Assembly: GCF_900129495.1 (NCBI RefSeq)
Contig: NZ_FQVX01000001.1
Span: 868,001-932,000, forward strand
Source: Geodermatophilus nigrescens
GTDB lineage: Bacteria > Actinomycetota > Actinomycetes > Mycobacteriales > Geodermatophilaceae
Reading direction: 5' to 3'
Length of the DNA stretch: 64,000 bases
Shown piece by piece: positions 1 to 64,000 of the stretch; positions within the stretch are counted from its first letter, which is position 1, and each line of letters begins with the position of its first letter. Below the pieces are notes generated by a model. That model searched no databases. It was given only the letters and a program-made list of their open reading frames with translations, and had not been told where the DNA came from. Both the position numbers and the translations under genes were made by a program.

Positions 1-629
1 AGCAGCGTCAGCGCCGTCGCCGGATCGGTCTCCAGCGCCATCGCCGCGCGGCCGGCGGCGCGCAGCACGGCGGCGCGGCGGCGGGCCTCCGGGCCGTGCA
101 GCCAGTCCGGCCCGCGCTCGGCCGGCCAGTCCGACCACACCGCCGCCTCGGTGAGCGCGGCGGTGACCAGCTCGCCCACTGCAACCGCGGCGAACACGTC
201 CAGGGCGGGGACCGCGGCGTCTGCGGTGAAGTAGAGGTCCAGCGCACCGGCGCCGGCGAGGTCCTCCCGCAGCGGGAAGGCGACCACGGCGCGGAACGGC
301 GTCTGCGAGGCGAGCAGGTCGGCGAAGGGGGCCCACCGCCGCCGCAGGTCGGCCTGGACGGCGAACACCGGCTGCCGCGTGCGCTGCGCCTCCCAGCAGG
401 GGCCCGCGCCCACGGTGAACTGCAGCCGCTCGGCGCAGGCCGCGTCGGTGCTGCTCGACCCGAGCGGGATCCTCGCGCCCGCGGCGTCGACGACCGACAG
501 CCCGGCGGCGTCGACGCCGAGCGTGGCCGCGGCCGCGCGGGCCAGCCGGACGGGCAGCAGCTCGGTCCCGCCCGGCCCGCGGGCGGTCTGCTCGTGCAGC
601 GCCGCGGCGAACCGTGTGGCGATGGTCAC
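1..629 (-). CDS. GAF and ANTAR domain regulator (partial, cut by window edge)
   Basis: The reading frame starts at a GTG preceded by a GGGGGAGG ribosome site and runs off the left edge, leaving 209 residues. Residues about 15-160 look like a GAF sensor domain; the segment VGAGPCWEA near residues 73-81 is typical of actinobacterial GAF/ANTAR proteins. Residues after about 183 look like the beginning of an ANTAR RNA-binding helix bundle, cut by the window. ANTAR proteins usually act as transcription antiterminators responding to a GAF-bound signal. No operon partner is visible; the upstream gene on the same strand is 31 bp away. The family call is inferred from motifs only. Confidence 0.7.
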   Translation of the reverse strand, partial: MTIATRFAAALHEQTARGPGGTELLPVRLARAAAATLGVDAAGLSVVDAAGARIPLGSSSTDAACAERLQFTVGAGPCWEAQRTRQPVFAVQADLRRRWAPFADLLASQTPFRAVVAFPLREDLAGAGALDLYFTADAAVPALDVFAAVAVGELVTAALTEAAVWSDWPAERGPDWLHGPEARRRAAVLRAAGRAAMALETDPATALTL

Positions 630-660
630 AGCCCATCCTCCCCCGGACCCGCCGGTCTCG

Positions 661-1782
661 TCACCCGTCCTGGCCGGCGCGGTGGGTGTAGGCCGCGTCG
701 CGCACCGCCTCGTCGGACTCCAGGCCCGCGCCCAGCGCGCCGCCCACGGTGGCCAGCGAGCTCGTCAGCCAGGCCAGCTCCAGGTAGTCACCGAGGGAGG
801 CCCGGTGGCCCAGCCCGTCGGCGAACAGCCCCGGCGGCACCAGCAGCAGCGACCCGGCCAGCGCCAGCAGGAACAGCGCCGCGTAGAGGGTCAGCACGCC
901 GATGACGACGGTGGCCACGGTGGCCAGGTTGAACAGCGCCACCTGCTTGCGCACCCGCCGCGACCGCGCCCGCTCCCACAGCTCCGCGCCCACGACGAGC
1001 GTCGCGCAGATGGCCACCACCGAGCCGAGCCCCACGGTGAGGTGCCGGGCCAGGCCGAAGCGGTCGGCCAGCAGCCAGACGTCGGGGGTGATGAGCGCGA
1101 ACACCCCGGCGGCGACGGCCGCGGTCAGCGCCCGCGACAGCGAGATGGTCAGCCGCCACGGCCGGTTGGCCCGCACCATGCCGACCAGCAGCCGCAGGTT
1201 CCCGCTGAGCACCCGGGCGGTGAACCCGACGCCGTCCTGGCCGTCGGTGTCGGCGGCCAGCTCGCGCACCCGCCGGCGCAGCGCCTCGGGGTCGTCCCCG
1301 CCGTCGTCGCCGAGCAGCGCGGCCACCAGGCCCACCGACGTCTGCAGCGCCCGTCGCCGGCGGCCCACCGCGCCCAGCGCCGGCAGCGAGAGCACCGCGA
1401 CGCCGTGCACGGGGCTGGCGTGCGCGACGACGGTGCGCCGGTCGACGCTCAGCGGCAGGTCGGTGACGCAGACGGCGAGGTCCCACTCCTCGACCAGCAG
1501 CCGCCCGCGCGCCGCGGCCACGATCTCGGCGTCGTCGGCCGGCGGCTGCACCAGCCCGTCCTCGACCACGCGCACGTCCCAGGCGACGTCGGGGTGCCGC
1601 TCGCGCAGCGCGCCGGCGAGGTCGGCGGCGAGCTCGTCGGCCACCTCGAGCGCCGCGCCGGGCGCGGCGACGAGCCCGACGACGACGTCGGGACGGGCGG
1701 TCTCGGCCAGCGGGTCGCGCGGGCCCTCCGGGGCGGCCGCGGTCGGGGTCGGGTCGGGAGCCACGACGGGACAGGATCCCAT
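661..1782 (-). CDS. Hypothetical membrane protein, 373 aa
   Basis: I do not recognise this family. Residues 1-200 are soluble and alternate hydrophobic strands with acidic stretches (for example the VVVGLVAAPGAA segment), resembling an alpha/beta domain. The C-terminal half has about four hydrophobic segments, near residues 205-225, 237-260, 280-315 and 330-350. The N-terminus lacks a signal peptide and is Pro/Ala rich, so the true start may lie slightly downstream. It follows glgM on the same strand after 30 bp and could be co-transcribed. No catalytic motif was seen and no function is proposed. Confidence 0.75.
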   Translation of the reverse strand: MGSCPVVAPDPTPTAAAPEGPRDPLAETARPDVVVGLVAAPGAALEVADELAADLAGALRERHPDVAWDVRVVEDGLVQPPADDAEIVAAARGRLLVEEWDLAVCVTDLPLSVDRRTVVAHASPVHGVAVLSLPALGAVGRRRRALQTSVGLVAALLGDDGGDDPEALRRRVRELAADTDGQDGVGFTARVLSGNLRLLVGMVRANRPWRLTISLSRALTAAVAAGVFALITPDVWLLADRFGLARHLTVGLGSVVAICATLVVGAELWERARSRRVRKQVALFNLATVATVVIGVLTLYAALFLLALAGSLLLVPPGLFADGLGHRASLGDYLELAWLTSSLATVGGALGAGLESDEAVRDAAYTHRAGQDG

Positions 1783-1812
1783 CCCGGCACCCGCGCCCCG
1801 CGGGCAGGCGGG

Positions 1813-2985
1813 TCAGCCCCGGGCGGCGAGCACCTGCGAGTAGACCTGCACGGTCTGCTGGGCGATGGCCGGCCAGCCGAACTCCGAGAGCACCCGCTCG
1901 CGGCCGGCGGCGCCCATGGCCGCGGCGCGGGCCGGGTCGGCCAGCAGCTCGGCGATGCGCGCGGCGAGCCCCGCCTCGAAGGCAGCGACGTCGTCGGGGT
2001 CGTAGGGCACCAGCAGGCCAGTCACGCCGTCCGCGACGACCTCGGGGATGCCGCCGACCGCGCTGGCCACGACCGCGGTCCCGCACGCGGCCGCCTCGAG
2101 GTTGACGATGCCCAGCGGCTCGTAGACCGACGGCACGACGAACACCGTGGCGCCGGTGATCAGCGGCACGAGCTGCTCGCGGGGCACCATCGCCTCGATC
2201 CAGACCACGCCCGGCCGGCGCGCCTGCAGCTCGGCCACCGCGTCGGCGACCTGCTGCCGCTCCGCCGGGGTGTCGGGGGCGCCGGCGCAGAGCACCAGCC
2301 CCGCGTCGGGCGGTAGCTGCTCGGCCGCGCGCAACAGGTGGACGACGCCCTTCTGCCGGGTGATCCGCCCGACGAACAGCGCGTAGGGCCGGTCGGGGTC
2401 CACGCCGAGGGAGCGGACGACGTCGGGCGCGGGGGTGGGCCGGTAGGCCTCGGCGTCGACGCCGTTGCCGACGACGTGCACCCGCGCCGGGTCCAGGTCG
2501 GGATAGGCGTCGAGGACGTCGGCGCGCATGCCGTGGCTGACGGCGACGACGGCGTCCGCGGCCAGGTAGGCGGAGCGCTCCACCCACGACGACAGCCGGT
2601 AGCCGCCGCCGAGCTGGTCGGCCTTCCACGGGCGGCGCGGCTCGAGGGAGTGCGCGGTGACCACGTGCGGGACGCCGTGCACCAGCCCGGCGAGCAGGCC
2701 CGCGCCGTTGGCGTACCAGGTGTGGCTGTGCACGAGGTCGACGCCGGCGAGCCCCGCCGCGATCTCGACGTCGGTGCCCAGCGCCTGCAGCGCGCCGTTG
2801 GCCTGCGCCAGGCCCGGGGGCACCGGCCAGGCCACCGCGTCCGGCCGCGGGGCGCCGAAGCAGTGCACGTCGACGTCGGGCCCCGCGGGCAGCGCCCGCA
2901 GCGCCGCCACGAGGTGCTCGACGTGCACCCCGGCGCCGCCGTAGACGTCCGGGGGCCACTCCCTGGTCACGATGCCGATCCGCAC
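1813..2985 (-). CDS. glgM: GT4 glycosyltransferase, GlgM-type maltose-1-phosphate/glycogen synthase
   Basis: A 390-residue GT-B fold glycosyltransferase of the actinobacterial GlgM/GlgA type. In that family the enzyme transfers glucose from ADP-glucose to glucose-1-phosphate or to glucan. The N-terminal VYGGAGVHV loop and the C-terminal EPLGIVNLE motif (the retaining-GT E-x7-E signature) are visible. It is divergent from glgC, which makes ADP-glucose, as in Mycobacterium (Rv1212c/Rv1213). The GTG at 2985 is preferred over the in-frame GTG at 2994 because a TAGGGT -10 element sits 7 nt upstream, implying a leaderless start, and because family members begin with a short MR(I/V) segment. Confidence 0.9.
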   Translation of the reverse strand: MRIGIVTREWPPDVYGGAGVHVEHLVAALRALPAGPDVDVHCFGAPRPDAVAWPVPPGLAQANGALQALGTDVEIAAGLAGVDLVHSHTWYANGAGLLAGLVHGVPHVVTAHSLEPRRPWKADQLGGGYRLSSWVERSAYLAADAVVAVSHGMRADVLDAYPDLDPARVHVVGNGVDAEAYRPTPAPDVVRSLGVDPDRPYALFVGRITRQKGVVHLLRAAEQLPPDAGLVLCAGAPDTPAERQQVADAVAELQARRPGVVWIEAMVPREQLVPLITGATVFVVPSVYEPLGIVNLEAAACGTAVVASAVGGIPEVVADGVTGLLVPYDPDDVAAFEAGLAARIAELLADPARAAAMGAAGRERVLSEFGWPAIAQQTVQVYSQVLAARG

Positions 2986-3058
2986 GGCGGTCACCCTAGG
3001 GGGCGGGAAGCACCCGGGCGGGGCGACGGCGGTCCCGGCCAGCGACTAGGTTCCCCCC

Positions 3059-4279
3059 ATGCGTGGCGGTCCTCGGGTTCTCGGCATCGTGCTCGCCGGT
3101 GGCGAGGGCAAGCGGCTCGCGCCCCTGACCGCGGACCGGGCCAAGCCCGCCGTCCCGTTCGGCGGCAACTACCGCCTGATCGACTTCGTGCTCTCCAACC
3201 TGGTGAACGCCGAGATCCGGCAGATCGCCGTGCTCACCCAGTACAAGAGCCACAGCCTCGACCGGCACATCACCACGACGTGGCGGATGTCGAACCTGCT
3301 GGGCAACTTCATCACCCCGGTGCCGGCGCAGCAGCGGCTCGGCCCCCGCTGGTACACCGGCAGCGCCGACGCGATCTTCCAGAGCCTCAACCTGATCTAC
3401 GACGAGCGCCCCGAGATCGTCGTCGTCTTCGGCGCCGACCACGTCTACCGGATGGACCCGGGGCAGATGGTCGACCAGCACCTGCAGACCGGTGCCGGCG
3501 TCACCATCGCCGGGCTGCGCGTGCCGCGGCAGGAGGCCACCGGGTTCGGCGTCATCGACGCCGACGCCGACGGGAAGGTGCGCGGCTTCCTCGAGAAGCC
3601 CGCCGACCCGCCCGGCCTGCCGGACTCCCCGGAGGAGTCCTTCGCCTCGATGGGCAACTACGTCTTCACCACCGACGCGCTGCTCGAGGCCCTGCGCACC
3701 GACGCCGAGGACCCCGACTCGGTGCACGACATGGGCGGCTCGATCATGCCGATGATGGCCGCCACCGGGGACGCCTACGTCTACGACTTCTCGACCAACA
3801 TCGTCCCGGGCAGCACCGAGCGCGACCACGGCTACTGGCGCGACGTCGGGACCATCGACGCCTACTTCGACGCGCACATGGACCTGGTGTCGGTCACGCC
3901 GGTGTTCAACCTCTACAACGACCGCTGGCCGATCTACACGCTCCCGCCGCAGCTGCCGCCGGCGAAGTTCGTGCTCGGCGGGCGGGCCGAGGAGTCGATG
4001 GTCAGCGCCGGCGCGATCATCGGCGGCGGCTCCGTGCACAACTCGGTGGTCTCCCCGGGCGTGCGCGTCGACCGCGGCGCCCGGGTCGAGGACAGCGTGC
4101 TCATGGACGGCGTGGTGGTCGGCGAGGGCGCCTACGTCCGGCGCGCGATCCTCGACAAGAACGTCGTCGTCCCGCCGTGGGCGCGCATCGGCGTGGACAC
4201 CGGCGCCGACCGCGAGCACTACCACGTCAGCGCCGGCGGCGTGACCGTCCTCGGGAAGGGTGCTCGCGCGGTCCTGTGA
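3059..4279 (+). CDS. glgC: Glucose-1-phosphate adenylyltransferase
   Basis: Makes ADP-glucose from ATP and glucose-1-phosphate for glycogen and maltose-1-phosphate synthesis in the cytosol. The 406-residue protein has the N-terminal [11 protein letters not shown] nucleotide-binding loop, the ADHVYRMD metal/sugar site, FLEKP, the RDVGTID motif, and a C-terminal left-handed beta-helix region with hexapeptide-like repeats. Length is normal for the family. The ATG lies 6 nt after a TAGGTT -10 hexamer, suggesting leaderless transcription. It is divergent from glgM, and its stop overlaps the next gene's GTG (GTGA). Confidence 0.96.
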
Positions 4280-4800
4280 GCGACGCCCGGGCGCTGATCG
4301 TCACGCTGCTCCTCGAGGAGCAGGCGCAGGCCCGCTTCGACCGGCTGCGCGCCGAGCACTTCCCGCGCGAGCGCAACCACCTGGCCGCGCACGTGACGCT
4401 GTTCCACGCGCTGCCGGGGGAGGAGCGGCCCGCCGTCGAGGCGGCGCTGGACCGGGCCGCCGACCGGCCGCCGTTCGACGTCGCCGTCACCGGGCTGCAG
4501 CTGCTCGGCCGCGGGGTGGCCTACCGGCTGGCCTCGGCGGAGCTGGCCGCGCTGCACGCGGGCCTGGCCGCGGAGCTCGGCCCGTGGCTGACCCCGCAGG
4601 ACCGGCAGCGGCTCTCGCCGCACGTGACCGTGCAGAACAAGGTGGAGCCGGCGGTGGCGCGCGGGCTGCGCGACCGGCTGGCCGCCTCCTTCGTCCCGTA
4701 CGACGTGCCCGCCCGCGGCCTCGGGCTGTGGCGCTACCTCGGCGGCCCGTGGGAGCCGCTGGGGGAGCACCCCTTCGCCGCCCAGGCCCTCGTCGGCTAG
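4276..4800 (+). CDS. 2'-5' RNA ligase family protein
   Basis: A 174-residue protein of the 2H phosphoesterase superfamily. Two H-x-T motifs (HVT at residues 39-41 and 116-118) give the paired catalytic histidines of 2'-5' RNA ligase or cyclic phosphodiesterase enzymes. The GTG start overlaps the glgC stop as GTGA, so translation is probably coupled to glgC. The physiological substrate is unknown; related proteins open 2',3'-cyclic phosphates or join 2'-5' bonds. It ends in TAG and overlaps the 3' end of the convergent methyltransferase gene by 4 bp. Confidence 0.82.
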
Positions 4801-5456
4801 GCCCGGCGGGCCGCCACGAGCAGGCCGGCGCCGACGGGCAGCACGGCCGAGGTCAGCGCCTCGTCCTCGCGCACGGTGCGGGCGAGCTCCCGCCAGGCGA
4901 CGGTCTGCGGGTCGCGGGCGGCGCGGTCGCCGATCCGGTCGCCCGCCAGCAGGCCGTGGCAGGCGAGCGTCCCGCCGGGACGCACCAGCCCGACGACGGC
5001 GGCGAGGTGCCCGGCGTAGTCGGCGGGCGGGCCGGCGCAGACGACGAGGTCGTACGCGCCGGGCGACAGCCGCGGCAGCACCTCCGCCGGCGTCCCGAAG
5101 ATCATCCGGGTGCGCCCGGGCGGCACGCCTGCGTCGGCCAGCGCCCGCCGGGCGGCGCGCAGCTGCTCCGGGTCGGTGTCGAGCACGGTGAGGACGCCGT
5201 CGGAGCGCATGCCGCGCAGCAGCCACAGGCCGGCGACGCCGCCGCCGCTGCCGATCGAGACGACCGCGCGGGCACTGCTGCCCGCGGCGAGGACGGCGAG
5301 CGTGGCGCCGACGGCCGGCTCCACCGGCGGCGGGCCGCCGAGCGCGGTGACGCGGGCCCGGGCGGCGGTGAGGGCGGGGTCCTCGGTGGCGTACCGGTCG
5401 GCCCACGCGGCGCCACCGGTGCCGCCCTGCGAGGGCGGTCCCGAGGCGATCGTCAC
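4797..5456 (-). CDS. SAM-dependent O-methyltransferase-like protein
   Basis: A 219-residue class I methyltransferase. The glycine-rich SAM loop (SIGSGGGVAGL, about residues 67-77) is followed by an acidic VLDTDPEQL strand end that would bind the ribose. The fold resembles the O-methyltransferase family 3 gene that lies divergent from sigE in mycobacteria (Rv1220c), and the position here is the same. The GTG at 5456 was chosen because no start further upstream gives a plausible N-terminus. The substrate is unknown. Confidence 0.82.
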   Translation of the reverse strand: MTIASGPPSQGGTGGAAWADRYATEDPALTAARARVTALGGPPPVEPAVGATLAVLAAGSSARAVVSIGSGGGVAGLWLLRGMRSDGVLTVLDTDPEQLRAARRALADAGVPPGRTRMIFGTPAEVLPRLSPGAYDLVVCAGPPADYAGHLAAVVGLVRPGGTLACHGLLAGDRIGDRAARDPQTVAWRELARTVREDEALTSAVLPVGAGLLVAARRA

Positions 5457-5530
5457 CGGGCGAGGGTAGAGGCCCGGCCGCGACCGGCCCGGGACCCGAC
5501 CCTGTGAGGAACCTGTCAGAGTGCGGCGCC

Positions 5531-5558
5531 GGGAACACCGGGGGAGCGCCCGCCCGTT
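5531..5558 (+). promoter_or_regulatory. ECF-type promoter of sigE (GGAAC-N19-GTT)
   Basis: GGGAAC at 5531-5536 and GTT at 5556-5558 are separated by 19 nt. This is the GGAAC-N18/19-GTT layout described for SigE/ECF-dependent promoters in actinobacteria. It would start transcription near 5565-5568, at the upstream in-frame GTG of sigE, so it may be autoregulatory and give a leaderless message. The motif match is seen directly; the use by SigE itself is inference. Confidence 0.6.
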
Positions 5559-5621
5559 GACCCGGACGTGACACCCCAGCGTGCCGCCGTCCCTCCCCTT
5601 TCTCCGGGGGAGGTCGGCAGC

Positions 5622-6248
5622 GTGCGCGTCCGCGATACTGGGAGCGTGTCCGAGGCCAGCGTCCCCCCTCCCGCCGACCCGCAGCCGGCCGCGTCCGGCG
5701 CCGGTGAGGTGTGGGTCGCCCCGACGTGGGAGCAGGTCGTGCGCGACCACTCCGCCCGCGTCTACCGCCTGGCATACCGCCTCTCGGGCAACGCGCAGGA
5801 CGCCGAGGACCTGACCCAGGAGACCTTCGTCCGGGTGTTCCGCTCGCTGGCGGACTTCTCGCCGGGCACCTTCGAGGGCTGGCTGCACCGCATCACCACG
5901 AACCTGTTCCTCGACATGGTCCGCCGCCGGCAGCGCATCCGCTTCGACGCGCTGCCCGAGGACACCGAGCGGCTGCCGGGCACCGCGCCCAGCCCCGAGC
6001 AGGTCTACGCCGACACCCACCTCGACCCGCAGGTCCAGGCGGCACTCGACGCGCTGTCGCCGGAGTTCCGCGTGGCCGTCGTCCTCTGCGACATCGAGGG
6101 CCTCACCTACGAGGAGATCGCGGCGACGCTGGGCATCAAGCTCGGCACCGTCCGCAGCCGCATCCACCGCGGCCGCGTGCAGCTGCGCCAGGCGCTCGCC
6201 CACCTGGCCCCGCGCGGGGTCGCGACGGCACCGGGAGCCGGCGCATGA
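5622..6248 (+). CDS. sigE: ECF RNA polymerase sigma factor SigE
   Basis: An ECF sigma factor of the SigE branch. Region 2 contains [15 protein letters not shown] and region 4 ends in a helix-turn-helix around [17 protein letters not shown]. It directs envelope-stress transcription and is followed at once (ATGA overlap) by its zinc anti-sigma gene. Three in-frame GTG starts exist: 5568 (next to the predicted transcription start), 5622 (GGGGGAGG 8 nt upstream, chosen) and 5646. Alternative isoforms, as known for mycobacterial SigE, are therefore possible. Gene order sigE-rseA-htrA-tatB matches Mycobacterium. Confidence 0.93.
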
Positions 6249-6835
6249 GCATGAGCCTGCCCGAGAGCCACCTGGCGCAGGAGGCGATCGCCGCGCTGGT
6301 CGACGGCGAGCTGGCCAGCGGGCCGGCCGCCCGCGCCGCGCGGCACCTGGCCGGCTGCCTCGAGTGCCGGATGCTCGTGCAGGCCCAGCGCGAGGCCAAG
6401 GAGGCCCTGCACGCCGCCTCCGACGTCGCCGTGCCCGGTGACCTGCTCTCCCGGCTGTGCGCCATCCCGTTCACCGCCGAGGTCCCCGGCGCCGGTGGGC
6501 TCGGCGCCCTGAGCGCGGGCCCCGGCCAGCTCACCGTCTCCGGCTCCTCCGGCCGGTTCACCGTCTCCCTCGACGACCCGCCGATGCGCCCGGCGCCGCC
6601 GCACCAGGCGCGCTGGCTGCGCCGCGGGGTCGCCGGCACGCTGGCCGGCCTCGGCATCGGTGTCGCGGTGCTCACCGTCAACCTGCCCGACGGCGGCCCG
6701 GTGCAGTCCGACCCGCCCGCGTCGGTGGCCGGCGGCTCGCAGCCGGAGGAGCGCACCGAGGTCGTGCCCCCGGTCGTGCGCACCCTCACCCGCTCCACGG
6801 CCGGAGAGGCGACGGCGCCCGCCGCCACGCCCTGA
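6245..6835 (+). CDS. rseA: Zinc-binding anti-sigma factor (RseA-like)
   Basis: A 196-residue anti-sigma factor for the adjacent SigE. The N-terminal zinc anti-sigma signature is visible as H9, H34, C38 and C41 (H-x24-H-x3-C-x2-C), the site that in this family senses thiol oxidation or holds the sigma factor. A single hydrophobic segment near residues 122-143 suggests a membrane anchor, with a Pro/Ser/Thr-rich tail outside. The start overlaps the sigE stop as ATGA, so sigma and anti-sigma are translationally coupled. The next gene, htrA, begins 42 bp downstream. Confidence 0.88.
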
Positions 6836-6877
6836 CCCTCCGAGCCGCACCCCAGGTCCGGAGAGGACGCTGTACCC

Positions 6878-8512
6878 GTGACGCCCCCCGACGCCCGGCA
6901 GCCCGGGTCCAGCGACGGCGACCGCACCGTCGAGGCCGTCCTCCCGCCGCCACCCGCCGCACCCCGCGCCGGTGCCTCTGACCCGGCCGACGCGACCCCG
7001 GCCGACGGCGCGGCCTTCGCCCGCCCGGCCGGCGCGCAGGGCTCCTTCGACCCGCCGGAGCGCCACCGTCCGGCGGTGACCCCGCCCCCGCCGGCCAGCC
7101 CGGCGCAGCAGGCCGCCTTCGGCCGCCCGGCCGCCGTCGCCGGCAGCTTCGCCGGCGACCGGCCCAGCCCGCCGCCGCGGCCGGTGCCCCCGCCCCCGCC
7201 GGAGGCCGTGCTGCGCGCCTTCCGCGCCCCCTCCGGGCAGGGCGGGCTGCAGGAGCCGCCCGGCGGCCGCCCCGGCCGCCGCCGCACCTCGGCCGGGCCG
7301 TGGTGGAAGTCTGACGCCCGCAGCGACCCCTGGCGCGACCCGCACGCCCCGGCCGGCCTGACCGGTCCGGCGGTGTTCGAGGAAGAGTCCGAGCAGGAGG
7401 GCCCGGTCGTCGTCGACCGGAAGGGCCGGAAGAAGCTGCGGCTGCGCGACCTGACGGTGCGGGTGGCCGCGCTGCTCGTGCTCGCCGTCCTGCTGGCCGG
7501 CGCGATCGGCGGCGGCGTGGGCTACCTGCTCACCCGCGAGGCCGCCGAGACGCCGCTGCTCGCGCCCGGCACCACGCTCACCCCCACCGACGAGGGCATC
7601 ACCCGCGAGCCCGGCTCGGTGTCCGACATCGCCGCCGACGTGACGCCCGCCGTCGTGTCCATCGAGGTGCGCATCGGCGAGGCCGGCGCCACCGGCTCCG
7701 GCGTGGTCATCGACGGCGAGAACGGCTACATCGTCACCAACAACCACGTCATCTCCGGCGCCGACGGCGTGGAGGGCGCGGAGATCCGCGCGGTGTTCAG
7801 CGACGGCAGCGGCTCCGCGGCGCGCATCGTCGGCCGCGACCCGGCCAGCGACATCGCCGTCGTCAAGGTGGAGCGGCCGGGGCTGGTCACCGCCTCCCTG
7901 GGCAGCTCCGACGCGGTCGTCGTCGGCGACCCGGTGGTGGCCATCGGCTCCCCGCTCGGGCTGGCCGGCACGGTCACCAGCGGCATCGTGTCCGCCCTCG
8001 ACCGGCCCGTGCGGCTGGCGGGGGAGGGCAGCGACACCAACGCAGTGATCAGCGCCGTGCAGACCGACGCCCCGATCAACCCCGGCAACTCCGGCGGTGC
8101 GCTCGTCGACGCCACCGGCGCGGTGATCGGCATCAACACCGCCATCGCCTCGCTCGGCGGCGGGAGCGTCGGCCTCGGCTTCGCCATCCCGATCGACACC
8201 GCCAGCGACATCGCCGAGCAGCTCATCTCCACCGGCGCGGCCGTGCACGCCGCGCTCGGGGTGAACACCCGGTCGGTCACCGACGGCACCCGCGACGGCG
8301 CGCTGGTCCTCAACGTCGAGCCCGGCAGCGCCGCGGCCGACGCCGGGATCCGCGAGCAGGACGTCATCATCGCCGTCGACGACCAGGCCGTCGGCAGCTC
8401 CGAGGAGCTCGTCGTCGCCATCGACTCGCACGAGCCCGGCGACACGGTGACCGTCGAGGTCGTCCGCGACGACTCCTCGACCACGGTGCAGGCGACGCTC
8501 GACCAGGCCTGA
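6878..8512 (+). CDS. htrA: HtrA/DegP-type membrane-anchored serine protease with PDZ domain
   Basis: A 544-residue envelope quality-control protease. It has a long Pro-rich cytosolic N-terminus (residues 1-190), one membrane segment (about 194-216), a trypsin-like domain with catalytic H290 (TNNHVIS), D325 (SDIAVV) and S405 (GNSGGA), and a C-terminal PDZ domain (about 445-540). It lies in the sigE operon as in Mycobacterium, where HtrA also influences anti-sigma turnover. The GTG start gives the N-terminus MTPPDARQ. All three catalytic residues are present, so it should be active. Confidence 0.95.
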   Translation: MTPPDARQPGSSDGDRTVEAVLPPPPAAPRAGASDPADATPADGAAFARPAGAQGSFDPPERHRPAVTPPPPASPAQQAAFGRPAAVAGSFAGDRPSPPPRPVPPPPPEAVLRAFRAPSGQGGLQEPPGGRPGRRRTSAGPWWKSDARSDPWRDPHAPAGLTGPAVFEEESEQEGPVVVDRKGRKKLRLRDLTVRVAALLVLAVLLAGAIGGGVGYLLTREAAETPLLAPGTTLTPTDEGITREPGSVSDIAADVTPAVVSIEVRIGEAGATGSGVVIDGENGYIVTNNHVISGADGVEGAEIRAVFSDGSGSAARIVGRDPASDIAVVKVERPGLVTASLGSSDAVVVGDPVVAIGSPLGLAGTVTSGIVSALDRPVRLAGEGSDTNAVISAVQTDAPINPGNSGGALVDATGAVIGINTAIASLGGGSVGLGFAIPIDTASDIAEQLISTGAAVHAALGVNTRSVTDGTRDGALVLNVEPGSAAADAGIREQDVIIAVDDQAVGSSEELVVAIDSHEPGDTVTVEVVRDDSSTTVQATLDQA

Positions 8513-8566
8513 GGCCGCGGCTGGCTACCCTGGGACCGGTACACCGCAGGAGCGACGGGAGCGACG

Positions 8567-8944
8567 GTGTTCGACTCGATCGGCTGGGGCGAGATCGTCG
8601 TCCTGGCGCTCGCGGCGCTCTTCATCTTCGGTCCCGAGCGGCTGCCCACCCTCGCCCGGGACGCCGCGGCCGGCCTGAAGAAGGCCCGCACCGCGCTGAC
8701 CGGGGTGCGGGCGCAGGTCGACGAGTCCCTCGGTGAGGACCTCGCCGGCCTGCGCGACCTCGACCTGCGCAAGTACCACCCGAAGACGTTCATCCGGGCG
8801 CAGCTGTTCGAGGACGACGACCACGCGGCCCCGCCGGTGCGCCGGGGGAGTGCCGGGGCGGCGGGTGCGACGGCGGCGAGCCTGGTGAAGCCGGCCGTCG
8901 TCGACCGCACCGTCCCGCCGCCCTTCGACGTCGACGCGACGTAG
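8567..8944 (+). CDS. tatB: Sec-independent translocase protein TatB
   Basis: A 125-residue TatB: a short N-terminal membrane helix (GWGEIVVLALAALFIFGPERLP) with the FGPERLP hinge, then an amphipathic helix and a charged tail. TatB receives twin-arginine substrates together with TatC. The gene follows htrA as in Mycobacterium. A TACCCT -10-like hexamer near 8526 and a GGAG-rich leader suggest that it also has its own promoter. It ends in TAG, one of several genes here that use UAG as an ordinary stop. The glycine-lined hinge distinguishes it from soluble coiled-coil proteins. Confidence 0.92.
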   Translation: MFDSIGWGEIVVLALAALFIFGPERLPTLARDAAAGLKKARTALTGVRAQVDESLGEDLAGLRDLDLRKYHPKTFIRAQLFEDDDHAAPPVRRGSAGAAGATAASLVKPAVVDRTVPPPFDVDAT

Positions 8945-8968
8945 TCGTCGTCGGCCTACCGGCCGACA

Positions 8969-9105
8969 CCGCGGCCAGGTGCCGTCCCCGACCTGCGCGG
9001 AGCCCTGCCACGAGGTCCCGACCGGGAGCCTCCGGCCCCGCGGTCGCGCCCCCGTCCCCGCAGGGCGCCTCGCGTGGGCGCCGCGGCCACGTGCCGTCCC
9101 CGACC
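8969..9105. repeat. Intergenic element bounded by 25-bp direct repeats
   Basis: Positions 8969-8993 and 9081-9105 are the same 25-mer (core GGTGCCGTCCCCGACC) with one difference. The right-hand copy ends about 10 bp before the point where nitroreductase homology begins in the adjacent remnant. This looks like a lineage-specific intergenic repeat or the scar of a repeat-mediated deletion. No transposase, long terminal inverted repeat or target duplication was seen. Confidence 0.55.
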
Positions 9106-9114
9106 GGGCAGGGC

Positions 9115-9542
9115 CCCTCCACGCCGTCGCCGTCGCCGGCGCCGTCGTCGCCGACCGGCACGGGCAGGACGCGCTCATCCGGCTCTACCGCGCGTGGGGC
9201 GAGACGGTGCACACGCGCGGCAGGTGGCCCGACGCCGGCGACCTGCTCGAGCGGGCCGGGCTGCCGCCGGAGCTCGCCGAGGTCATGACCGGCGACGCGC
9301 ACGACGACCTGGTCCGCGCCTCGCACACGGAGGGGATCGGCCTGGTCGGCACGCACGTCGGCACGCCCGTCCTCGCCGTCCGGGAGCCGGGGCGGCCGCG
9401 CGTGGCGGTATTCGGGCCGGTCCTGTCGCGGGTGCCGCGCGGCGAGGAGGCCGGCCGTTTGTGGGACGGCGTCGTCCTGGTCGGCGGCACCGTCGGCTTC
9501 CACGAGCTGAAGGGCCGTCCGCCCGGACCTCCCCGCACCTGA
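9115..9542 (+). pseudogene. Truncated mycothiol-dependent nitroreductase (DsbA-like, Rv2466c family)
   Basis: The reading frame matches the C-terminal two thirds of the Rv2466c-type mycothiol-dependent nitroreductase/DsbA family. GPVLSRVPRGEEAGRLWD and the end FHELKGR correspond to the conserved C-terminus. The N-terminal thioredoxin part with its CPWC active site is absent. Upstream, in all frames, I find only repeat-like DNA and no CPW motif. An open frame extends back to a GTG at 8979 but codes for unrelated Pro/Arg-rich sequence. It is called a remnant because the catalytic cysteines are missing; expression of the stump cannot be excluded. Confidence 0.7.
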
Positions 9543-9548
9543 GACGAC

Positions 9549-9582
9549 GGAGGCCCGGCCCCCTGGTGGGGACCGGGCCTCC
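9549..9582. terminator. Bidirectional hairpin terminator between convergent genes
   Basis: GGAGGCCCGG (9549-9558) pairs with CCGGGCCTCC (9573-9582); the stem continues with CCCC/GGGG around a short loop. It lies between the nitroreductase remnant and the end of mrp. There is no U-tract, as is usual in this GC range. Confidence 0.6.
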
Positions 9583-9596
9583 GGTGCGTCAGCGCG

Positions 9597-10757
9597 TCAG
9601 CGGCGGACGGGGGTGAGCCCCAGCGACCGGCCCGACAGCCCGCGGGAGCGGACGGCGAGCGACTCGGCGATCGCGCCGAGCGCCTTGGCGGCGGGCGCCT
9701 CGGGCTCGGCGAGGACGATCGGGGCGCCGGCGTCGCCGGCCTCACGCAGCCGGGTGTCCAGCGGCACCTGGCCCAGCAGCGGCACCCGGGCGCCGAGCGT
9801 GCGGGTCAGCGCGTCGGACACCGTCTGGCCGCCGCCGGAGCCGAAGACCTCCATGCGGGAGCCGTCGGGCAGCTCCATCCACGACATGTTCTCGATGACC
9901 CCGACCACCTGCTGGTGGGTCTGGGTGGCGATCGCGCCGGCCCGCTCGGCCACCTCGGCGGCGGCGAGCTGCGGCGTGGTCACCACGAGGATCTCCGCGT
10001 TGGGCAGCAGCTGGGCGATGGAGATCGCCACGTCGCCGGTGCCCGGCGGGAGGTCGAGGAGCAGGACGTCGAGGTCGCCCCACCACACGTCGGCGAGGAA
10101 CTGCTGCAGCGCGCGGTGCAGCATCGGCCCGCGCCACACCACCGGGGTGTTGCCCGGGGTGAACATGCCGATCGAGATGACCTTCACGCCGTAGGACTGC
10201 GGCGGCATGATCATGTTGTCGACCTGCGTCGGCTTGTCGTCGACGCCGAGCATGCGCGGCACCGAGTGGCCGTAGATGTCGGCGTCCACGACGCCGACCG
10301 ACAGGCCCTTCTTCGCGAGCGCGGCGGCCAGGTTCACCGTGACGCTGGACTTGCCGACGCCGCCCTTGCCGGACGCGACCGCGTAGACGCGGGTCAGCGA
10401 GTTCGGCTGGGCGAAGGGGATGACCGGCTCGGCGGCGTCGGTGCCGCGCACGGTCTTGCGCAGCTCGGCGCGCTGCTCGTCGCTCATCACGTCGAGGCCC
10501 ACCTGCACCGAGGTCACGCCGGGGACGGCGGACACCGCGGTGGTGACCCGGTTGGTGATCGTCTCGCGCATCGGGCAGCCGGCCACGGTGAGGTAGACCT
10601 CGACGCGCACGGCGCCCGGGTCGCCGCCGACGCCGATCTGCACGTCCTTGACCATGCCGAGGTCGGGCAGGGGACGGTTGATCTCCGGGTCCTGGACGGT
10701 GGCCAGAGCGGCGTTGACGGCGTCGAGCGCCGGCGAGCCGGTCAGCGTGTCGGACAT
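9597..10757 (-). CDS. mrp: Mrp/NBP35-family iron-sulfur cluster carrier ATPase
   Basis: A 386-residue P-loop ATPase thought to carry or transfer Fe-S clusters (ApbC/Mrp). The N-terminal 90 residues form a MIP18-like domain (LATVQDPEINRPLPDLGM). The deviant Walker A loop GKGGVGKSS follows, with the VVDADIYGHSVP switch and DLPPGTGD later. The ATG at 10757 has AAGGAG 11 nt upstream; longer in-frame forms lack a ribosome site. An 11-bp palindrome lies about 80 bp upstream. Mrp is also linked to the sigE region in Mycobacterium (Rv1229c). Confidence 0.94.
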   Translation of the reverse strand: MSDTLTGSPALDAVNAALATVQDPEINRPLPDLGMVKDVQIGVGGDPGAVRVEVYLTVAGCPMRETITNRVTTAVSAVPGVTSVQVGLDVMSDEQRAELRKTVRGTDAAEPVIPFAQPNSLTRVYAVASGKGGVGKSSVTVNLAAALAKKGLSVGVVDADIYGHSVPRMLGVDDKPTQVDNMIMPPQSYGVKVISIGMFTPGNTPVVWRGPMLHRALQQFLADVWWGDLDVLLLDLPPGTGDVAISIAQLLPNAEILVVTTPQLAAAEVAERAGAIATQTHQQVVGVIENMSWMELPDGSRMEVFGSGGGQTVSDALTRTLGARVPLLGQVPLDTRLREAGDAGAPIVLAEPEAPAAKALGAIAESLAVRSRGLSGRSLGLTPVRR

Positions 10758-10833
10758 GGGTGCGTGTGTCTCCTTCGACGGGGGGACCCGTTCGCGGTCT
10801 GCCGTACGCGGCGGCGACCGGCACTGCAGGTCA

Positions 10834-10844
10834 CAGTCACTGTA
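10834..10844. promoter_or_regulatory. Palindrome upstream of mrp (ACAGT-C-ACTGT)
   Basis: A perfect 5-1-5 inverted repeat lies in the 221-bp gap between the divergent mrp and azlC genes, about 77-87 bp upstream of the mrp start. Read on the minus strand it also includes TACAGT, a possible -10 hexamer, so an operator over the promoter is plausible. No regulator is assigned. The rest of the gap shows only the azlC -10. Confidence 0.35.
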
Positions 10845-10978
10845 CGGCGATCGGCACCGGGTGCCGCCCGGTGCGGGGGTGATGTGCTGCGCACTGGCGA
10901 CGCGCAGCCCTGCCCTGGTCAACGCCGTGCCGGGCGGGTCCCTTCCCCCTCCGGGGCGGGTCGTTAGCCTCCGGTCCC

Positions 10979-11671
10979 GTGTCCGGAACCGCCCGCACGG
11001 CCGTCCTCCGCGACGCGGTCGGGCTCGGCGTCGCCGTCGGGCTCTACGGCGTCGCCTTCGGGGCCGCCGCCGACGCCGCCGGGCTGGACCCCTGGCAGGC
11101 GCTGGTCATGTCGCTGCTGATGTTCACCGGCGCCTCGCAGTTCGCCCTCGTCGGCGTGCTCGGCGCGGGCGGCAGCGGCGCGGCGGCGATCGGCAGCGCG
11201 CTGCTGCTGGGCACCCGCAACACCGTCTACGGCGTGCGCCTGGCCCCGCTGCTCGCCCCGCGCGGCCCGCTGCGCCGGCTCGGCACCGCCCACTGGGTGA
11301 TCGACGAGACGACGGCGCTGGCGGTGGCCGCGCCCGACCGCGGACTGGCGCGGCTGGCGTTCCTCGCCGGCGGGGCGTCGATCTACGTCGTCTGGAACGC
11401 CACCACGCTGGTGGGCGCGCTCGGTGCCGCGGCGCTGGGGGAGACCGCGCAGGCCGCGCTGGACGCCGTCGTGCCCGCCGCCTTCCTCGCGCTGCTGTGG
11501 CCGCGGCTGCGCGCCGGCGCCGAGGAACCGGCCGTCGCGCGGCGGGTGGCACTGGGCGGGGCGGCGGTCGCGCTGGCGCTCACCCCGTTCGTGCCCGCGG
11601 GCGTGCAGGTGGTGGCCGCCGTCGTCGCGGTCGCCCTCGCCGGCCGGCCGCGGCGGGAGGCGGCGGCGTGA
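10979..11671 (+). CDS. azlC: AzlC-family branched-chain amino acid exporter, large subunit
   Basis: A 230-residue polytopic membrane protein with 6-8 hydrophobic segments. The N-terminal GLYGVAFGAAADAAGLDPWQ region, the LMFTGASQFALVG segment and GTRNTVYGVRLAP are typical of AzlC. With AzlD it forms an exporter for branched-chain amino acids or their analogues. The GTG lies 8 nt after a TAGCCT -10 hexamer, implying leaderless expression. The stop overlaps the azlD start (GTGA), as expected for obligate partners. Confidence 0.9.
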   Translation: MSGTARTAVLRDAVGLGVAVGLYGVAFGAAADAAGLDPWQALVMSLLMFTGASQFALVGVLGAGGSGAAAIGSALLLGTRNTVYGVRLAPLLAPRGPLRRLGTAHWVIDETTALAVAAPDRGLARLAFLAGGASIYVVWNATTLVGALGAAALGETAQAALDAVVPAAFLALLWPRLRAGAEEPAVARRVALGGAAVALALTPFVPAGVQVVAAVVAVALAGRPRREAAA

Positions 11672-11985
11672 GCTCCGGGACGCTGTGGACGGTCGTCGTC
11701 GTCGGGTCGCTCGGCTGCTACCTGCTCAAGCTGGCCGGGCTGTCGGTGCCGGCGGCCTGGGTGGAGCGCCCGTGGGTGACCCGCATGGTCACCTTCGTGC
11801 CGGCCGCGCTGCTGGCGGCGCTGGTCGCCGTGCAGGCGCTGACCTCCGGGCGGGAGCTGGTGGTCGACGGGCGGCTGGCCGGGCTCGCCGTCGCCGCGGT
11901 GGCGCTGGCGCTGCGGGCGCCGTTCGTCCTGGTCCTGGTGCTCGCCGGGGCCACCGGCGCGCTGGTGCACGTGATCGGAGGCTGA
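11668..11985 (+). CDS. azlD: AzlD-family small subunit of branched-chain amino acid exporter
   Basis: A 105-residue membrane protein with three to four hydrophobic segments and the AzlD-like VTRMVTFVPAALLAALVAVQAL stretch. It has no activity known alone and works with AzlC, whose stop codon it overlaps by 4 nt. The start GTG at 11668 is fixed by that overlap. It is followed one base after its stop by the chorismate mutase-like gene, so the three probably form one transcript. Confidence 0.88.
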   Translation: MSSGTLWTVVVVGSLGCYLLKLAGLSVPAAWVERPWVTRMVTFVPAALLAALVAVQALTSGRELVVDGRLAGLAVAAVALALRAPFVLVLVLAGATGALVHVIGG

Positions 11986-11986
11986 C

Positions 11987-12316
11987 GTGGCGGGGTCCCC
12001 CGAGGAGCTCCCCGACCTGACGGCGGTCCGCGCCGCGATCGACGGGCTCGACGAGGAGCTCGTCGCCCTGCTGGCCCGGCGCGAGCGGCTGGTGCGCGCG
12101 GCGGCACGGTTCAAGACCGACGCCGCCGCGGTGCGCGCCCCCGGCCGGGTCGAGCAGGTCGTCGCCCGGGCCCGGCTGCTGGCGGAGGCCTCCGGCGGCA
12201 GCCCCGAGGTGGCCGAGCGCGTGTACCGGGCGATGGTCGCGGCGTTCGTCGACCTCGAGCTGTCGGTGGCCGAGCTGCCCGGCGAGGGGCCCGGCGGCGG
12301 CCCCGCCGCGCCCTGA
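11987..12316 (+). CDS. Chorismate mutase-like AroQ-class helical protein
   Basis: A 109-residue all-helical protein whose N-terminus (AIDGLDEELVALLARRERLVRAAARFK) is the AroQ-class helix 1 signature with the conserved Arg and Lys that bind chorismate or pyruvate products. A second helix (VYRAMVAAFVDLEL) supports the fold. AroQ enzymes convert chorismate to prephenate, but many small actinobacterial members have unproven activity. The GTG lies 1 bp after the azlD stop, so it is probably co-transcribed with the exporter genes. Confidence 0.75.
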   Translation: MAGSPEELPDLTAVRAAIDGLDEELVALLARRERLVRAAARFKTDAAAVRAPGRVEQVVARARLLAEASGGSPEVAERVYRAMVAAFVDLELSVAELPGEGPGGGPAAP

Positions 12317-12321
12317 CCGGC

Positions 12322-12798
12322 TCAGAACAGCCGGTCCTCCCGCTGCTCGAGGTCGAGCAGGAAGCGCTTGCGGGCCAGCCCGCCGCCGAAGCCGACCAGG
12401 CCGCCGTCGGCGCCGACCACCCGGTGGCAGGGCACCACGATCGCCAGCGGGTTGCGCCCGCAGGCGAGGCCCACCGCCTGGGCACCGCCCGGTTGCCCGA
12501 CCGCACGCGCCACCGCGCCGTAGGTGGTCGTCCGGCCGTAGGGGATGCGGGTCAGCTCGTCCCAGACGGCGAGCTCGAACCCGCTGCCGAGGGGCCGCAG
12601 CGGCAGGTCGAACGCCTCGCGTGCGCCCGCGAGGTACTCGCCGAGCTGGCCGGTGACCGCGGCGAGCGCGGCGTCGTCCCGGGCGCCGAGGTCGGCCTCC
12701 GGCCCGGGCGGGGAGAGGTACAGGCGGACGAGCACCCCGTCGTCGGCGACGACGGTCAGCGGCCCGACCGGCGAGGGCAGCACCGCCTGCGCGCGCAT
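12322..12798 (-). CDS. ogt: Methylated-DNA-protein-cysteine methyltransferase
   Basis: A 158-residue suicide DNA-repair protein that removes methyl groups from O6-methylguanine. The active-site motif VPCHRVV is present near residue 126, with the acceptor cysteine, preceded by the helix-turn-helix and RAVGQPGGAQAVG finger region. The length matches stand-alone Ogt rather than Ada fusions. It is convergent with the chorismate mutase-like gene, only 5 bp away. The ATG is immediately preceded by GCCGGC, with CACACT as a weak -10, so leaderless transcription is possible. Confidence 0.92.
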   Translation of the reverse strand: MRAQAVLPSPVGPLTVVADDGVLVRLYLSPPGPEADLGARDDAALAAVTGQLGEYLAGAREAFDLPLRPLGSGFELAVWDELTRIPYGRTTTYGAVARAVGQPGGAQAVGLACGRNPLAIVVPCHRVVGADGGLVGFGGGLARKRFLLDLEQREDRLF

Positions 12799-12836
12799 GC
12801 CGGCAGTGTGCCGCGGGGGTACGACGGCCCCGGCGC

Positions 12837-13379
12837 TCAGCCGACCGACTCGCGCCGCTCCCGCTCGGCGCGCTCGGCCTGCTTGCGGCGCTTCTTCTCC
12901 TTCTTCTCCGCCTCGTCCGGCTCCTCGGGGACCAGCCGGGAGAGCTCGCCGCGGATGAAGTCGCGGGTGGCCACCTCGCCGATCGCGACGCGCAGCGCGG
13001 CCAGCTCGCGGGCGACGTACTCGGTGTCGGCGCGGGTCTGCGCGGCGCGGGCGCGGTCCTCCTCGGCCTGCACGCGGTCGCGGTCGGCCTGCCGGTTCTG
13101 GGCCAGCAGGATCAGCGGCGCGGCGTAGGCGGCCTGGGTGGAGAAGGCCAGGTTCAGCAGGATGAAGGGGTAGGGGTCCCAGCGCAGCCGGACGGCGAAC
13201 ACGTTCAGCGCGATCCAGAGGACCACGATGATCGTCTGGACGGCGAGGAACCGGCCGGTGCCGAGGAAGCGGGCGATGCCCTCGGCGAACCGGCCGACGG
13301 CGTCGGGGTCCAGCCGCAGGTAGCTGCCCAGGCTCCGGGCGGAGCCGCGGGGGACGTCGAGCCGGCGGCCGTCAGCCAC
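12837..13379 (-). CDS. DUF1003 domain membrane protein
   Basis: A 180-residue DUF1003 protein. Two adjacent hydrophobic segments (about residues 46-66 and 71-95, with the WDPYPFILLNLAFSTQAAYAAP signature) form a hairpin in the membrane. A long charged coiled coil rich in Glu, Arg and Lys follows to the C-terminus. The start overlaps the end of the upstream MgtE-N/CBS gene by 8 bp, a pairing common in actinobacteria that suggests a shared role, possibly in divalent-ion transport. The biochemical function is unknown. Confidence 0.85.
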   Translation of the reverse strand: MADGRRLDVPRGSARSLGSYLRLDPDAVGRFAEGIARFLGTGRFLAVQTIIVVLWIALNVFAVRLRWDPYPFILLNLAFSTQAAYAAPLILLAQNRQADRDRVQAEEDRARAAQTRADTEYVARELAALRVAIGEVATRDFIRGELSRLVPEEPDEAEKKEKKRRKQAERAERERRESVG

Positions 13380-14610
13380 GGCGGGCCCGCTCGCGCCAGT
13401 CCTCGGGCAGCAGGTGGTCGAGGACGTCGTCGACGCTGACCGCGCCCACGAGCCGGCCGCGGTCGTCGACCACCGGGGCGGCGACCAGGTTGTAGGTGGC
13501 GAAGTAGCGGGTGACCTCGGTCAGCGGCGCCTCCGGCCGCAGCGGCTCGAGGTCGTCGAGCACGCCGCTGACCAGGGTCGACGGCGGCTCGCGCAGCAGG
13601 CGCTGGATGTGCGCCAGCCCGAGGTAGCGCCCGGTGGGGGTAGCCGACGGCGGCCGGCACACGTACACCTGGCTGGCCAGCGACGGCGTCAGCTCCGGCT
13701 CCCGCACCCGGGCCAGCGCCTCGGCGATCGTGGCGTCGGGCGCCAGGATCACCGGCTCGCTGGTCATGATGCCGCCGGCGGTGTCCTCCGAGTACTGCAG
13801 CAGCTGGCGCACCGGCTCGGCCTCGTCGGGCTCCATGAGCTCGAGCAGCCGGTTGCGGTCGACGTTGGACAGCTCCGACAGCAGGTCGGCGGCGTCGTCG
13901 GGGTCCATCTCCTCGAGGACGTCGGCGGCCCGTGTCTCCGCCAGCGACGCGAGGATGCCCATCTGGGTGGCCTCGGGCAGCTCGCCGAGGACGTCGGCCA
14001 GCCGCTGGTCGTCGAGCGCCTCGGCCACCTCGTGCCGGCGCTTCTCCGGCAGGTCCTGCAGGGCGTGCGCGAGGTCGGCGGCGTTGAGCTCGCGGTAGGT
14101 GGCGATGAGCGTCTCCGCGCCCTGCCCGGTCTCCGGCAGCGCCAGCCCGGCCACCTCGGCCCAGGCCAGCTGGTGCAGCTGCCCCCGCCGGCCGAGCCGG
14201 CCCGGCTCCTGCACGGCGAGCCGGGTCACCTGCCACTCGCCGGTGCGGGTCTGCTCGACCGCCGCGTCGACGACGGTCGCGGGGCGCTGCGACTCGCGGA
14301 GGGTGACCGTGCGGTCGAGCAGCTCGCCGAGGACCAGCGTCTCGCCGCGCCGCTGCTCGAAGCGCTTGAGGTTCAGCGTGCCCGAGGCGAGCACGACCGC
14401 GCCGGGGTCGATGCTGGTCACCCGGCCCATCGGCACGAAGATCCGGCGGCGGGCGACCACCTCGACGACCACGCCGAGCGCGCGGGGGCAGGCGGTGCCC
14501 ACCCGCAGCGCCACGACGACGTCGCGCAGCCGCCCGACCCGGTCGCCGTTGGGGTCGAAGACGGGCAGTCCGGCGAGCCGGGAGACGTACGCCCTGCTCA
14601 CCGTGGTCAC
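13372..14610 (-). CDS. PRC-barrel / MgtE N-domain / paired CBS protein without channel
   Basis: A 412-residue soluble protein. Residues 1-80 resemble a PRC-barrel (FDPNGDRVGRLRDVVV), the middle is an MgtE N-domain of helical repeats (ALQDLPEKRRHEVAEAL, LLSELSNVDRNRLLELM), and residues about 280-400 are two CBS domains. The membrane channel of true MgtE Mg2+ transporters is missing, so it may be a regulatory partner of the DUF1003 protein encoded next to it. The GTG sits 8 nt downstream of TAGCCT, part of a divergent promoter shared with the phzF-like gene. Confidence 0.85.
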   Translation of the reverse strand: MTTVSRAYVSRLAGLPVFDPNGDRVGRLRDVVVALRVGTACPRALGVVVEVVARRRIFVPMGRVTSIDPGAVVLASGTLNLKRFEQRRGETLVLGELLDRTVTLRESQRPATVVDAAVEQTRTGEWQVTRLAVQEPGRLGRRGQLHQLAWAEVAGLALPETGQGAETLIATYRELNAADLAHALQDLPEKRRHEVAEALDDQRLADVLGELPEATQMGILASLAETRAADVLEEMDPDDAADLLSELSNVDRNRLLELMEPDEAEPVRQLLQYSEDTAGGIMTSEPVILAPDATIAEALARVREPELTPSLASQVYVCRPPSATPTGRYLGLAHIQRLLREPPSTLVSGVLDDLEPLRPEAPLTEVTRYFATYNLVAAPVVDDRGRLVGAVSVDDVLDHLLPEDWRERARRG

Positions 14611-14618
14611 GGGTGCCG

Positions 14619-14628
14619 AGGCTACCGT
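14619..14628. promoter_or_regulatory. Bidirectional -10 element shared by two divergent leaderless genes
   Basis: AGGCTACCGT carries TACCGT on the plus strand (14623-14628, 7 nt before the GTG at 14636) and TAGCCT on the minus strand (14624-14619, 8 nt before the GTG at 14610). The two hexamers share the central TA. Only 25 bp separate the two start codons, so both messages would be leaderless and mutually exclusive at initiation. Confidence 0.6.
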
Positions 14629-14635
14629 CGGGCCC

Positions 14636-15499
14636 GTGGCGAGCCCCGTGAGCGTCGAGTACGAGGTCGTCGACGTGTTCGCGCCGCGAGCGTTCGCGGG
14701 CAACCCGCTCGCCGTCGTCCTGGACGCCGACGACCTGACGACGGCGCAGTGCCAGGCGCTGGCGAACGAGTTCGCCCTGTCGGAGACGTCGTTCCTGTGT
14801 CGGCCCACGGAGCCCGGCGCCTCCTACCGGGTCCGCATCTTCACGCCCTACACCGAGCTGCCCTTCGCCGGGCACCCGAGCGTCGGCGCCGCGCACACGC
14901 TGGTGCGCCTGGGCCGGCTGGGGGCCGGGACGCTGCACCAGGAGTGCGGCGCCGGCGTGCTGCCGATCGAGGTCACCGGCGACGGCGCGACGCTCACCGG
15001 CGGCCGCCCCACGCTGGAGGACGGGCCCGACGCCGGCGCGCTGGCCGAGGCGATGGGCCTGTCGGCCGCCGACGTCGCCGGGCCGCCCGCGTCGGTCGCC
15101 GGCTGCGGCCTGCCCTTCGCCTACCTCGCCGTGCACCCCGGAGTCGTCGACCGGGCGGTCCCCGACCCCGCCCGGCTCGACCGGCTCGGCACCGGCGAGG
15201 GCGTCTCGGTGCTGTCGTGGGACGGCGCCACCGCGTACGCCCGCGTCTTCGCCCGCGACCTGCGCTGGGGCGAGGACCCGGCCACCGGCTCCGCGGCCCT
15301 CGGCCTCGGCGTGTGGCTGACGGCGGCCGGGCTGGTCGCGCCGGAGGGGACGTCGTCCTACACCGTGCGCCAGGGCGAGGCGATGGGCCGGCCCTCGGTG
15401 CTCGAGTGCACGGTCACCGCCGCGGGCGGGCGGGCGACGTCGGCCACCGTGTCCGGCGCGGTGGTGCCGGTGGCGGCCGGCCGCATCCGCGTCCCGTGA
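14636..15499 (+). CDS. PhzF-family isomerase/epimerase-like protein
   Basis: A 287-residue PhzF-superfamily protein made of two diaminopimelate-epimerase-like halves. The N-terminal VDVFAPRAFAGNPLAVVLDA segment with the conserved Asn and the downstream ELPFAGHPSVGAAH and GEDPATGSAALGLG motifs are classic. PhzF isomerises a phenazine precursor, but most homologues have unknown substrates, and no phenazine genes are nearby. The leaderless GTG shares a -10 region with the divergent MgtE-N/CBS gene. The stop overlaps the EamA gene start (GTGA). Confidence 0.9.
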   Translation: MASPVSVEYEVVDVFAPRAFAGNPLAVVLDADDLTTAQCQALANEFALSETSFLCRPTEPGASYRVRIFTPYTELPFAGHPSVGAAHTLVRLGRLGAGTLHQECGAGVLPIEVTGDGATLTGGRPTLEDGPDAGALAEAMGLSAADVAGPPASVAGCGLPFAYLAVHPGVVDRAVPDPARLDRLGTGEGVSVLSWDGATAYARVFARDLRWGEDPATGSAALGLGVWLTAAGLVAPEGTSSYTVRQGEAMGRPSVLECTVTAAGGRATSATVSGAVVPVAAGRIRVP

Positions 15500-16431
15500 G
15501 CTCCGGCCAGGCCACCGCGGCTCCCTCGCCGTGGGCGGTGCACCGCCCCGGCACCCGAGACGTCGCGCTCATGGCGGTCGCCGTCGTCGGCGTCTCGTTC
15601 TCCGGCCCGCTGACCGCGCTGGTGACGACGTCGTTCCTGGCCATCGCGTTCTGGCGCAACGCCGCGGGTGCCGCGCTGCTGCTGCCGGTGCTGCTCGGCC
15701 GGGAGCGCGCCACGCTGACCGGCCTGCGCGCGCGGGACCTGACGACGTCGGTGGTGGCCGGGCTCTTCCTCGCCGCGCACTTCGCCGCCTGGCTGCCGAG
15801 CCTGTCGATGACCACGGTCGCCGCGTCCACGGCGCTGGTGACCACGACGCCGATCTGGACGGCGCTCGCCGCGCGGGTCTCCGGTGTCCGGCTGCCCGCG
15901 CAGGTGTGGGCGGGGCTCGCGCTGGCCGTCGTGGGGGCCGCGCTGATCGCCGGGGTCGACGTCGCGGTGAGCCTGGAGGCGCTGGCCGGCGACGGGCTGG
16001 CCCTGCTCGGCGCGATCTGCGCGGGCGGCTACATGCTCGCCGGCGCCCGGGCCCGCACCCGGCTCGCGACGTCGGCCTACTCCGTCGTCTGCTACTCCAC
16101 CTGCGCCGCGGTGCTCGCCGTCGCGGCGTGGGTGACCACCACCCCGCTCGCCGGGTTCAGCGCCCGCGACTGGTGGCTGATCGCCGCGATCACCGTGTGC
16201 GCGCAGATCCTCGGGCACACGCTGCTCAACCTGGTGCTCTCCAGCGTCGGCCCGACCGTCGTCGGGCTGGCCGTGCTGCTGGAGGTGCCCGGCGCGCTGC
16301 TCGTCGCCCTGGTGCTCCTCGGGCAGACGCCGCCGCTGCTGGCGCTGCCCGGCATGGTCGCCGTCGTCGCCGGGGTGGCGCTGGTGATCCGGGCCGGGCG
16401 GCCGCAGACGCCGGTCGAGCCGGTCGGCTGA
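15496..16431 (+). CDS. EamA/DMT-family transporter
   Basis: A 311-residue drug/metabolite transporter with ten predicted membrane segments arranged as two EamA repeats. Typical features are FWRNAAGAALLLPVL in the first repeat and STALVTTTPIWTALAA at the end of helix 4. Substrates in this superfamily are amino acids, metabolites or drugs and cannot be deduced. It is translationally coupled to the PhzF-like gene through a GTGA overlap, so its substrate may be related to the isomerase product. Confidence 0.87.
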   Translation: MSSGQATAAPSPWAVHRPGTRDVALMAVAVVGVSFSGPLTALVTTSFLAIAFWRNAAGAALLLPVLLGRERATLTGLRARDLTTSVVAGLFLAAHFAAWLPSLSMTTVAASTALVTTTPIWTALAARVSGVRLPAQVWAGLALAVVGAALIAGVDVAVSLEALAGDGLALLGAICAGGYMLAGARARTRLATSAYSVVCYSTCAAVLAVAAWVTTTPLAGFSARDWWLIAAITVCAQILGHTLLNLVLSSVGPTVVGLAVLLEVPGALLVALVLLGQTPPLLALPGMVAVVAGVALVIRAGRPQTPVEPVG

Positions 16432-16494
16432 GCCCTCCGGAGGGCGCTGGCTACCCTCCGGTGACCGAAGTCCCTGATCATCAGCGGAGGCACC

Positions 16495-17448
16495 GTGGCC
16501 GAGCTCCGATCCCGTCGTTCCAACCTCGCCGTCCCGGGCAGCAACCCGCGCTTCCTGGAGAAGGCCAAGGGCCTGCCGGCCGACCAGGTCTTCCTCGACC
16601 TCGAGGACGCCTGCGCGCCGCTGGCCAAGCCGGGCGCCCGCAAGAACATCGTCGCGGCGCTGAACGAGGGCGGCTGGGGCGAGAAGATCCGCACGGTCCG
16701 GGTCAACGACTGGACGACGGAGTGGACCTACCGCGACGTCATCGAGGTGGTCGAGGGCGCCGGGGCGAACCTGGACTGCATCATGCTGCCGAAGGTCGTC
16801 GACGCCCATCAGGTCGCGGCGCTGGACTTCCTGCTCACGCAGATCGAGAAGGCCAACGGCCTGGAGGTCGGCCGGATCGGCATCGAGGCGCAGATCGAGA
16901 CCGCGCAGGGCCTGATCAACGTCAACGACATCGCCTTCGCCAGCCCGCGGATCGAGACGATCATCTTCGGCCCGGCCGACTTCATGGCCAGCATCAACAT
17001 GAAGTCCCTGGTGGTGGGCGCCCTGCACCCCGACTACCCGGGCGACCCGTTCCACTACATCCTCATGCAGATCCTCATGGCCGCCCGTGCCCGCGGCGTG
17101 CAGGCCATCGACGGGCCCTTCCTGCAGGTGCGCGACGTCGACGCCTTCCGCGAGGTCGCCAAGCGCTCGGCGGTGCTCGGCTTCGACGGCAAGTGGGTGC
17201 TGCACCCCGGCCAGATCGACGCCGCCAACGAGATCTACGCGCCGTCGCAGGAGGACTACGACCACGCCGAGCTGATCCTCGACGCCTACGACTGGTACAC
17301 GTCCGAGGCCGGCGGGAAGAAGGGCTCGGCCATGCTCGGCGACGAGATGATCGACGAGGCCAGCCGCAAGATGGCGCTGGTCATCGCGGGCAAGGGCCGC
17401 GCCGCGGGGATGTCCCGCACGTCGTCGTTCACCCCGCCCGAGGACTGA
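16495..17448 (+). CDS. CoA-ester lyase (HpcH/HpaI, CitE/malyl-CoA lyase type)
   Basis: A 317-residue TIM-barrel lyase that cleaves or forms C-C bonds of malyl-, methylmalyl- or citramalyl-CoA. Visible motifs are the N-terminal PGSNPRFLEKA, the metal-binding region FLDLEDACAP, EAQIETAQGL and FGPADFMAS, and a C-terminal WVLHPGQI. The length fits Mcl/CitE-like enzymes. The GTG has GCGGAGG upstream, and a TACCCT -10 lies at 16452. The next gene is an acyl-CoA dehydrogenase, consistent with acyl-CoA metabolism, but the specific substrate is not determined. Confidence 0.88.
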   Translation: MAELRSRRSNLAVPGSNPRFLEKAKGLPADQVFLDLEDACAPLAKPGARKNIVAALNEGGWGEKIRTVRVNDWTTEWTYRDVIEVVEGAGANLDCIMLPKVVDAHQVAALDFLLTQIEKANGLEVGRIGIEAQIETAQGLINVNDIAFASPRIETIIFGPADFMASINMKSLVVGALHPDYPGDPFHYILMQILMAARARGVQAIDGPFLQVRDVDAFREVAKRSAVLGFDGKWVLHPGQIDAANEIYAPSQEDYDHAELILDAYDWYTSEAGGKKGSAMLGDEMIDEASRKMALVIAGKGRAAGMSRTSSFTPPED

Positions 17449-17458
17449 GCACCTCACG

Positions 17459-17519
17459 AGGCATGGGAAGCGATCCCCACGTCATGAGGCCCGAGACGTG
17501 GGGATCGCTTCCTGTGCCT
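17459..17519. terminator. Very long hairpin (25-bp stem) after CoA-lyase gene
   Basis: Positions 17459-17483 and 17495-17519 pair over 25 bp with only two G-U wobbles, closing an 11-nt loop. The core arm GAAGCGATCCCCACGTC is unusually AT-containing for this region. There is no U-tract. It ends the CoA-lyase transcription unit but is long enough to be a dispersed palindromic repeat. Confidence 0.7.
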
Positions 17520-17632
17520 GTCGCGCCCAGAAGTGACCGGCCCAGAGGTGACCGGGGACACGGCGACGGGTGCAGGGCGCTCGCCCATACTCGCCGGTAG
17601 CACACGGACACCGGAGTCCCCGAGGAGCAGAC

Positions 17633-18829
17633 GTGGCCCGACTGGCGCAGACCGCCGACCTGACCGACATCCAGCGCGAGATCCTGTCGACGGTCCGCAG
17701 CTTCGTCGACAAGGAGATCATCCCGCACGCGCAGGAGCTCGAGCACGGCGACGTCTACCCGCAGGAGATCGTCGACGGGCTCAAGGAGCTCGGCATCTTC
17801 GGGCTGATGATCCCCGAGGAGTACGGCGGCCTCGGCGAGTCGCTGCTGACCTACGCGCTGGTGGTCGAGGAGATCGCCCGCGGCTGGATGAGCGTCTCCG
17901 GCGTCATCAACACGCACTTCATCGTCGCCTACATGATCCGCCAGCACGGCACGCAGGAGCAGAAGGAGCACTTCCTCCCGCGCATGGCCACCGGCGAGGT
18001 CCGCGGTGCGTTCTCCATGTCCGAGCCGGGCCTGGGCTCCGACGTCGCCGGCATCCGCACCAAGGCCGTGCAGGACGGCGACTCCTACGTCATCGACGGC
18101 CAGAAGATGTGGCTGACGAACGGCGGGTCCTCCACCCTGGTCGCCGCGCTGGTGCGCACCGACCTGGGCGCCGACAAGCCGCACCAGAACCTGACGACGT
18201 TCCTGGTGGAGAAGCCGGCCGGCTTCGGCACCGTCGCCCCCGGCCTGACCATCCCCGGCAAGATCGACAAGATGGGCTACAAGGGCGTCGACACCACCGA
18301 GCTGGTGTTCGACGGCTACCGCATCGGCGCGGACATGATCCTCGGTGGGCAGCCCGGCCGCGGCTTCGCGCAGATGATGGACGGCGTCGAGGTGGGCCGC
18401 GTGAACGTCGCCGCCCGCGCCTGCGGCATCTCCATCCGCGCCTTCGAGCTGGCCGTCGAGTACGCCCAGCAGCGGGAGACCTTCGGCAAGCCGATCGTGC
18501 AGCACCAGGCGATCGCGTTCCAGCTCGCCGAGATGGCCACCAAGGTCGAGGCCGCCCACCTGATGATGGTGAACGCCGCCCGGCTCAAGGACGCCGGCCA
18601 GCGCAACGACGTCGAGGCCGGCATGGCCAAGCTGATCGCCAGCGAGTACTGCGCCGAGGTGACCACGCAGTCGTTCCGCATCCACGGCGGGTACGGCTAC
18701 TCCAAGGAGTACGAGATCGAGCGGCTCATGCGTGAGGCGCCGTTCCTGCTCATCGGCGAGGGCACCAGCGAGATCCAGAAGACGATCATCAGCCGCGGCC
18801 TGCTCAAGGAGTACGGCCTCAAGCGCTGA
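17633..18829 (+). CDS. Acyl-CoA dehydrogenase
   Basis: A 398-residue flavin-dependent acyl-CoA dehydrogenase. Visible are the FAD/substrate motif FSMSEPGLGSDVAGI, the WLTNGG loop, RETFGKPIVQHQAI, the HGGYGYSKEYEIERLMRE C-terminal signature, and the end GTSEIQKTII. A catalytic Glu is probable in the SKEYEIERLMREA region. It introduces an alpha-beta double bond into an acyl-CoA and passes electrons to ETF. The GTG has GAGGAG upstream. Its neighbour is a CoA-ester lyase, but a strong hairpin separates them. Confidence 0.93.
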   Translation: MARLAQTADLTDIQREILSTVRSFVDKEIIPHAQELEHGDVYPQEIVDGLKELGIFGLMIPEEYGGLGESLLTYALVVEEIARGWMSVSGVINTHFIVAYMIRQHGTQEQKEHFLPRMATGEVRGAFSMSEPGLGSDVAGIRTKAVQDGDSYVIDGQKMWLTNGGSSTLVAALVRTDLGADKPHQNLTTFLVEKPAGFGTVAPGLTIPGKIDKMGYKGVDTTELVFDGYRIGADMILGGQPGRGFAQMMDGVEVGRVNVAARACGISIRAFELAVEYAQQRETFGKPIVQHQAIAFQLAEMATKVEAAHLMMVNAARLKDAGQRNDVEAGMAKLIASEYCAEVTTQSFRIHGGYGYSKEYEIERLMREAPFLLIGEGTSEIQKTIISRGLLKEYGLKR

Positions 18830-18837
18830 CGGACGCA

Positions 18838-18875
18838 GAGCGGTCCGGGACCCGGTGAGGGGTCCCGGGCCGCTC
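18838..18875. terminator. Bidirectional terminator hairpin
   Basis: GAGCGGTCCGGGACCC (18838-18853) pairs over 16 bp, with one wobble, with 18860-18875 around a 6-nt loop. It separates the convergent acyl-CoA dehydrogenase and ABC permease genes. Confidence 0.75.
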
Positions 18876-18881
18876 GCGCGT

Positions 18882-19669
18882 TCAGCGGGCGGGACGCCGC
18901 TCGTAGTTGCGGACCGCCCACAGGTAGCCGACCAGCGCGATGCCGGCGCACCAGGCCACCGCCACCCACCCGCTCGAGCCGATCGCAGTGCCGGTGAGCA
19001 GGCCGCGCAGCGTCTCGATCACCGGGGTGAACGGCTGGTTCTCGGCGAACCAGCGCAGCGCCCCCGGCATCGACTCGACCGGCACGAAGCCGCTGCCGAA
19101 GAAGGGCAGCAGCATCAGCGGCATCGGGACGTTGCTGGCCGCCTCGACCGTCTTCGTCCACAGGCCCATGGCGACCGACAGCCAGGACAGCGCGACGCTG
19201 ACCAGCGTCAGCAGGCCGGCTGCCGCCAGCCACTCCACCGGGTTCGCGTCCGGCCGGAAGCCCACGAGCAGGGCGACGGCGACGACGACGGCCAGCCCGA
19301 CCAGGGTCTGCAGCACCGCCCCGACGACGTGCCCGGTGAGCACCGCGGCCCGGGCGATCGACATGGTGCGGAAGCGGGCGATGATCCCCTCGGTCATGTC
19401 CATGGCGATCGCGATCGCCGTCCCCTGCGCCCCGCCGGTGATCGCCAGCACGAGGATCCCGGGCACGACGTAGGCGACGTACTCGGCCCGCCCGCCCGAG
19501 GGGCCGCCCAGCCCGGCGCCGAGCGTGCCGCCGAAGACGTAGACGAACAGCAACAGGAAGACGATCGGCATCGCGGCGACGATGACGGTGAGCCCGGGGT
19601 AGCGCAGGGCCCGCACGAGGTTGCGCCGCAGCATCGTCGCGGAGTCGTTCACGGTCAGGGCCAGCGTGG

Positions 19670-19673
<4 letters not shown>
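18882..19673 (-). CDS. ABC-2 type transporter permease (DrrB-like)
   Basis: A 263-residue ABC-2 permease with six membrane segments: an N-terminal LRRNLVRALRYPGLTVIVAAMPIVFLLLF region and the central MDMTEGIIARFRTMSIAR signature found in DrrB-like exporters. It pairs with the upstream ATPase gene, whose stop overlaps this GTG. DrrAB systems export drugs or lipids; the cargo here is unknown. It is the last gene of a four-gene operon that begins with an RHH regulator and a DUF4097 protein. Confidence 0.9.
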
Positions 19674-20605
<932 letters not shown>

Positions 20606-20617
20606 GTCGTCCTCCCC

Positions 20618-21409
20618 TCAGGCCCGGCGGACGAGGACGTCGCCGTAGGACGTGCGGGCGTGGATCTCGACGGTCTCGCCGGCGCCCTCGGGTCCCTCGG
20701 TCTCGGTGAGCAGGTTGCGGACGCGGCCGGCGCCGGAGGAGACGTCGAGCCAGGCCGCGGTCCCCTCCGGGATCCCGGCCTCGATCTCGCCGTAGGCGGT
20801 CTCGAGCACCAGGGAGCCGCGGACGGCCTGGCCGACCCGCACCTGGCCGTACTTGGTGCTCCCGGTGAGCGGCCCGAGGACGCGGTCGACGGTGACGTCG
20901 CCGTAGCCGGTCTCGAGCCGGGCCGGGCCGCCGGTCTCGCCGACGCGGACGTCGCCGTAGGAGGTGGTCGCCTCGACCTCGCCGTCGACGGCGCCCGCGG
21001 TGATGGTGCCGCTGGAGCTGCGGGCGCGCAGGCGGCCAGCCCGGTCGAGCCGGACGCTGCCGTGCTTGCACTCGAGGTCGGCGGTGCCGAGCCGGCCGGT
21101 GCAGGTGACGTCGCCGGCGGTCACCCGGACGTCGAGCGAGGAGCCGGCGGGCAGGACGACGTCGACCTCGACCTCCGGGCCCGAGCCGAAGAACAGCAAG
21201 CGGGGCCGGGAGGCCGACCGCACCAGCAGCTCGCCGTCGCGGAAGGTGACCTGGGTGGCCTCGGCGGCGGCGACGTCGGCGGAGCTGGCCGCGTTCTGCG
21301 GCCGGACGGTGACGGTGGTGTCGTGCCGGTCGTCGGCGCGGACGTGCACGGCGCCGTACACGACCTCGATGCGGGCCGAGATCGGCCCGGGGGTGTCGAA
21401 CGTGGGCAT
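20618..21409 (-). CDS. DUF4097-family beta-strand repeat protein
   Basis: A 263-residue protein made of short beta-strand repeats with recurring SYGDV, GYGDV, KYGQV and AYGEI turns, typical of DUF4097 (adhesin-like beta-helix). No signal peptide or membrane segment is seen, so it probably stays in the cytosol or is membrane-associated through the ABC transporter. It sits between an RHH regulator and DrrAB-like genes, a frequent context for this family. Its biochemical role is unknown. Confidence 0.85.
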   Translation of the reverse strand: MPTFDTPGPISARIEVVYGAVHVRADDRHDTTVTVRPQNAASSADVAAAEATQVTFRDGELLVRSASRPRLLFFGSGPEVEVDVVLPAGSSLDVRVTAGDVTCTGRLGTADLECKHGSVRLDRAGRLRARSSSGTITAGAVDGEVEATTSYGDVRVGETGGPARLETGYGDVTVDRVLGPLTGSTKYGQVRVGQAVRGSLVLETAYGEIEAGIPEGTAAWLDVSSGAGRVRNLLTETEGPEGAGETVEIHARTSYGDVLVRRA

Positions 21410-21526
21410 GGCTGCGCCCTCCTCGGGGCAGGGGGGATCGCCCCCGGACCGGTCGGCCGGGGTCGCGGTGCGCTGTGCTGTGCGGGCGGTGCGCTGTGGA
21501 GCGGTGCGGTGGTGCGCCGGGCGGTG

Positions 21527-22030
21527 CTAGCGGGCCCAGCCGGTGAACTGCGAGCCGGCGGAGCGGCGGCCGCGCCGGGCGTCGGGGGAGGGGCGCGGGG
21601 CGGGCTCGACCGCGTTCGCGACGGCCCGGACCAGCCAGGTGTTCACCGAGACGCCGAGCCGGGCGGCCGCCTCGTCGACGCGGCCCTTGAGCTGCTCGGG
21701 CAGGCGCAGGGTGATGCGGACGGTCTCGCCCTCCTCCACCTCGGGCGCGGGCTCCGCCGCCGCGGCCGGCTCGTGCGGCTCGGGCGCCGGGGGAGGGGTG
21801 ACGGCGAAGCCGATGTCGCTGCCGCGCAGCCGCACGTCGACCGAGCCGGGGGCGAGCTGGGCGGTGACCTCCTCGGCCGCCACCGACAGCGCGCTGAGCA
21901 GGGCCAGCCGGACCGACGACTCCAGCGGCGCGGCGAGGCGCTCGGCCAGGGCCTGCGCCTCCTCGCCCCCCGGTGCGGCGGCCAGCGCGAGCTCCCGGCG
22001 GAGCTGCTCGACGAACGGCGTGAGGTCCAT
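21527..22030 (-). CDS. Ribbon-helix-helix (HicB/Arc-like) regulator
   Basis: A 167-residue protein. The C-terminal part (ETVRITLRLPEQLKGRVDEAAARLGVSVNTWLVRAV) is a ribbon-helix-helix DNA-binding domain of the Arc/HicB type; the N-terminal 100 residues are helical and acidic. The ATG at 22030 is embedded in a TGACGTCA palindrome, and two more copies lie upstream, so it probably represses its own operon (DUF4097 and DrrAB-like exporter). No toxin gene is adjacent, so it is not a simple toxin-antitoxin antitoxin. It ends in TAG. Confidence 0.78.
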   Translation of the reverse strand: MDLTPFVEQLRRELALAAAPGGEEAQALAERLAAPLESSVRLALLSALSVAAEEVTAQLAPGSVDVRLRGSDIGFAVTPPPAPEPHEPAAAAEPAPEVEEGETVRITLRLPEQLKGRVDEAAARLGVSVNTWLVRAVANAVEPAPRPSPDARRGRRSAGSQFTGWAR

Positions 22031-22081
22031 GACGTCATCCTGACACCATTGTGACGTCACGCGCAACCACCGTGACGTCAC
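22029..22081. promoter_or_regulatory. Three-box TGACGTCA operator array
   Basis: TGACGTCA occurs at 22030-22037, 22052-22059 and 22073-22080, extended to ten-base palindromes ATGACGTCAT, GTGACGTCAC and GTGACGTCAC. Spacing is 22 and 21 bp, two helical turns, so all boxes face the same side of the helix. The first box overlaps the RHH gene's start codon, and the array fills the divergent gap to the quinone reductase gene. Confidence 0.65.
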
Positions 22082-22131
22082 CACCTCCCACGGGTCGGCG
22101 CGGGGCCCCGGGCGGCCGTACGTTCGGGGTC

Positions 22132-23067
22132 ATGCGCGCCGTCGGGGTGACCGAGTTCGGAGGGCCCCGCGCCCTCGCCGTCGTCGACGTCCCGGACGAG
22201 CCGCTGGGCCCCGGGCAGGTGCGGCTGCGCGTGCGGGCCACCGCGGTCAGCCCCACCGACACCCACCTGCGCGAGGGCGCCTACGCGAGCCGCGACCCGG
22301 TGAAGACGCCGCCGTGGGTGCCGGGCATGGACGCCGCCGGCGAGGTGGTGGAGGTCGGCGACGGCGTCGACCGGGTGGCCGTGGGCGACGCCGTGATGGC
22401 GATCGTCGTGCCCACCGGCGCGCACGGCGGCTACCGCGAGGACCTCGTCCTCCCGCAGGGCTCGGTGGCGCGCGTGCCGGCCGGGGCCGACGCCGTCGCC
22501 GCCTGCACCCTGCCCATGAATGCCCTGACCGCGCGGCTGGCCCTCGACCACATGGCGCTGCCACCGGGGTCGGTGGTGGCGGTGACCGGCGCGGCGGGCG
22601 CGTTCGGCGGCTACGTCGTCCAGCTGGCCAAGGCCGACGGGCACACCGTCGTCGCCGACGCCTCCGAGGCCGACGAGCAGCTCGTGCGCGACCTCGGGGC
22701 CGACGTCGTCGTCCGCCGCGGGGACGACGTCGCGCAGCGGATCCGGGCGGAGTTCCCCGACGGCGTCGACGGCCTGGCCGACGGGTCGGTGCAGGACGCC
22801 GCCGTGCTGCCCGCGGTCCGCGACGGCGGGAAGGTGACCACCGTGCGCGGCTACCGCGGCGACGGGTCGGGCCGGGTCGAGGTGTTCCCGACCCGGGTGC
22901 GCGACTACGCCGAGAACGGCGCCGCGCTCGACCGGCTGCGCGAGCAGGTGGAGTCCGGCGCGCTCACCCTCCGCGTGGCGCGCACCTTCGCCCCGGAGGA
23001 GGCGCCCGAGGCCCACGAGGCGCTCGCCCGCGGCGGCGTGCGCGGCCGCCTGGTGATCACCTTCTGA
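22132..23067 (+). CDS. NADPH:quinone reductase / zinc-type alcohol dehydrogenase family
   Basis: A 311-residue MDR-superfamily oxidoreductase: N-terminal MRAVGVTEFGGP, the VSPTDTHLREG substrate loop, and the nucleotide-binding VAVTGAAGAFGGYVVQLAK Rossmann motif. No zinc-ligand cysteines are seen, so it is of the quinone oxidoreductase type using NADPH. The ATG at 22132 is 7 nt after TACGTT, implying leaderless expression. The promoter region abuts the TGACGTCA array, so the RHH protein could control this gene too. Confidence 0.88.
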   Translation: MRAVGVTEFGGPRALAVVDVPDEPLGPGQVRLRVRATAVSPTDTHLREGAYASRDPVKTPPWVPGMDAAGEVVEVGDGVDRVAVGDAVMAIVVPTGAHGGYREDLVLPQGSVARVPAGADAVAACTLPMNALTARLALDHMALPPGSVVAVTGAAGAFGGYVVQLAKADGHTVVADASEADEQLVRDLGADVVVRRGDDVAQRIRAEFPDGVDGLADGSVQDAAVLPAVRDGGKVTTVRGYRGDGSGRVEVFPTRVRDYAENGAALDRLREQVESGALTLRVARTFAPEEAPEAHEALARGGVRGRLVITF

Positions 23068-23107
23068 GGTCGCGCCGAGCCGCCCGTCCCTGCCAGGGTG
23101 GGGGAGT

Positions 23108-23129
23108 CCCGGGGCAGCGGTGCCCCGGG
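23108..23129. terminator. Hairpin in quinone reductase/EthD gap
   Basis: CCCGGGGCA (23108-23116) and TGCCCCGGG (23121-23129) form a perfect 9-bp stem with a GCGG loop, 41 bp after the quinone reductase stop. It is probably a terminator that isolates the EthD-ThDP enzyme pair. Confidence 0.55.
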
Positions 23130-23150
23130 CCGACCGCGGAGGTGGCGCAG

Positions 23151-23471
23151 ATGGTGCACAGGCTCGTCGTCAGCTACGGGCAGCCGGAGGACCCGGCGGC
23201 GTTCGACGCCCACTACCGGGACACCCACGTCCCGCTGACGGTGCAGATGCCGGGCCTGGTCCGCTTCACCACCGGCAAGCCGACGTCGATGGACCCGTCG
23301 CAGCCGGCTCCCTACCTGGTCGCGGAGCTCGACTTCGACTCCGAGCAGGCGATGGGTGCCTCCTTCGCCTCCGAGGAGGGCCGGGCCAGCGCCAAGGACG
23401 TGCGCAACTTCGCCAGCGGCGGCGCCACGATGACCCACTTCGAGGTCACCGAACTGCACGTCTCCCGGTGA
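23151..23471 (+). CDS. EthD-family protein
   Basis: A 106-residue dimeric alpha+beta barrel protein with the EthD signature FDAHYRDTHVPL and a second half ending in FASGGATMTHFEV. Family members assist degradation of ethers or act on polyketide-like substrates; the reaction here is unknown. GCGGAGG precedes the ATG by about 9 nt. Its TGA overlaps the GTG of the ThDP-dependent enzyme, indicating joint expression. Confidence 0.82.
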   Translation: MVHRLVVSYGQPEDPAAFDAHYRDTHVPLTVQMPGLVRFTTGKPTSMDPSQPAPYLVAELDFDSEQAMGASFASEEGRASAKDVRNFASGGATMTHFEVTELHVSR

Positions 23472-25018
23472 ACGGCGCCCAGGCACTCATCCGGACGCTC
23501 GTCGACGCCGGGGTCGACGTCTGCTTCGCCAACCCCGGCACGTCGGAGATGCACTTCGTCGCCGCCCTCGACGACGTCCCGCAGATGCGCGGCGTCCTCA
23601 CCCTCTTCGAGGGGGTGGCCACCGGCGCGGCCGACGGCTGGGCGCGGATGACCGGCCGCCCGGCCGCCACGCTGCTGCACCTCGGCCCCGGCATGGGCAA
23701 CGGGCTGGCCAACCTGCACAACGCCCGCCGCGGCCGGACGCCGATGGTCAACGTCGTCGGCGACCACGGCACCTCGCACAAGCGCCTGGACGCGCCGCTG
23801 GAGAGCGACATCGACTCCCTCGCCGGCACGGTGTCCGGCTGGGTGCGGCGCTCGCTGTCGCCGGCCGACCTCGCCGCCGACGCCGCGGACGCCGTCGCCG
23901 CGGCCGCCCGCGGGCAGATCGCCACGCTGGTGCTGCCCGCCGACGTCTCGTGGTCCGAGGGTGCCGAGGTCGCCGCCCCCGTGCCGGCCCGCCCGCGCCC
24001 GCGGGTCGCCGCGTCGGTCGTCGGCGAGGTGGCCGGGGTGGTGGGCGCCGGCGAGCCGACCGTGCTGTTCGTGGGCGGCGACGTCGTCGCGAGCGAGGCC
24101 GGGCTGCTGGCCGCCGCGCGGGTGGCCGCGGGCACCGGCGCGAGGCTGCTCGCCGAGACGTTCCCCCCGCGCATGCTGCGCGGCGCCGGCCTGCCCGACC
24201 TCGGCAAGCTGCCCTACCCGCCGGAGGTGGCGATCAAGGCGCTGGCCGGCACCCGGCACCTCGTGCTGGCCGGGGCGACGTCGCCGGTGCACTTCTTCGC
24301 CTACCCGGGCGTGCCGCCCACCCCGGTGCCCGACGACTGCACGGTGCACGTGCTGTCGGCCCCGGGGGAGGACGGCGTCGCCGCGCTCGAGGAGCTCGCC
24401 GCGCAGGTGGCCGGCGACGCCGAGCCGGCGCTGCTGGAGGCCTCCCGCCCGGAGGTGCCCGGGGGTCGGCTCACGCCGCGGGGGGTCTCCGCGGTGGTCG
24501 GCGCGGTGCTGCCGGAGCGGGCGATCGTCGTGGACGAGGCGATCACCTCGGGCATCGGCATCGCCGAGCTGACCTCCGGGGCGCCGCGGCACGACTGGCT
24601 GGCGCTGACCGGCGGGGCGATCGGCGACGGGCTGCCCATGGCCGTCGGCGCGGCCGTGGCCTGCCCCGACCGGCCGGTGCTCGTGCTGCAGGCCGACGGC
24701 AGCGCCATGTACACGCTGCAGGCGCTGTGGACGATGGCCCGCGAGCAGCTCGACGTCACGGTGCTGCTCTACGACAACGCGTCCTACGCGATCCTGCAGG
24801 GCGAGCTGTCGCGGGTGGGCGCCACCGGCGGCGGGGAGCGGGCCGGGCAGCTGCTCGACCTCGGCGGCCCGGCGCTGGACTTCGTCGCGCTGGCCACCGG
24901 CATGGGCGTGCCCGCCACCCGCGCGGAGACGACCGACGAGCTGGCCGGCCAGCTGCGCATGGCGCTGCGCGAGCCCGGCCCGCACCTGGTGCAGGCGGTG
25001 CTGCGGCAGGGCGGCTGA
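23468..25018 (+). CDS. Thiamine-diphosphate-dependent enzyme (acetolactate synthase-like)
   Basis: A 516-residue ThDP enzyme of the acetolactate synthase/benzoylformate decarboxylase family. It has the N-terminal PYR-domain Glu (LTLFEGVATGAADG) and the C-terminal ThDP-binding ADGSAMYT...YDNASYAIL motif, in which the usual G of GDG is A. The N-terminal FANPGTSEMHF is typical of ALS-like decarboxylases. No small regulatory subunit gene is nearby, so biosynthesis of branched-chain amino acids is unlikely to be its main role. It is coupled to the EthD gene. Confidence 0.85.
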   Translation: MNGAQALIRTLVDAGVDVCFANPGTSEMHFVAALDDVPQMRGVLTLFEGVATGAADGWARMTGRPAATLLHLGPGMGNGLANLHNARRGRTPMVNVVGDHGTSHKRLDAPLESDIDSLAGTVSGWVRRSLSPADLAADAADAVAAAARGQIATLVLPADVSWSEGAEVAAPVPARPRPRVAASVVGEVAGVVGAGEPTVLFVGGDVVASEAGLLAAARVAAGTGARLLAETFPPRMLRGAGLPDLGKLPYPPEVAIKALAGTRHLVLAGATSPVHFFAYPGVPPTPVPDDCTVHVLSAPGEDGVAALEELAAQVAGDAEPALLEASRPEVPGGRLTPRGVSAVVGAVLPERAIVVDEAITSGIGIAELTSGAPRHDWLALTGGAIGDGLPMAVGAAVACPDRPVLVLQADGSAMYTLQALWTMAREQLDVTVLLYDNASYAILQGELSRVGATGGGERAGQLLDLGGPALDFVALATGMGVPATRAETTDELAGQLRMALREPGPHLVQAVLRQGG

Positions 25019-25093
25019 CCCCGGCTCACCCCCTCGGGGGAAGGCGGGGGACATCCGTTCCAGACAGTTCCGTTCCGGGCCGATGCAGCCCCC

Positions 25094-27811
25094 GTGAGCA
25101 CGATCAGCGTCCGTCCCGGCCCGACGGTCCCTCCGGCGCTCCTGCGCCGCGGGGCCGTCGGCGCCGCCGCCGTCGTGACTGCCCTCCTCCTCTGGGTGCA
25201 GGCCGCCCACCACGGCACCGGTCTGGCCACCGCGATCTACTTCGCGGTCATCGGGGCGACCGTGGTCGCGGCCTGGGCGGGGGTCCGGCGGGGCGGCTCC
25301 CGGCCGGCGGCCGTGTGCATCGCCGTCGGGGTCGCGCTGTCGGCCGTCGCGGACGTCGTCTGGCAGCTGCAGGTGTCGCTGACCGGGTCGGGGTCGGACG
25401 CCGGCCCGGCCGACGTGGTCTACCTCGGCAGCTACGTCGCCCTCGCCACCGGGCTGTCGCTCCTCGCCCGGCGCAGCACCTCCGACCGCGACCAGCGGGT
25501 GGCCGGCTGGATCGACGCGCTCGTCGTGTTCGTGGCCGTGCTGGTGGTCGTGTGGGAGCTGTCGGTCGCGGCCACGGTCGGGGACGAGTCGCTGACGGTG
25601 CTCACCCGGCTCACCTTGGCGCTCTACCCCGCCATGGACGCCGCCCTGATCGGCCTCGTCGTCCGCCTGCTCGCCACCCGCCGCCAGGGGGACCGGACGC
25701 CGCTGGCGGTGGCCGCGGCCTGCGCCTGCTGGCTGGCCAGCGACCTCGCCTACCTGCTCGACTCCGACGCCGAGGGCTTCGGCGGGTGGCTGGACTCCGG
25801 CTGGCTGCTCGGCAGCGCCCTGCTCGCCGTCGCGGCGTGGCCCCTGCAGACCGCGCCCGGGCCCTCCGGCGCCGCGGAGGAGTCCCGCTCCGGCCTCGCC
25901 CGGCTGGTCGTCTGCCTGAGCGCGCTGATGGTCCCGCCCAGCATGGAGCTGTTCCTCGACCTCACCGGCGGCGTGGACGCGTCGGGCACCGTGTTCGCCA
26001 GCATGCTGGTGCTGACCTCGCTGGTCTTCGTGCGAGCCGCCCTGCTGCTGCGAGGTGAGGCGGCGGCCCGGGCGCTGCTGCGCTCCCGCGAGCGCCACGC
26101 CGCCAAGCTGACGGCGCACTCCTCCGACGCCGTCCTCGTGGTGGCCCGTGACGGGCGGCTGCTCAACGACGCGGCCCCGCTCTCCGCGCTGCTCGGCACG
26201 CCCGCCACCCGGCTGGTCACCAGCGGCGACGCCGTCGCGCTGGCCGGCGTCGACCCGCAGCTCGCCGCGGACCTGTTCGCGCAGGCCCTGGTCGCCGAGG
26301 GCGCCGTGGTCGACGCGGAGATCCCCGTGCGCCACCGCGGCGAGGAGCGCTGGATCAGCGTCCGGCTCACCGACCTCTCCGGCGACCCCGACGTCGGCGG
26401 CGTCGTCGTGCACGTCACCGACGTGACCGGCCGCCGTCGCGCCGAGGACGCGCTGGCCCACTCCGTGCTGCACGACGGGCTCACCGGCCTGGCCAACCGC
26501 ACGCTGTTCGCCGACCGCGTCGGCCAGGCGCTGCGGCGCACGGTGCGCGGCGGGGGCTCGGCCGCGGTCGTCTCTGTCGACGTCGACGGCTTCAAGGCGG
26601 TCAACGACGGCCTCGGCCACGCCGCCGGCGACGCGCTGCTGCGCGAGGTGGCGGCCCGGCTGCGCGCCGCGGTGCGCGCCGACGACACCGTGGCCCGCAT
26701 CGGCGGCGACGAGTTCGCCGTGCTCGTGGAGCAGACCGGCGACGACGAGGCCGTGGCGACGGCGGCCCGGGTGCGCGAGGTCCTCGCCGCCCCGATGACC
26801 CTCGCCGGCGCGCCCGTGACGGTGACCGCCAGCGTCGGCGTGGCCGTGGGCCGCGGTGACGTGGGCGCCGAGTCGCTCATCGGCGACGCCGACCTCGCGC
26901 TGTACGCGGCCAAGCTCGACGGCCGCGACCGGATGAAGACCTTCACGCCGTGCATGCGGGCGCAGGCCCGCGAGGCGCGGGAGCTGGAGCAGGAGCTGCG
27001 CGGCGCCCTGGACGGCGGCGAGTTCCGGCTGGTGTACCAGCCCGTCGTCGGCCTGGGCGACCGCCGGGTGACCGGCTTCGAGGCCCTGCTGCGCTGGGAC
27101 AGCCCGCGGCTGGGGCCGGTCGGCCCCGACCGGTTCGTGCCGGTGGCCGAGGCCGCCGGGCTGATGGACGCGATCGGCTCCTGGGTGCTGCGGGAGGCGT
27201 GCGCGACGGCGGCCGCGTGGCTGCGCGACCACGCCGGCGCGGGCGAGCTGTCGATGGCGGTCAACGTGTCGGCCACCCAGCTGGGCTCGCCGGACCTGGT
27301 CGCCTCGATCGCCGCGGCGCTGGCCGAGAGCGGCCTGCCCGCGCGGTGCCTGGTGCTCGAGGTGACCGAGACGGCCCTGGTCGGGGACCCGGAGCGGGCG
27401 GCGGCGTGCCTGGCGGCGCTGCGCGCGCTGGGCGTGCGGCTGGCGCTGGACGACTTCGGCACCGGCTACTCGTCGCTGGCGCACCTGCGGCAGTTCACCG
27501 TGGACGTGCTCAAGATCGACCGCTCGTTCGTCAGCGGCATCGCCGAGGGCGAGCCGCTGCCGGCGATCGTGCGCGGCACCATCGACCTGGGCCGCACGCT
27601 GGGCCTGGAGGTGCTGGCCGAGGGAGTGGAGCACGAGCACCAGGCCCGGCTGCTGGCCGAGGGCTGCTGCGACACCGCGCAGGGCTACCTGTTCGCGAAG
27701 CCGCTGGAGCGCACCGACGCCGAGGCGCTGCTGCTGGAGCAGGCGGCGGTGCGCCGGCCGCAGGTGCCGGCGCCGCGCTCGCGGGTGGGACAGGCGGTAC
27801 GCCCGGCCTGA
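25094..27811 (+). CDS. Membrane GGDEF-EAL cyclic-di-GMP signalling protein
   Basis: A 905-residue bifunctional c-di-GMP protein. The first 315 residues hold about eight to nine membrane segments; a PAS-like domain lies near 335-445, a GGDEF domain near 455-615 with an intact GGDEF (residues 536-540), and an EAL domain near 635-890 with EALLRW (about 662) and DDFGTGYSSL (about 786). Both synthase and phosphodiesterase motifs look intact, so the net activity is unknown. The GTG start is at 25094. The Tad pilus operon begins 1.2 kb downstream, so c-di-GMP control of surface pili is a reasonable guess. Confidence 0.93.
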   Translation: MSTISVRPGPTVPPALLRRGAVGAAAVVTALLLWVQAAHHGTGLATAIYFAVIGATVVAAWAGVRRGGSRPAAVCIAVGVALSAVADVVWQLQVSLTGSGSDAGPADVVYLGSYVALATGLSLLARRSTSDRDQRVAGWIDALVVFVAVLVVVWELSVAATVGDESLTVLTRLTLALYPAMDAALIGLVVRLLATRRQGDRTPLAVAAACACWLASDLAYLLDSDAEGFGGWLDSGWLLGSALLAVAAWPLQTAPGPSGAAEESRSGLARLVVCLSALMVPPSMELFLDLTGGVDASGTVFASMLVLTSLVFVRAALLLRGEAAARALLRSRERHAAKLTAHSSDAVLVVARDGRLLNDAAPLSALLGTPATRLVTSGDAVALAGVDPQLAADLFAQALVAEGAVVDAEIPVRHRGEERWISVRLTDLSGDPDVGGVVVHVTDVTGRRRAEDALAHSVLHDGLTGLANRTLFADRVGQALRRTVRGGGSAAVVSVDVDGFKAVNDGLGHAAGDALLREVAARLRAAVRADDTVARIGGDEFAVLVEQTGDDEAVATAARVREVLAAPMTLAGAPVTVTASVGVAVGRGDVGAESLIGDADLALYAAKLDGRDRMKTFTPCMRAQAREARELEQELRGALDGGEFRLVYQPVVGLGDRRVTGFEALLRWDSPRLGPVGPDRFVPVAEAAGLMDAIGSWVLREACATAAAWLRDHAGAGELSMAVNVSATQLGSPDLVASIAAALAESGLPARCLVLEVTETALVGDPERAAACLAALRALGVRLALDDFGTGYSSLAHLRQFTVDVLKIDRSFVSGIAEGEPLPAIVRGTIDLGRTLGLEVLAEGVEHEHQARLLAEGCCDTAQGYLFAKPLERTDAEALLLEQAAVRRPQVPAPRSRVGQAVRPA

Positions 27812-27829
27812 CCGGCCGGGCGCACCGGC

Positions 27830-28681
27830 TCAGCCGACGCGCTCGAGGTCGGCGTCGGTGCGGGCCCCGGGGACCGGGAGCTCCCGCACCGGCGCCGGCG
27901 CCGCGGCGACCGGACGGACGCGGACCAGGCCGAAGCCGAGCATCCGTTGGAAGTGGCGCAGGCCGTTGGTGAGCTCGTGAGGCGCACGGTTGTCGAACAG
28001 GTGTCGCACGCCGCGCGCGGACAGCGTCTCCACCACGCCCTGGGTGAGCAGGTAGCGCGCGTCGCTGTGCTTCTGCTCGTCGCCGAGGGCGATGAACAGC
28101 CGCAGGATCGCCCACTCGCCGTCGTACGGGGTGACCGCGACGACCAGCGGGACGCCGTCGGCGTCCTCGGCGACCGCCCACAGGCCCGACCCGACCATGT
28201 AGCTGTGGTCGGAGCCGACCTGGCGGTAGCGGCTGTCCTTCTTCTGCGGCAGGTGGGCGTCGAGCCGGCGGGTGAGCTCGGCCTGCTCGGCGGTGTCGGT
28301 GACCACGCGCCAGGTGACGCCGAGCTTCGTGGCGGCGCGGGCCTTGCGGCGCAGCGTCTGCTTGGACCGGCCGAGGCTGTAGTCGGCGGAGACGGCGGGC
28401 ACCTCGAGGTGGCAGACGCCGGTGGTGCCGAGCGGCAGCCCGAGCTTGGTGCGCCGCTCGAGCTCCTTCCGCATCAGCGCGCCGGCCGGCGCCCCGGTGA
28501 GGACGGCGTCGACGCGGGGGAGCCGGCGGGTGTCGCGGGCGGCGGCGAGGAGCTCGCGCGGGTGGGTGACGAGGAAGTGGAGTGGCCGGCCCGAGCCGAC
28601 GACGCGCTCCCAGTAGGCCTGGACGCGCGTCTCCGCGTCGGCCGCCTCGACGGCGTCGGCCGTCCCCCGTGGTCCGGACAT
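27830..28681 (-). CDS. Hypothetical protein with acetyltransferase-like C-terminal part
   Basis: A 283-residue cytosolic protein that I do not recognise with certainty. A central charged segment (LGRSKQTLRRKARAATKLG) and a C-terminal half with GEWAILRLFIALGDEQKHSDARYLLTQ...resemble GNAT-like folds used in cell-envelope or polysaccharide genes. The ATG at 28681 has GGAGGAA 8 nt upstream and is preferred over a longer in-frame form. It is divergent from the Tad operon, with two palindromes in the 358-bp gap. Function unknown. Confidence 0.75.
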   Translation of the reverse strand: MSGPRGTADAVEAADAETRVQAYWERVVGSGRPLHFLVTHPRELLAAARDTRRLPRVDAVLTGAPAGALMRKELERRTKLGLPLGTTGVCHLEVPAVSADYSLGRSKQTLRRKARAATKLGVTWRVVTDTAEQAELTRRLDAHLPQKKDSRYRQVGSDHSYMVGSGLWAVAEDADGVPLVVAVTPYDGEWAILRLFIALGDEQKHSDARYLLTQGVVETLSARGVRHLFDNRAPHELTNGLRHFQRMLGFGLVRVRPVAAAPAPVRELPVPGARTDADLERVG

Positions 28682-28734
28682 GCGTGGTTCCTCCCGGTCG
28701 ACCGACCGTGTGTCGGGATGCAACTGGCCTTGCC

Positions 28735-28778
28735 CGCAACAGGTGTTGCGGGGTGCGGCCAGTCGATGGTGCCATCGA
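28735..28778. promoter_or_regulatory. Two palindromes in the 358-bp divergent gap before the Tad operon
   Basis: CGCAACA-GG-TGTTGCG (28735-28750) and TCGATGG-TG-CCATCGA (28763-28778) are both perfect inverted repeats with 2-bp centres, 28 bp centre to centre. They sit 54-97 bp upstream of the 27830-28681 gene. The remainder of the gap shows only a TATGGT -10-like hexamer at 28993-28998, 42 bp before the tadA-like gene. Confidence 0.4.
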
Positions 28779-29039
28779 GACGGGCTCGTGACCAGAGGCT
28801 GCCGCACCACCCGATACGGGCGTCCGCGCTCGTCAGAGCGCTCTTCCCCCAGCAGGCGCGTGCGAGAGCGTGCTCCTCCGGACGGTGTCCCCGCACCTCG
28901 GTCACCCGGGTGGGTGGCGGTCTGCGCCTGCGGGTGTCACGCACTGTCCACAGATCGGCTGAGCGACCTGCCGCGGAACGGCGGCGTCTCCCTATGGTCC
29001 CGGCGTCCGCACGGGGGCGGACCGGGAACGGGGGTGTGC

Positions 29040-30278
29040 GTGCCGACTGCGACGAGCGCGCTCGACGTCGTCGACGGCGAGGTGCGCGAGCTGATCCGCC
29101 GCCGCGGCCTCGACCCGTTCACCGACCCCGGGCCGGTGCGGGTGCTGGTGCGCGACGTGGTGGCCGACTACTCCGAGCGGTCGCTGACCTCGGCGCTGCC
29201 GCCGATCGGCGACGCCGACTCGGTGGTGCGCGACGTGCTGGACCGGGTGGCCGGCTACGGGCCGCTGCAGCGCTGGCTCGACGACCCCGAGGTCGAGGAG
29301 ATCTGGGTCAACGAGCCGGGCCGGGTGTTCGTCGCCCGCCGCGGCCGGTCGGAGCTGACGACGACGATCCTGGGCGCCGGCGAGCTGGCCGACCTGGTCG
29401 AGCGGATGCTGCGCACCTCGGGCCGGCGCATCGACATGAGCCAGCCCTTTGTCGACGCGATGCTCCCCGACGGCTCGCGGCTGCACGTCGTCATCCCCGA
29501 CATCACGCGGCACCACATGGCGGTCAACATCCGCAAGTTCGTGCTGCAGGCGCACTCGCTCGACGAGCTGGTGGCCACCGGCACGCTCACCGCGCAGGCC
29601 GCCCGGTTCCTCGAGGCCGCCGTCGCCTCGGGCCTCAACGTGCTGGTCTCGGGCGGCACCCAGGCAGGCAAGACGACGCTGCTCAACTGCCTGGTCGCCG
29701 CGATCCCGGCCCGCGAGCGGGTGATCACCTGCGAGGAGGTGTTCGAGCTCCGGGTACCGCTGCCCGACGTCGTCGCCATGCAGACGCGCCAGCCCAACCT
29801 CGAGGGCGCCGGGGAGATCCCGCTGCGCCGGCTGGTCAAGGAGGCGCTGCGGATGCGGCCCTCGCGGATCGTCGTCGGCGAGGTGCGGCAGGAGGAGTGC
29901 CTCGACCTGCTCATCGCGCTCAACTCGGGGCTGCCCGGCATGTGCACGCTGCACGCCAACAGCGCCCGCGAGGCGGTGGTGAAGATGTGCACGCTGCCCC
30001 TGCTGGCCGGCGACAACATCGGCCACGCGTTCGTCGTCCCCACGGTGGCCGCCAGCGTCGACCTGGTGGTGCACGTGGCCACCGAGGCGTCGGGTCAGCG
30101 GCGGGTGCGCGAGGTCGTCGCGGTGCCGGGGCGGGCCGAGGACGGCGTCGTCGAGCTGGCCGACGTCTTCACCACCCGGGAGGGCCGGCTGGTGCGCGCC
30201 GAGGGCTTCCCGCCGCACGCGGAGCGCTTCGCCGCCGCCGGGTTCGACCTGCCCGCGCTGCTGGAGGCCCGCCGGTGA
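29040..30278 (+). CDS. tadA: Tad pilus assembly ATPase (TadA/CpaF family)
   Basis: A 412-residue secretion ATPase that powers assembly of Flp/Tad-type pili. It has the N-terminal helical region, Walker A GGTQAGKTT near residue 204, Asp box CEEVFELRVPLPDV, Walker B RIVVGEVRQEE and the GMCTLHANS His box. GTG codons at 29034 and 29040 are both in frame; 29040 is chosen for its better distance from GGGGG. The gene order tadA-tadB-tadC-pilin-TadE-TadE matches Mycobacterium Rv3659c-Rv3654c. No TadZ/CpaE or prepilin peptidase gene is present in the window. Confidence 0.92.
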   Translation: MPTATSALDVVDGEVRELIRRRGLDPFTDPGPVRVLVRDVVADYSERSLTSALPPIGDADSVVRDVLDRVAGYGPLQRWLDDPEVEEIWVNEPGRVFVARRGRSELTTTILGAGELADLVERMLRTSGRRIDMSQPFVDAMLPDGSRLHVVIPDITRHHMAVNIRKFVLQAHSLDELVATGTLTAQAARFLEAAVASGLNVLVSGGTQAGKTTLLNCLVAAIPARERVITCEEVFELRVPLPDVVAMQTRQPNLEGAGEIPLRRLVKEALRMRPSRIVVGEVRQEECLDLLIALNSGLPGMCTLHANSAREAVVKMCTLPLLAGDNIGHAFVVPTVAASVDLVVHVATEASGQRRVREVVAVPGRAEDGVVELADVFTTREGRLVRAEGFPPHAERFAAAGFDLPALLEARR

Positions 30279-31132
30279 CCGGCGCGCTCCTGGGCCTGCT
30301 GCTCGGCGTCGGGCTGCTGCTCGTCTGGCGCAGCGGGCCGCGGGCACCGGGGCGGCCGGCCACGCCGCGCCCGCCCGGACGGCGGGCCCGCCTGCTCGCC
30401 GAGGCCGGGCTGACCGGGATCAACCCGGCGCAGCTGGTCGCGCTGCAGGTCCTGCTCGGGGGCCTGGCCACCGTCGTCGTGCTGCTGACCACCGGGACGG
30501 TCAGCGTCAGCGTCGCCTTCGGGGTGTTCGCGGCCGCGCTCCCGCACGTGCAGGTGCGCCGGCTGGCTGCCCGCCGCCGCGCCGACCTGCGCGAGGTGTG
30601 GCCGGAGGTGGTCGACAACCTGGCGTCCGCCGTGCGCGCCGGGCTCTCGCTGCCGGAGGCGCTGTCGGCGCTCGCCGTCCGCGGGCCCGAGGTGCTGCGC
30701 CCGCCGTTCGCGCGGTTCGCCGCCGACCACCGCTCCAGCGGCCGGTTCGGCGACGGCCTCGACCGGCTCAAGGCCGACCTCGCCGACCCGGTGGGCGACC
30801 GCATCGTCGAGACGCTGCGGGTGGCCCGCGAGGTGGGCGGCTCCGACCTCGGCCGGGTGCTGCGGACGCTGGCGACCTTCCTGCGCGAGGACGCGCGCGC
30901 CCGCGCGGAGCTCGAGACCCGGCAGGGCTGGGTGGTGCAGGCCGCGCGGCTGGCGGTCGGGGCGCCGTGGGTGGTCCTGCTGCTGCTCGCCACCCAGTCG
31001 ACGACGCTGGCCGCCTACGACAGTCCGGCGGGGACGGCGCTGCTCGTCGGCGGCGGGGCGGTCTGCCTGGTCGCCTACCGGCTGATGCTGCGGATCGGGC
31101 GGCTGCCGCAGGACGTGCGGGTGCTCCAGTGA
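30275..31132 (+). CDS. tadB: Type II secretion F-family protein (TadB)
   Basis: A 285-residue inner-membrane platform protein of the Tad pilus. N-terminal membrane segments are followed by the cytosolic T2SSF domain with WPEVVDNLASAVRAGLSLPEAL, and C-terminal segments follow. GTG at 30275 overlaps the tadA stop (GTGA), and its own stop overlaps tadC. With TadC it forms the platform on which TadA acts. The family assignment rests on the T2SSF signature and position. Confidence 0.88.
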   Translation: MTGALLGLLLGVGLLLVWRSGPRAPGRPATPRPPGRRARLLAEAGLTGINPAQLVALQVLLGGLATVVVLLTTGTVSVSVAFGVFAAALPHVQVRRLAARRRADLREVWPEVVDNLASAVRAGLSLPEALSALAVRGPEVLRPPFARFAADHRSSGRFGDGLDRLKADLADPVGDRIVETLRVAREVGGSDLGRVLRTLATFLREDARARAELETRQGWVVQAARLAVGAPWVVLLLLATQSTTLAAYDSPAGTALLVGGGAVCLVAYRLMLRIGRLPQDVRVLQ

Positions 31133-32070
31133 GCGCGTCGCTGACCGGGATGCTGCTCGGGCTCGCGGCCGCCGTCGGCCTGCTGCTGGCCGTCACCTTC
31201 GCGCCGCCGTTCCGCGCGGTGCGGCTGGTCGACCGGCTCGCGCCCTACGTGCACGACGCCCCGCCGCCGTCGCGGCTGCTCGGGACGGCGACCGAGCCGG
31301 GGCTGCTCGTCGCCGTCCGCCGGGTGTTCGGCCCGCTGGTGGCCGACGGCGCCCGGTTCGTCGACCGCGTGCTCGGCGGCCGGTCCGCGGTGCGCCGTCG
31401 TCTGGACGCGCTGGGCGCCGAGCAGACCGTGGAGGACCTGCGCGTCGAGCAGGTGGTGTGGGGCGGGATCGGCCTGCTCGGCGCGGCCCTGCTCGCGGGG
31501 ACCGGCGCGCTGGTGGCCGGGAGCGTCAACCTGCTGTCGGTCGCGCTCCTTGGCCTGGCCGGCCTGCTCGGCGGGGTGCTCGGCCGCGACTGGTGGCTTA
31601 CCCAGCAGGTCCGCCGACGCGAGGAGCTGCTGCTCGCGGAGTTCCCCGTCGTCGCCGAGCTGCTCGCGCTGGCGGTGACGGCGGGGGAGAGCCCGACGGC
31701 GGCCATCGCCCGGGTCACCCGGCTGTCGGGCGGCGAGCTGGCCCGCGAGCTCGGCGGGGCGCTCGGCCGGGCGCGCGCCGGCGTCCCGCTGGTGCAGGCG
31801 CTGCAGGAGGTGGCCGACCGGACGTCGGTCGACGCGCTCGCCCGCTTCGTCGACGGCCTGCTCGTGGCCATCGAGCGCGGCACCCCGCTCGCGGAGGTGC
31901 TGCGCGCCCAGGCCGCCGACGTCCGGGAGGCCGGCAAGCGCCGGCTGCTGGAGGCCGGCGGTCGCAAGGAGATCGCCATGATGGTGCCGGTCGTCTTCCT
32001 GGTGCTGCCGGTCACCGTCCTGTTCGCCCTGTTCCCGGGGCTGATCAGCATCGTCTCGCTGGCGCGCTGA
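31129..32070 (+). CDS. tadC: Type II secretion F-family protein (TadC)
   Basis: A 313-residue second platform protein. It has an N-terminal membrane helix, a pair of central helices around LLGAALLAGTGALVAG, the T2SSF domain with EFPVVAELLALAVTAGESPTAAI, and a C-terminal hydrophobic hairpin (MMVPVVFLVLPVTVLFALFPG). The start GTG overlaps the tadB stop. It is followed 29 bp later by the pilin-like gene, with a strong GGAGGAGG ribosome site that would favour abundant pilin translation. Confidence 0.88.
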   Translation: MSASLTGMLLGLAAAVGLLLAVTFAPPFRAVRLVDRLAPYVHDAPPPSRLLGTATEPGLLVAVRRVFGPLVADGARFVDRVLGGRSAVRRRLDALGAEQTVEDLRVEQVVWGGIGLLGAALLAGTGALVAGSVNLLSVALLGLAGLLGGVLGRDWWLTQQVRRREELLLAEFPVVAELLALAVTAGESPTAAIARVTRLSGGELARELGGALGRARAGVPLVQALQEVADRTSVDALARFVDGLLVAIERGTPLAEVLRAQAADVREAGKRRLLEAGGRKEIAMMVPVVFLVLPVTVLFALFPGLISIVSLAR

Positions 32071-32099
32071 GCGCCGGTATCAACGGAGGAGGACGACGG

Positions 32100-32309
32100 A
32101 TGCGGGCCCTGGCCTGGCTTCTCGCGCTCACGGCGGCCCTGGCCGCACGGCTGCGCGGCGGCGGTGATCCCGAGCGGGGCGACGTCCCCGGCTGGGTGAT
32201 GATCACGGTGATGACGGCGGCGCTCGTGCTGGCCATCCTCGTGCCGTTCCGCGAGGCGATCGTGGCGGTGGTGCAGAACGCGCTCGCCTCCGTCACGGCC
32301 GGTGGCTGA
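32100..32309 (+). CDS. Small pilin-like membrane protein of the Tad cluster
   Basis: A 69-residue protein at the position of the Flp pilin (Rv3656c/DUF4244 in Mycobacterium). It has a short leader ending in ERGDVPG, then one long hydrophobic helix (WVMITVMTAALVLAIL) typical of type IVb pilins. The residue corresponding to the conserved Glu at +5 is Trp, unlike the TadE proteins next door (ERGSAVVDF and ERGSALVEF). GGAGGAGG precedes the ATG. The end overlaps the TadE gene by 8 bp. Confidence 0.65.
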   Translation: MRALAWLLALTAALAARLRGGGDPERGDVPGWVMITVMTAALVLAILVPFREAIVAVVQNALASVTAGG

Positions 32310-32700
32310 GCGGGACGACCCCGAGCGCGGGAGCGCCGTCGTCGACTTCGTGCTGGTGTCGGTGCTGGTCGTCGTGCTGCTGCTCGCGGTGCTGCAGGTG
32401 GCCGTCTACGTGCACGTGCGCAACGTGGTGACCGCCAGCGCGCAGGACGGCGCCCGGTACGGGGCGAACGCCGACGTGCCGGCGTCGGCCGCCACCGGCC
32501 GGACGCTGGAGGCGGTGGCCCGGGCGACGTCGGCCGGCACCGCCGAGGGGCTGGTGTGCACCGCGGCGGAGGAGGTCGACGCCACCGGACTGGTGCTGGT
32601 GACCGTGCGCTGCCGCGGCGCGGTGCCGACGCTGCTGGCCGGGCTGGGGAACCTGCTGCCGCTGGACGTCACCGGCCGGGCGGTGGAGGAGGCGCCGTGA
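32302..32700 (+). CDS. tadE: TadE-family pseudopilin
   Basis: A 132-residue minor pilin. A short N-terminal leader ending ERG is followed by SAVVDFVLVSVLVVVLLLAV, a processing and membrane segment, then a globular domain with two cysteines (C81 and C94 region) that may form a disulfide. It is presumably processed by a prepilin peptidase encoded elsewhere. It overlaps the pilin-like gene (8 bp) and the next gene (GTGA). Confidence 0.83.
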   Translation: MAERDDPERGSAVVDFVLVSVLVVVLLLAVLQVAVYVHVRNVVTASAQDGARYGANADVPASAATGRTLEAVARATSAGTAEGLVCTAAEEVDATGLVLVTVRCRGAVPTLLAGLGNLLPLDVTGRAVEEAP

Positions 32701-33164
32701 GGTGGCTGCGCGCCCGGCTCGGGCAGGTCGAGGGCGAGCGCGGGTCGGCGCTGGTGGAGTTCGTCTTCGTCGCGCTGGTGGTGTTCGTGCCGCTGGTCTA
32801 CGTGGTGGCCGGGTTCTCGGCGGTGCAGCGCGGGGTGTTCGCCGCGACGGCGGCCGCGCGGGAGGCCGGCCGGGCGCTGGCCACCGCGCCGGATCTCGGC
32901 TCAGGGCTGGCCCGGGCGGAGCGGGCGGCGCAGCTGGCGGTGGCCGACCAGTCGGTCGAGGCCACCGACGTGCGGCTGTCCTTCGTGCCGGCCGGCGGCG
33001 ACTGCCGCTCGGCGGGCGGGTGGACGCCGACGCTGGCGCCGGGGGAGGAGTTCTCCGTCTGCGCCACGGTGACCGTGCGGATCCCGCTGCTGCCGGAGTG
33101 GATCGACGCCAACACCGCGACCGGGCAGTTCGTCGTCGAGACCGACCGCTACGTCGACCGCTGA
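32697..33164 (+). CDS. TadE/TadF-like pseudopilin
   Basis: A 155-residue second pseudopilin-like protein. The leader ends in ERG, followed by SALVEFVFVALVVFVPLVYVV with the conserved Glu at +5. The globular part contains a Cys pair (GGDCRSAGG and EFSVCATV). It corresponds to Rv3654c in the Mycobacterium arrangement. The GTG at 32697 overlaps the preceding stop. It is probably the last gene of the Tad operon; the following region contains repeated GTCCGGAAC motifs. Confidence 0.8.
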   Translation: MRWLRARLGQVEGERGSALVEFVFVALVVFVPLVYVVAGFSAVQRGVFAATAAAREAGRALATAPDLGSGLARAERAAQLAVADQSVEATDVRLSFVPAGGDCRSAGGWTPTLAPGEEFSVCATVTVRIPLLPEWIDANTATGQFVVETDRYVDR

Positions 33165-33290
33165 GGCGGGCGACGGCGCGCCGCTCGACAGGTCCGGAAC
33201 GCGGGGGTTCCCGTCCGGAACCGTGCCGGAGGGCCACAGTCCGGTCCCTGCGGGCCGGACCCGCCGGCCCCGGGGTCACGGGAGGTCGTC

Positions 33291-33767
33291 ATGTCCCACT
33301 CCGCCGCACGCCTGGCCGCCGTCACCGTCGGCGCCAGTGCTGTCCTGCTCGGTCTCGCGGCGCCGGCCCTGGCGGCGCCCCCCACGATCGAGCGGGTCCA
33401 GGTCGACGAGACCTTCGCCGACGAGTTCCTGAGCGAGGAGTGCGGCGTCGACGTCACGACCACCGTCGTCGGTCACGTCACCTTCCGGACCTTCGGCAGG
33501 GACGGCACCGGCCCGACGGTCCTGACGACGGTCAACCTGAGCATCACCGCCACGGCCGGGGACAACACCATCCGCTTCCGCAACGTCGGTGCGGACCTGG
33601 AGCGGCGGACGTCCGACGGTGACCTGATCCTGTCGGTCATCGGTCAGGTGCCGTTCGACTTCAACGGCGTCTTCAAGATCAACCTGACCACGGGCGAATG
33701 GGTGCACGTCCCCGGCGCCCTGCGGCCCGACGACCTGGCGGAGGCGTGCGCGATCCTCACCGCGTAG
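33291..33767 (+). CDS. Secreted hypothetical protein, 158 aa
   Basis: The first 28 residues form a Sec signal peptide ending APALAAPP. The mature part is Thr/Val rich with alternating beta strands (DVTTTVVGHVTFRTF) and one cysteine near each end (residue 51 region and residue 153), suggesting a beta-sandwich. No catalytic motif is recognised. GGGAGG lies 5 nt before the ATG. The 126-bp upstream gap carries two GTCCGGAAC repeats (33193-33200 region and 33213-33221 region), and a third occurs before the next gene. Ends in TAG. Confidence 0.75.
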   Translation: MSHSAARLAAVTVGASAVLLGLAAPALAAPPTIERVQVDETFADEFLSEECGVDVTTTVVGHVTFRTFGRDGTGPTVLTTVNLSITATAGDNTIRFRNVGADLERRTSDGDLILSVIGQVPFDFNGVFKINLTTGEWVHVPGALRPDDLAEACAILTA

Positions 33768-33850
33768 TGCCCAGCACGGCGGTGTCCCGGCCGTGAGGCC
33801 GGGCACCGCTCGCCATTGCCGGGAGCCGGTCCGGAACGGGAGGCTGAGCC

Positions 33851-34252
33851 GTGACCACGGTGCGAGGAGCGGTGTGGCTGGGCGTCGTCGCCCTGGCCGG
33901 GGTGGTCGTCTACGCGGTACTCGTCGTGCTGCCCTACTTCGTCAACGGCCTCCACCGGTTCCCCCTGGCCGACGTCGCCATCGGGTACCACGACCCCAAG
34001 GACCTGTGGCCGGCCACGGTCCCGTACGTCGGCGGCTGGCTGCACCTGTTCGGGGTCCTGTCGATGGCGTTCGCGCCGGCCACGCTCCTGTGCGTGGCCT
34101 TCGCCTCGGGCTTCGCGTCGGTGTGGGCGAGTACGCGCCGGGCGTGGACCGTCGCAGGTGCCCACGCCGTCGTCGTCCTGGGGTGCCTGGCCGCGGCGGC
34201 CTGGTTCTTCACGCCCTTCGCCGAGGCCCTCGTCGGCTGGCAGCTCGACTGA
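33851..34252 (+). CDS. Hypothetical membrane protein, 133 aa
   Basis: Three hydrophobic segments (about residues 7-28, 63-90 and 100-122) with a short extracytosolic loop carrying HRFPLADVAIGYHDPKD. No family was recognised. GTG has GGGAGG upstream, and a GTCCGGAAC motif lies just before, similar to that ahead of the neighbouring secreted protein. It is convergent with the LCP gene, whose stop is 6 bp away. Function unknown. Confidence 0.72.
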   Translation: MTTVRGAVWLGVVALAGVVVYAVLVVLPYFVNGLHRFPLADVAIGYHDPKDLWPATVPYVGGWLHLFGVLSMAFAPATLLCVAFASGFASVWASTRRAWTVAGAHAVVVLGCLAAAAWFFTPFAEALVGWQLD

Positions 34253-34258
34253 CCGCGG

Positions 34259-35812
34259 TCAGTTGATGCAGCTCGTGTCGTCGGCGGTGCGGGCGGGGTC
34301 GGCGTCCTCCGCGGGCGCGGGCGTCGTCGGCTCCGTGGGCTGCCCGATCGCGGTGAAGTCCGCGCCCAGGATGAGCTGCACGGTGCCCGCGGTCGCGTCG
34401 TCGGCCACCTCCGTCACCGCCCCCGGCACCTGCGCGGCGAGGGTGGCGGCGAGCGCCTCGTCGCCGGCGGCGTGCCGGATCACCGTGCGGTCGTAGTCGC
34501 TGGAGTCGGCGTTGCCGGTGGAGACGACGGGGAAGCCGGCCGCCTCGAGCGCCGCGGTGGCCGACGCGGCCACCCCGCCGATGCCCGAGCCGTTGTAGAC
34601 CGCCACCAGCACCTCCGACGGGTCCACCGGGTCCGGCGCCGGGGCGTCGGACGCGGGCGCCTCCGGCTCGGCTGACAGGTTCGCGAAGAACGCGCGCAGC
34701 GTCGCGTCGTCGGCGAGCTCCACGATCGAGCTGCCGTTCTCGTCCCGGGCGTCCGGGTTCTCGATCGGCACGGTCTGGAAGTCGATGCTGCCCGCCGTCA
34801 CCCCCTGCATCTGCGCGGCGAGGTCGAGCAGGTCGAGGTCCTGGTCGACGGTCAGCGACTCCGACGCCGCCTGCACCAGCCGGCGCTGCGTGCCGAGGTC
34901 GAGCAGCACGTCCTGCGACAGGAGCTTGCGCAGCACCCCGCTGAGGAACACCTGCTGGCGCACGATCCGGTCGAGGTCGCCGCGGGGGAGCGCGTCGGTG
35001 CCGTCCGGCCGCACCCCGTGCCGCTGCCGGACGAACCGCAGCGCGTCGACGCCGGAGATCGTCTGCTCGCCGGCCGGGAACACCGCGCCGGAGTACTGCG
35101 AGTCGTCGACGGCGTAGCAGAGGTTCACCTCGACGCCGCCGATCACGCTGGTCAGCTCGAAGAAGCCGAGCAGGTCCACCTCGGCGTAGTGGTCGATGCG
35201 CAGGCCGCTGAGCTCGTTGATCGTCTGGATGAGCAGCTGCGCGCCGCCGGCCTGCCGCTCGGTCAGCGGTGCCGACTCGTCGACCCCCGAGTACCCGTAG
35301 GCGTAGGCCGCGTTGAGCTTGTCCATGCCGTAGCCGGGGATCTCGACGTAGGAGTCGCGGGGGAAGGAGACGAACGACGCGCTCGACCCGTCGGCCGGCA
35401 GGTGCACCAGGATCATCGTGTCGGTGTTGACGCCGGAGTCCACGCCGGCGCTGAGCTCGGCGAGCTGCTCGGGCGTGAGGTCCGCGCGGCTGTCGTTGCC
35501 CACCAGCAGCAGGTTCATCGCCTCCGGCGCGTCCCCGGAGTCGGCGTTGCCGTCGTCGGGGATGGCGTCGGTGCGGTTGACCCCGGCCTCGGCCACCTGG
35601 CCGAGGTACCAGCCCCACCCGCTGCCGGCGAGCAGCACTCCCGACAGCAGCGCGGCCACCACCCGGGCGACGACGACCCCGCGGTGCGAGCGGGCCCGCG
35701 GCTGCGCCGGGGAGGCCGGCGCCGCGTGCCGGGCGGACCGGCCCGCGCGCGGGTCGAGACGCGGCGGCAGCGGCCGGCCGGAGGGGTCGCCGGGCGGGGT
35801 GCGGTCGCTCAC
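34259..35812 (-). CDS. LytR-CpsA-Psr (LCP) family protein with LytR_C domain
   Basis: A 517-residue cell-wall polymer ligase. A Pro/Arg-rich cytosolic N-terminus (1-45) is followed by a membrane helix (about 46-68), an extracytosolic LCP domain (SFPRDSYVEIPGYG, RFVRQRHG, LDRIVRQQ motifs holding the catalytic Arg/Asp residues), and a C-terminal LytR_C domain (about 390-490). LCP enzymes attach arabinogalactan or teichoic-type polymers to peptidoglycan. The leaderless GTG follows TACCCT by 7 nt. Confidence 0.92.
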   Translation of the reverse strand: MSDRTPPGDPSGRPLPPRLDPRAGRSARHAAPASPAQPRARSHRGVVVARVVAALLSGVLLAGSGWGWYLGQVAEAGVNRTDAIPDDGNADSGDAPEAMNLLLVGNDSRADLTPEQLAELSAGVDSGVNTDTMILVHLPADGSSASFVSFPRDSYVEIPGYGMDKLNAAYAYGYSGVDESAPLTERQAGGAQLLIQTINELSGLRIDHYAEVDLLGFFELTSVIGGVEVNLCYAVDDSQYSGAVFPAGEQTISGVDALRFVRQRHGVRPDGTDALPRGDLDRIVRQQVFLSGVLRKLLSQDVLLDLGTQRRLVQAASESLTVDQDLDLLDLAAQMQGVTAGSIDFQTVPIENPDARDENGSSIVELADDATLRAFFANLSAEPEAPASDAPAPDPVDPSEVLVAVYNGSGIGGVAASATAALEAAGFPVVSTGNADSSDYDRTVIRHAAGDEALAATLAAQVPGAVTEVADDATAGTVQLILGADFTAIGQPTEPTTPAPAEDADPARTADDTSCIN

Positions 35813-35878
35813 GCGCGGCAGGGTAGGGCCGCCCGGCGGCCCGTGGGTGCCGTCGGGACCCGGCTCGCCGGAGGCGGC

Positions 35879-36073
35879 TCAGCGCACGTAGGTGGTGCCG
35901 CCGCCGAGGGCGGTCAGCACGACCATGCCGATGAAGGCGAGCGCGATGAAGAGGACGACGGCGGCGAACAGCAGCCAGCTGCGGTCCTCGATGCCGGGCT
36001 TTTCCGCAGGGCTGGGCGGCGGAGCCTGCTCGGCCGGCTGCTCGGTGGGCGGATGGTCGACGGGTGCGGTCAT
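35879..36073 (-). CDS. Small single-pass membrane protein, 64 aa
   Basis: A Pro/Glu-rich cytosolic N-terminus (1-30) and one membrane helix (WLLFAAVVLFIALAFIGMVVLTAL). No family recognised. GGGAG lies 5 nt before the ATG. Its promoter is notable: a DevR-like box at 36132-36147 lies exactly 22 nt upstream of a TAGCGT -10, the same architecture as in front of the trypsin-like protease gene at 37537. That makes it a candidate stress- or hypoxia-responsive protein. Confidence 0.7.
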   Translation of the reverse strand: MTAPVDHPPTEQPAEQAPPPSPAEKPGIEDRSWLLFAAVVLFIALAFIGMVVLTALGGGTTYVR

Positions 36074-36103
36074 GACGACTCCCGGGGGTGCGCCTGTGCC
36101 GCC

Positions 36104-36147
36104 ACGCTAGGGCGGCCGCGGGTGCTCCCGGAGGGTCGGAGGTCCCT
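36104..36147 (-). promoter_or_regulatory. DevR/NarL-like box and -10 for 35879-36073 gene
   Basis: AGGGTCGGAGGTCCCT (36132-36147) fits GGGNC-N4-GNCCC, close to the DevR/DosR consensus half-sites GGGAC and GTCCC. TAGCGT on the minus strand (36109-36104) lies 22 nt downstream, placing the box centre near -42, the class II activator position. Confidence 0.55.
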
Positions 36148-36149
36148 GG

Positions 36150-37376
36150 TCAGGCGGGCAGCGCGCCGGTCGCGCGGGCCTGCTCGGCGCCGCAGGCGAG
36201 CAGCAGGTCGACGTCGCCGAGGTCCAGCGGTCGCCAGCGCAGGACCGAGCAGGTCCACAGTCCGCCGTGCACCGCCAGCCGCAGCCGGGCGCCCGGCACG
36301 TCGAGCCGGACGCCGCCGGGCGGGGTCGGCGCGGCGCCGCCGGCGGGGAGCACCAGCGCCGTCCGGCCGGTGTTGAGCCGCGGCACCGGCGCCTCGGTGT
36401 GCAGCGCCAGCCGGGTGGTGGGCGGCAGGCCGGGCAGCGCGCCGCGCAGGACGGCGAACGCGGTGCCCGGCACCGGGTTGGCCGGGAAGGCGGCGGTGTA
36501 GGCGCGCGGGTCCTCCGGCGTCAGCCGGAAGTGCGCGGCGAGCGCGGCGAGGGCGCCGGCCTGGGCCGCCGGAGGCACGAGCTCGGGCGGCAGGGGTTGT
36601 GCGCCGGGAGGCGGCAGCGGCTGCTCGGCCGGCTGCGGCCGGGCCAGCGGGCGGCAGGCGGCGGCCAGGGCGTCGCCGGCGTCGACGGCCATCCGCAGCA
36701 GCCCGTCGAGGTCGTGCTCGCCGGTGACGTAGCCGTTGCGCCGCAGCACCACGGTGCCGAAGCGGTACGCCACCTCGAAGAAGGCGTTGCGCGCGCCGGC
36801 GCGCACCACCGCGGCGAGCGGGCCGCGGGCCAGCGCGTCGACGACGCCGTCCGGCAGCGGCCGCTCCGCGTCGAGCACCGCGCCGGTCGAGCCCAGCGGC
36901 ACCGCCCGCCGCGACGCCGTCCGGGTGCCCGCGCCGCAGCGCACGGTGAACGCCGGCAGCAGTCCGGCCTCCGGTGTCAGCGTGGCCACGCCGGTGCACG
37001 GCACGCCGACGTACTGCTCCTCGTCGTCCCCGGTGAACCAGGAGGAGACGCTCGACCGGTACCTCGACACCACGCCGTAGAACGTCCAGGGGCCCACCGG
37101 GCCGTCGCCGTCCAGCGGCCACGGGAAGCGCCAGTGCCAGAGGACGACGTCGCGGCCGCCGACCGTCCCGCGCAGCACGTTCGACTGCAGCTCCGGCTCC
37201 ATCGGCAGCGCCGCGGCGTACCCGCTCGGGTTGAGGCTGCCCAGCGGCTCGAGCCCGCGGGCGTGCGCGAAGGTGGTGAGGTCGGCGTCGGGTCCGCCCC
37301 GCTTGGCGTCGGCGCGGTCGCGGGGGTCGAGGGCGGCGCGCCCGCGCAGGCGCGAGGCGACCGTCGGTCGGGTCAC
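36150..37376 (-). CDS. Hypothetical protein, 408 aa
   Basis: I do not recognise this protein. It is soluble, without signal peptide or membrane helix, and rich in Pro and Arg. A middle region with GPWTFYGVVSRYRSSVSSWF and several LPPG-type loops suggests a mixed alpha/beta or beta-rich fold. GTG at 37376 was chosen because GGAGG precedes it and because upstream frames give low-complexity sequence. A TAGCGT -10 lies at 37413-37408. A DevR-like box shared with the divergent protease gene is about 90 bp upstream. Confidence 0.7.
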   Translation of the reverse strand: MTRPTVASRLRGRAALDPRDRADAKRGGPDADLTTFAHARGLEPLGSLNPSGYAAALPMEPELQSNVLRGTVGGRDVVLWHWRFPWPLDGDGPVGPWTFYGVVSRYRSSVSSWFTGDDEEQYVGVPCTGVATLTPEAGLLPAFTVRCGAGTRTASRRAVPLGSTGAVLDAERPLPDGVVDALARGPLAAVVRAGARNAFFEVAYRFGTVVLRRNGYVTGEHDLDGLLRMAVDAGDALAAACRPLARPQPAEQPLPPPGAQPLPPELVPPAAQAGALAALAAHFRLTPEDPRAYTAAFPANPVPGTAFAVLRGALPGLPPTTRLALHTEAPVPRLNTGRTALVLPAGGAAPTPPGGVRLDVPGARLRLAVHGGLWTCSVLRWRPLDLGDVDLLLACGAEQARATGALPA

Positions 37377-37460
37377 GGGTCCTCCATCCGGGACGGGAGC
37401 GCGCGGCACGCTAGCGGCGCGCGGATGGTCAGGGGAGGCCTCCGCGCACGTCCGCCGGCG

Positions 37461-37504
37461 AGGGTCGGAGGTCCCTGGCCGGAGGGCCGGCGGGTTCCTA
37501 CCGT
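37461..37504 (+). promoter_or_regulatory. DevR/NarL-like box and -10 for secreted protease gene
   Basis: The 16-mer AGGGTCGGAGGTCCCT (37461-37476) is identical to the copy at 36132. It is followed after exactly 22 nt by a TACCGT -10 (37499-37504). The identity of box and spacing at two promoters is strong evidence of a shared activator. Confidence 0.6.
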
Positions 37505-37536
37505 TCCGCTCCACCATCGAGAGAGCGGGGGACCCC

Positions 37537-38352
37537 ATGAGGCACCGGCGACTGTTCCTGACCACCGCGCTGGCCGCGGCCGTCGTCACGGCGACGGCGA
37601 GCCCGGCGGGCGCGATCACCTTCGGCCAGCCCGACGGCCACCGGCATCCCGAGGTCGGCGCGCTGCTCGTCGACGTCGACCCGGGCAGTCCCGGCCCGGA
37701 GGCCATCTGTTCCGGCACCCTGATCGCGCCGACGGTCTTCCTCACCGCCGCCCACTGCACGGTCGAGGCCGAGGCCGGGGGTGCACCGATCTGGGTCACC
37801 TTCGCCTCCGACTACGACGAGGACACGCCTGACGCCACCGGCGCGATCGCCGGCACGGCGCACAGCCACCCGGAGTTCGGCGCACCCGGCGGCGGTGCCG
37901 ACGCCCACGACATCGCCGTCGTGCTGCTGGCGTCCGCCCCGGCCGGGATCACCCCGGCGCAGCTGCCCGAGGCCGGGCTGCTCGACGAGCTCGGTCAGCG
38001 GGCCCTCCGCAGCCAGACCTTCACCGCGGTCGGCTACGGCGCCGTCCGGGAGGACAAGACCGGTGGCCCGCACGGGCTGCTCGACCCCGAGGGCATCCGC
38101 CGCTTCGCCCTGCAGACGGGGCTGTCGCTGCAGAAGACCTGGTTCACCCTGTCGATGCAACCCTCCACCGGCGACGGCGGCACCTGCTACGGCGACTCCG
38201 GCGGCCCGCACTTCCTCGGCGGCGTGACCAGTCACCTGCTGGTCAGCCTGACCGTCACCGGTGACGCGATGTGCCGGGCCACCGACCGCACCTACCGCCT
38301 CGACACGGCCTCCGCCCGGGCGTTCCTGGCTGAGTACGTCGAGCTGCCCTAG
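37537..38352 (+). CDS. Secreted trypsin-like serine protease (S1 family)
   Basis: A 271-residue secreted protease. The signal peptide is residues 1-26 (ending SPAGA). The catalytic triad is visible as H73 (LTAAHC), D125 (AHDIAVV) and S221 (GDSGGP). Cysteines flank the His and Ser loops (C58, C74, C217), giving possible disulfides. GGGGGA precedes the ATG. The promoter has a DevR-like box 22 nt upstream of TACCGT, identical to that of a small membrane protein gene 1.4 kb away. Ends in TAG. Confidence 0.9.
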   Translation: MRHRRLFLTTALAAAVVTATASPAGAITFGQPDGHRHPEVGALLVDVDPGSPGPEAICSGTLIAPTVFLTAAHCTVEAEAGGAPIWVTFASDYDEDTPDATGAIAGTAHSHPEFGAPGGGADAHDIAVVLLASAPAGITPAQLPEAGLLDELGQRALRSQTFTAVGYGAVREDKTGGPHGLLDPEGIRRFALQTGLSLQKTWFTLSMQPSTGDGGTCYGDSGGPHFLGGVTSHLLVSLTVTGDAMCRATDRTYRLDTASARAFLAEYVELP

Positions 38353-38370
38353 CGGGCGCGGCGCAGGCGC

Positions 38371-38964
38371 TCAGCCGATCGTCAGGCCGAGCGCCTGCGC
38401 CAGCACCACCGCCTGCTCGGCGCGGATCCGGGCGCCGTCGAGGGGCACCTCCCGCGGGTCGAAGGCAGCCAGGTCGCTGCCGCGCAGGTCGGCACCCGAC
38501 CAGCGGCTGCCGTCGAGGGCGGCGGCCGACAGGTCGCAGTCCGTCACCGCGGCGCCGTTGAGGTCGGCGCCACGGAGGTCGGCCTCGCGCAGCCGCACGC
38601 CCGCGAACTGAGTGCCCCGCAGGTCGGCGTCGACCAGCGACACGAACGACCAGTCGCCGCCGCTCACCCGCAGCGGGCGCAGCGAGCAGGACGAGAAGAC
38701 GCTGCCGAGCACCGCGCAGTCGGTGAACTCGGCGGTGGTGAACGAGCACGCGGTGAACCGGCAGCCGCGGAACGCCGAGGCCTCGTGCCGCCCGGCCGAC
38801 AGCCGGCAGTCGGTGAACGCGCAGTCCTCGAACGTGGCGCCCACCGACGTCGTCTCCGACAGGTCGACGTTCAGCAGCGTGCAGCGCACGAACGACCGGC
38901 CGGAGAGGTCCTCGCCCCACCAGTCCTCGCCGCGCAGGGTCGCGTCCTCCACCGGGGCGGTCAC
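38371..38964 (-). CDS. Pentapeptide repeat protein
   Basis: A 197-residue protein built of A(D/N)LXX-type pentapeptide repeats, for example LRGTQFAGVRLREADLRGADLN. Such proteins form right-handed beta-helices; some mimic DNA and protect gyrase from quinolones. An N-terminal LRGEDWWGEDLSGRSF region and an imperfect repeat middle are visible. The GTG at 38964 is leaderless, 7 nt after TAGGTT. It is convergent with the secreted protease gene. Confidence 0.85.
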   Translation of the reverse strand: MTAPVEDATLRGEDWWGEDLSGRSFVRCTLLNVDLSETTSVGATFEDCAFTDCRLSAGRHEASAFRGCRFTACSFTTAEFTDCAVLGSVFSSCSLRPLRVSGGDWSFVSLVDADLRGTQFAGVRLREADLRGADLNGAAVTDCDLSAAALDGSRWSGADLRGSDLAAFDPREVPLDGARIRAEQAVVLAQALGLTIG

Positions 38965-39079
38965 GCCGGCGAACCTAGCCCGGGTGGCGCGGAGCACATC
39001 CCCAGGCACACTCGGTCGTTGTGTTGCACGAGCGCCCGCGACGACGCGGGCGCCCGACCGCGAGGAGACGCGACCCGCG

Positions 39080-40117
39080 ATGACGAGGTCCCGACTGCTG
39101 GCCGCCGTGACCGCGGCCCTCACCGGCGCCACCGCCGCCGTCCTGCTCGGGAGCGGCACCGCCGGCGCCGCCCCGGCGCCCGCGACCGCCGACACCGGCG
39201 CGTTCGCGCCGCTCGACCGGCCCGGGCCGCGGCTGTCGGTGCCGCGCGACGCCCTCGACGCGAGCCTCGACTGCAACGGCCCGCTGCGCGGCGTCGCGCA
39301 GGACCCGGTCCTGCTGGTGCCCGGCACCACGATGGACCCGCACGTGGGCTTCGACTGGAACTACGCCCGCGCCTTCGACCAGCGCGGCCTGCGGTGGTGC
39401 ACCGTGACGCTGCCCTTCGACGCCACCGGCGACATCCAGGTGGCCGGCGAGCACGTCGTGCACGCGATCCGCACGATGGCGCAGCAGTCACGCCGCGACG
39501 TCGACGTCGTCGGCTGGAGCCAGGGCGGGATGGTGCCGCGCTGGGCGCTGCGGTTCTGGCCCGACACCCGCGCGCTCGTCGACGACCTCGTCGGCCTCTC
39601 GCCGTCCAACCACGGCACCGCGCTGTCGGAGGTGACCTGCGGCGACTGCAACCCGGCCTTCCACCAGCAGGCCGCGGGCTCGGCGTTCCTCGCCGCGCTC
39701 AACAGCGGCGCGGAGACCTTCGCCGGCGTCGACTACACGGTGGCCTACACGGCGCTCGACGAGGTCGTCGTCCCCAACACCCCGGGCATCGCGAGCTCCG
39801 CGCTGCGCACCGGAGAGGGCGCGATCAGCAACATCGCCACGCAGGAGGTCTGCCCGGCCAACGCGGCCGACCACTTCGCCATCGGCAGCCACGACCCGGT
39901 CGGCTACGCGATCGCCCTCGACGCGCTCACCCACGACGGGCCCGCGGTGCGCTCGCGCATCCCGCTCGGCACCTGCCTGCAGCCGTTCCAGCCCGGCGTC
40001 GACCCGCTCACCTTCGGGCCCACCTACGCCGGGTTCCTCGCCTACGCCACGGACTCGGACGGCAACGCGCCCGACGTCCCGGAGGAGCCGGCGCTGGCTC
40101 CCTACGTGTACCGCTGA
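39080..40117 (+). CDS. Secreted triacylglycerol lipase/esterase (CalB-like)
   Basis: A 345-residue secreted alpha/beta hydrolase. The signal peptide is about residues 1-31 (GTAGAAPA). The nucleophile elbow is GWSQGG with S148, followed by LSPSNHGT. DEVVVPN and DHFAIGSHDPVGY loops are candidate sites for the acid and the histidine. Four cysteines suggest disulfides (C107, C198/C202 region, C298 region). Similar to lipases of the Candida antarctica lipase B fold. GAGGAG lies upstream of the ATG at a long distance of 12 nt. Confidence 0.88.
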   Translation: MTRSRLLAAVTAALTGATAAVLLGSGTAGAAPAPATADTGAFAPLDRPGPRLSVPRDALDASLDCNGPLRGVAQDPVLLVPGTTMDPHVGFDWNYARAFDQRGLRWCTVTLPFDATGDIQVAGEHVVHAIRTMAQQSRRDVDVVGWSQGGMVPRWALRFWPDTRALVDDLVGLSPSNHGTALSEVTCGDCNPAFHQQAAGSAFLAALNSGAETFAGVDYTVAYTALDEVVVPNTPGIASSALRTGEGAISNIATQEVCPANAADHFAIGSHDPVGYAIALDALTHDGPAVRSRIPLGTCLQPFQPGVDPLTFGPTYAGFLAYATDSDGNAPDVPEEPALAPYVYR

Positions 40118-40166
40118 GGAGGGGGACGGCCGCCGCTGCCGCTGCGGCGGCCGTCCTCGGCGCGGG

Positions 40167-40403
40167 TCAGCCGCCGCGCTCGACCTCGGCCTGCACGATC
40201 CCGCCGATCGCGGTGCGCAGCGCCTCGTTGCCGGTGTCCCCCTCGGCCAGCGCGGCGCGGGCGTCCTCGGGCAGCAGCGCGGGGTCGACGTCGTCGAGCC
40301 AGGCCACGTCGTCGCCGTTGCGGCGGCCGATCTGCAGCCCCTCGCCGCCCTGCCGGACCACGTAGGTCTCGCTGTCGATCTCGATCGTCAGGTCGTCGCT
40401 CAT
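40167..40403 (-). CDS. Small acidic hypothetical protein, 78 aa
   Basis: A small acidic protein (SDDLTIEIDSETYVVRQ...) with an N-terminal beta hairpin and a helical C-terminus ending IVQAEVERGG. No family recognised. The leaderless ATG follows TAGGGG by 6 nt. It is divergent from cutA, and the genes' starts are 49 bp apart, leaving room only for overlapping promoters. Function unknown. Confidence 0.65.
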   Translation of the reverse strand: MSDDLTIEIDSETYVVRQGGEGLQIGRRNGDDVAWLDDVDPALLPEDARAALAEGDTGNEALRTAIGGIVQAEVERGG

Positions 40404-40452
40404 GGGCGGCCCCTACCCGGCGCGGCCCGTGGCACGCACCCAGGATGGGCGG

Positions 40453-40773
40453 GTGGACGTCGTCGAGGTGGTGGTCACCGGGCCGGACGCCGGCTGGCTG
40501 GCCGGTTACACGCGCACCGTGGTCGAGGAGCGGCTGGCCGCCTGCGGCCACCAGTTCGCCGCGATCCGCTCGGTCTACCGCTGGGAGGGCGCGGTGCACG
40601 ACGAGCCGGAGGCGCGCGTCGCGCTGCACACCCGCGCGGCCCTCGTCCCCGAGCTGGTCGCGCGCACCGCGGAGCTGCACCCCTACGACGTCCCGTGCGT
40701 CCTCGCGCTGCCGGTGTCCGGCGGCAACGAGGACTACCTGCGCTGGGTGGTGGCCGAGACCCGCGAGCCCTGA
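40453..40773 (+). CDS. cutA: CutA-like divalent-cation tolerance protein
   Basis: A 106-residue CutA-family trimer-forming protein with ferredoxin-like fold. The VEERLAACGHQFAAIRSVYRWEGAV segment and the end DEPEARVALHT...HPYDVPCV match the family. CutA is linked to Cu2+ tolerance in E. coli but its role elsewhere is unclear. The GTG at 40453 gives normal length; the leader is short with weak CAGGAT as a -10. It is divergent from a small acidic protein gene. Confidence 0.85.
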   Translation: MDVVEVVVTGPDAGWLAGYTRTVVEERLAACGHQFAAIRSVYRWEGAVHDEPEARVALHTRAALVPELVARTAELHPYDVPCVLALPVSGGNEDYLRWVVAETREP

Positions 40774-40781
40774 CGGGCGGG

Positions 40782-41069
40782 TCAGCCGGGTTCGCCGCGC
40801 AGCTTCCGCCGGGCGACGACGACCAGGTCCACCAGCGCCACCGCGCCGAGGACGAACAGCAGCACCGCCGGCCACGCGGGCAGGTCGGTGCGCAGCCACA
40901 GGACCCCGAACACCACGCACACGACCAGGCCGAACGCCGCCAGCACCAGCCGCAGGGTCAGGGCCGACTGCGCCGGGGCCGCGCCGAGCAGCCCCGCCGT
41001 CGGGTCGTGGTGGTCGGGCAGGCCCCGCTCGTAGTCCTCACGGGTCAGCTTCCGCCGCGGCTCGCTCAC
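40782..41069 (-). CDS. Small two-pass membrane protein, 95 aa
   Basis: A conserved-looking small protein: a charged N-terminus (RRKLTREDYERGLPDHHDP) and two hydrophobic helices (LVLAAFGLVVCVVFGVLWL and AWPAVLLFVLGAVALVDLVVVA). No family recognised beyond membrane character. The GTG at 41069 is 6 nt after TACCCC and therefore probably leaderless; an ATG further upstream is less likely. Function unknown. Confidence 0.7.
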   Translation of the reverse strand: MSEPRRKLTREDYERGLPDHHDPTAGLLGAAPAQSALTLRLVLAAFGLVVCVVFGVLWLRTDLPAWPAVLLFVLGAVALVDLVVVARRKLRGEPG

Positions 41070-41116
41070 GGGAGAGGGGTACCCGGTGCCGGCCCCGGCC
41101 ACCCGGATCGGCCGCT

Positions 41117-41158
41117 GTGAGGACGGCCGGGTGAGGACGGCCGGGTGAGGATGGCCGG
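41117..41158 (+). repeat. 14-bp tandem repeat forming three mini-ORFs
   Basis: GTGAGGACGGCCGG occurs at 41117-41130 and 41131-41144, and a third copy with one change occupies 41145-41158, ending at the GTG of the next gene. Each copy encodes a five-residue ORF (GTG to TGA) whose stop overlaps the next GTG as GTGA. Confidence 0.8.
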
Positions 41159-41572
41159 GTGACGCCGCCCGCCCGCGACTCGACCGCCGTCCTGCGCGAC
41201 CTCGGCGCCGCCCTCCGGGCCGCCGCGCCGGCCGGCGCCGCCCGGCTGCGCTACCGCGCCGTCGTCGTCGGCGACGTCCGCCGCGACCAGCTCACCGCCG
41301 AGCCGGGCACGGGGGAGGAGCTGCCCGTGCCCGCCGCCGTGCGCCGCGCGGCCGAGGAGCTCAAGCGCGCCATGTGGACGCCGGAGCGCGGCACCTGGCT
41401 GCAGACCGAGATGGTCCTCGACCTGGCCAGCGGCCGGCTGGTGCCGATCTTCAACGCCGAGGCCGCCCCGCCCGGACCGCCGCTGCCGCCCGGGGCGGTC
41501 GCCGCGGAGCTGCGCGCCTACCCGCGCCCGCCCGGCGCCGTGCCCGGCTGGATGGGCGAACCGACCGGCTGA
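41159..41572 (+). CDS. Hypothetical protein, 137 aa
   Basis: A Pro/Ala/Arg-rich protein with a predicted alpha+beta fold (LRYRAVVVGDVRRDQL and TWLQTEMVLDLASGRLVPIFN strands). No family recognised. The GTG at 41159 begins the fourth unit of a 14-bp repeat; the three units upstream are mini-ORFs whose stops overlap the next start, so translation could be passed down the series. It ends 27 bp before prfB. Confidence 0.68.
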   Translation: MTPPARDSTAVLRDLGAALRAAAPAGAARLRYRAVVVGDVRRDQLTAEPGTGEELPVPAAVRRAAEELKRAMWTPERGTWLQTEMVLDLASGRLVPIFNAEAAPPGPPLPPGAVAAELRAYPRPPGAVPGWMGEPTG

Positions 41573-41599
41573 CCCCGCGGCGCACTACCCTGGATCGAC

Positions 41600-42712
41600 G
41601 TGGCCGCAGACTTCTCCGTCGTCCTCGACGAACTCGACACGACCCTCTCCAGCATCGAGTCCGTCCTCGACGTCGACAAGCTCCGCCGGGAGGTCTCCGA
41701 GCTCGAGCAGCAGGCCGCCGCGCCGGACCTGTGGAACGACGTCGAGGCCGCCCAGGCGCTGACCTCGAAGCTGTCCTACCTGCAGGGCGACCTGCGCCGC
41801 GTCGAGGAGCTGCGCCGCCGGCTCGACGACGTCGGCGTGCTGCACGAGATGGCGCAGGAGGAGTCCGACGAGGCCACCGCCGCCGAGGCCGAGCGCGAGC
41901 TGGCCGCCCTGCGCACCGAGATCGACGAGCTCGAGGTCCGCACGCTGCTCAACGGCGAGTACGACTCCCGCGAGGCGCTGGTGACCATCCGCTCGGAGGC
42001 CGGCGGCGTCGACGCGGCCGACTTCGCCGAGATGCTCATGCGGATGTACCTGCGCTGGGCCGAGCGCCACCGCTACCCGATCGAGGTCTACGACACCTCC
42101 TACGCCGAGGAGGCCGGCATCAAGTCGGCCACCTTCGCCGTCAAGCAGCCCTACGCCTACGGCACGCTGTCGGTCGAGCAGGGCACCCACCGGCTGGTGC
42201 GCATCTCGCCGTTCGACAACCAGGGCCGCCGGCAGACGTCGTTCGCCGGCGTCGAGGTGCTGCCGGTCGTCGAGCAGACCGACCACGTCGACATCCCCGA
42301 GAACGAGATCCGCATCGACGTCTTCCGGTCCTCGGGCCCCGGCGGGCAGAGCGTGAACACCACCGACTCCGCCGTCCGCATCACCCACCTGCCGACCGGC
42401 ATCGTGGTGTCCTGCCAGAACGAGAAGAGCCAGATCCAGAACCGCGCCGCCGCCCTGCGGGTGCTGCAGGCGCGGCTGCTCGCGGTCCGCCAGGCCGAGC
42501 AGCGCGCGGAGATGGACGCCCTCAAGGGCGAGGGCTCCAGCTGGGGCAACCAGATGCGCTCCTACGTGCTGCACCCGTACCAGATGGTCAAGGACCTGCG
42601 GACCGAGCAGGAGACCGGCAACACGACGGCGGTCCTCGATGGCGACATCGACTCGTTCATCGAGGCCGGCATCCGCTGGCGCCGCCAGCAGGAGAGCGTC
42701 CCGGCGTCCTGA
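41600..42712 (+). CDS. prfB: Peptide chain release factor 2
   Basis: A 370-residue RF2 that recognises UAA and UGA. The tripeptide anticodon SPF is at about residues 203-205 and the catalytic GGQ at about 248-250. No internal stop or programmed frameshift is needed here; the ORF is continuous, unlike E. coli. The leaderless GTG follows TACCCT by 8 nt. It heads the conserved prfB-ftsE-ftsX-smpB arrangement. RF1, not RF2, reads UAG, so amber recoding is decided outside this gene. Confidence 0.96.
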
Positions 42713-42850
42713 CGCCGTCGACCCCGTCACAGTCGGCGGGGGTTCGGCGGGCGCACCTCCGGGGTAGTGCAGCAGATTCGCGCAACGCGCCCGGTGCGTC
42801 TCGCCGCGAACCGCTCATGGTGCGGTCCCGGGCAGGTACCGTGGCCCCTC

Positions 42851-43540
42851 GTGATCGAATTGCAACACGTCACCAAGCTCTACCCGGCCAGCGCTCGGCC
42901 GGCCCTCGATGACGTGTCGACGGAGATCGACAAGGGCGAGTTCGTCTTCCTGATCGGCTCCTCGGGCTCCGGCAAGTCGACCTTCCTCCGGCTGCTGCTC
43001 AAGGAGGACGACCCGACCCGCGGCACGGTGACGGTCAACGGCAAGACCCTCAACGGCATGAGCAAGTGGCAGGTGCCGAAGCTGCGCCGCACGATGGGCT
43101 GCGTCTTCCAGGACTTCCGCCTGCTGCGCAACCGCACGGTGGCCGAGAACGTGGCGTTCGCCCTCGAGGTCATCAACAAGCCGCACCGCACCATCAAGCG
43201 CGTCGTCCCCGAGGTGCTGGAGATGGTCGGCCTCGACGGCAAGGCCTCCCGCCTGCCCCACGAGCTCTCCGGTGGTGAGCAGCAGCGGGTCGCGATCGCC
43301 CGCGCGTTCGTCAACCGGCCGCTGGTGCTGCTCGCCGACGAGCCCACCGGCAACCTCGACCCGGAGACCAGCGAGGGGATCATGCTGCTGCTGGAGCGGA
43401 TCAACCGCACCGGCACCACGGTGATCATGGCCACCCACGACTACCACATCGTCGACTCGATGCGCCGTCGCGTGATCGAGCTCAACGGGGGTCAGATCAC
43501 CCGAGACCAGTCGCGCGGCGTCTACGGCGTCGGCCGCTGA
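42851..43540 (+). CDS. ftsE: Cell division ATP-binding protein FtsE
   Basis: A 229-residue ABC ATPase: Walker [10 protein letters not shown], signature LSGGEQQR, Walker [14 protein letters not shown] and the [11 protein letters not shown]-loop. With FtsX it forms a complex that triggers peptidoglycan hydrolases at the division site rather than a transporter. The GTG at 42851, 8 nt after TACCGT, gives [12 protein letters not shown], matching family starts; an in-frame upstream extension is discarded. The 138-bp gap before it holds nothing else clear. Confidence 0.96.
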
Positions 43541-43580
43541 CGGTCCCGACCCCCGACCTGCACCTCACGCAAGGGAACCC

Positions 43581-44465
43581 ATGCGCGTCAACTTCGTCCT
43601 CTCCGAGGTGGCCACCGGGCTGCGTCGCAACCTGACCATGACGGTCGCGATGATCCTGACCACGGCCATCTCGCTCGGTCTCATGGGCACCGGCCTGCTC
43701 ATCGCCGGGATGATCTCCGACATGAAGGAGATCTACTACGACAAGGTGCAGGTCTCCATCTTCCTGGCCGACGACGTCACCGACGAGCAGCGGACCGCGA
43801 TCGAGACCCAGCTGACCGACTCGCCGGAGGTCGCCACCTTCCTCTACGAGTCGAAGGAGGAGGCCTACGAGCGCTTCCGGCAGCAGTTCTCCCAGCAGCC
43901 CGAGCTGGTCGAGAACACCCCGCCGGACGCGCTGCCGGAGAGCTTCCGCGTGGAGCTGGTGAACCCCGAGCGCTACGAGGTCATCGCCGCGGAGTTCCCG
44001 AACGGGCAGAACGGCGTCGACCAGGTGCGCGACGAGGGCGACTTCCTCGACCGCCTGTTCAGCCTGCTCAACGGCGCCCGCAACGCCACCATCGCCGTCG
44101 CGGTGGTGCAGGCGCTGGCGGCGTTGCTGTTGATCTCCAACACGATCCAGCTGGCGGCGTTCAACCGGCGCAATGAAACGAACATCATGCGGCTGGTCGG
44201 CGCCTCGCGCTGGTACACCCAGCTGCCGTTCATCCTCGAGGCGGCGCTGGCCGGCCTGATCGGTGCGCTGCTCGCCGTCGGCGGCCTCGTGCTGGCGAAG
44301 GTGCTGTTCGTCGACAAGACGCTGGCCGGCCCGATCAAGGCCGGGATCATCCCGCCGGTCGACTGGGGCGCGATCGCCACGATCAGCCCGATCATCGCCG
44401 CGGCCGGCGTCGGCCTGGCCGGCATCGCCGCCTACGTGACGCTGCGCCTCTACGTCCGGCTCTGA
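43581..44465 (+). CDS. ftsX: Cell division permease-like protein FtsX
   Basis: A 294-residue four-helix membrane protein: cytosolic N-terminus, helix near 22-42, a large extracytosolic domain (about 45-165), and three helices toward the end with the FtsX-typical NTIQLAAFNRRNETNIMRLVGAS motif. The extracytosolic loop recruits cell-wall hydrolases. AAGGGAACCC precedes the ATG. A hairpin terminator lies 9 bp after the stop. FtsE is 40 bp upstream. Confidence 0.95.
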   Translation: MRVNFVLSEVATGLRRNLTMTVAMILTTAISLGLMGTGLLIAGMISDMKEIYYDKVQVSIFLADDVTDEQRTAIETQLTDSPEVATFLYESKEEAYERFRQQFSQQPELVENTPPDALPESFRVELVNPERYEVIAAEFPNGQNGVDQVRDEGDFLDRLFSLLNGARNATIAVAVVQALAALLLISNTIQLAAFNRRNETNIMRLVGASRWYTQLPFILEAALAGLIGALLAVGGLVLAKVLFVDKTLAGPIKAGIIPPVDWGAIATISPIIAAAGVGLAGIAAYVTLRLYVRL

Positions 44466-44473
44466 CATCGTCG

Positions 44474-44500
44474 GCCTCCCGCGCGCGCGGCGCGGGAGGC
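44474..44500. terminator. Terminator after ftsX
   Basis: GCCTCCCGCGC (44474-44484) pairs over 11 bp with 44490-44500 around a 5-nt loop. It ends the ftsEX unit before the acyl-CoA dehydrogenase-like gene. Confidence 0.6.
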
Positions 44501-44517
44501 AGGGGTAGGACCGGGGC

Positions 44518-45531
44518 ATGACGACCGACGAGGTGGCCCCGGCAGGCGACGTCGACAGCGGGCGGGCCGACGTCCGCGCCGCCCTGCACAGGCTGGGCGC
44601 GGTGGGCGCCTTCGGCGACGACGGCGAGGACCCGACGACGGGGCTGCTGGCCGCCGTGCGGCTGGTGCGCGAGGTGGCCGCGGTCAGCCTCGCCACCGCC
44701 TTCTCGGCCTGGTCGCAGCGCATGGTCGTGGAGTACCTGCGCGCCGCCCGGCTGCCCGACGACGGCCTGTCCGCGGCGTTGCGCACCGCCGAGGTGACCG
44801 GCGCGACCGCGCTCGCGCCGGCGATCGCCGACCTCGCCGGCACCGGCACGATCCCGGTCACCGCCACCCGCGACGGCGCCGGCTGGCGGCTCACCGGCAC
44901 GGTCGCGTGGGCGTCGAACCTCTTCGACGACGCCGTCGTCGTCGCCCCGGCGCGCACGTCCGACGAGGGCCGGCTCGTGGTGCTCTTCCGCCGCACCGAC
45001 CCCGGCGTCACGCCCGAGGGGCCCTACGACCTGCTCGGCCTCAACGGCACCGGCACCGGCGGCCTGCACCTCGACGGCGTCGCGGTCGGGCCGGACCGGG
45101 TGCTGAGCGACGACCTGGCCGCGTTCCTCGGCACCTGCCGCCCGGCGATGCTGCTCATGCAGACCGCGCTCGCCCTCGGCCTGGCCGACGCCGCGCTCGC
45201 CGCCGTCGACACCCACCTGGTGCCCGGCGCGCTCCTGCGGCGCGACGCCCAGGACCTCTCCGACCAGCGCGACGACGTCGCCCGCCGCACCGAGGACCTG
45301 GCCGGCGACCGGGTGGGACTGGGGCCCGGCGACCTCGCCCGGCTGCGGCTGGCCGCCATGGACGTGGCCGCCGAGGCGGTGCGGCTGGAGTGCTCGGTGG
45401 CCGGGGGAGAGGGCTACCGGGCCGGCAGCGACACCGCCCGCCGGGTGCGCGAGGCGGCGTTCCTGCCGGTGCAGGCGCCCACCGTCGCCCAGCTCCGCCG
45501 GGAGATCACGGCCGCCGGGGTGCGGCAGTAG
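44518..45531 (+). CDS. Acyl-CoA dehydrogenase-like protein, atypical
   Basis: A 337-residue member of the acyl-CoA dehydrogenase superfamily, shorter than the usual 380-400. The middle beta domain (WRLTGTVAWASNLFDDAVVVAP) is recognisable, and a C-terminal helical part is present, but the catalytic Glu and the GTSEI end are not evident. It may be a flavin-dependent monooxygenase-like or degenerate homologue. It interrupts the ftsX-smpB neighbourhood. The ATG is 6 nt after TAGGAC. Its TAG stop begins the TAGCCT -10 of smpB. Confidence 0.8.
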   Translation: MTTDEVAPAGDVDSGRADVRAALHRLGAVGAFGDDGEDPTTGLLAAVRLVREVAAVSLATAFSAWSQRMVVEYLRAARLPDDGLSAALRTAEVTGATALAPAIADLAGTGTIPVTATRDGAGWRLTGTVAWASNLFDDAVVVAPARTSDEGRLVVLFRRTDPGVTPEGPYDLLGLNGTGTGGLHLDGVAVGPDRVLSDDLAAFLGTCRPAMLLMQTALALGLADAALAAVDTHLVPGALLRRDAQDLSDQRDDVARRTEDLAGDRVGLGPGDLARLRLAAMDVAAEAVRLECSVAGGEGYRAGSDTARRVREAAFLPVQAPTVAQLRREITAAGVRQ

Positions 45532-45540
45532 CCTGGGGAC

Positions 45541-46017
45541 ATGCCGCGGGAACAGGGGCGCAAGTTCATCGCCCAGAACAAGAAGGCGCGGCACGACTAC
45601 TCGATCCTCGACACCTTCGAGGTCGGCCTGGTGCTCACCGGCACCGAGGTGAAGAGCCTCCGCGCCGGCCGGGCGTCGCTGGTCGACGGCTTCGCCACCG
45701 TCGACGACGGCGAGGTGTGGCTCCAGCACGTGCACATCCCCGAGTACACGCAGGGGACCTGGACCAACCACGCCCCGCGGCGCAAGCGCAAGGTGCTCAT
45801 GCACCGCGAGGAGATCGACAAGCTGATCGGCAAGACCCGCGAGGGCGGCCTGACGCTCGTGCCGCTGGACCTGTACTTCAAGGACGGCAAGGTCAAGGCC
45901 ACGCTCGCGCTGGCCAAGGGCAAGAAGTCCTACGACAAGCGCCACGACCTCGCCGAGCGCGACTCGCGCCGCGAGATCCAGAAGGCCTTCGGCCGCTACG
46001 TGAAGGGACGTCGTTGA
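45541..46017 (+). CDS. smpB: SsrA-binding protein SmpB
   Basis: A 158-residue partner of tmRNA in ribosome rescue. Typical segments are [32 protein letters not shown] and the basic C-terminal tail [17 protein letters not shown] that probes the mRNA channel. The leaderless ATG lies 6 nt after TAGCCT, whose TAG is the stop of the gene before. The cognate ssrA gene is at 54729, about 9 kb away. Confidence 0.96.
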
Positions 46018-46937
46018 GGGGCATCGCGTACGACCGCTTCGGGGGCTCCGAGGTCTTGGAGCTGCGCGACGACCTCCCCGAGCCGCCCGTCGGACCGGAC
46101 ACGGTGCTCGTCCGCACGCACGCCGCGGGCGTGAACCCGGTCGACGTCGGCATCCGCGAGGGGCACCTGTCCGGGTTCTTCCCGCACCGGTTCCCGATCG
46201 TGCCCGGCTGGGACCTCGCCGGGACGGTCGAGGCGGTCGGGCCGGCGATCCACGACCTCGCGCCCGGCGACGAGGTGTTCGGCTACCTGCGCCGCGACGA
46301 CGTCCAGTGGGGGACGGCGGCCGAGCTCGTCCCGGCGCCGCAGCGCTGCCTCGCGCGCAAGCCGGAGTCGCTGTCGTTCGCCGAGGCGGGGGCGCTGCCG
46401 CTGGCCGGGCTCACCGCCTACCAGGCGCTCACCGAGGCGCTCGACGTCGGCGAGGGCGACCGGGTGCTGGTGCACCGCGCGGCCGGCGGCGTCGGGTTCT
46501 TCGCCGTGCAGATCGCCGTCGCGCTCGGCGCGCACGTCATCGGCACCGCGAGCCCGCGCAACCACGGCTTCCTCCGCGACGCCGGCGTCGCCGAGGTGCT
46601 CGACTACGCGGCCGGGCCGGTCAGCGCGCAGCTGTCGGAGCCGGTCGACGCCGTCCTCGACCTCAACGGCGGCGACGCGCTCGCCGACGCGCCGCAGCAG
46701 GTGCGCGACGTCGCCCGGGTCGCGAGCGTCGTCGACCCGGCGGTCAACGAGATGGGCGGGCGGTATGTGTTCGTCCGGCCCGAGCGGCACGACCTCGAGG
46801 AGCTCGGCCGGATGGCCGACGCCGGCCAGCTGCGGGTGGCGATCGCCAAGGCCTTCCCGCTGGAGCGCACCGCCGAGGCCCACGACCTGGTCGCCGGCGG
46901 GCACGTGCGCGGCAAGGTCGTCGTCACCCTGCGATGA
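46014..46937 (+). CDS. Zinc-independent NADPH:quinone oxidoreductase (MDR family)
   Basis: A 307-residue MDR oxidoreductase: GROES-like N-terminus ([18 protein letters not shown]), cofactor loop [18 protein letters not shown], and a C-terminal substrate lobe. No catalytic zinc ligands were seen. The start is a TTG overlapping the smpB stop (TTGA) with AAGGGA upstream, so translation is coupled to smpB; TTG starts are rarer than GTG here. A 5-codon mini-ORF (ATG at 46934) bridges to the amidohydrolase. Confidence 0.86.
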
Positions 46938-46947
46938 GCAGCGGAGC

Positions 46948-47841
46948 ATGAGCGTCCCGCCGCCGGTCGACGACGACGACGTCCCGCGGTTCTGGCGCGA
47001 GCTCGGCCTGCCCGGCCTGGTCGACGTCCACGTGCACTTCCTGCCGCCGCGCGTGCAGGCGAAGGTGTGGGCGTACTTCGAGGCGGCGCGGACGCACTAC
47101 GGCGCCGAGTGGCCGGTGGCGTACCCGCTGCCCGAGGACGAGCGGCTCGCCGTCTTGGCGCGGCTCGGCGTCCGGGCCTTCCCGACGCTGCCGTACCCGC
47201 ACAAGGCGGGGATGGCGGCCTGGCTCAACGACTGGTCGGCCGGCTTCGCCGCGACGCACCCGCAGGTGCTGCGCTCGGCCACGTTCTTCCCCGAGCCGGA
47301 GGCGCCGCACTACGTCGCCGAGGCGCTCGACGCCGGCGTCCGGGTGTTCAAGGTGCACGTGCAGGTGGGCTCGTTCGACCCGCGCGACGCCCTGCTCGAC
47401 CCGGTGTGGGCGCGGCTGGAGGAGACCGGGACGCCGGTGGTCATCCACTGCGGCTCCGGCCCGCTGCGCGGCGAGCACACCGGGCCGGCGCCCATGGCCG
47501 GGCTGCTCGAGCGGCACCCGCGCCTGCAGCTGGTGATCGCCCACCTCGGCATGCCCGAGTACCGGGAGTTCCTCGACCTCGCCGAGCGGTACGAGCGGGT
47601 GCACCTGGACACCACGATGTTCGCCACCGACTTCACCGAGCGGCTGATGCCGTTCGACCCCGCGCTGCGGCCGCGGCTGGGCGCGCTGCGGGACAGGGTG
47701 CTGCTGGGCAGCGACTTCCCGTCGATCCCGTACCCCTACGCCCACCAGCTCGCCGCGCTCGCCCGGCTCGGCCTCGGCGACGACTGGCTGCGCGCGGTGC
47801 TGCACGACAACGGCGCCCGCCTGTTCGGGCTGCCGGCCTGA
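46948..47841 (+). CDS. Amidohydrolase family protein (metal-dependent TIM barrel)
   Basis: A 297-residue amidohydrolase-2 family enzyme. Metal ligands are visible as the VDVHVHF pair (HxH, about residue 27), H in VVIHCGSG, H in VIAHLGMPE and D in LLGSDFPS. Members act as lactonases or decarboxylases. The ATG lies 10 bp after the quinone reductase stop, with a mini-ORF ATGAGCAGCGGAGCATGA spanning the gap. Substrate unknown. It is followed by TGATG overlap with the next gene. Confidence 0.86.
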   Translation: MSVPPPVDDDDVPRFWRELGLPGLVDVHVHFLPPRVQAKVWAYFEAARTHYGAEWPVAYPLPEDERLAVLARLGVRAFPTLPYPHKAGMAAWLNDWSAGFAATHPQVLRSATFFPEPEAPHYVAEALDAGVRVFKVHVQVGSFDPRDALLDPVWARLEETGTPVVIHCGSGPLRGEHTGPAPMAGLLERHPRLQLVIAHLGMPEYREFLDLAERYERVHLDTTMFATDFTERLMPFDPALRPRLGALRDRVLLGSDFPSIPYPYAHQLAALARLGLGDDWLRAVLHDNGARLFGLPA

Positions 47842-48269
47842 TGCCCGCCGCGCAGGACGACCTGCGGGTGGACACCGCGATCGGCCCGCTGCTGCTGCGC
47901 CGTCCCGGGGCCGACGACCTCCCCGCGGTGTGGGCCGTCCACGGCGACCCGCGGACCGACCGGCACGACCCGGCCGGCCCGGACGCCGACGCCGCGGCCA
48001 GCCGGGACCGCCTGCGGGAGTGGCTCGACCACTGGGAGCGGCACGGGTTCGGCTACTCCGCCGTCGAGACGGACGAGGGGAGGGTCGTCGGCTTCTCCGG
48101 CGTGCGGACGTCGGCGTGGGACGGAGTGCCGGTGCTGGCCTTCACCACCGTGGACGACACCGGGTCGCGGCGCACCGCGCTGGCCGCCGGGCTGGTGCGC
48201 CGGCCCGACCTCGAGCGGGTGGTCGACGGGCACTGGGCGGTCGTCTTCACCACGCCGCCGGCGGGGTAG
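47841..48269 (+). CDS. GNAT acetyltransferase with apparent internal deletion
   Basis: A 142-residue protein whose N-terminus (GPLLLRRPGADDLPAVWAVHGDPRTDR) and C-terminus (TVDDTGSRRTALAAGLVRR) match the two ends of RimJ/RimL-type GNAT acetyltransferases. The central acetyl-CoA site (Q/R-x-x-G-x-G/A) that should lie after GVPVLAF is absent: about 35 residues appear to be missing in frame. It is likely inactive or altered. The ATG overlaps the amidohydrolase stop. Its TAG begins a -10-like TAGCGG. Confidence 0.72.
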   Translation: MPAAQDDLRVDTAIGPLLLRRPGADDLPAVWAVHGDPRTDRHDPAGPDADAAASRDRLREWLDHWERHGFGYSAVETDEGRVVGFSGVRTSAWDGVPVLAFTTVDDTGSRRTALAAGLVRRPDLERVVDGHWAVVFTTPPAG

Positions 48270-48278
48270 CGGCAGTCC

Positions 48279-48686
48279 GTGACGATCCGACTCGCCGCCG
48301 CCGTCCTGGGCACCCCCGACCCGCGCGGGCTGGCGCGCTTCTACCAGCGGCTGCTCGGCTGGCCGGTCCGCGACGACACCGACGACTGGGCCACGCTGCG
48401 TCCCGAGGACGGCGGCACCGGCCTGTCCTTCCAGCTCGAGCGCGACCACGTGCCGCCGGTCTGGCCGCCGGAGCCGGGCACCCAGCAGATGCAGACCCAC
48501 CTCGACCTGCTGGTCGACGACCTCGAGGCCGCCTGCGCGCTGGCCGAGGAGGCCGGCGCCCGGCGGATCGGCGGGTACGACGACCCGCAGGAGATCGTGC
48601 GGGTCTACGCCGATCCGGCCGGGCACCCGTTCTGCCTGTTCGTCCGGGTCGCAAATGCGTCGCCGGGACCGGAGGACCCCGCCTAA
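48279..48686 (+). CDS. VOC-family glyoxalase/bleomycin-resistance-like protein
   Basis: A 135-residue vicinal oxygen chelate protein: FYQRLLGWPVRDD, LSFQLERD, MQTHLDLLVDDLEAA and a final YADPAGHPFCLF motif. Family members are dioxygenases, glyoxalases or drug-binding proteins; the substrate is unknown. The GTG is 6 nt after TAGCGG, which starts in the stop codon of the previous gene. Its own TAA begins the TAACCT -10 of the next gene. Confidence 0.86.
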   Translation: MTIRLAAAVLGTPDPRGLARFYQRLLGWPVRDDTDDWATLRPEDGGTGLSFQLERDHVPPVWPPEPGTQQMQTHLDLLVDDLEAACALAEEAGARRIGGYDDPQEIVRVYADPAGHPFCLFVRVANASPGPEDPA

Positions 48687-48697
48687 CCTCGGGCACC

Positions 48698-49723
48698 GTG
48701 TCCGACCTGCTGCCCGCCGACGTGACCGGCGACGTGACCGGCCTGCCCGAGGGCCTCACCGCCCGCCCGCTCACCCTCGACGACGCCCCCGCCGCGGCCG
48801 AGCTGCTCGAGGCGGCCGAGGCCGTCGACGACACCGGCGAACACGAGGACGCCGCCGACCTGACCGAGTGGTGGGACCGCGAGCTGGTCGAGCTGCCCCG
48901 CGACGGCCGGGCGGTCGTCGACGCCGACGGCCGGCTGGTGGCCTGGGCGACGTCGATCGCCCCGCGCGGCGGCCGCGACGCCTTCCGCATCTGGACCGAG
49001 GGCCGCGTGCACCCCCACGTCCGCGGCCGTGGCGTCGGCCGGGCGCTGCTGGCCTGGCAGCTGCGCCGCGGCGCCGAGCAGCACGCCGAGTTCGGCCCGC
49101 CCGGCCTCCCCGCCCGGCTGGTCACCTCCGTCTGGCCGGCGATGACGTCGCTGGAGTCGATGCTGCGGCGCGCCGGCTTCGAGGTGGAGCGGCTGTTCGC
49201 CTCGATGGAGCGCCCGCTCACCGGGCTGCCCGCCGTCGCCCCGCCCGCCGGCGTGGACCTCGTGCCCTTCACCTGGGACCGCGACGACGAGGTCCGCCGG
49301 GCGCACAACGCCTCCTTCACCGAGCACCACGGCTCCACCGAGCGCGACGAGCAGGCCTGGCGCAACTGGTTCACCGGCCGGCAGGCGTTCCGGCCCGACC
49401 TGTCGGTGCTCGCGCTCACCGACGGCGCCGTCGCCGGCTACGTGCTCACCTACGAGTACGAGGCCGACACCCGCGCCACCGGCATCCGCACCGCCCACTT
49501 CGGCCAGATCGGCGTGCTGCCGCCCGCCCGCGGCCGCGGCGTCGCCTCGGCCACCATCGCCGCGGCGCTGGCCGCCGCGCAGGAGGCCGGGTACGCGCAG
49601 GCCGCCCTCGACGTCGACACCGAGAACACCACCGGCGCCTTCGCCCTCTACGAGCGGGTCGGCTTCCGGGTGGCCCGCACCCACCACGCCTGGGCGTACC
49701 TCGTCCCGCCGGCCGCGGGGTGA
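48698..49723 (+). CDS. Tandem GNAT acetyltransferase (MshD-like architecture)
   Basis: A 341-residue protein with two GNAT domains, each with an acetyl-CoA loop (VRGRGVGRALLAW in the first, ARGRGVASATIAAAL in the second). The architecture resembles mycothiol synthase MshD, but several actinobacterial tandem GNATs have other substrates, so this is not assigned. The leaderless GTG follows TAACCT by 8 nt, the TAA being the stop of the VOC gene. It overlaps the next GNAT gene by GTGA. Confidence 0.85.
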   Translation: MSDLLPADVTGDVTGLPEGLTARPLTLDDAPAAAELLEAAEAVDDTGEHEDAADLTEWWDRELVELPRDGRAVVDADGRLVAWATSIAPRGGRDAFRIWTEGRVHPHVRGRGVGRALLAWQLRRGAEQHAEFGPPGLPARLVTSVWPAMTSLESMLRRAGFEVERLFASMERPLTGLPAVAPPAGVDLVPFTWDRDDEVRRAHNASFTEHHGSTERDEQAWRNWFTGRQAFRPDLSVLALTDGAVAGYVLTYEYEADTRATGIRTAHFGQIGVLPPARGRGVASATIAAALAAAQEAGYAQAALDVDTENTTGAFALYERVGFRVARTHHAWAYLVPPAAG

Positions 49724-50160
49724 CCCGCCCGGCGCGGGAGGACGACCTGCCGCTGGTCGAGGACGCCGAGCGGGCCTACGTCCGCGACGTCGAGCCCGAC
49801 CAGGAGGCCGGCTGGACGGCGGCGCTCGACCGCAACCGGGCGCTGTGGCGGGAGAACCTGGCGCGCACCACGGTGCTCGAGGACGGCGGCGCGCCGGCCG
49901 GGTTCGTCATGTGGACGCCCGACGGCGACGCCGCGCTCGTCGTCACCGTGCAGGTGCTCCCGCCGCACCGCCGCCGCGGGCACGGCCGCCGGCTGCTGGA
50001 GGTGGTCGCCGCGCAGGCGCGCGCGGCCGGGCTGGCGGAGGTCCGCCTCGGCGTGCACCGCGACAACCCGGCTCGGGCGCTGTACGAGGCCGCCGGCTTC
50101 CTGCCCGCGGGGGAGGACGGCGCCTACCTGCTGTTCCGCCGCCCGGCCGCCCCGGCCTAG
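49720..50160 (+). CDS. GNAT acetyltransferase
   Basis: A 146-residue single-domain GNAT enzyme. The acetyl-CoA loop RRRGHGRRLLEVVA and the C-terminal NPARALYEAAGF segment are intact, in contrast to the deleted paralogue at 47841. The GTG overlaps the stop of the tandem GNAT gene, so both are expressed together. Substrate unknown. Its TAG stop (50158-50160) starts the TAGGGT -10 of the next leaderless gene. Confidence 0.86.
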   Translation: MTRPAREDDLPLVEDAERAYVRDVEPDQEAGWTAALDRNRALWRENLARTTVLEDGGAPAGFVMWTPDGDAALVVTVQVLPPHRRRGHGRRLLEVVAAQARAAGLAEVRLGVHRDNPARALYEAAGFLPAGEDGAYLLFRRPAAPA

Positions 50161-50170
50161 GGTCGCCGGC

Positions 50171-51049
50171 ATGGTCAGCGCCGATCAGCCCGTCCTCGAC
50201 CCCGCCCTCGTCGCCCGCGCGTACCGCGCCGTCGAGCCCCTGCACAACCACGTGTACTTCGTGCCGGAGACCGACCAGCACCTGACGGCGGCCGGGCTGC
50301 GGCCGGGGCGGATGGTCTACTTCGCGGGCCGCGCCGCGCCGATGGGCGCCGTCGGCCCGGGCGTGGTGACGGCGACCTTCTCCAACTTCTCCCCGGCGAT
50401 CGTCGCGCGGCACGTCCCGCGGGCGTGGACGCTGGCCACCCCCGAGCAGGTCGTGGCCGCCCGGTTCGCCGCCGCCCGCGCCTCGCTCACCCGGCTGCTC
50501 GGCGGCGAGGAGGCCGCGGCCGCGCCCGAGGTCGGCGAGCTGGGCGACCTGCTCGTCGAGGCCTGCACCGTGCTCACCGCCGAGGGCCGCCCGCTCTACG
50601 CCGGCCACGCCGACCTCGCGTGGCCCGCCGACCCGGTGAGCCGGCTCTGGCACGCCGCCTCGCTGCTGCGCGAGTGGCGCGGCGACGGGCACGTCGCCGT
50701 CCTCGTCCGCCACGAGCTGTCGGGCCTGGAGGCGCTGGTCAGCCACACCGCCACCGGCCGCGGCTTCCTGCCCTCCTCGGCCAAGGCCACCCGCGGCTGG
50801 AGCGACGAGGAGTGGGACGCCGCCGCCGCGCGGCTGGCCGGCCGCGGCCTGCTCGACGGCGACCGGCTCACCGACGCCGGCCTGCAGCTGCGCGCCGACC
50901 TCGAGACCGAGACCGACGCGCTGTCCACCGCGCCCTGGGCGCACCTCGGCCCCGAGCGCACCGCCCGCGTGATCGCCCTGGGCAAGGCGCTGTCGAGCAC
51001 GCTCGTGACCAACGGCGCCTACCCGGCCGGCGTCTTCGCCGGCCGGTGA
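50171..51049 (+). CDS. SCO6745-like HTH-containing protein
   Basis: A 292-residue protein of the SCO6745 type: PLHNHVYFVPETDQHL near the N-terminus and RGFLPSSAKATRGWSDEEWD near residue 190-210, the latter resembling a winged-helix or HTH-like core. Function unknown. The leaderless ATG follows TAGGGT by 7 nt. A GTGA overlap couples it to the carboxymuconolactone decarboxylase-like gene. Confidence 0.82.
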   Translation: MVSADQPVLDPALVARAYRAVEPLHNHVYFVPETDQHLTAAGLRPGRMVYFAGRAAPMGAVGPGVVTATFSNFSPAIVARHVPRAWTLATPEQVVAARFAAARASLTRLLGGEEAAAAPEVGELGDLLVEACTVLTAEGRPLYAGHADLAWPADPVSRLWHAASLLREWRGDGHVAVLVRHELSGLEALVSHTATGRGFLPSSAKATRGWSDEEWDAAAARLAGRGLLDGDRLTDAGLQLRADLETETDALSTAPWAHLGPERTARVIALGKALSSTLVTNGAYPAGVFAGR

Positions 51050-51603
51050 CCGCCCGGCTGCCCGAGGCGTCCGGCGAGGGGCCCACCGGCGACCTGCTGC
51101 GCGCGCGGCGCGGCGGCACGCTCACCGTGCTGGACCGGCTGCTGCTGCACAGCCCGCCGGTGGCCGAGGGCTGGAACGCGCTGCTCGGCGCCCTGCGCGG
51201 CGGCAGCACGCTGCCCGCCGACCTGCGCGAGCTCGTCGTCCTGCGGGTCGCCGTGCTCACCGGGGCGGAGTTCGAGTGGACCGCCCACGAGCCGATCGGC
51301 CGCCGCGCCGGGTTGACCGACCGTCACCTGCGCCGGCTGCGCGCCGCCGAGCCCACCGCCGACCCCGCCGCCGAGCCCGCCGACGGGCCGGTGTGGACGC
51401 CCGCGCAGGCCGCCGTCCTCGCCTTCACCGACGCCTCCGCCCGCGCCGTCGACGTCCCCGACGCGGTGTTCGCCGCGGTGCGGGAGCACCTCGACGACCG
51501 GCAGGTCGTGGAGCTGACCGTGCTGGTCGGCGGCTACTGCATGGTGTCGCGGTTCCTCGTGGCGATGCGCGTGCCGCCGTCGGACGGCGAGGTCGCCGGG
51601 TAG
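51046..51603 (+). CDS. Carboxymuconolactone decarboxylase-family (AhpD-like) protein
   Basis: A 185-residue AhpD-like helical protein with RELVVLRVAVLTGAEFEWTAHEPIG, the usual E-x2-x-H signature. The CxxC of peroxidase-active AhpD members is absent, so it is closer to decarboxylase-like relatives. Its start overlaps the stop of the SCO6745-like gene. Substrate unknown. Ends in TAG. Confidence 0.82.
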   Translation: MTARLPEASGEGPTGDLLRARRGGTLTVLDRLLLHSPPVAEGWNALLGALRGGSTLPADLRELVVLRVAVLTGAEFEWTAHEPIGRRAGLTDRHLRRLRAAEPTADPAAEPADGPVWTPAQAAVLAFTDASARAVDVPDAVFAAVREHLDDRQVVELTVLVGGYCMVSRFLVAMRVPPSDGEVAG

Positions 51604-51648
51604 CGCCGTCCTCCCTATCGTGTGGATCACACCGGGCTGGGAGCTGCC

Positions 51649-53253
51649 ATGACGACGACCGACCGTCCCGCACAGCGCACCGACGTCGACGCCGCGTTCC
51701 GCGGCTCGGCCACCTACCGCAGCCTCGGCGAGCAGCAGCTCAGCCCGGCGGAGGAGCGCTTCGAGAAGGGGCGCCGCACGGTCGGGCTGTTCCTCGCCCC
51801 GCTCGTGACGGTCGTCTTCGCGCTGCTGCCGCTCGGCATGGAGGACCAGCAGCAGCTGCTGGCCGCGATCCTGCTCGGGGTCATCGTCCTGTGGATCACC
51901 GAGCCGGTGCCCATCCCGATCGGCGGTCTCATCGGGCTGGCGGCGATCGTCGTCCTCGGGGTGGTCCCGGCCGACGACGCCGTGGCGCCCTTCGGGTCGA
52001 CGACGGTGTTCACCTTCATCGGCGCGTTCATCCTCGCCGCCGCGATGCTCAAGCACGGCGTCGCACGCCGGTTCGCCATGGCGATCCTGTCGCTGCGCTG
52101 GGTGGGCGGCTCCACGTCGCGCCTGGTCATCGCCTTCGGCCTGATCACCGCGCTGCTGTCGGCGTTCGTGTCCAACACCGCCACCGTGGCGATGCTCCTG
52201 CCGACGGCGCTCGGCATCCTCTCCGTCATCGCCAAGCTGCTGCAGGACAAGGGCCTGGTGCAGCCCGACTTCGACCCGCTCCGGCTGCGGGTCGGCGTCG
52301 CGCTCATGCTGATGCTGGCCTACGGCGCGAGCGTCGGCGGGCTCATCACCCCCGTGGGGACGCCGCCCAACCTCATCGGCCGCGGCCTGATCGAGGAGGC
52401 GACGGGGGAGCGGATCGGCTTCCTGCAGTGGATGCTCATGGCGCTGCCCATCTGCGCGCTCATGTTCGTGGCGCTGGCCGCCGTCCTGCTGCTGCTCAAC
52501 AAGCCGGAGATCAAGCGCATCGAGGGCGTCCACGAGTACGTGCAGGCCGAGCGGGCGGAGCTCGGCCCGGTCTCCCGCGCGGAGAAGAACACGCTGGTCG
52601 CGTTCGGGATCACCGTGGCGCTGTGGATCTTCCCCGGCGTCATCGCGCTCACCGCCGGCACCGAGTCCGAGCTCTACACGACGATCAGCGACCGGATCGA
52701 CGAGGGCATCGTCGCGATCCTCGGGGCGTCGCTGCTGTTCCTGCTGCCCACCGACTGGAAGAAGCGGGAGTTCACCCTCCGCTGGTCCGACGCCGCCACG
52801 ATCGACTGGGGCACGGTGCTGCTCTTCGGCACCGGCATCGTCTTCGGCTCGCTGCTGGCCGACACCGGCCTGGCCGAGACGATCGGCAACGCGTCCGCCG
52901 ACACCCTCGGCCTCGGCAGCACCCTCGCGATCACCGTCTTCGCGGTCATCCTGGCGATCGTCATCAGCGAGACGACGTCGAACACCGCGTCGGCCGCCGT
53001 CGTCGTGCCGATCATCATCCCGGTGGCCGTGGCGGCGGGGATCAACCCGTTCGTCCCGGCACTGGCGGCCACGTTCGCGGCGTCGTTCGGGTTCATGCTC
53101 CCGGTGTCCACGCCGCAGAACGCCATCGTCTACGGCTCCGGCGTCGTGCCGATCACGAAGATGATCCGGTCGGGCATCTCCTTCGACGTGCTCGGCGCGC
53201 TGCTCATCGTCGTCCTGCTGCCGGTGATGGTGGGCCTCGTCCTCGAGGTCTGA
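51649..53253 (+). CDS. SLC13/DASS-family anion:sodium symporter
   Basis: A 534-residue transporter with 11-12 membrane segments. The two SNT signature loops (SNTATVAMLLP and SNTASAAVVVP) that bind sodium and the carboxylate are intact, and GGLITPVGTPPNLIGRG is typical. Substrates in the family are dicarboxylates, citrate or sulfate. GGGAG precedes the ATG. It is followed by the 253-bp corA leader region. TATCGT at 51615 is a likely -10. Confidence 0.9.
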   Translation: MTTTDRPAQRTDVDAAFRGSATYRSLGEQQLSPAEERFEKGRRTVGLFLAPLVTVVFALLPLGMEDQQQLLAAILLGVIVLWITEPVPIPIGGLIGLAAIVVLGVVPADDAVAPFGSTTVFTFIGAFILAAAMLKHGVARRFAMAILSLRWVGGSTSRLVIAFGLITALLSAFVSNTATVAMLLPTALGILSVIAKLLQDKGLVQPDFDPLRLRVGVALMLMLAYGASVGGLITPVGTPPNLIGRGLIEEATGERIGFLQWMLMALPICALMFVALAAVLLLLNKPEIKRIEGVHEYVQAERAELGPVSRAEKNTLVAFGITVALWIFPGVIALTAGTESELYTTISDRIDEGIVAILGASLLFLLPTDWKKREFTLRWSDAATIDWGTVLLFGTGIVFGSLLADTGLAETIGNASADTLGLGSTLAITVFAVILAIVISETTSNTASAAVVVPIIIPVAVAAGINPFVPALAATFAASFGFMLPVSTPQNAIVYGSGVVPITKMIRSGISFDVLGALLIVVLLPVMVGLVLEV

Positions 53254-53375
53254 TCCTCCGGGTGAACGGAGAGGGAAGTCTCCGTCTCCGGCGGGCCCGC
53301 ACGCCCGGCGGCGTGTCACGATGGACGACGGCCCGGACGACGACGGGCGCCGGTCGACGGAGGGAGGGCGAGCGC

Positions 53376-53423
53376 ATGCGCAGCGAACCCCCCAGTCCCA
53401 GTCCCGAGGTCCTCCCCGCCTAG
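53376..53423 (+). CDS. Candidate 15-residue leader peptide upstream of corA
   Basis: ATG to TAG encodes MRSEPPSPSPEVLPA. AGGGAGGG precedes the ATG at a suitable distance. The peptide has five prolines and two glutamates and resembles the proline/acid-rich leader peptides (for example MgtL of enteric bacteria) whose translation stalls or drops off when Mg2+ is low. It ends 83 bp before corA. The coding segment also supplies one arm of a competing RNA helix. No homologue is known to me; assignment rests on position and composition. Confidence 0.5.
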   Translation: MRSEPPSPSPEVLPA

Positions 53424-53500
53424 CTCCCGGCGCAGCCCCGCGCCCCGGTGCCCGCGTGGAGGACCACTGCTGTGTCCTCCGCCCAGCGTCCTCCCGGGAG
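53408..53500 (+). promoter_or_regulatory. Candidate corA attenuator with mutually exclusive RNA helices
   Basis: GGAGGAC (53458-53464) can pair with any of three copies of GTCCTCC: 53409-53415 (inside the leader ORF), 53474-53480 (local 7-bp hairpin) and 53488-53494. CTCCCGG (53424-53430, just after the leader stop) is complementary to CCGGGAG (53494-53500), the corA ribosome-binding site. Pairing within the leader ORF conflicts with SD sequestration, so leader translation could set corA output. Confidence 0.45.
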
Positions 53501-53506
53501 CCCGTC

Positions 53507-54646
53507 ATGGCCGACCGTCGCCTCGCGCCCCTCACCGCCCTGTCCACCCTGGGCCGCCGCCCGCGGCCGCCGGTGGTGCGCCCCGTCCCGCCGCCGCCCC
53601 CACCCGCGCCGGTGGTGCGGCAGTCGAGGCTCATCGACAACGCCGTCTACGCCGGTGGCCGGCGCATCGCGACCCCGCCGTCGGCGGCCGAGAGCCACGA
53701 CTGGCTGACCGAGGGCTTCGACGACCGCCTCGTGTGGCTCGGCCTCTACCGGCCCGAGCCCGCCGAGCTGGGGGAGCTCGCCGAGCAGTACGGGCTGCCC
53801 GAGCTCGCCGTCGAGGACGCCATCCAGGCCCACCAGCGGCCCAAGTTCGAGCGCTACGGCGACACGCTGTTCGTCGTCCTCAAGGCCGCGCGCTATCTGG
53901 ACGCGGCGGAGGAGGTCGAGTTCGGTGAGCTGCACCTGTTCCTCGGCCGGCAGTTCGCGATCACCGTCCGGCACTCCGAGTCGCCCGACCTCGCGCGGGT
54001 GCGGCGCCGGCTGGAGAGCGAGCCGGACCTGCTCGGCCGGGGCAGCGAGGCGGTGCTCTACGCGATCCTCGACGCCGTCGTCGACGGGTACTCCCCGGTC
54101 GTCGCGGGCCTGGCCAACGACATCGACGAGATCGAGACCGAGGTCTTCCGCGGGGACCCGGGCGTCTCGCGGCGCATCTACGAGCTGTCGCAGGAGGTCC
54201 TGGAGTTCCAGCGCGCCGCGCAGCCGCTGACCGGCATCCTCGCCGCGATCACCGCCGGCTTCGACAAGTACGGCGTCGACGAGGAGCTGCGCAGCTACCT
54301 GCGCGACGTCGCCGACCACGTCACCCAGGTGACCGAGCGCATCGAGGCGTTCCGGCTGCAGCTGCGCGACATCCTCACCGTGAACGCGACCCTGGTGGCG
54401 CAGCGGCAGAACGACGAGATCCGCGAGCTCACCGAGGCCTCGATCGCGCAGGGCGAGGAGGTCAAGAAGATCTCCGCCTGGGCGGCCATCCTGTTCGCGC
54501 CGACCCTGGTGGGCACGGTCTACGGGATGAACTTCGACGACATGCCCGAGCTGTCGTGGCACCTCGGGTACCCGTTCGCGCTGGTGCTGATGCTGGGCGT
54601 GAGCCTGACCCTGTACGCGGTGTTCAAGCGGCGCGACTGGATCTAG
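53507..54646 (+). CDS. corA: CorA-type magnesium/cobalt channel
   Basis: A 379-residue CorA channel. A Pro-rich N-terminus, a cytosolic funnel domain, two C-terminal membrane helices and the selectivity motif GMN (YGMNFDDMPEL, about residue 340) are seen. GGGAG is 7 nt before the ATG at 53507; a longer in-frame form is Pro/Arg-rich low-complexity sequence and is rejected. The leader region contains a candidate Mg2+-responsive attenuator. Ends in TAG. Confidence 0.95.
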   Translation: MADRRLAPLTALSTLGRRPRPPVVRPVPPPPPPAPVVRQSRLIDNAVYAGGRRIATPPSAAESHDWLTEGFDDRLVWLGLYRPEPAELGELAEQYGLPELAVEDAIQAHQRPKFERYGDTLFVVLKAARYLDAAEEVEFGELHLFLGRQFAITVRHSESPDLARVRRRLESEPDLLGRGSEAVLYAILDAVVDGYSPVVAGLANDIDEIETEVFRGDPGVSRRIYELSQEVLEFQRAAQPLTGILAAITAGFDKYGVDEELRSYLRDVADHVTQVTERIEAFRLQLRDILTVNATLVAQRQNDEIRELTEASIAQGEEVKKISAWAAILFAPTLVGTVYGMNFDDMPELSWHLGYPFALVLMLGVSLTLYAVFKRRDWI

Positions 54647-54728
54647 GGCCGGCGCGCCACCAACGCGCCGGGACGGCGGGGGAACAACCCGGGAGCCGTC
54701 CCGGTTACGATGGGTGGACAACTACACA

Positions 54729-55102
54729 GGGGGTGAATGGTCTCGACTGCGGTCGGGTGACCAGGGGAAGCGAGCCGAGGAAGCCGACGATGAGCTCGTT
54801 AACCACGCGTCGGAAAACACACAAGCGCCGACTCCAGTCAGCGCGAGTTCGCCCTCGCTGCCTAAGTAGCGAGGCGACTCTGTCAGCCCGGGTTCGTCAT
54901 CGGCCCGGATCCTGGCATCAGCTAGATGACTCACCGTGAGCGCCGGTCGCGGGCGCCCACGGGAAACCAAACAGCGACTGGGCCTGTCATCTGGACGTGT
55001 TCGTGCGATCGGGAGGGCCGAGCAGAGGCAGAGCGGACTGCGCTCGGAGAAGCCCTGGTGATGCGTCGCAGGACGCGGGTTCGATTCCCGCCACCTCCAC
55101 CC
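54729..55102 (+). ncRNA. ssrA: Transfer-messenger RNA (tmRNA)
   Basis: The 5' end GGGGGTG pairs with CACCTCC at 55092-55098 to make the tRNA-like acceptor stem (one G-U), followed by discriminator A and CC; the final A of CCA is not encoded. The T-arm GGGTTCGATTCCC is present. The tag ORF runs from GCC at 54827 to TAA at 54863 and encodes ADSSQREFALAA, the actinobacterial type. It rescues stalled ribosomes with SmpB. TACGAT at 54706 is a candidate -10. Confidence 0.96.
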
Positions 55103-55107
55103 CGTGC

Positions 55108-55141
55108 GAGAGCCCCGGTCGGGTGTCCGACCGGGGCTCTC
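55108..55141. terminator. Terminator of ssrA, shared with convergent SDR gene
   Basis: GAGAGCCCCGGTCGG (55108-55122) and CCGACCGGGGCTCTC (55127-55141) form a perfect 15-bp stem with a GTGT loop, extendable by five pairs. It lies 6 bp after tmRNA and 7 bp from the end of the SDR gene. Confidence 0.8.
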
Positions 55142-55147
55142 GTGCGT

Positions 55148-56068
55148 CTAGCCGCGGGCGGGTGCCCCGTCGGTCCGGACGCGGAGCAGGTCCTCCAGCC
55201 CGATCCGCTCGTAGAACTCCCGCCGCACCTGGTCGCCGAGGTGGTTGACGCGCTCGGCGCCGTCGTCGGTGGGGTCCACGTGGACGCGGAAGGGCCGGGT
55301 GCCCTTCTCCATCCCGACGACGGCGGCCACCTGGCGGGCCACCTCGGCGGGGTCGGCGTCGGGCGGCGAGAGCTCCGCGAGCCGGGCGCCGACCTGGTCG
55401 AGCAGCCCCGAGTACTCGGTCTCGTAGGCGGCGGCGACCTGCTCGTCGCGCGGGCTCCCCGCGTGCGCGAAGTGGTTCGTGCCCGTGGTGAACGAGCCCG
55501 GCACGACGATCACCGAGTCCACCCCGAACCGCGCGAGCTCCGCGGCGTAGGACACCGCCAGGGAGTCCTCGGCCGCCTTCGCCGCGAAGTACGGCGCCAG
55601 GTACGGCGGGGTGCCGCCGCGCGTGCTGGTCGAGCCGATCCACACCACCAGCCCGTCCCGCTGCGCCCGCAGGTGCGGCAGCACGGCCCGGTTGAGGCGC
55701 TGGGTGGAGACGGCGTTGGTGTCGAAGACGTCGTGCAGCTGCTCCGGGGTGAATGCCTCGGTCGGCCCGAGGACCATGTGGCCGGCGTTGTGCACGACGA
55801 CGTCGATCCGCCCCGCCTCGGCCAGCACCCGCGCGACCGCCGCGTCGGTGCTGTCCTGGTCGCCGACGTCGAGTTCGACCGTGCGCAGGTCGATCCCGGC
55901 GTCCCGTGCCTCGGCCCGCGCCTCCTCGACGGCGGGCGCGTTGCGCCCGGCGGTGTCCCGGATGCCGGCGTAGACGGTGTGCCCGGCGCCGGCGAGCTCG
56001 CGGGAGATCATCCGCCCGAAGCCGCTGGAGGCGCCCGAGACGAGCACGACCCTCGGGTCCCCGCTCAT
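55148..56068 (-). CDS. Short-chain dehydrogenase/reductase
   Basis: A 306-residue SDR with the nucleotide-binding SGASSGFGRMI, an NAG motif (HNAGHM) and the catalytic Tyr-x3-Lys in PYFAAKAAED. It is longer than classical SDRs (250 residues) and carries an extra C-terminal part. The ATG overlaps the stop of the next SDR gene (ATGA), so both form one operon under the AraC-type regulator encoded upstream. Substrate unknown. Ends in TAG. Confidence 0.88.
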   Translation of the reverse strand: MSGDPRVVLVSGASSGFGRMISRELAGAGHTVYAGIRDTAGRNAPAVEEARAEARDAGIDLRTVELDVGDQDSTDAAVARVLAEAGRIDVVVHNAGHMVLGPTEAFTPEQLHDVFDTNAVSTQRLNRAVLPHLRAQRDGLVVWIGSTSTRGGTPPYLAPYFAAKAAEDSLAVSYAAELARFGVDSVIVVPGSFTTGTNHFAHAGSPRDEQVAAAYETEYSGLLDQVGARLAELSPPDADPAEVARQVAAVVGMEKGTRPFRVHVDPTDDGAERVNHLGDQVRREFYERIGLEDLLRVRTDGAPARG

Positions 56069-56832
56069 GCCGCACCCCCGTTGGCGAAGACGACCTGGCC
56101 GTTGACCCACCGGCCGGGGCCGGCGAGGAAGGCGACGACCTCGGCGATGTCCGCGGGCTCGCCGAGGCGGCCCATCGGGTTCATCGACGCCATCCGGGCG
56201 ATGGTCTCCTCGTCCTTGCCGTCGAGGAACAGCGGCGTCGCCGTCGGCCCGGGGGCCACCGTGTTGACGGTGACGTCCCGCCCCGCGACCTCCTTGGCCA
56301 GGATCGGGGTCATCGCCTCCACCGCGCCCTTGGTCGCCACGTAGGCGGCGTAGGTCGGGAGTGCCAGGCGGGTCACCGACGTCGACACGTTGACCAGCGC
56401 CCCGCCGTCGCGGAGCCGGCGCAGCGCCTCCGCGGAGACGACCAGCGTGCCGCGGAGGTTGGTGCGGACCATGCCGTCGACCTCCCCGCCCTCCTTCAGG
56501 TCCGCCTGCGCCAGCGGCGCGAGGCGCATGATCCCGGCGGTGTTGACGACGACGTCGACGCCGCCGAACTCGCTCTCCGCCGCCGTGAAGACCGCCGCCA
56601 CCTGGTCCTCGGCGGCGACGTCGGCCTGCGCGGTGGTCGCGAGGCCGCCCGCGGCGACGACGGCCCGCGCGACCTCCTCCGCCCGCTGCGGGTTTCCCGC
56701 GTAGTGCACGACGACGGCGAAGCCGTCGGCGCCGAGACGCTCGGCGCACGCCCGGCCGATGCCGCCGGACCCTCCGGTCACCACCGCCACGCGACGTGTG
56801 CGGTCCGGCCCTGTGCTGGTGCTCTGACTCAT
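56065..56832 (-). CDS. Short-chain dehydrogenase/reductase
   Basis: A 255-residue classical SDR: TGGSGGIGRACAE cofactor loop, NTAGIM, catalytic Ser region NVSTSVTR and YVATKGAVE active-site Tyr/Lys, ending with ANGGAA. It reduces or oxidises an unknown alcohol or ketone with NAD(P)H. GAGGAG lies 4 nt before the ATG at 56832. It is coupled with the downstream SDR and follows the AraC-type regulator gene by 115 bp. Confidence 0.9.
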   Translation of the reverse strand: MSQSTSTGPDRTRRVAVVTGGSGGIGRACAERLGADGFAVVVHYAGNPQRAEEVARAVVAAGGLATTAQADVAAEDQVAAVFTAAESEFGGVDVVVNTAGIMRLAPLAQADLKEGGEVDGMVRTNLRGTLVVSAEALRRLRDGGALVNVSTSVTRLALPTYAAYVATKGAVEAMTPILAKEVAGRDVTVNTVAPGPTATPLFLDGKDEETIARMASMNPMGRLGEPADIAEVVAFLAGPGRWVNGQVVFANGGAA

Positions 56833-56947
56833 CTCACTCCTCGTCGTGGGGACGCCCGTCATCGTCGGGCGGCCGCCGGGGTGCACGTGACCCGCGGAGT
56901 GCGCGGTTCCGTCCCGGGGAGTGCGCCGCTGGGCGGAACGGGCCGGC

Positions 56948-57886
56948 TCAGGAGCCGCGGACCGCCCGCCGGTAGGCCGACGGCGAGGTGCCGCGGTCCC
57001 GCCGGAACGCCTCCGCGAAGTGGCTGGTGCCCGCGTAGCCGACGGCGACGGCGACGTCGAGAACCGGCAGGTCGGTGCTGCGCAGCAGCCGGGCGGCGGA
57101 GTCCATCCGCAGCCGGACGAGGTAGCGGTGCGGGGTCAGGCCGGTGGCGGCGGTGAACGCCCGCAGGAAGTGCGCCCGCGACAGGTGCACCAGCGCGGCG
57201 CACTCGTCGAGGCCGACCTCCCGGCCCAGGTGCGCGTGCAGGTGGTCGACGACCCGCCGGACGGCGGCGTCGGGGAGCGGGCGCACACCGCGCGGGGCCG
57301 GCGCGAGGGTCCGCCCGTCGCGCGGCTGCGCACTGACCAGCTGGGCGGCGACGGCGAGTGCGAGCGCCTCGCCCGCCAGGCGGGGCGCGCCCCCCTCGGA
57401 CGCGGCGGCCAGGGCCCGGGCCGAGGCGAACACCCCGGGGTGCTCCAGGACGAGGACGTCGGGGTGCCGGGCGGGGTCCCAGGCCACCCCGAGCGACCGG
57501 GACGCCTCCTCCATCAGCCCCGCGCCCAGGTGGACCTGCACGGTGCTGGCCGGCCGGCCGCCGTCCTCGAGCGGTCGCCAGCGCAGCGTGGAGGTGGCGC
57601 CGGGAGCGGTGACGCCCATCGCCCCGGGCCGGTAGTCCGCCCCCACCCACCGCCGGCCGCGCCGGCTCTCCAGCCGGTAGGCGCCGGACCGCTGCACCAC
57701 CAGCAGGCTGTCGCGGGTGGGCGCGGTGGTGAACTCCTCGGCCACCGCGGGCTCGGCGTACCGGCGGACCAGCACGGTGCTCCAGGAGCCGGGGCTGGTC
57801 CACTCCGGGCGCCGGGCCGGCAGCGACCGCCAGGCCTCCCGGCTGGCCGGGTCCAGGCCCGTCGCCGGCGCCGCGTCGGTGCTCAT
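56948..57886 (-). CDS. AraC-family transcriptional regulator
   Basis: A 312-residue regulator. A cupin-like N-terminal sensing domain (about 20-170) precedes two HTH motifs at the C-terminus (residues about 210-305), with CAALVHLSRAHFLRAF and VGYAGTSHFAEAFRR. GGGAGG lies 8 nt before the ATG. It is encoded on the same strand as the SDR pair, which it may regulate. The effector is unknown. Confidence 0.9.
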   Translation of the reverse strand: MSTDAAPATGLDPASREAWRSLPARRPEWTSPGSWSTVLVRRYAEPAVAEEFTTAPTRDSLLVVQRSGAYRLESRRGRRWVGADYRPGAMGVTAPGATSTLRWRPLEDGGRPASTVQVHLGAGLMEEASRSLGVAWDPARHPDVLVLEHPGVFASARALAAASEGGAPRLAGEALALAVAAQLVSAQPRDGRTLAPAPRGVRPLPDAAVRRVVDHLHAHLGREVGLDECAALVHLSRAHFLRAFTAATGLTPHRYLVRLRMDSAARLLRSTDLPVLDVAVAVGYAGTSHFAEAFRRDRGTSPSAYRRAVRGS

Positions 57887-58027
57887 CGGCCGGACCTCCC
57901 GGTTCCGTCCCGGGGGAGGCCTCGTGCGGCTCCGGGCGCGCGCACAGTCAACCCCGGCCGGGGCCGGACGTGCGTGGTGCCGCCGCCCCCAGGGTCGCGC
58001 CGCGGCCCCGGGCAGCCGCTGCCTCGA

Positions 58028-58405
58028 TCAGGCGGGCGACGGGCCGTCGACGTTGACGACGGCCTCGCCCGACCCGGCCCGGAAGACGACGATCGCCGAC
58101 TGCTCGCCGGCCGGGTTGCCCTCGCGGTGCACCGCGTGCGGCGCGACGTACAGGAAGTCACCGGCCCGCGCCTCCAGGACCTCCTCGCCGCCGGGGCCGA
58201 ACTCCATCCGCAGCGCGCCGGAGACGACGTAGATCGTCGACTCGTGGTCGCCGTGGTGGTGCCACCCCGACGTCACCCCGGCCTCAGTGGTGACGTGCCC
58301 GGCCCACAGCCCGCCCGTCGCCACTGCCTGCTCGCGGTGCATGCCCGGTGTGGGGTGCCCCTCCGAGCGGTCCTCCGGGCGCACCAGCCGCACGTCGTCG
58401 CTCAT
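58028..58405 (-). CDS. Cupin domain protein
   Basis: A 125-residue single-cupin protein. The metal-binding motif G-x5-H-x-H is visible as GWHHHGDHES, and the second motif is DFLYVAPHAVHREGN. Cupins of this size are often sensors or dioxygenases; the substrate is unknown. GGAGGAA precedes the ATG. It is divergent from the secreted esterase; the gap holds the two promoters only. Confidence 0.85.
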   Translation of the reverse strand: MSDDVRLVRPEDRSEGHPTPGMHREQAVATGGLWAGHVTTEAGVTSGWHHHGDHESTIYVVSGALRMEFGPGGEEVLEARAGDFLYVAPHAVHREGNPAGEQSAIVVFRAGSGEAVVNVDGPSPA

Positions 58406-58613
58406 CCGTTCCTCCCGGTGGCTCGGGGACCGCGGTCCCGGCGGCGCCCGATCATCCTCGCCGCGGCGGCGGGCGGCACCCCGTGCGGCGGGGGTGTGGG
58501 CACAGCACATCCCGGGCGGCCAGAGCGGTGGGCCCGCCACCTGTCGCCGTGGCCCGCCCGGTCCCAGCATGTGACGTGGACCACGGCCGATCGTCGCGCA
58601 CGGAGGAGCCCTC

Positions 58614-60035
58614 GTGACACAGCGCAGAACCGTCCCTCTGATCACCCTCGGCATCGCGGCGGCGCTGGCGTTGCAGGCGTCCCCGGCCACGGCCGCTCCG
58701 GGCGGCCCGGGCGGCCCGGGCGCCGGGCCCCGGCCGTGCGCCGCGGACGACACGGTCGAGGTCCCGGGCGCCGAGCTCAGCGTCACCGCGTGCCTGCCCG
58801 ACCTCACCACCGCGGGCCTGCAGGCCGCCGCCCCGGGCCGCTACACCGACCCCGCCGACTGGACGGGCCTGCACATGCCGGGCACGCGGAACCCGACCGG
58901 GGTGCCGGGCCTGCAGGTCGACGGCTACTTCCCCGACACCTCCACCACCAACACGCTGCACGGGTGGGACCACGACAGCCAGTTCGTCCTGCGCATCCCG
59001 GACGACTGGAACGGCGGCCTCGTGGTCAGCGGCGCGCCCGGGACCCGCAAGCAGTACGCCTCGGACTTCCTGATCTCCGACTTCGTCCTGGCCCAGGGCT
59101 TCGCCTACGCCTCGACGGACAAGGGCAACAACGGCGTCGACTTCTACCGGGACGGCGTCGCGCCCGGGGACGCCGTCATGGAGTGGCACGACCGGGTCAC
59201 GCAGCTCGCGGTCGCGGCCAAGGGCGCCATCCGCGAGCACCTCGGCCGGGCGCCGGAGCGGACCTACATGGCCGGCATCAGCAACGGCGGCTACCTGGTG
59301 CGGTGGCAGCTGGAGAACCGGGCCCACCTCTACGACGGCGGCGTCGACTGGGAGGGCACCCTGTTCACCCCCGACGGGCCCAACCTGTTCACCTACCTGC
59401 CGACCGCCGTGCGGTACACGCTCGGGCAGGCGACCGCGGCGGACATGTACGCCGCCGGCTTCGCCCGCGGGTCCGAGCCGCTGTGGGAGTACCACCGGAC
59501 GGTGTACTGGGGGCTGACGCAGAAGACCTACCGGGCCGAGTTCGACCCGGGGTACGACCCGGCCTGCCCCGGGGCCACCGCCGGCACGACCCTGCCCGCG
59601 ATCCTGGCGCCCTGCCCGAGCGACGCGGGCTACGACGCCTGGTTCGCCGACCCGCGCTCCCAGGCCGCGCACGACGCGCTGGCCCGGGTCAGCCTCACCG
59701 GGAAGATCAAGAAGCCGCTGCTCACCCTGCACGGCACCCTCGACACGCTGCTGCCGATCAGCACCGACAGCGACGTCTACGCCGAGATGGTCGCCGACCG
59801 GAACCGGGACCGGCTGCACCGCTACTACCGCATCGAGGGCGGCAACCACGTCGACAGCCTGGTGCCGCTCGACCCGGCGCACCTGCGGCCGATGCTGCCC
59901 TGCTTCCGCACCGCGTTCGACGCGCTCACCGCGTGGGTCGAGGAGGGGGCGCAGCCGCCGGCGAGCACGACGGTCCCGCGCCCGGCCGGGGCCGGGACCG
60001 ACCCGCTGCTGCTCGACACCTGCTCGCTCGGCTGA
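58614..60035 (+). CDS. Secreted alpha/beta hydrolase (tannase/oligomer-hydrolase-like)
   Basis: A 473-residue secreted esterase. The signal peptide is about residues 1-27 (SPATAAPG). The nucleophile elbow is GISNGGY, followed later by LLTLHGTLDTLLPI with a probable catalytic Asp and EGGNHVDS with the probable His. The long insertion and the acid/His arrangement resemble tannase, feruloyl esterase or 3-hydroxybutyrate oligomer hydrolase relatives; which one cannot be decided. GGAGGAG precedes the GTG. A strong terminator follows. Confidence 0.82.
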   Translation: MTQRRTVPLITLGIAAALALQASPATAAPGGPGGPGAGPRPCAADDTVEVPGAELSVTACLPDLTTAGLQAAAPGRYTDPADWTGLHMPGTRNPTGVPGLQVDGYFPDTSTTNTLHGWDHDSQFVLRIPDDWNGGLVVSGAPGTRKQYASDFLISDFVLAQGFAYASTDKGNNGVDFYRDGVAPGDAVMEWHDRVTQLAVAAKGAIREHLGRAPERTYMAGISNGGYLVRWQLENRAHLYDGGVDWEGTLFTPDGPNLFTYLPTAVRYTLGQATAADMYAAGFARGSEPLWEYHRTVYWGLTQKTYRAEFDPGYDPACPGATAGTTLPAILAPCPSDAGYDAWFADPRSQAAHDALARVSLTGKIKKPLLTLHGTLDTLLPISTDSDVYAEMVADRNRDRLHRYYRIEGGNHVDSLVPLDPAHLRPMLPCFRTAFDALTAWVEEGAQPPASTTVPRPAGAGTDPLLLDTCSLG

Positions 60036-60043
60036 CGCCGGCT

Positions 60044-60083
60044 CCGCGGGGGCCCGGGGGACGTCGTCCCCGGGCCCCCGCGG
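60044..60083. terminator. Terminator between convergent esterase and UGSC genes
   Basis: CCGCGGGGGCCCGGGG (60044-60059) pairs perfectly over 16 bp with 60068-60083 around an 8-nt loop. It ends the esterase gene and lies just beyond the 3' end of the UGSC gene. Confidence 0.75.
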
Positions 60084-60092
60084 GTGTCCCGC

Positions 60093-60626
60093 TCAGCCGC
60101 CGGGCCGGGCCACCGCGGTGACCGCGGCCAGCACCGCGGGGTAGGCGTCGCGGGCCAGCCGGCGCAGCTCGTCGTCGGTGCGGTCCTGGATCGGGTGCGG
60201 CACGAGCACGTGCGGCACCGCCAGGCCGAGCGCGCGCGACTGGGCGGTCGCGGCGTCGGCGAACTCCGACGAGGCGAGGAAGACCCCCACCACGCCCCGG
60301 GCCTCGAGGTCGGCGATGTCGTGCACACTGCACGACGTGCACGAGCCCTAGTCGGCCAGTGCCTCGATGACCACCTCGCAGTGGGTGGCGATCTCGTGCC
60401 GCAGGTCCACCGGCGCCGGCCGGGCGAACGTCGGCTTGCGGTAGCGCAGGGTGCGCACGCCGTCGGCCCGCAGCAGCGCCTCGAGCTCCTCGACGACGAC
60501 GTCGCCGCGGCTCTTGGAGATGTCGAGCAGGCCGACCGTCCGGCCCTCCAGCGACGCCGGCCGCGCGGTCAGCGCGCGCTCCGCCGGCCGCCGCTCCGAC
60601 GTCGGGTCGAGCAGCACCCGTGCCAT
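60093..60626 (-). CDS. UGSC-family selenoprotein with selenocysteine encoded by UAG (residue 93)
   Basis: The frame is open from the ATG at 60626 (GAGGAGG upstream; overlapping the previous stop) to a TAG at 60350-60348, and continues to 60093. Reading TAG as selenocysteine gives 177 residues with the family-defining motif U93-G-S-C, then TSCSVHD, where other members have Sec (UGA) or Cys. Homology continues on both sides of the TAG, so it is not a chance read-through. An 8-bp stem with a 10-nt loop begins 3 nt after the TAG. The biological role of UGSC proteins is unknown; redox function is likely. Confidence 0.85.
60319..60344 (-). promoter_or_regulatory. SECIS-like stem-loop directly after the UAG
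   Basis: On the minus strand TCGTGCAC (60344-60337) pairs perfectly with GTGCACGA (60326-60319) around a 10-nt loop. The helix starts 3 nt after the UAG (60350-60348) and puts the loop 12 nt downstream of it, about where bacterial SECIS loops sit. An alternative TGCAC-GTC-GTGCA hairpin overlaps it. Confidence 0.65.
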
Positions 60627-62056
60627 CACGCCTCCTCGATCGGGACGGTGACCGGCGTGCTGCCGGTCGCGCCGCTGGCCCAGCCGCCGATGACGGCCGA
60701 GAACATGCCGGCCGGGCCGCCGGCGTAGGTGAGCAGGAGCCCGCCGGGTCGGAACTTCGGCAGCGGCCGGTCGAGCAGCGCGTCCGGCATCCCCTCGGCG
60801 ATGCCGAGGGCGCCGCGCCGCAGCTCGTCGGGCTGCAGGACCAGCAGCGGCTCCAGCTCGGCGAGCAGCCGCTCGCGGTCCCACCCGGCCTCCCGGAACA
60901 CCCGGCCGTGCTCGGGGCCGAGGACGACGAGGGCGTCCATGCCGAGCGCGGCCTTGGGGTGCCCGACGGTGCGCAGCACCAGCGCGAGCGTGCGGGCCAG
61001 CGACTCCGGCGTCCGGCTGAGCTGGTCGAGGAACGGGACGAGCCCGGCGCCGGCGAAGACGGTGAGCGCGGAGCCCGGGACGCCGCGGGACTCCGCGAGC
61101 GGCGGGAAGGGGCGCAGGCCGTCGTCGGCCTCGGCGAAGCACCAGCCGACCTTGCCGGGGTTGCCGAGGGTGGCGCGGTCGACCTCGCCCGGCCGCCCGC
61201 CGCCGACGTTGCGGACGACGAGCTGCAGCGCGCGGCCGATGGTCGCGTTGGCCCGGTCGCCCTGGCCGAGCACGTTGATGCCCGAGTTCATCCGCAGCCG
61301 CCGGGTGACCGGGCCGTTCACCACCAGCACCGGCCCCGCCGACCAGGTGGTGGCCAGCACGCCGTGCAGCGCGAACTCGTCGCGGCAGGCCGCCTCGACC
61401 GCGGCCAGCACCACCGGCAGGTGCTCGGGCAGGCACCCGGCCAGGACCGCGTTGACCGCGACCTTCTCCACCGTGCACTCGACGAGGTCGGGCGGGACGA
61501 CGGCGACCACCTCGTCCGGCGCCCGGCTCGTGCCGCCGAGCATGCGCAGCACCCGCTCCTCGGTGGGCGGCACGCAGGGCAGGCCGTCGCTCCAGCCGCG
61601 GGCGTACACCGCCTCGACGTCGTCCTCCAGGTCGGCGAGCTCGACCCGGCGGGCGGTGAGCACCGAGCCGCCGTAGCGGCGGGCCAGCTCCTCCTCGACG
61701 CCCCACTCGACGCTGCGCGACCCGCAGCCCGGCCGGTGCTCGGGCAGACCGGGCCCGAGGTCCTCGACGCCGGTGAAGGTCTCCCAGGCGCTGCGCAGCC
61801 AGCCCTCGACGCGGCCGGTCTCGGCGCCGCCGTCGACGCGCAGCAGCGTGGGCACCGTCTCGATCCGCAGCCGCCAGCTCACCTCGAGCTCGCGGTCGTC
61901 GGTGACGGGCAGCCCGGCGGGGAAGCCCGGGTCGTCCTGGCTGACGACGGTGAGCGCGCCGGCGCCGGCCAGCTGCTGCAGCACGGGCTCGACCAGCGCG
62001 CACGTGGGGCAGTCGCGCTTGACGACCGCCACGAGTCCGTCGGGCACCGGTGCCAC
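60626..62056 (-). CDS. Thioredoxin-like/UGSC-associated fusion protein
   Basis: A 476-residue protein. The N-terminal about 100 residues form a thioredoxin-like domain with C16-P-T-C19. The rest is a large domain without recognised catalytic motif, containing WSDGLPCVPPTEERVLRML and GDRANATIGRALQLVVRN. It is encoded directly upstream of the UGSC selenoprotein with an overlapping stop/start (TGATG), so it is a likely redox partner. GTG at 62056 follows a TGACAC-GG-GTGTCA palindrome. Confidence 0.8.
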   Translation of the reverse strand: MAPVPDGLVAVVKRDCPTCALVEPVLQQLAGAGALTVVSQDDPGFPAGLPVTDDRELEVSWRLRIETVPTLLRVDGGAETGRVEGWLRSAWETFTGVEDLGPGLPEHRPGCGSRSVEWGVEEELARRYGGSVLTARRVELADLEDDVEAVYARGWSDGLPCVPPTEERVLRMLGGTSRAPDEVVAVVPPDLVECTVEKVAVNAVLAGCLPEHLPVVLAAVEAACRDEFALHGVLATTWSAGPVLVVNGPVTRRLRMNSGINVLGQGDRANATIGRALQLVVRNVGGGRPGEVDRATLGNPGKVGWCFAEADDGLRPFPPLAESRGVPGSALTVFAGAGLVPFLDQLSRTPESLARTLALVLRTVGHPKAALGMDALVVLGPEHGRVFREAGWDRERLLAELEPLLVLQPDELRRGALGIAEGMPDALLDRPLPKFRPGGLLLTYAGGPAGMFSAVIGGWASGATGSTPVTVPIEEA

Positions 62057-62066
62057 CGGTCGACTC

Positions 62067-62080
62067 TGACACGGGTGTCA
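62067..62080. promoter_or_regulatory. Palindrome TGACAC-GG-GTGTCA in divergent promoter
   Basis: A perfect 6-2-6 inverted repeat 11-24 bp upstream of the GTG at 62056, in the 93-bp gap to the divergent hydrolase gene at 62150. Shape and spacing resemble TetR- or GntR-type operators. On the minus strand it includes TTGACA (-35-like). Confidence 0.45.
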
Positions 62081-62149
62081 ACCCGCCCCTGGTCAGCGGC
62101 CGCCCGGTCGGCCAGAGTGAGCCGGGTCACCCAGATGAGGGGAGCCGCC

Positions 62150-63217
62150 GTGATCGAGAACGCCTTCTACACGCCCGAGGTGCAGGGTGCCTACCAGCTG
62201 CACGCGCTCGGCGGGTTCGACCTCGAGGAGGGCGGGCGCATCCCCGACCTGCGGCTGGCCTACGCCACCTACGGCGAGCTCAGTCCGTCCAAGGACAACG
62301 CGATCCTCATCCCCACCTGGTTCAGCGGCACGCACGCCACCTGGGAGCAGACCTACATCGGCCCCGGCCGGGCGCTGGACCCCTCCCGCTGGTTCATCGT
62401 CGTGGTCAACCAGATCGGCAACGGGCTGTGCACCTCGCCGCACAACACCGACGGCGAGATCGCCATGTCGCGCTTCCCGCGGGTGCGGATCGGCGACGAC
62501 GTCCGCGCCCAGCAGCAGCTCGCCGCGGAGCTGTTCGGCATCGAGCGGTGGGCGCTGGTGGTCGGCGGGTCGATGGGCGCCCAGCAGACCTACGAGTGGG
62601 CGGTGCGCTTCCCCGACCGGGTGCTGCGCGCCGCGCCCATCGCCGGTACCGCGCAGAACACCCCGCACGACTTCCTGTTCACCCGCTCGCTCATGGACGC
62701 CATCACCTCCGACCCCGGCTGGAACGGCGGCGAGTACCGCTCGCACACCGACGTCGCCGACGGCCTGCGCCGGCACGCCGACATCTGGGCCGTGCTCGGC
62801 CTGTCCACGGAGTTCTGGAAGACCGAGTACTGGCGCACCATCGAGATCCCCGACGTCACCTGGTCGACGTTCGAGGAGTTCCAGGAGCGGTTCGTGCAGG
62901 CCACGTTCCTCGCGATGGACCCCAACGCCCTGCTCACCATGGGCTGGAAGTGGCAGCGGGGCGACGTCACCCGCTTCACCGGCGGCGACCTCGCCGGGGC
63001 GCTGGGCCGGATCACGGCGAAGACGTTCGTCATGCCGATCGACGAGGACATGTTCTTCCCCGTCCGCGACTGCGCCGCCGAGCAGGCGCTGATCCCGGGG
63101 AGCGAGCTGCGCGTGCTGCCGAGCATCGCCGGCCACTTCGGGCTGTTCGGCTTCGAGAAGACCTACCTCGACGAGGTCGACCGCAACCTCACCGAGCTGC
63201 TCGAGGCCCGGGTGTGA
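62150..63217 (+). CDS. Alpha/beta hydrolase of the homoserine O-acetyltransferase type
   Basis: A 355-residue alpha/beta hydrolase resembling MetX-like acyltransferases: RLAYATYGEL, the oxyanion-loop PTWFSGTH, nucleophile elbow GGSMGAQQ, and C-terminal MPIDEDMFFP and GHFGLFG with probable Asp and His. AGGGGAG precedes the GTG at 62150, chosen over an ATG at 62135. True MetX activity is doubtful because no methionine genes are nearby; it shares a promoter region with the UGSC unit. Confidence 0.82.
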   Translation: MIENAFYTPEVQGAYQLHALGGFDLEEGGRIPDLRLAYATYGELSPSKDNAILIPTWFSGTHATWEQTYIGPGRALDPSRWFIVVVNQIGNGLCTSPHNTDGEIAMSRFPRVRIGDDVRAQQQLAAELFGIERWALVVGGSMGAQQTYEWAVRFPDRVLRAAPIAGTAQNTPHDFLFTRSLMDAITSDPGWNGGEYRSHTDVADGLRRHADIWAVLGLSTEFWKTEYWRTIEIPDVTWSTFEEFQERFVQATFLAMDPNALLTMGWKWQRGDVTRFTGGDLAGALGRITAKTFVMPIDEDMFFPVRDCAAEQALIPGSELRVLPSIAGHFGLFGFEKTYLDEVDRNLTELLEARV

Positions 63218-63260
63218 CGCGCGGGCGGGCGGCGTCCCGGCGCCGCCCGCCCGTCACGGG

Positions 63261-63962
63261 TCAGGCGGGGACGAGCTCCGACCGGGCCGGCAGGACGGCG
63301 GCCGGCCGGCGGAAGCCGCGCGCGATCAGGTACACCGCCAGCGAGATCTCCCACGCGGCCACCGGGACGGCGCCGAGCATGCCCCACACCGAGACCTGCT
63401 CGTAGACGCCGAAGAGGACGGCCGTCGACGAGAGGGTCACCAGCGGGCCGCCGACCAGGCCGAGCACGGCCACCGGCCGGGGCGCGAGCCGGCCTCGGTA
63501 CACGAGCGCGGCGAGCAGCAGCGTGTTGACGCCGATGACGAGGCCGGGGCCGACGAGGAACGTCGCGTCGTGCAGCGCGACCAGGCCCTGCGCGACGCCC
63601 ACGAGCGGACCGCCGTCGGTCCCCGCGGCGTCCTGGCGCAGCGTGACCACGGCGAGGACGGCGACGATCCCGACGGTGATGACGGCGGCCTCCAGCAGGC
63701 GGCCGGCGACGTAGCCCAGCGCGAGCGCGCGGCCGTGCCGCTCGACCACCGGGAAGGCCGTGACGGCGGTCCCGATGACGGCGGCGGCGAGCACCACCTC
63801 GAGGAACGCCCCCCACAGCACCCGGGTGTCCGCACCCGGGCCCAGGACGTAGCCCGGGTCGCCCAGCAGCGGCTGGTACAGCGCGAGGGCGACGACCGCG
63901 GCGACGGCCGCGACCAGGAAGAACACGCCGGTGACGACGGCGGCTGCGCGGGACTCCCGCAT
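63261..63962 (-). CDS. DUF4386 membrane protein
   Basis: A 233-residue protein with six hydrophobic segments, typical of DUF4386: N-terminal AAVVTGVFFLVAAVAAVVALAL, a middle LVALHDATFLVGPGLVIGVNTLLLAALVYRGRLAPR, and a final segment with WEISLAVYLIARGFRRP. Function unknown. GAGGAG lies 9 nt before the ATG at 63962. It is convergent with the hydrolase gene, 43 bp apart. The remaining 38 bp to the window end show no feature. Confidence 0.85.
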   Translation of the reverse strand: MRESRAAAVVTGVFFLVAAVAAVVALALYQPLLGDPGYVLGPGADTRVLWGAFLEVVLAAAVIGTAVTAFPVVERHGRALALGYVAGRLLEAAVITVGIVAVLAVVTLRQDAAGTDGGPLVGVAQGLVALHDATFLVGPGLVIGVNTLLLAALVYRGRLAPRPVAVLGLVGGPLVTLSSTAVLFGVYEQVSVWGMLGAVPVAAWEISLAVYLIARGFRRPAAVLPARSELVPA

Positions 63963-64000
63963 GGACGACCAGCTCCTCTGCTCCGTGGTGTACGGCGTAC

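Follow-up and report, generated by a model that had tools for sequence, protein, structure and literature searches.

The window, a stretch of 64,000 nucleotides from Geodermatophilus nigrescens, carries on its minus strand a gene for a UGSC-family protein (60093..60626) that begins at ATG 60626 and ends with TGA 60095-60093. Translation of this frame gives 92 residues, a TAG at 60350-60348, a further 84 residues and the terminal TGA, so two in-frame stops altogether, and the product has 177 residues if the TAG is read as selenocysteine (Sec). With the TAG read through, the protein matches the UGSC Pfam family PF24696 over residues 5-170 (E = 3.4e-41; 141.7 bits against a cut-off of 25; positions 2-171 of the 172 in the profile) and the NCBIfam model NF041046 with 143.3 bits (cut-off 125). 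The 84 codons 3' of the TAG keep a coding-type base composition, with a third-position GC of 0.99. An earlier note on this DNA had described a frame open from ATG 60626 except for the TAG, with UGSC homology continuing on either side of it, and both descriptions agree with our translation and profile matches.

The TAG (60348..60350) lies in the motif D-[TAG]-G-S-C, that is (U/C)-G-S-C with TAG in place of U/C. Our comparison of UGSC sequences revealed a stop directly before G-S-C in all 22 that bear one, namely the window gene, 17 other TAG-bearing relatives fetched from the same family and four TGA-bearing sequences of another family, and TGC at the motif position in five stop-free relatives (L017-L021); the search pattern failed to match loci L022, L023, L024 and L036, which were left out of this count. 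When the proteins are aligned, as the note had proposed, the U/C of the relatives falls on the window TAG, which confirms that the gene carries TAG exactly at the Sec/Cys position of the motif. Since the same TAG recurs at this position in the 17 fetched relatives, a sequencing error at 60348-60350, which the note had thought would undo its reading, is excluded.

Directly upstream, on the same strand, lies a gene for a conserved partner protein of 476 residues (60626..62056), and the two genes share a single base, the A that closes its TGA and opens the UGSC ATG (TGATG). Of 30 other UGSC loci searched by tblastn, 29 gave a homologue of the partner, whether the UGSC gene there has TAG, TGA or no stop; the exception is L023. 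The partner has a weakly thioredoxin-like N-terminus; neither of its best Pfam matches, TraF (E = 0.072) and Thioredoxin_2 (E = 0.33), reaches the cut-off. For the UGSC protein itself the predicted structure has a mean pLDDT of 89.2 and gives loose flavodoxin-like or Rossmann-like matches to the PDB (best TMq about 0.5), and a PDB sequence search returned a sole match at E = 0.43. The C-terminal Sec domain of GrdB (glycine/betaine reductase) aligns with UGSC around UGTCTRC (hhalign probability 84%, E = 7.1e-6), and NF041046 also matches GrdB (L223:1495-2805) at E = 6.6e-5, under cut-off. Unlike GrdB, the UGSC protein is short, stands alone and has a different partner gene, and the likeness is one of sequence profiles. 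We tentatively suggest that the UGSC protein may be a thiol/selenol redox enzyme.

Selenocysteine machinery and a SECIS-like hairpin

We searched the genome (G000; 4.74 Mb in 11 contigs) for the components that would be required to read the TAG as Sec. A single tRNA-Sec, at C2:1245533-1245624 and with 66.6 bits, exceeds the Rfam gathering score of 47, alongside seven weaker matches that all fall under it, and ARAGORN reads its anticodon as CTA (CUA) while printing the label 'tRNA-Pyl'. The tRNA belongs to a selD / tRNA-Sec / selA / selB cluster in which SelD (389.2 bits, cut-off 125), SelA (413.8 bits, cut-off 267.9) and SelB (277.6 bits, cut-off 242.25) all score over their NCBIfam cut-offs, and none of the three genes has an internal stop. 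The tRNA-Sec(CUA) and the three sel genes that the note had suggested looking for are thus all present and clustered. Further, FdhA (formate dehydrogenase) of the same genome has a TAG at its Sec site (C2:176626-176628). We selected 37 ORFs of the window by their base composition; four end in TAG, 33 in TGA and none in TAA. Because TAG still ends ordinary ORFs, the recoding of UAG would be context-dependent, with no genome-wide reassignment, and the context must separate the two meanings of the codon.

A SECIS-like hairpin (60318..60336, minus strand) follows the TAG of the UGSC gene. It consists of eight base pairs (60336-60329 with 60325-60318) around a GUG loop (60328-60326), the helix starting 11 nt and the loop, which begins GU, 19 nt after the TAG. 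In gapless alignments of UGSC (22 rows, 16 distinct) and FdhA (28 rows, 23 distinct) the 8-bp helix occupies identical columns, the hairpin in the FdhA gene of G. nigrescens itself included. All 128 cells are paired in the 16 distinct UGSC rows (shuffled mean 96.1%); two of the eight pairs vary, and at one of them C-G is replaced by G-C in three distinct rows, a compensatory double change. For FdhA, 97.3% of 184 cells are paired, five being unpaired, and 11 cells are changed on both sides. The covariation score was reached by 1 of 500 shuffles for UGSC and by 0 of 500 for FdhA, with shuffles that ignore relatedness. Pairs changed on both sides were matched by 234 of 500 shuffles for UGSC and 500 of 500 for FdhA; for further pair types the respective figures are 234 and 420 of 500, and the better controls are the cells paired and the covariation score rather than the counts of double changes. 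Sliding the helix partner by 1-3 columns lowers pairing to 4.7-57.8% for UGSC and 26.6-58.7% for FdhA.

Single-sequence folding energies are weak (z = -1.74 for UGSC and -0.52 for FdhA), and the extended minimum-energy fold of UGSC is modestly better than shuffles, 14 of 200 of which reach its energy. It is this extended fold that starts 3 nt after the TAG, where the earlier note had placed its stem-loop; the helix supported by the comparison starts at 11 nt, so that the stem-loop holds in the form of the extended fold and its start does not hold for the conserved helix. The UGSC gene would therewith have what is looked for in a bacterial SECIS, a hairpin shortly after the codon.

Codon and anticodon among relatives

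To place the TAG among relatives, we surveyed UGSC in 118 genomes, with rows counted by eye, and obtained 72 rows from 43 genomes: 49 with one TAG, six with one TGA and 17 without a stop. The rows with TAG all come from inside the family of the window and the rows with TGA all from family f3; the position of the TAG was read in 18 of the 49 TAG-bearing rows, the window included, and is the U position in all 18. The FdhA survey (TIGR01553, 70 genomes, rows likewise counted by eye) gave 40 rows with one TAG, from 38 family genomes that all have tRNA-Sec(CUA), and 16 rows with one TGA, all from outside the family; the five UCA genomes of the family in this TIGR01553 sample had no FdhA match at threshold. 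The codon before the Sec codon of FdhA (alignment A2, columns 4-6) is ATA in 19/19 TAG rows and ATT in 9/9 TGA rows. TIGR01591 was set aside as a poor model for FdhA here, its listed matches in CUA genomes being without stops while TIGR01553 found the TAG copies; one TIGR01591 match in a UCA genome of the family (G032) is a row with one TGA.

Of the 112 family genomes searched, 108 gave a tRNA-Sec match, and the anticodon, read in all 108, is CUA in 101 and UCA in seven (genera g5, g8 and g10), where a congener that also carries a UCA copy (G005, below) is counted as CUA. Outside the family, the 24 tRNA-Sec loci read are all UCA. From UCA to CUA tRNA-Sec the anticodon loop changes from CUUCAAA to CUCUAAA, together with one stem-pair change. 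A corrected, looser tRNA pattern matched the own genome alone among 396 genomes drawn from the phylum, and a second, weak tRNA-Sec match in G225 (L255) turned out to be a tRNA-Ser. For a SelA tree, 56 loci were given, 41 had a SelA match and 40 were used after one short row was dropped; the 21 CUA rows form one clade with support of 100/100, and three UCA rows of the family lie outside it. With all CUA rows of the tree in a single clade, the switch to CUA occurred once in the family, on the stem of the CUA genera. Codon and anticodon have changed in step, TAG going with CUA inside the family and TGA being used outside it, where each tRNA-Sec read is UCA.

Genes, anticodon, codon, conserved hairpin and a joint switch across relatives are thus all observed. 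Since the TAG stands where relatives carry Sec, and a matching tRNA-Sec(CUA) and the enzymes are encoded in the genome, the codon is almost certainly Sec; the UAG at 60350-60348 would very probably be translated by way of SelD, SelA, SelB and tRNA-Sec(CUA) to give the 177-residue UGSC protein, and the earlier note's interpretation of it as a Sec codon is supported by each of the genomic tests. By analogy with the known bacterial pathway, SelD would supply selenophosphate, SelA would convert seryl-tRNA-Sec(CUA) to Sec-tRNA-Sec, and SelB would bring the latter to the ribosome and bind the hairpin with its loop 19 nt 3' of the UAG. At this site the insertion of Sec at UAG would compete with RF1, where at UGA the competitor would be RF2, while a UAG without such a hairpin would still terminate translation. 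Compared with the canonical bacterial UGA system (SelA/SelB/SelD, tRNA-Sec UCA, SECIS), the components are the same and the hairpin columns are shared by TGA and TAG genomes; the differences lie in the anticodon, here CUA, the codon, here UAG, and presumably the release factor.

Other readings of the TAG fit these observations poorly. A decaying pseudogene, in which a nonsense mutation or sequencing error leaves a 92-residue fragment, has in its favour that TAG remains a normal stop in this genome, but exactly one TAG is found in 49/72 UGSC rows from 118 genomes, at U in the 18/18 read, the part downstream of it is in frame and conserved, and FdhA has the same pattern, so we consider a pseudogene highly improbable. 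It would be equally surprising if the UAG were suppressed as cysteine or serine, through a partly converted CUA tRNA-Sec or through insertion of Cys at selenium shortage. Cysteine evidently works in the fold, given the 17/72 UGSC rows without a stop and the TGC in the five read, and tRNA-Sec is first charged with serine (according to a passage of PMC10778597); yet the complete selA-selB-selD set is retained, and FdhA retains its TAG in 38/38 CUA genomes examined.

Pyrrolysine, which the 'tRNA-Pyl' label of ARAGORN might bring to mind, seems to us scarcely credible. The label is given for a CTA anticodon, but the tRNA scores 66.6 bits, over cut-off, with the Rfam tRNA-Sec model, adjoins selA, selB and selD, and closely resembles the UCA tRNA-Sec found in sister genera, the differences lying mainly around the anticodon arm; lysine is not what relatives encode at the site itself, where they have TGA or a Cys codon. 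Sec thus remains the reading that we adopt for this UAG.

The note had further referred to work by Mukai and colleagues (2016), in which UAG-programmed selenoprotein synthesis was reportedly described in Geodermatophilus and Blastococcus. As far as this could be checked, it is borne out by passages of PMC5330540, which, citing Mukai et al. 2016 (Angew Chem), report three Geodermatophilaceae genomes with tRNA-Sec CUA and TAG-coded FDH and UGSC-motif selenoproteins, and also mention a TAG-coded AhpC in this family. Going by these passages, UAG-programmed Sec, UGSC proteins included, is already published for Geodermatophilaceae and the window gene would be a further member, from the same family, likewise with tRNA-Sec CUA and TAG in FDH and UGSC-motif proteins, and by a mechanism without difference. 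Natural use of UAG and other codons for Sec is briefly mentioned in parts of PMC8124441 and PMC10778597, and the passages available from PMC13188914, PMC9312934 and PMC7609411 do not describe natural UAG-Sec. Judged against these partial sources, and with overlap with Mukai 2016 possible throughout, what is added here would be the family-wide joint switch, the three sister genera that still have UCA and the common hairpin geometry, together with the additional UCA tRNA-Sec of one congener and an example from beyond the family. Our literature search, at the level of titles and abstract openings, found no report of a genome with two tRNA-Sec or of UAG-Sec in Coriobacteriia.

Possible further changes of Sec codon in a congener and a Coriobacteriia genome

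Two tRNA-Sec matches over threshold were found in only two of the 112 family genomes, G140 and the congener G005. Both G140 copies are CUA; they lie on contigs C25 and C168 of the draft genome and may reflect the duplication of a contig in the bin. G005 has a tRNA-Sec(CUA) at C11:15836 and a tRNA-Sec(UCA) at C17:1173-1263. About 315 nt after the latter starts an AhpD-like gene with a TGA at 1870-1872 (tRNA and gene together C17:1173-2157; loci L048 and L129), at a position that is Cys in 29/29 fetched homologues, and a 7-bp hairpin with a GUU loop lies 17 nt after this TGA (energy z = -0.44). The protein matches an NCBIfam model for a peroxidase-related enzyme with 112.6 bits (cut-off 81.8) and, below cut-off, NF041238, which is named for a CFYU motif. 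FdhA and UGSC of G005 have TAG. SelA, SelB and SelD lie on the C11 stretch examined, and a search of C17 for the same three gave no match.

Bases 40-60 kb of C17 are native, being matched in 25/25 other genomes of the genus searched, and at 3-850 we read by eye a transposase-like frame. On plasmids the AhpD-like protein has distant homologues only, all under 60% identity, and the DNA around the UCA tRNA matches short stretches on five plasmid records. The two of these plasmids examined, Arthrobacter pYA7-1a (L267) and Tsukamurella plasmid 17 (L268), have selB, selA and selD around the stretch that matches the tRNA-Sec region of G005, and such plasmids could be a vehicle for the transfer of Sec systems. 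Both also carry NrfD and 4Fe-4S subunit genes, and pYA7-1a carries a formate dehydrogenase gene. These data suggest that G005 apparently uses two Sec codons, UAG and UGA; the island with the UCA tRNA lies at a contig end, and a mis-assembly is possible.

Beyond the family, a pattern scan of contigs with a gap of 31-33 had a sole match, L217; the scan missed the family of the window because the window tRNA has a gap of 30. L217 is on a contig titled Coriobacteriia MAG (JAUNNF010000009.1; contig C6 of G160), and its tRNA-Sec scores 64.2 bits with anticodon CTA. SelA, SelB and SelD of G160 are all over their NCBIfam cut-offs. GrdA, a glycine reductase selenoprotein, has TAG at what we take, from GrdA proteins, to be its Sec site, and GrdB has TAG before GTCTRCG (loci L223 and L259); read through, both exceed their NCBIfam cut-offs. 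Among 80 genomes searched, G160 included, a tRNA-Sec match was obtained for 34 relatives, and the copy read is UCA in all of them. The SelA of G160 is 32-33% identical to that of the genus of the window, so it can hardly be a transfer of the system of this genus. A scan for short-loop hairpins found none after the TAG of GrdA, where the sequence folds no better than shuffles; GrdB has a 5-bp hairpin (loop GGU) 18 nt after its TAG and likewise folds no better than shuffles (z = 0.96). G160 would thus apparently be an independent switch to UAG-Sec, known from a single MAG with weak or absent hairpins.

Five matches on viral contigs were checked as well: L219-L221 hold no tRNA there, and those at L218:6364-6457 and L222:1928-2017 are CTA tRNAs that score as generic rather than tRNA-Sec. 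The latter two are possibly amber suppressors.

From the congener and the Coriobacteriia genome we consider it somewhat probable that the choice of Sec codon is still moving. G005 would use UAG in FdhA and UGSC with its native CUA tRNA and UGA in the AhpD-like gene by means of an acquired UCA tRNA served by SelA, SelB and SelD from another contig, and the G160 lineage would independently have arrived at UAG for its glycine reductase selenoproteins. These two cases are apparently the newer part and more surprising than the window gene, and they need confirmation. If real, they would show that the codon was exchanged on more than one occasion and that a single cell can use two Sec codons side by side, and the steps of codon reassignment would then be open to direct test. 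A natural before-and-after series for such an exchange is provided by the pairs of UAG and UGA orthologues, which have their hairpin at the same place. For annotation, reading TAG as a stop alone truncates the FdhA and UGSC proteins, and ARAGORN labels the tRNA 'Pyl'. The genome of the window, and by comparison 101/108 examined genomes of its family, are hereby placed in a UAG-selenocysteine code.
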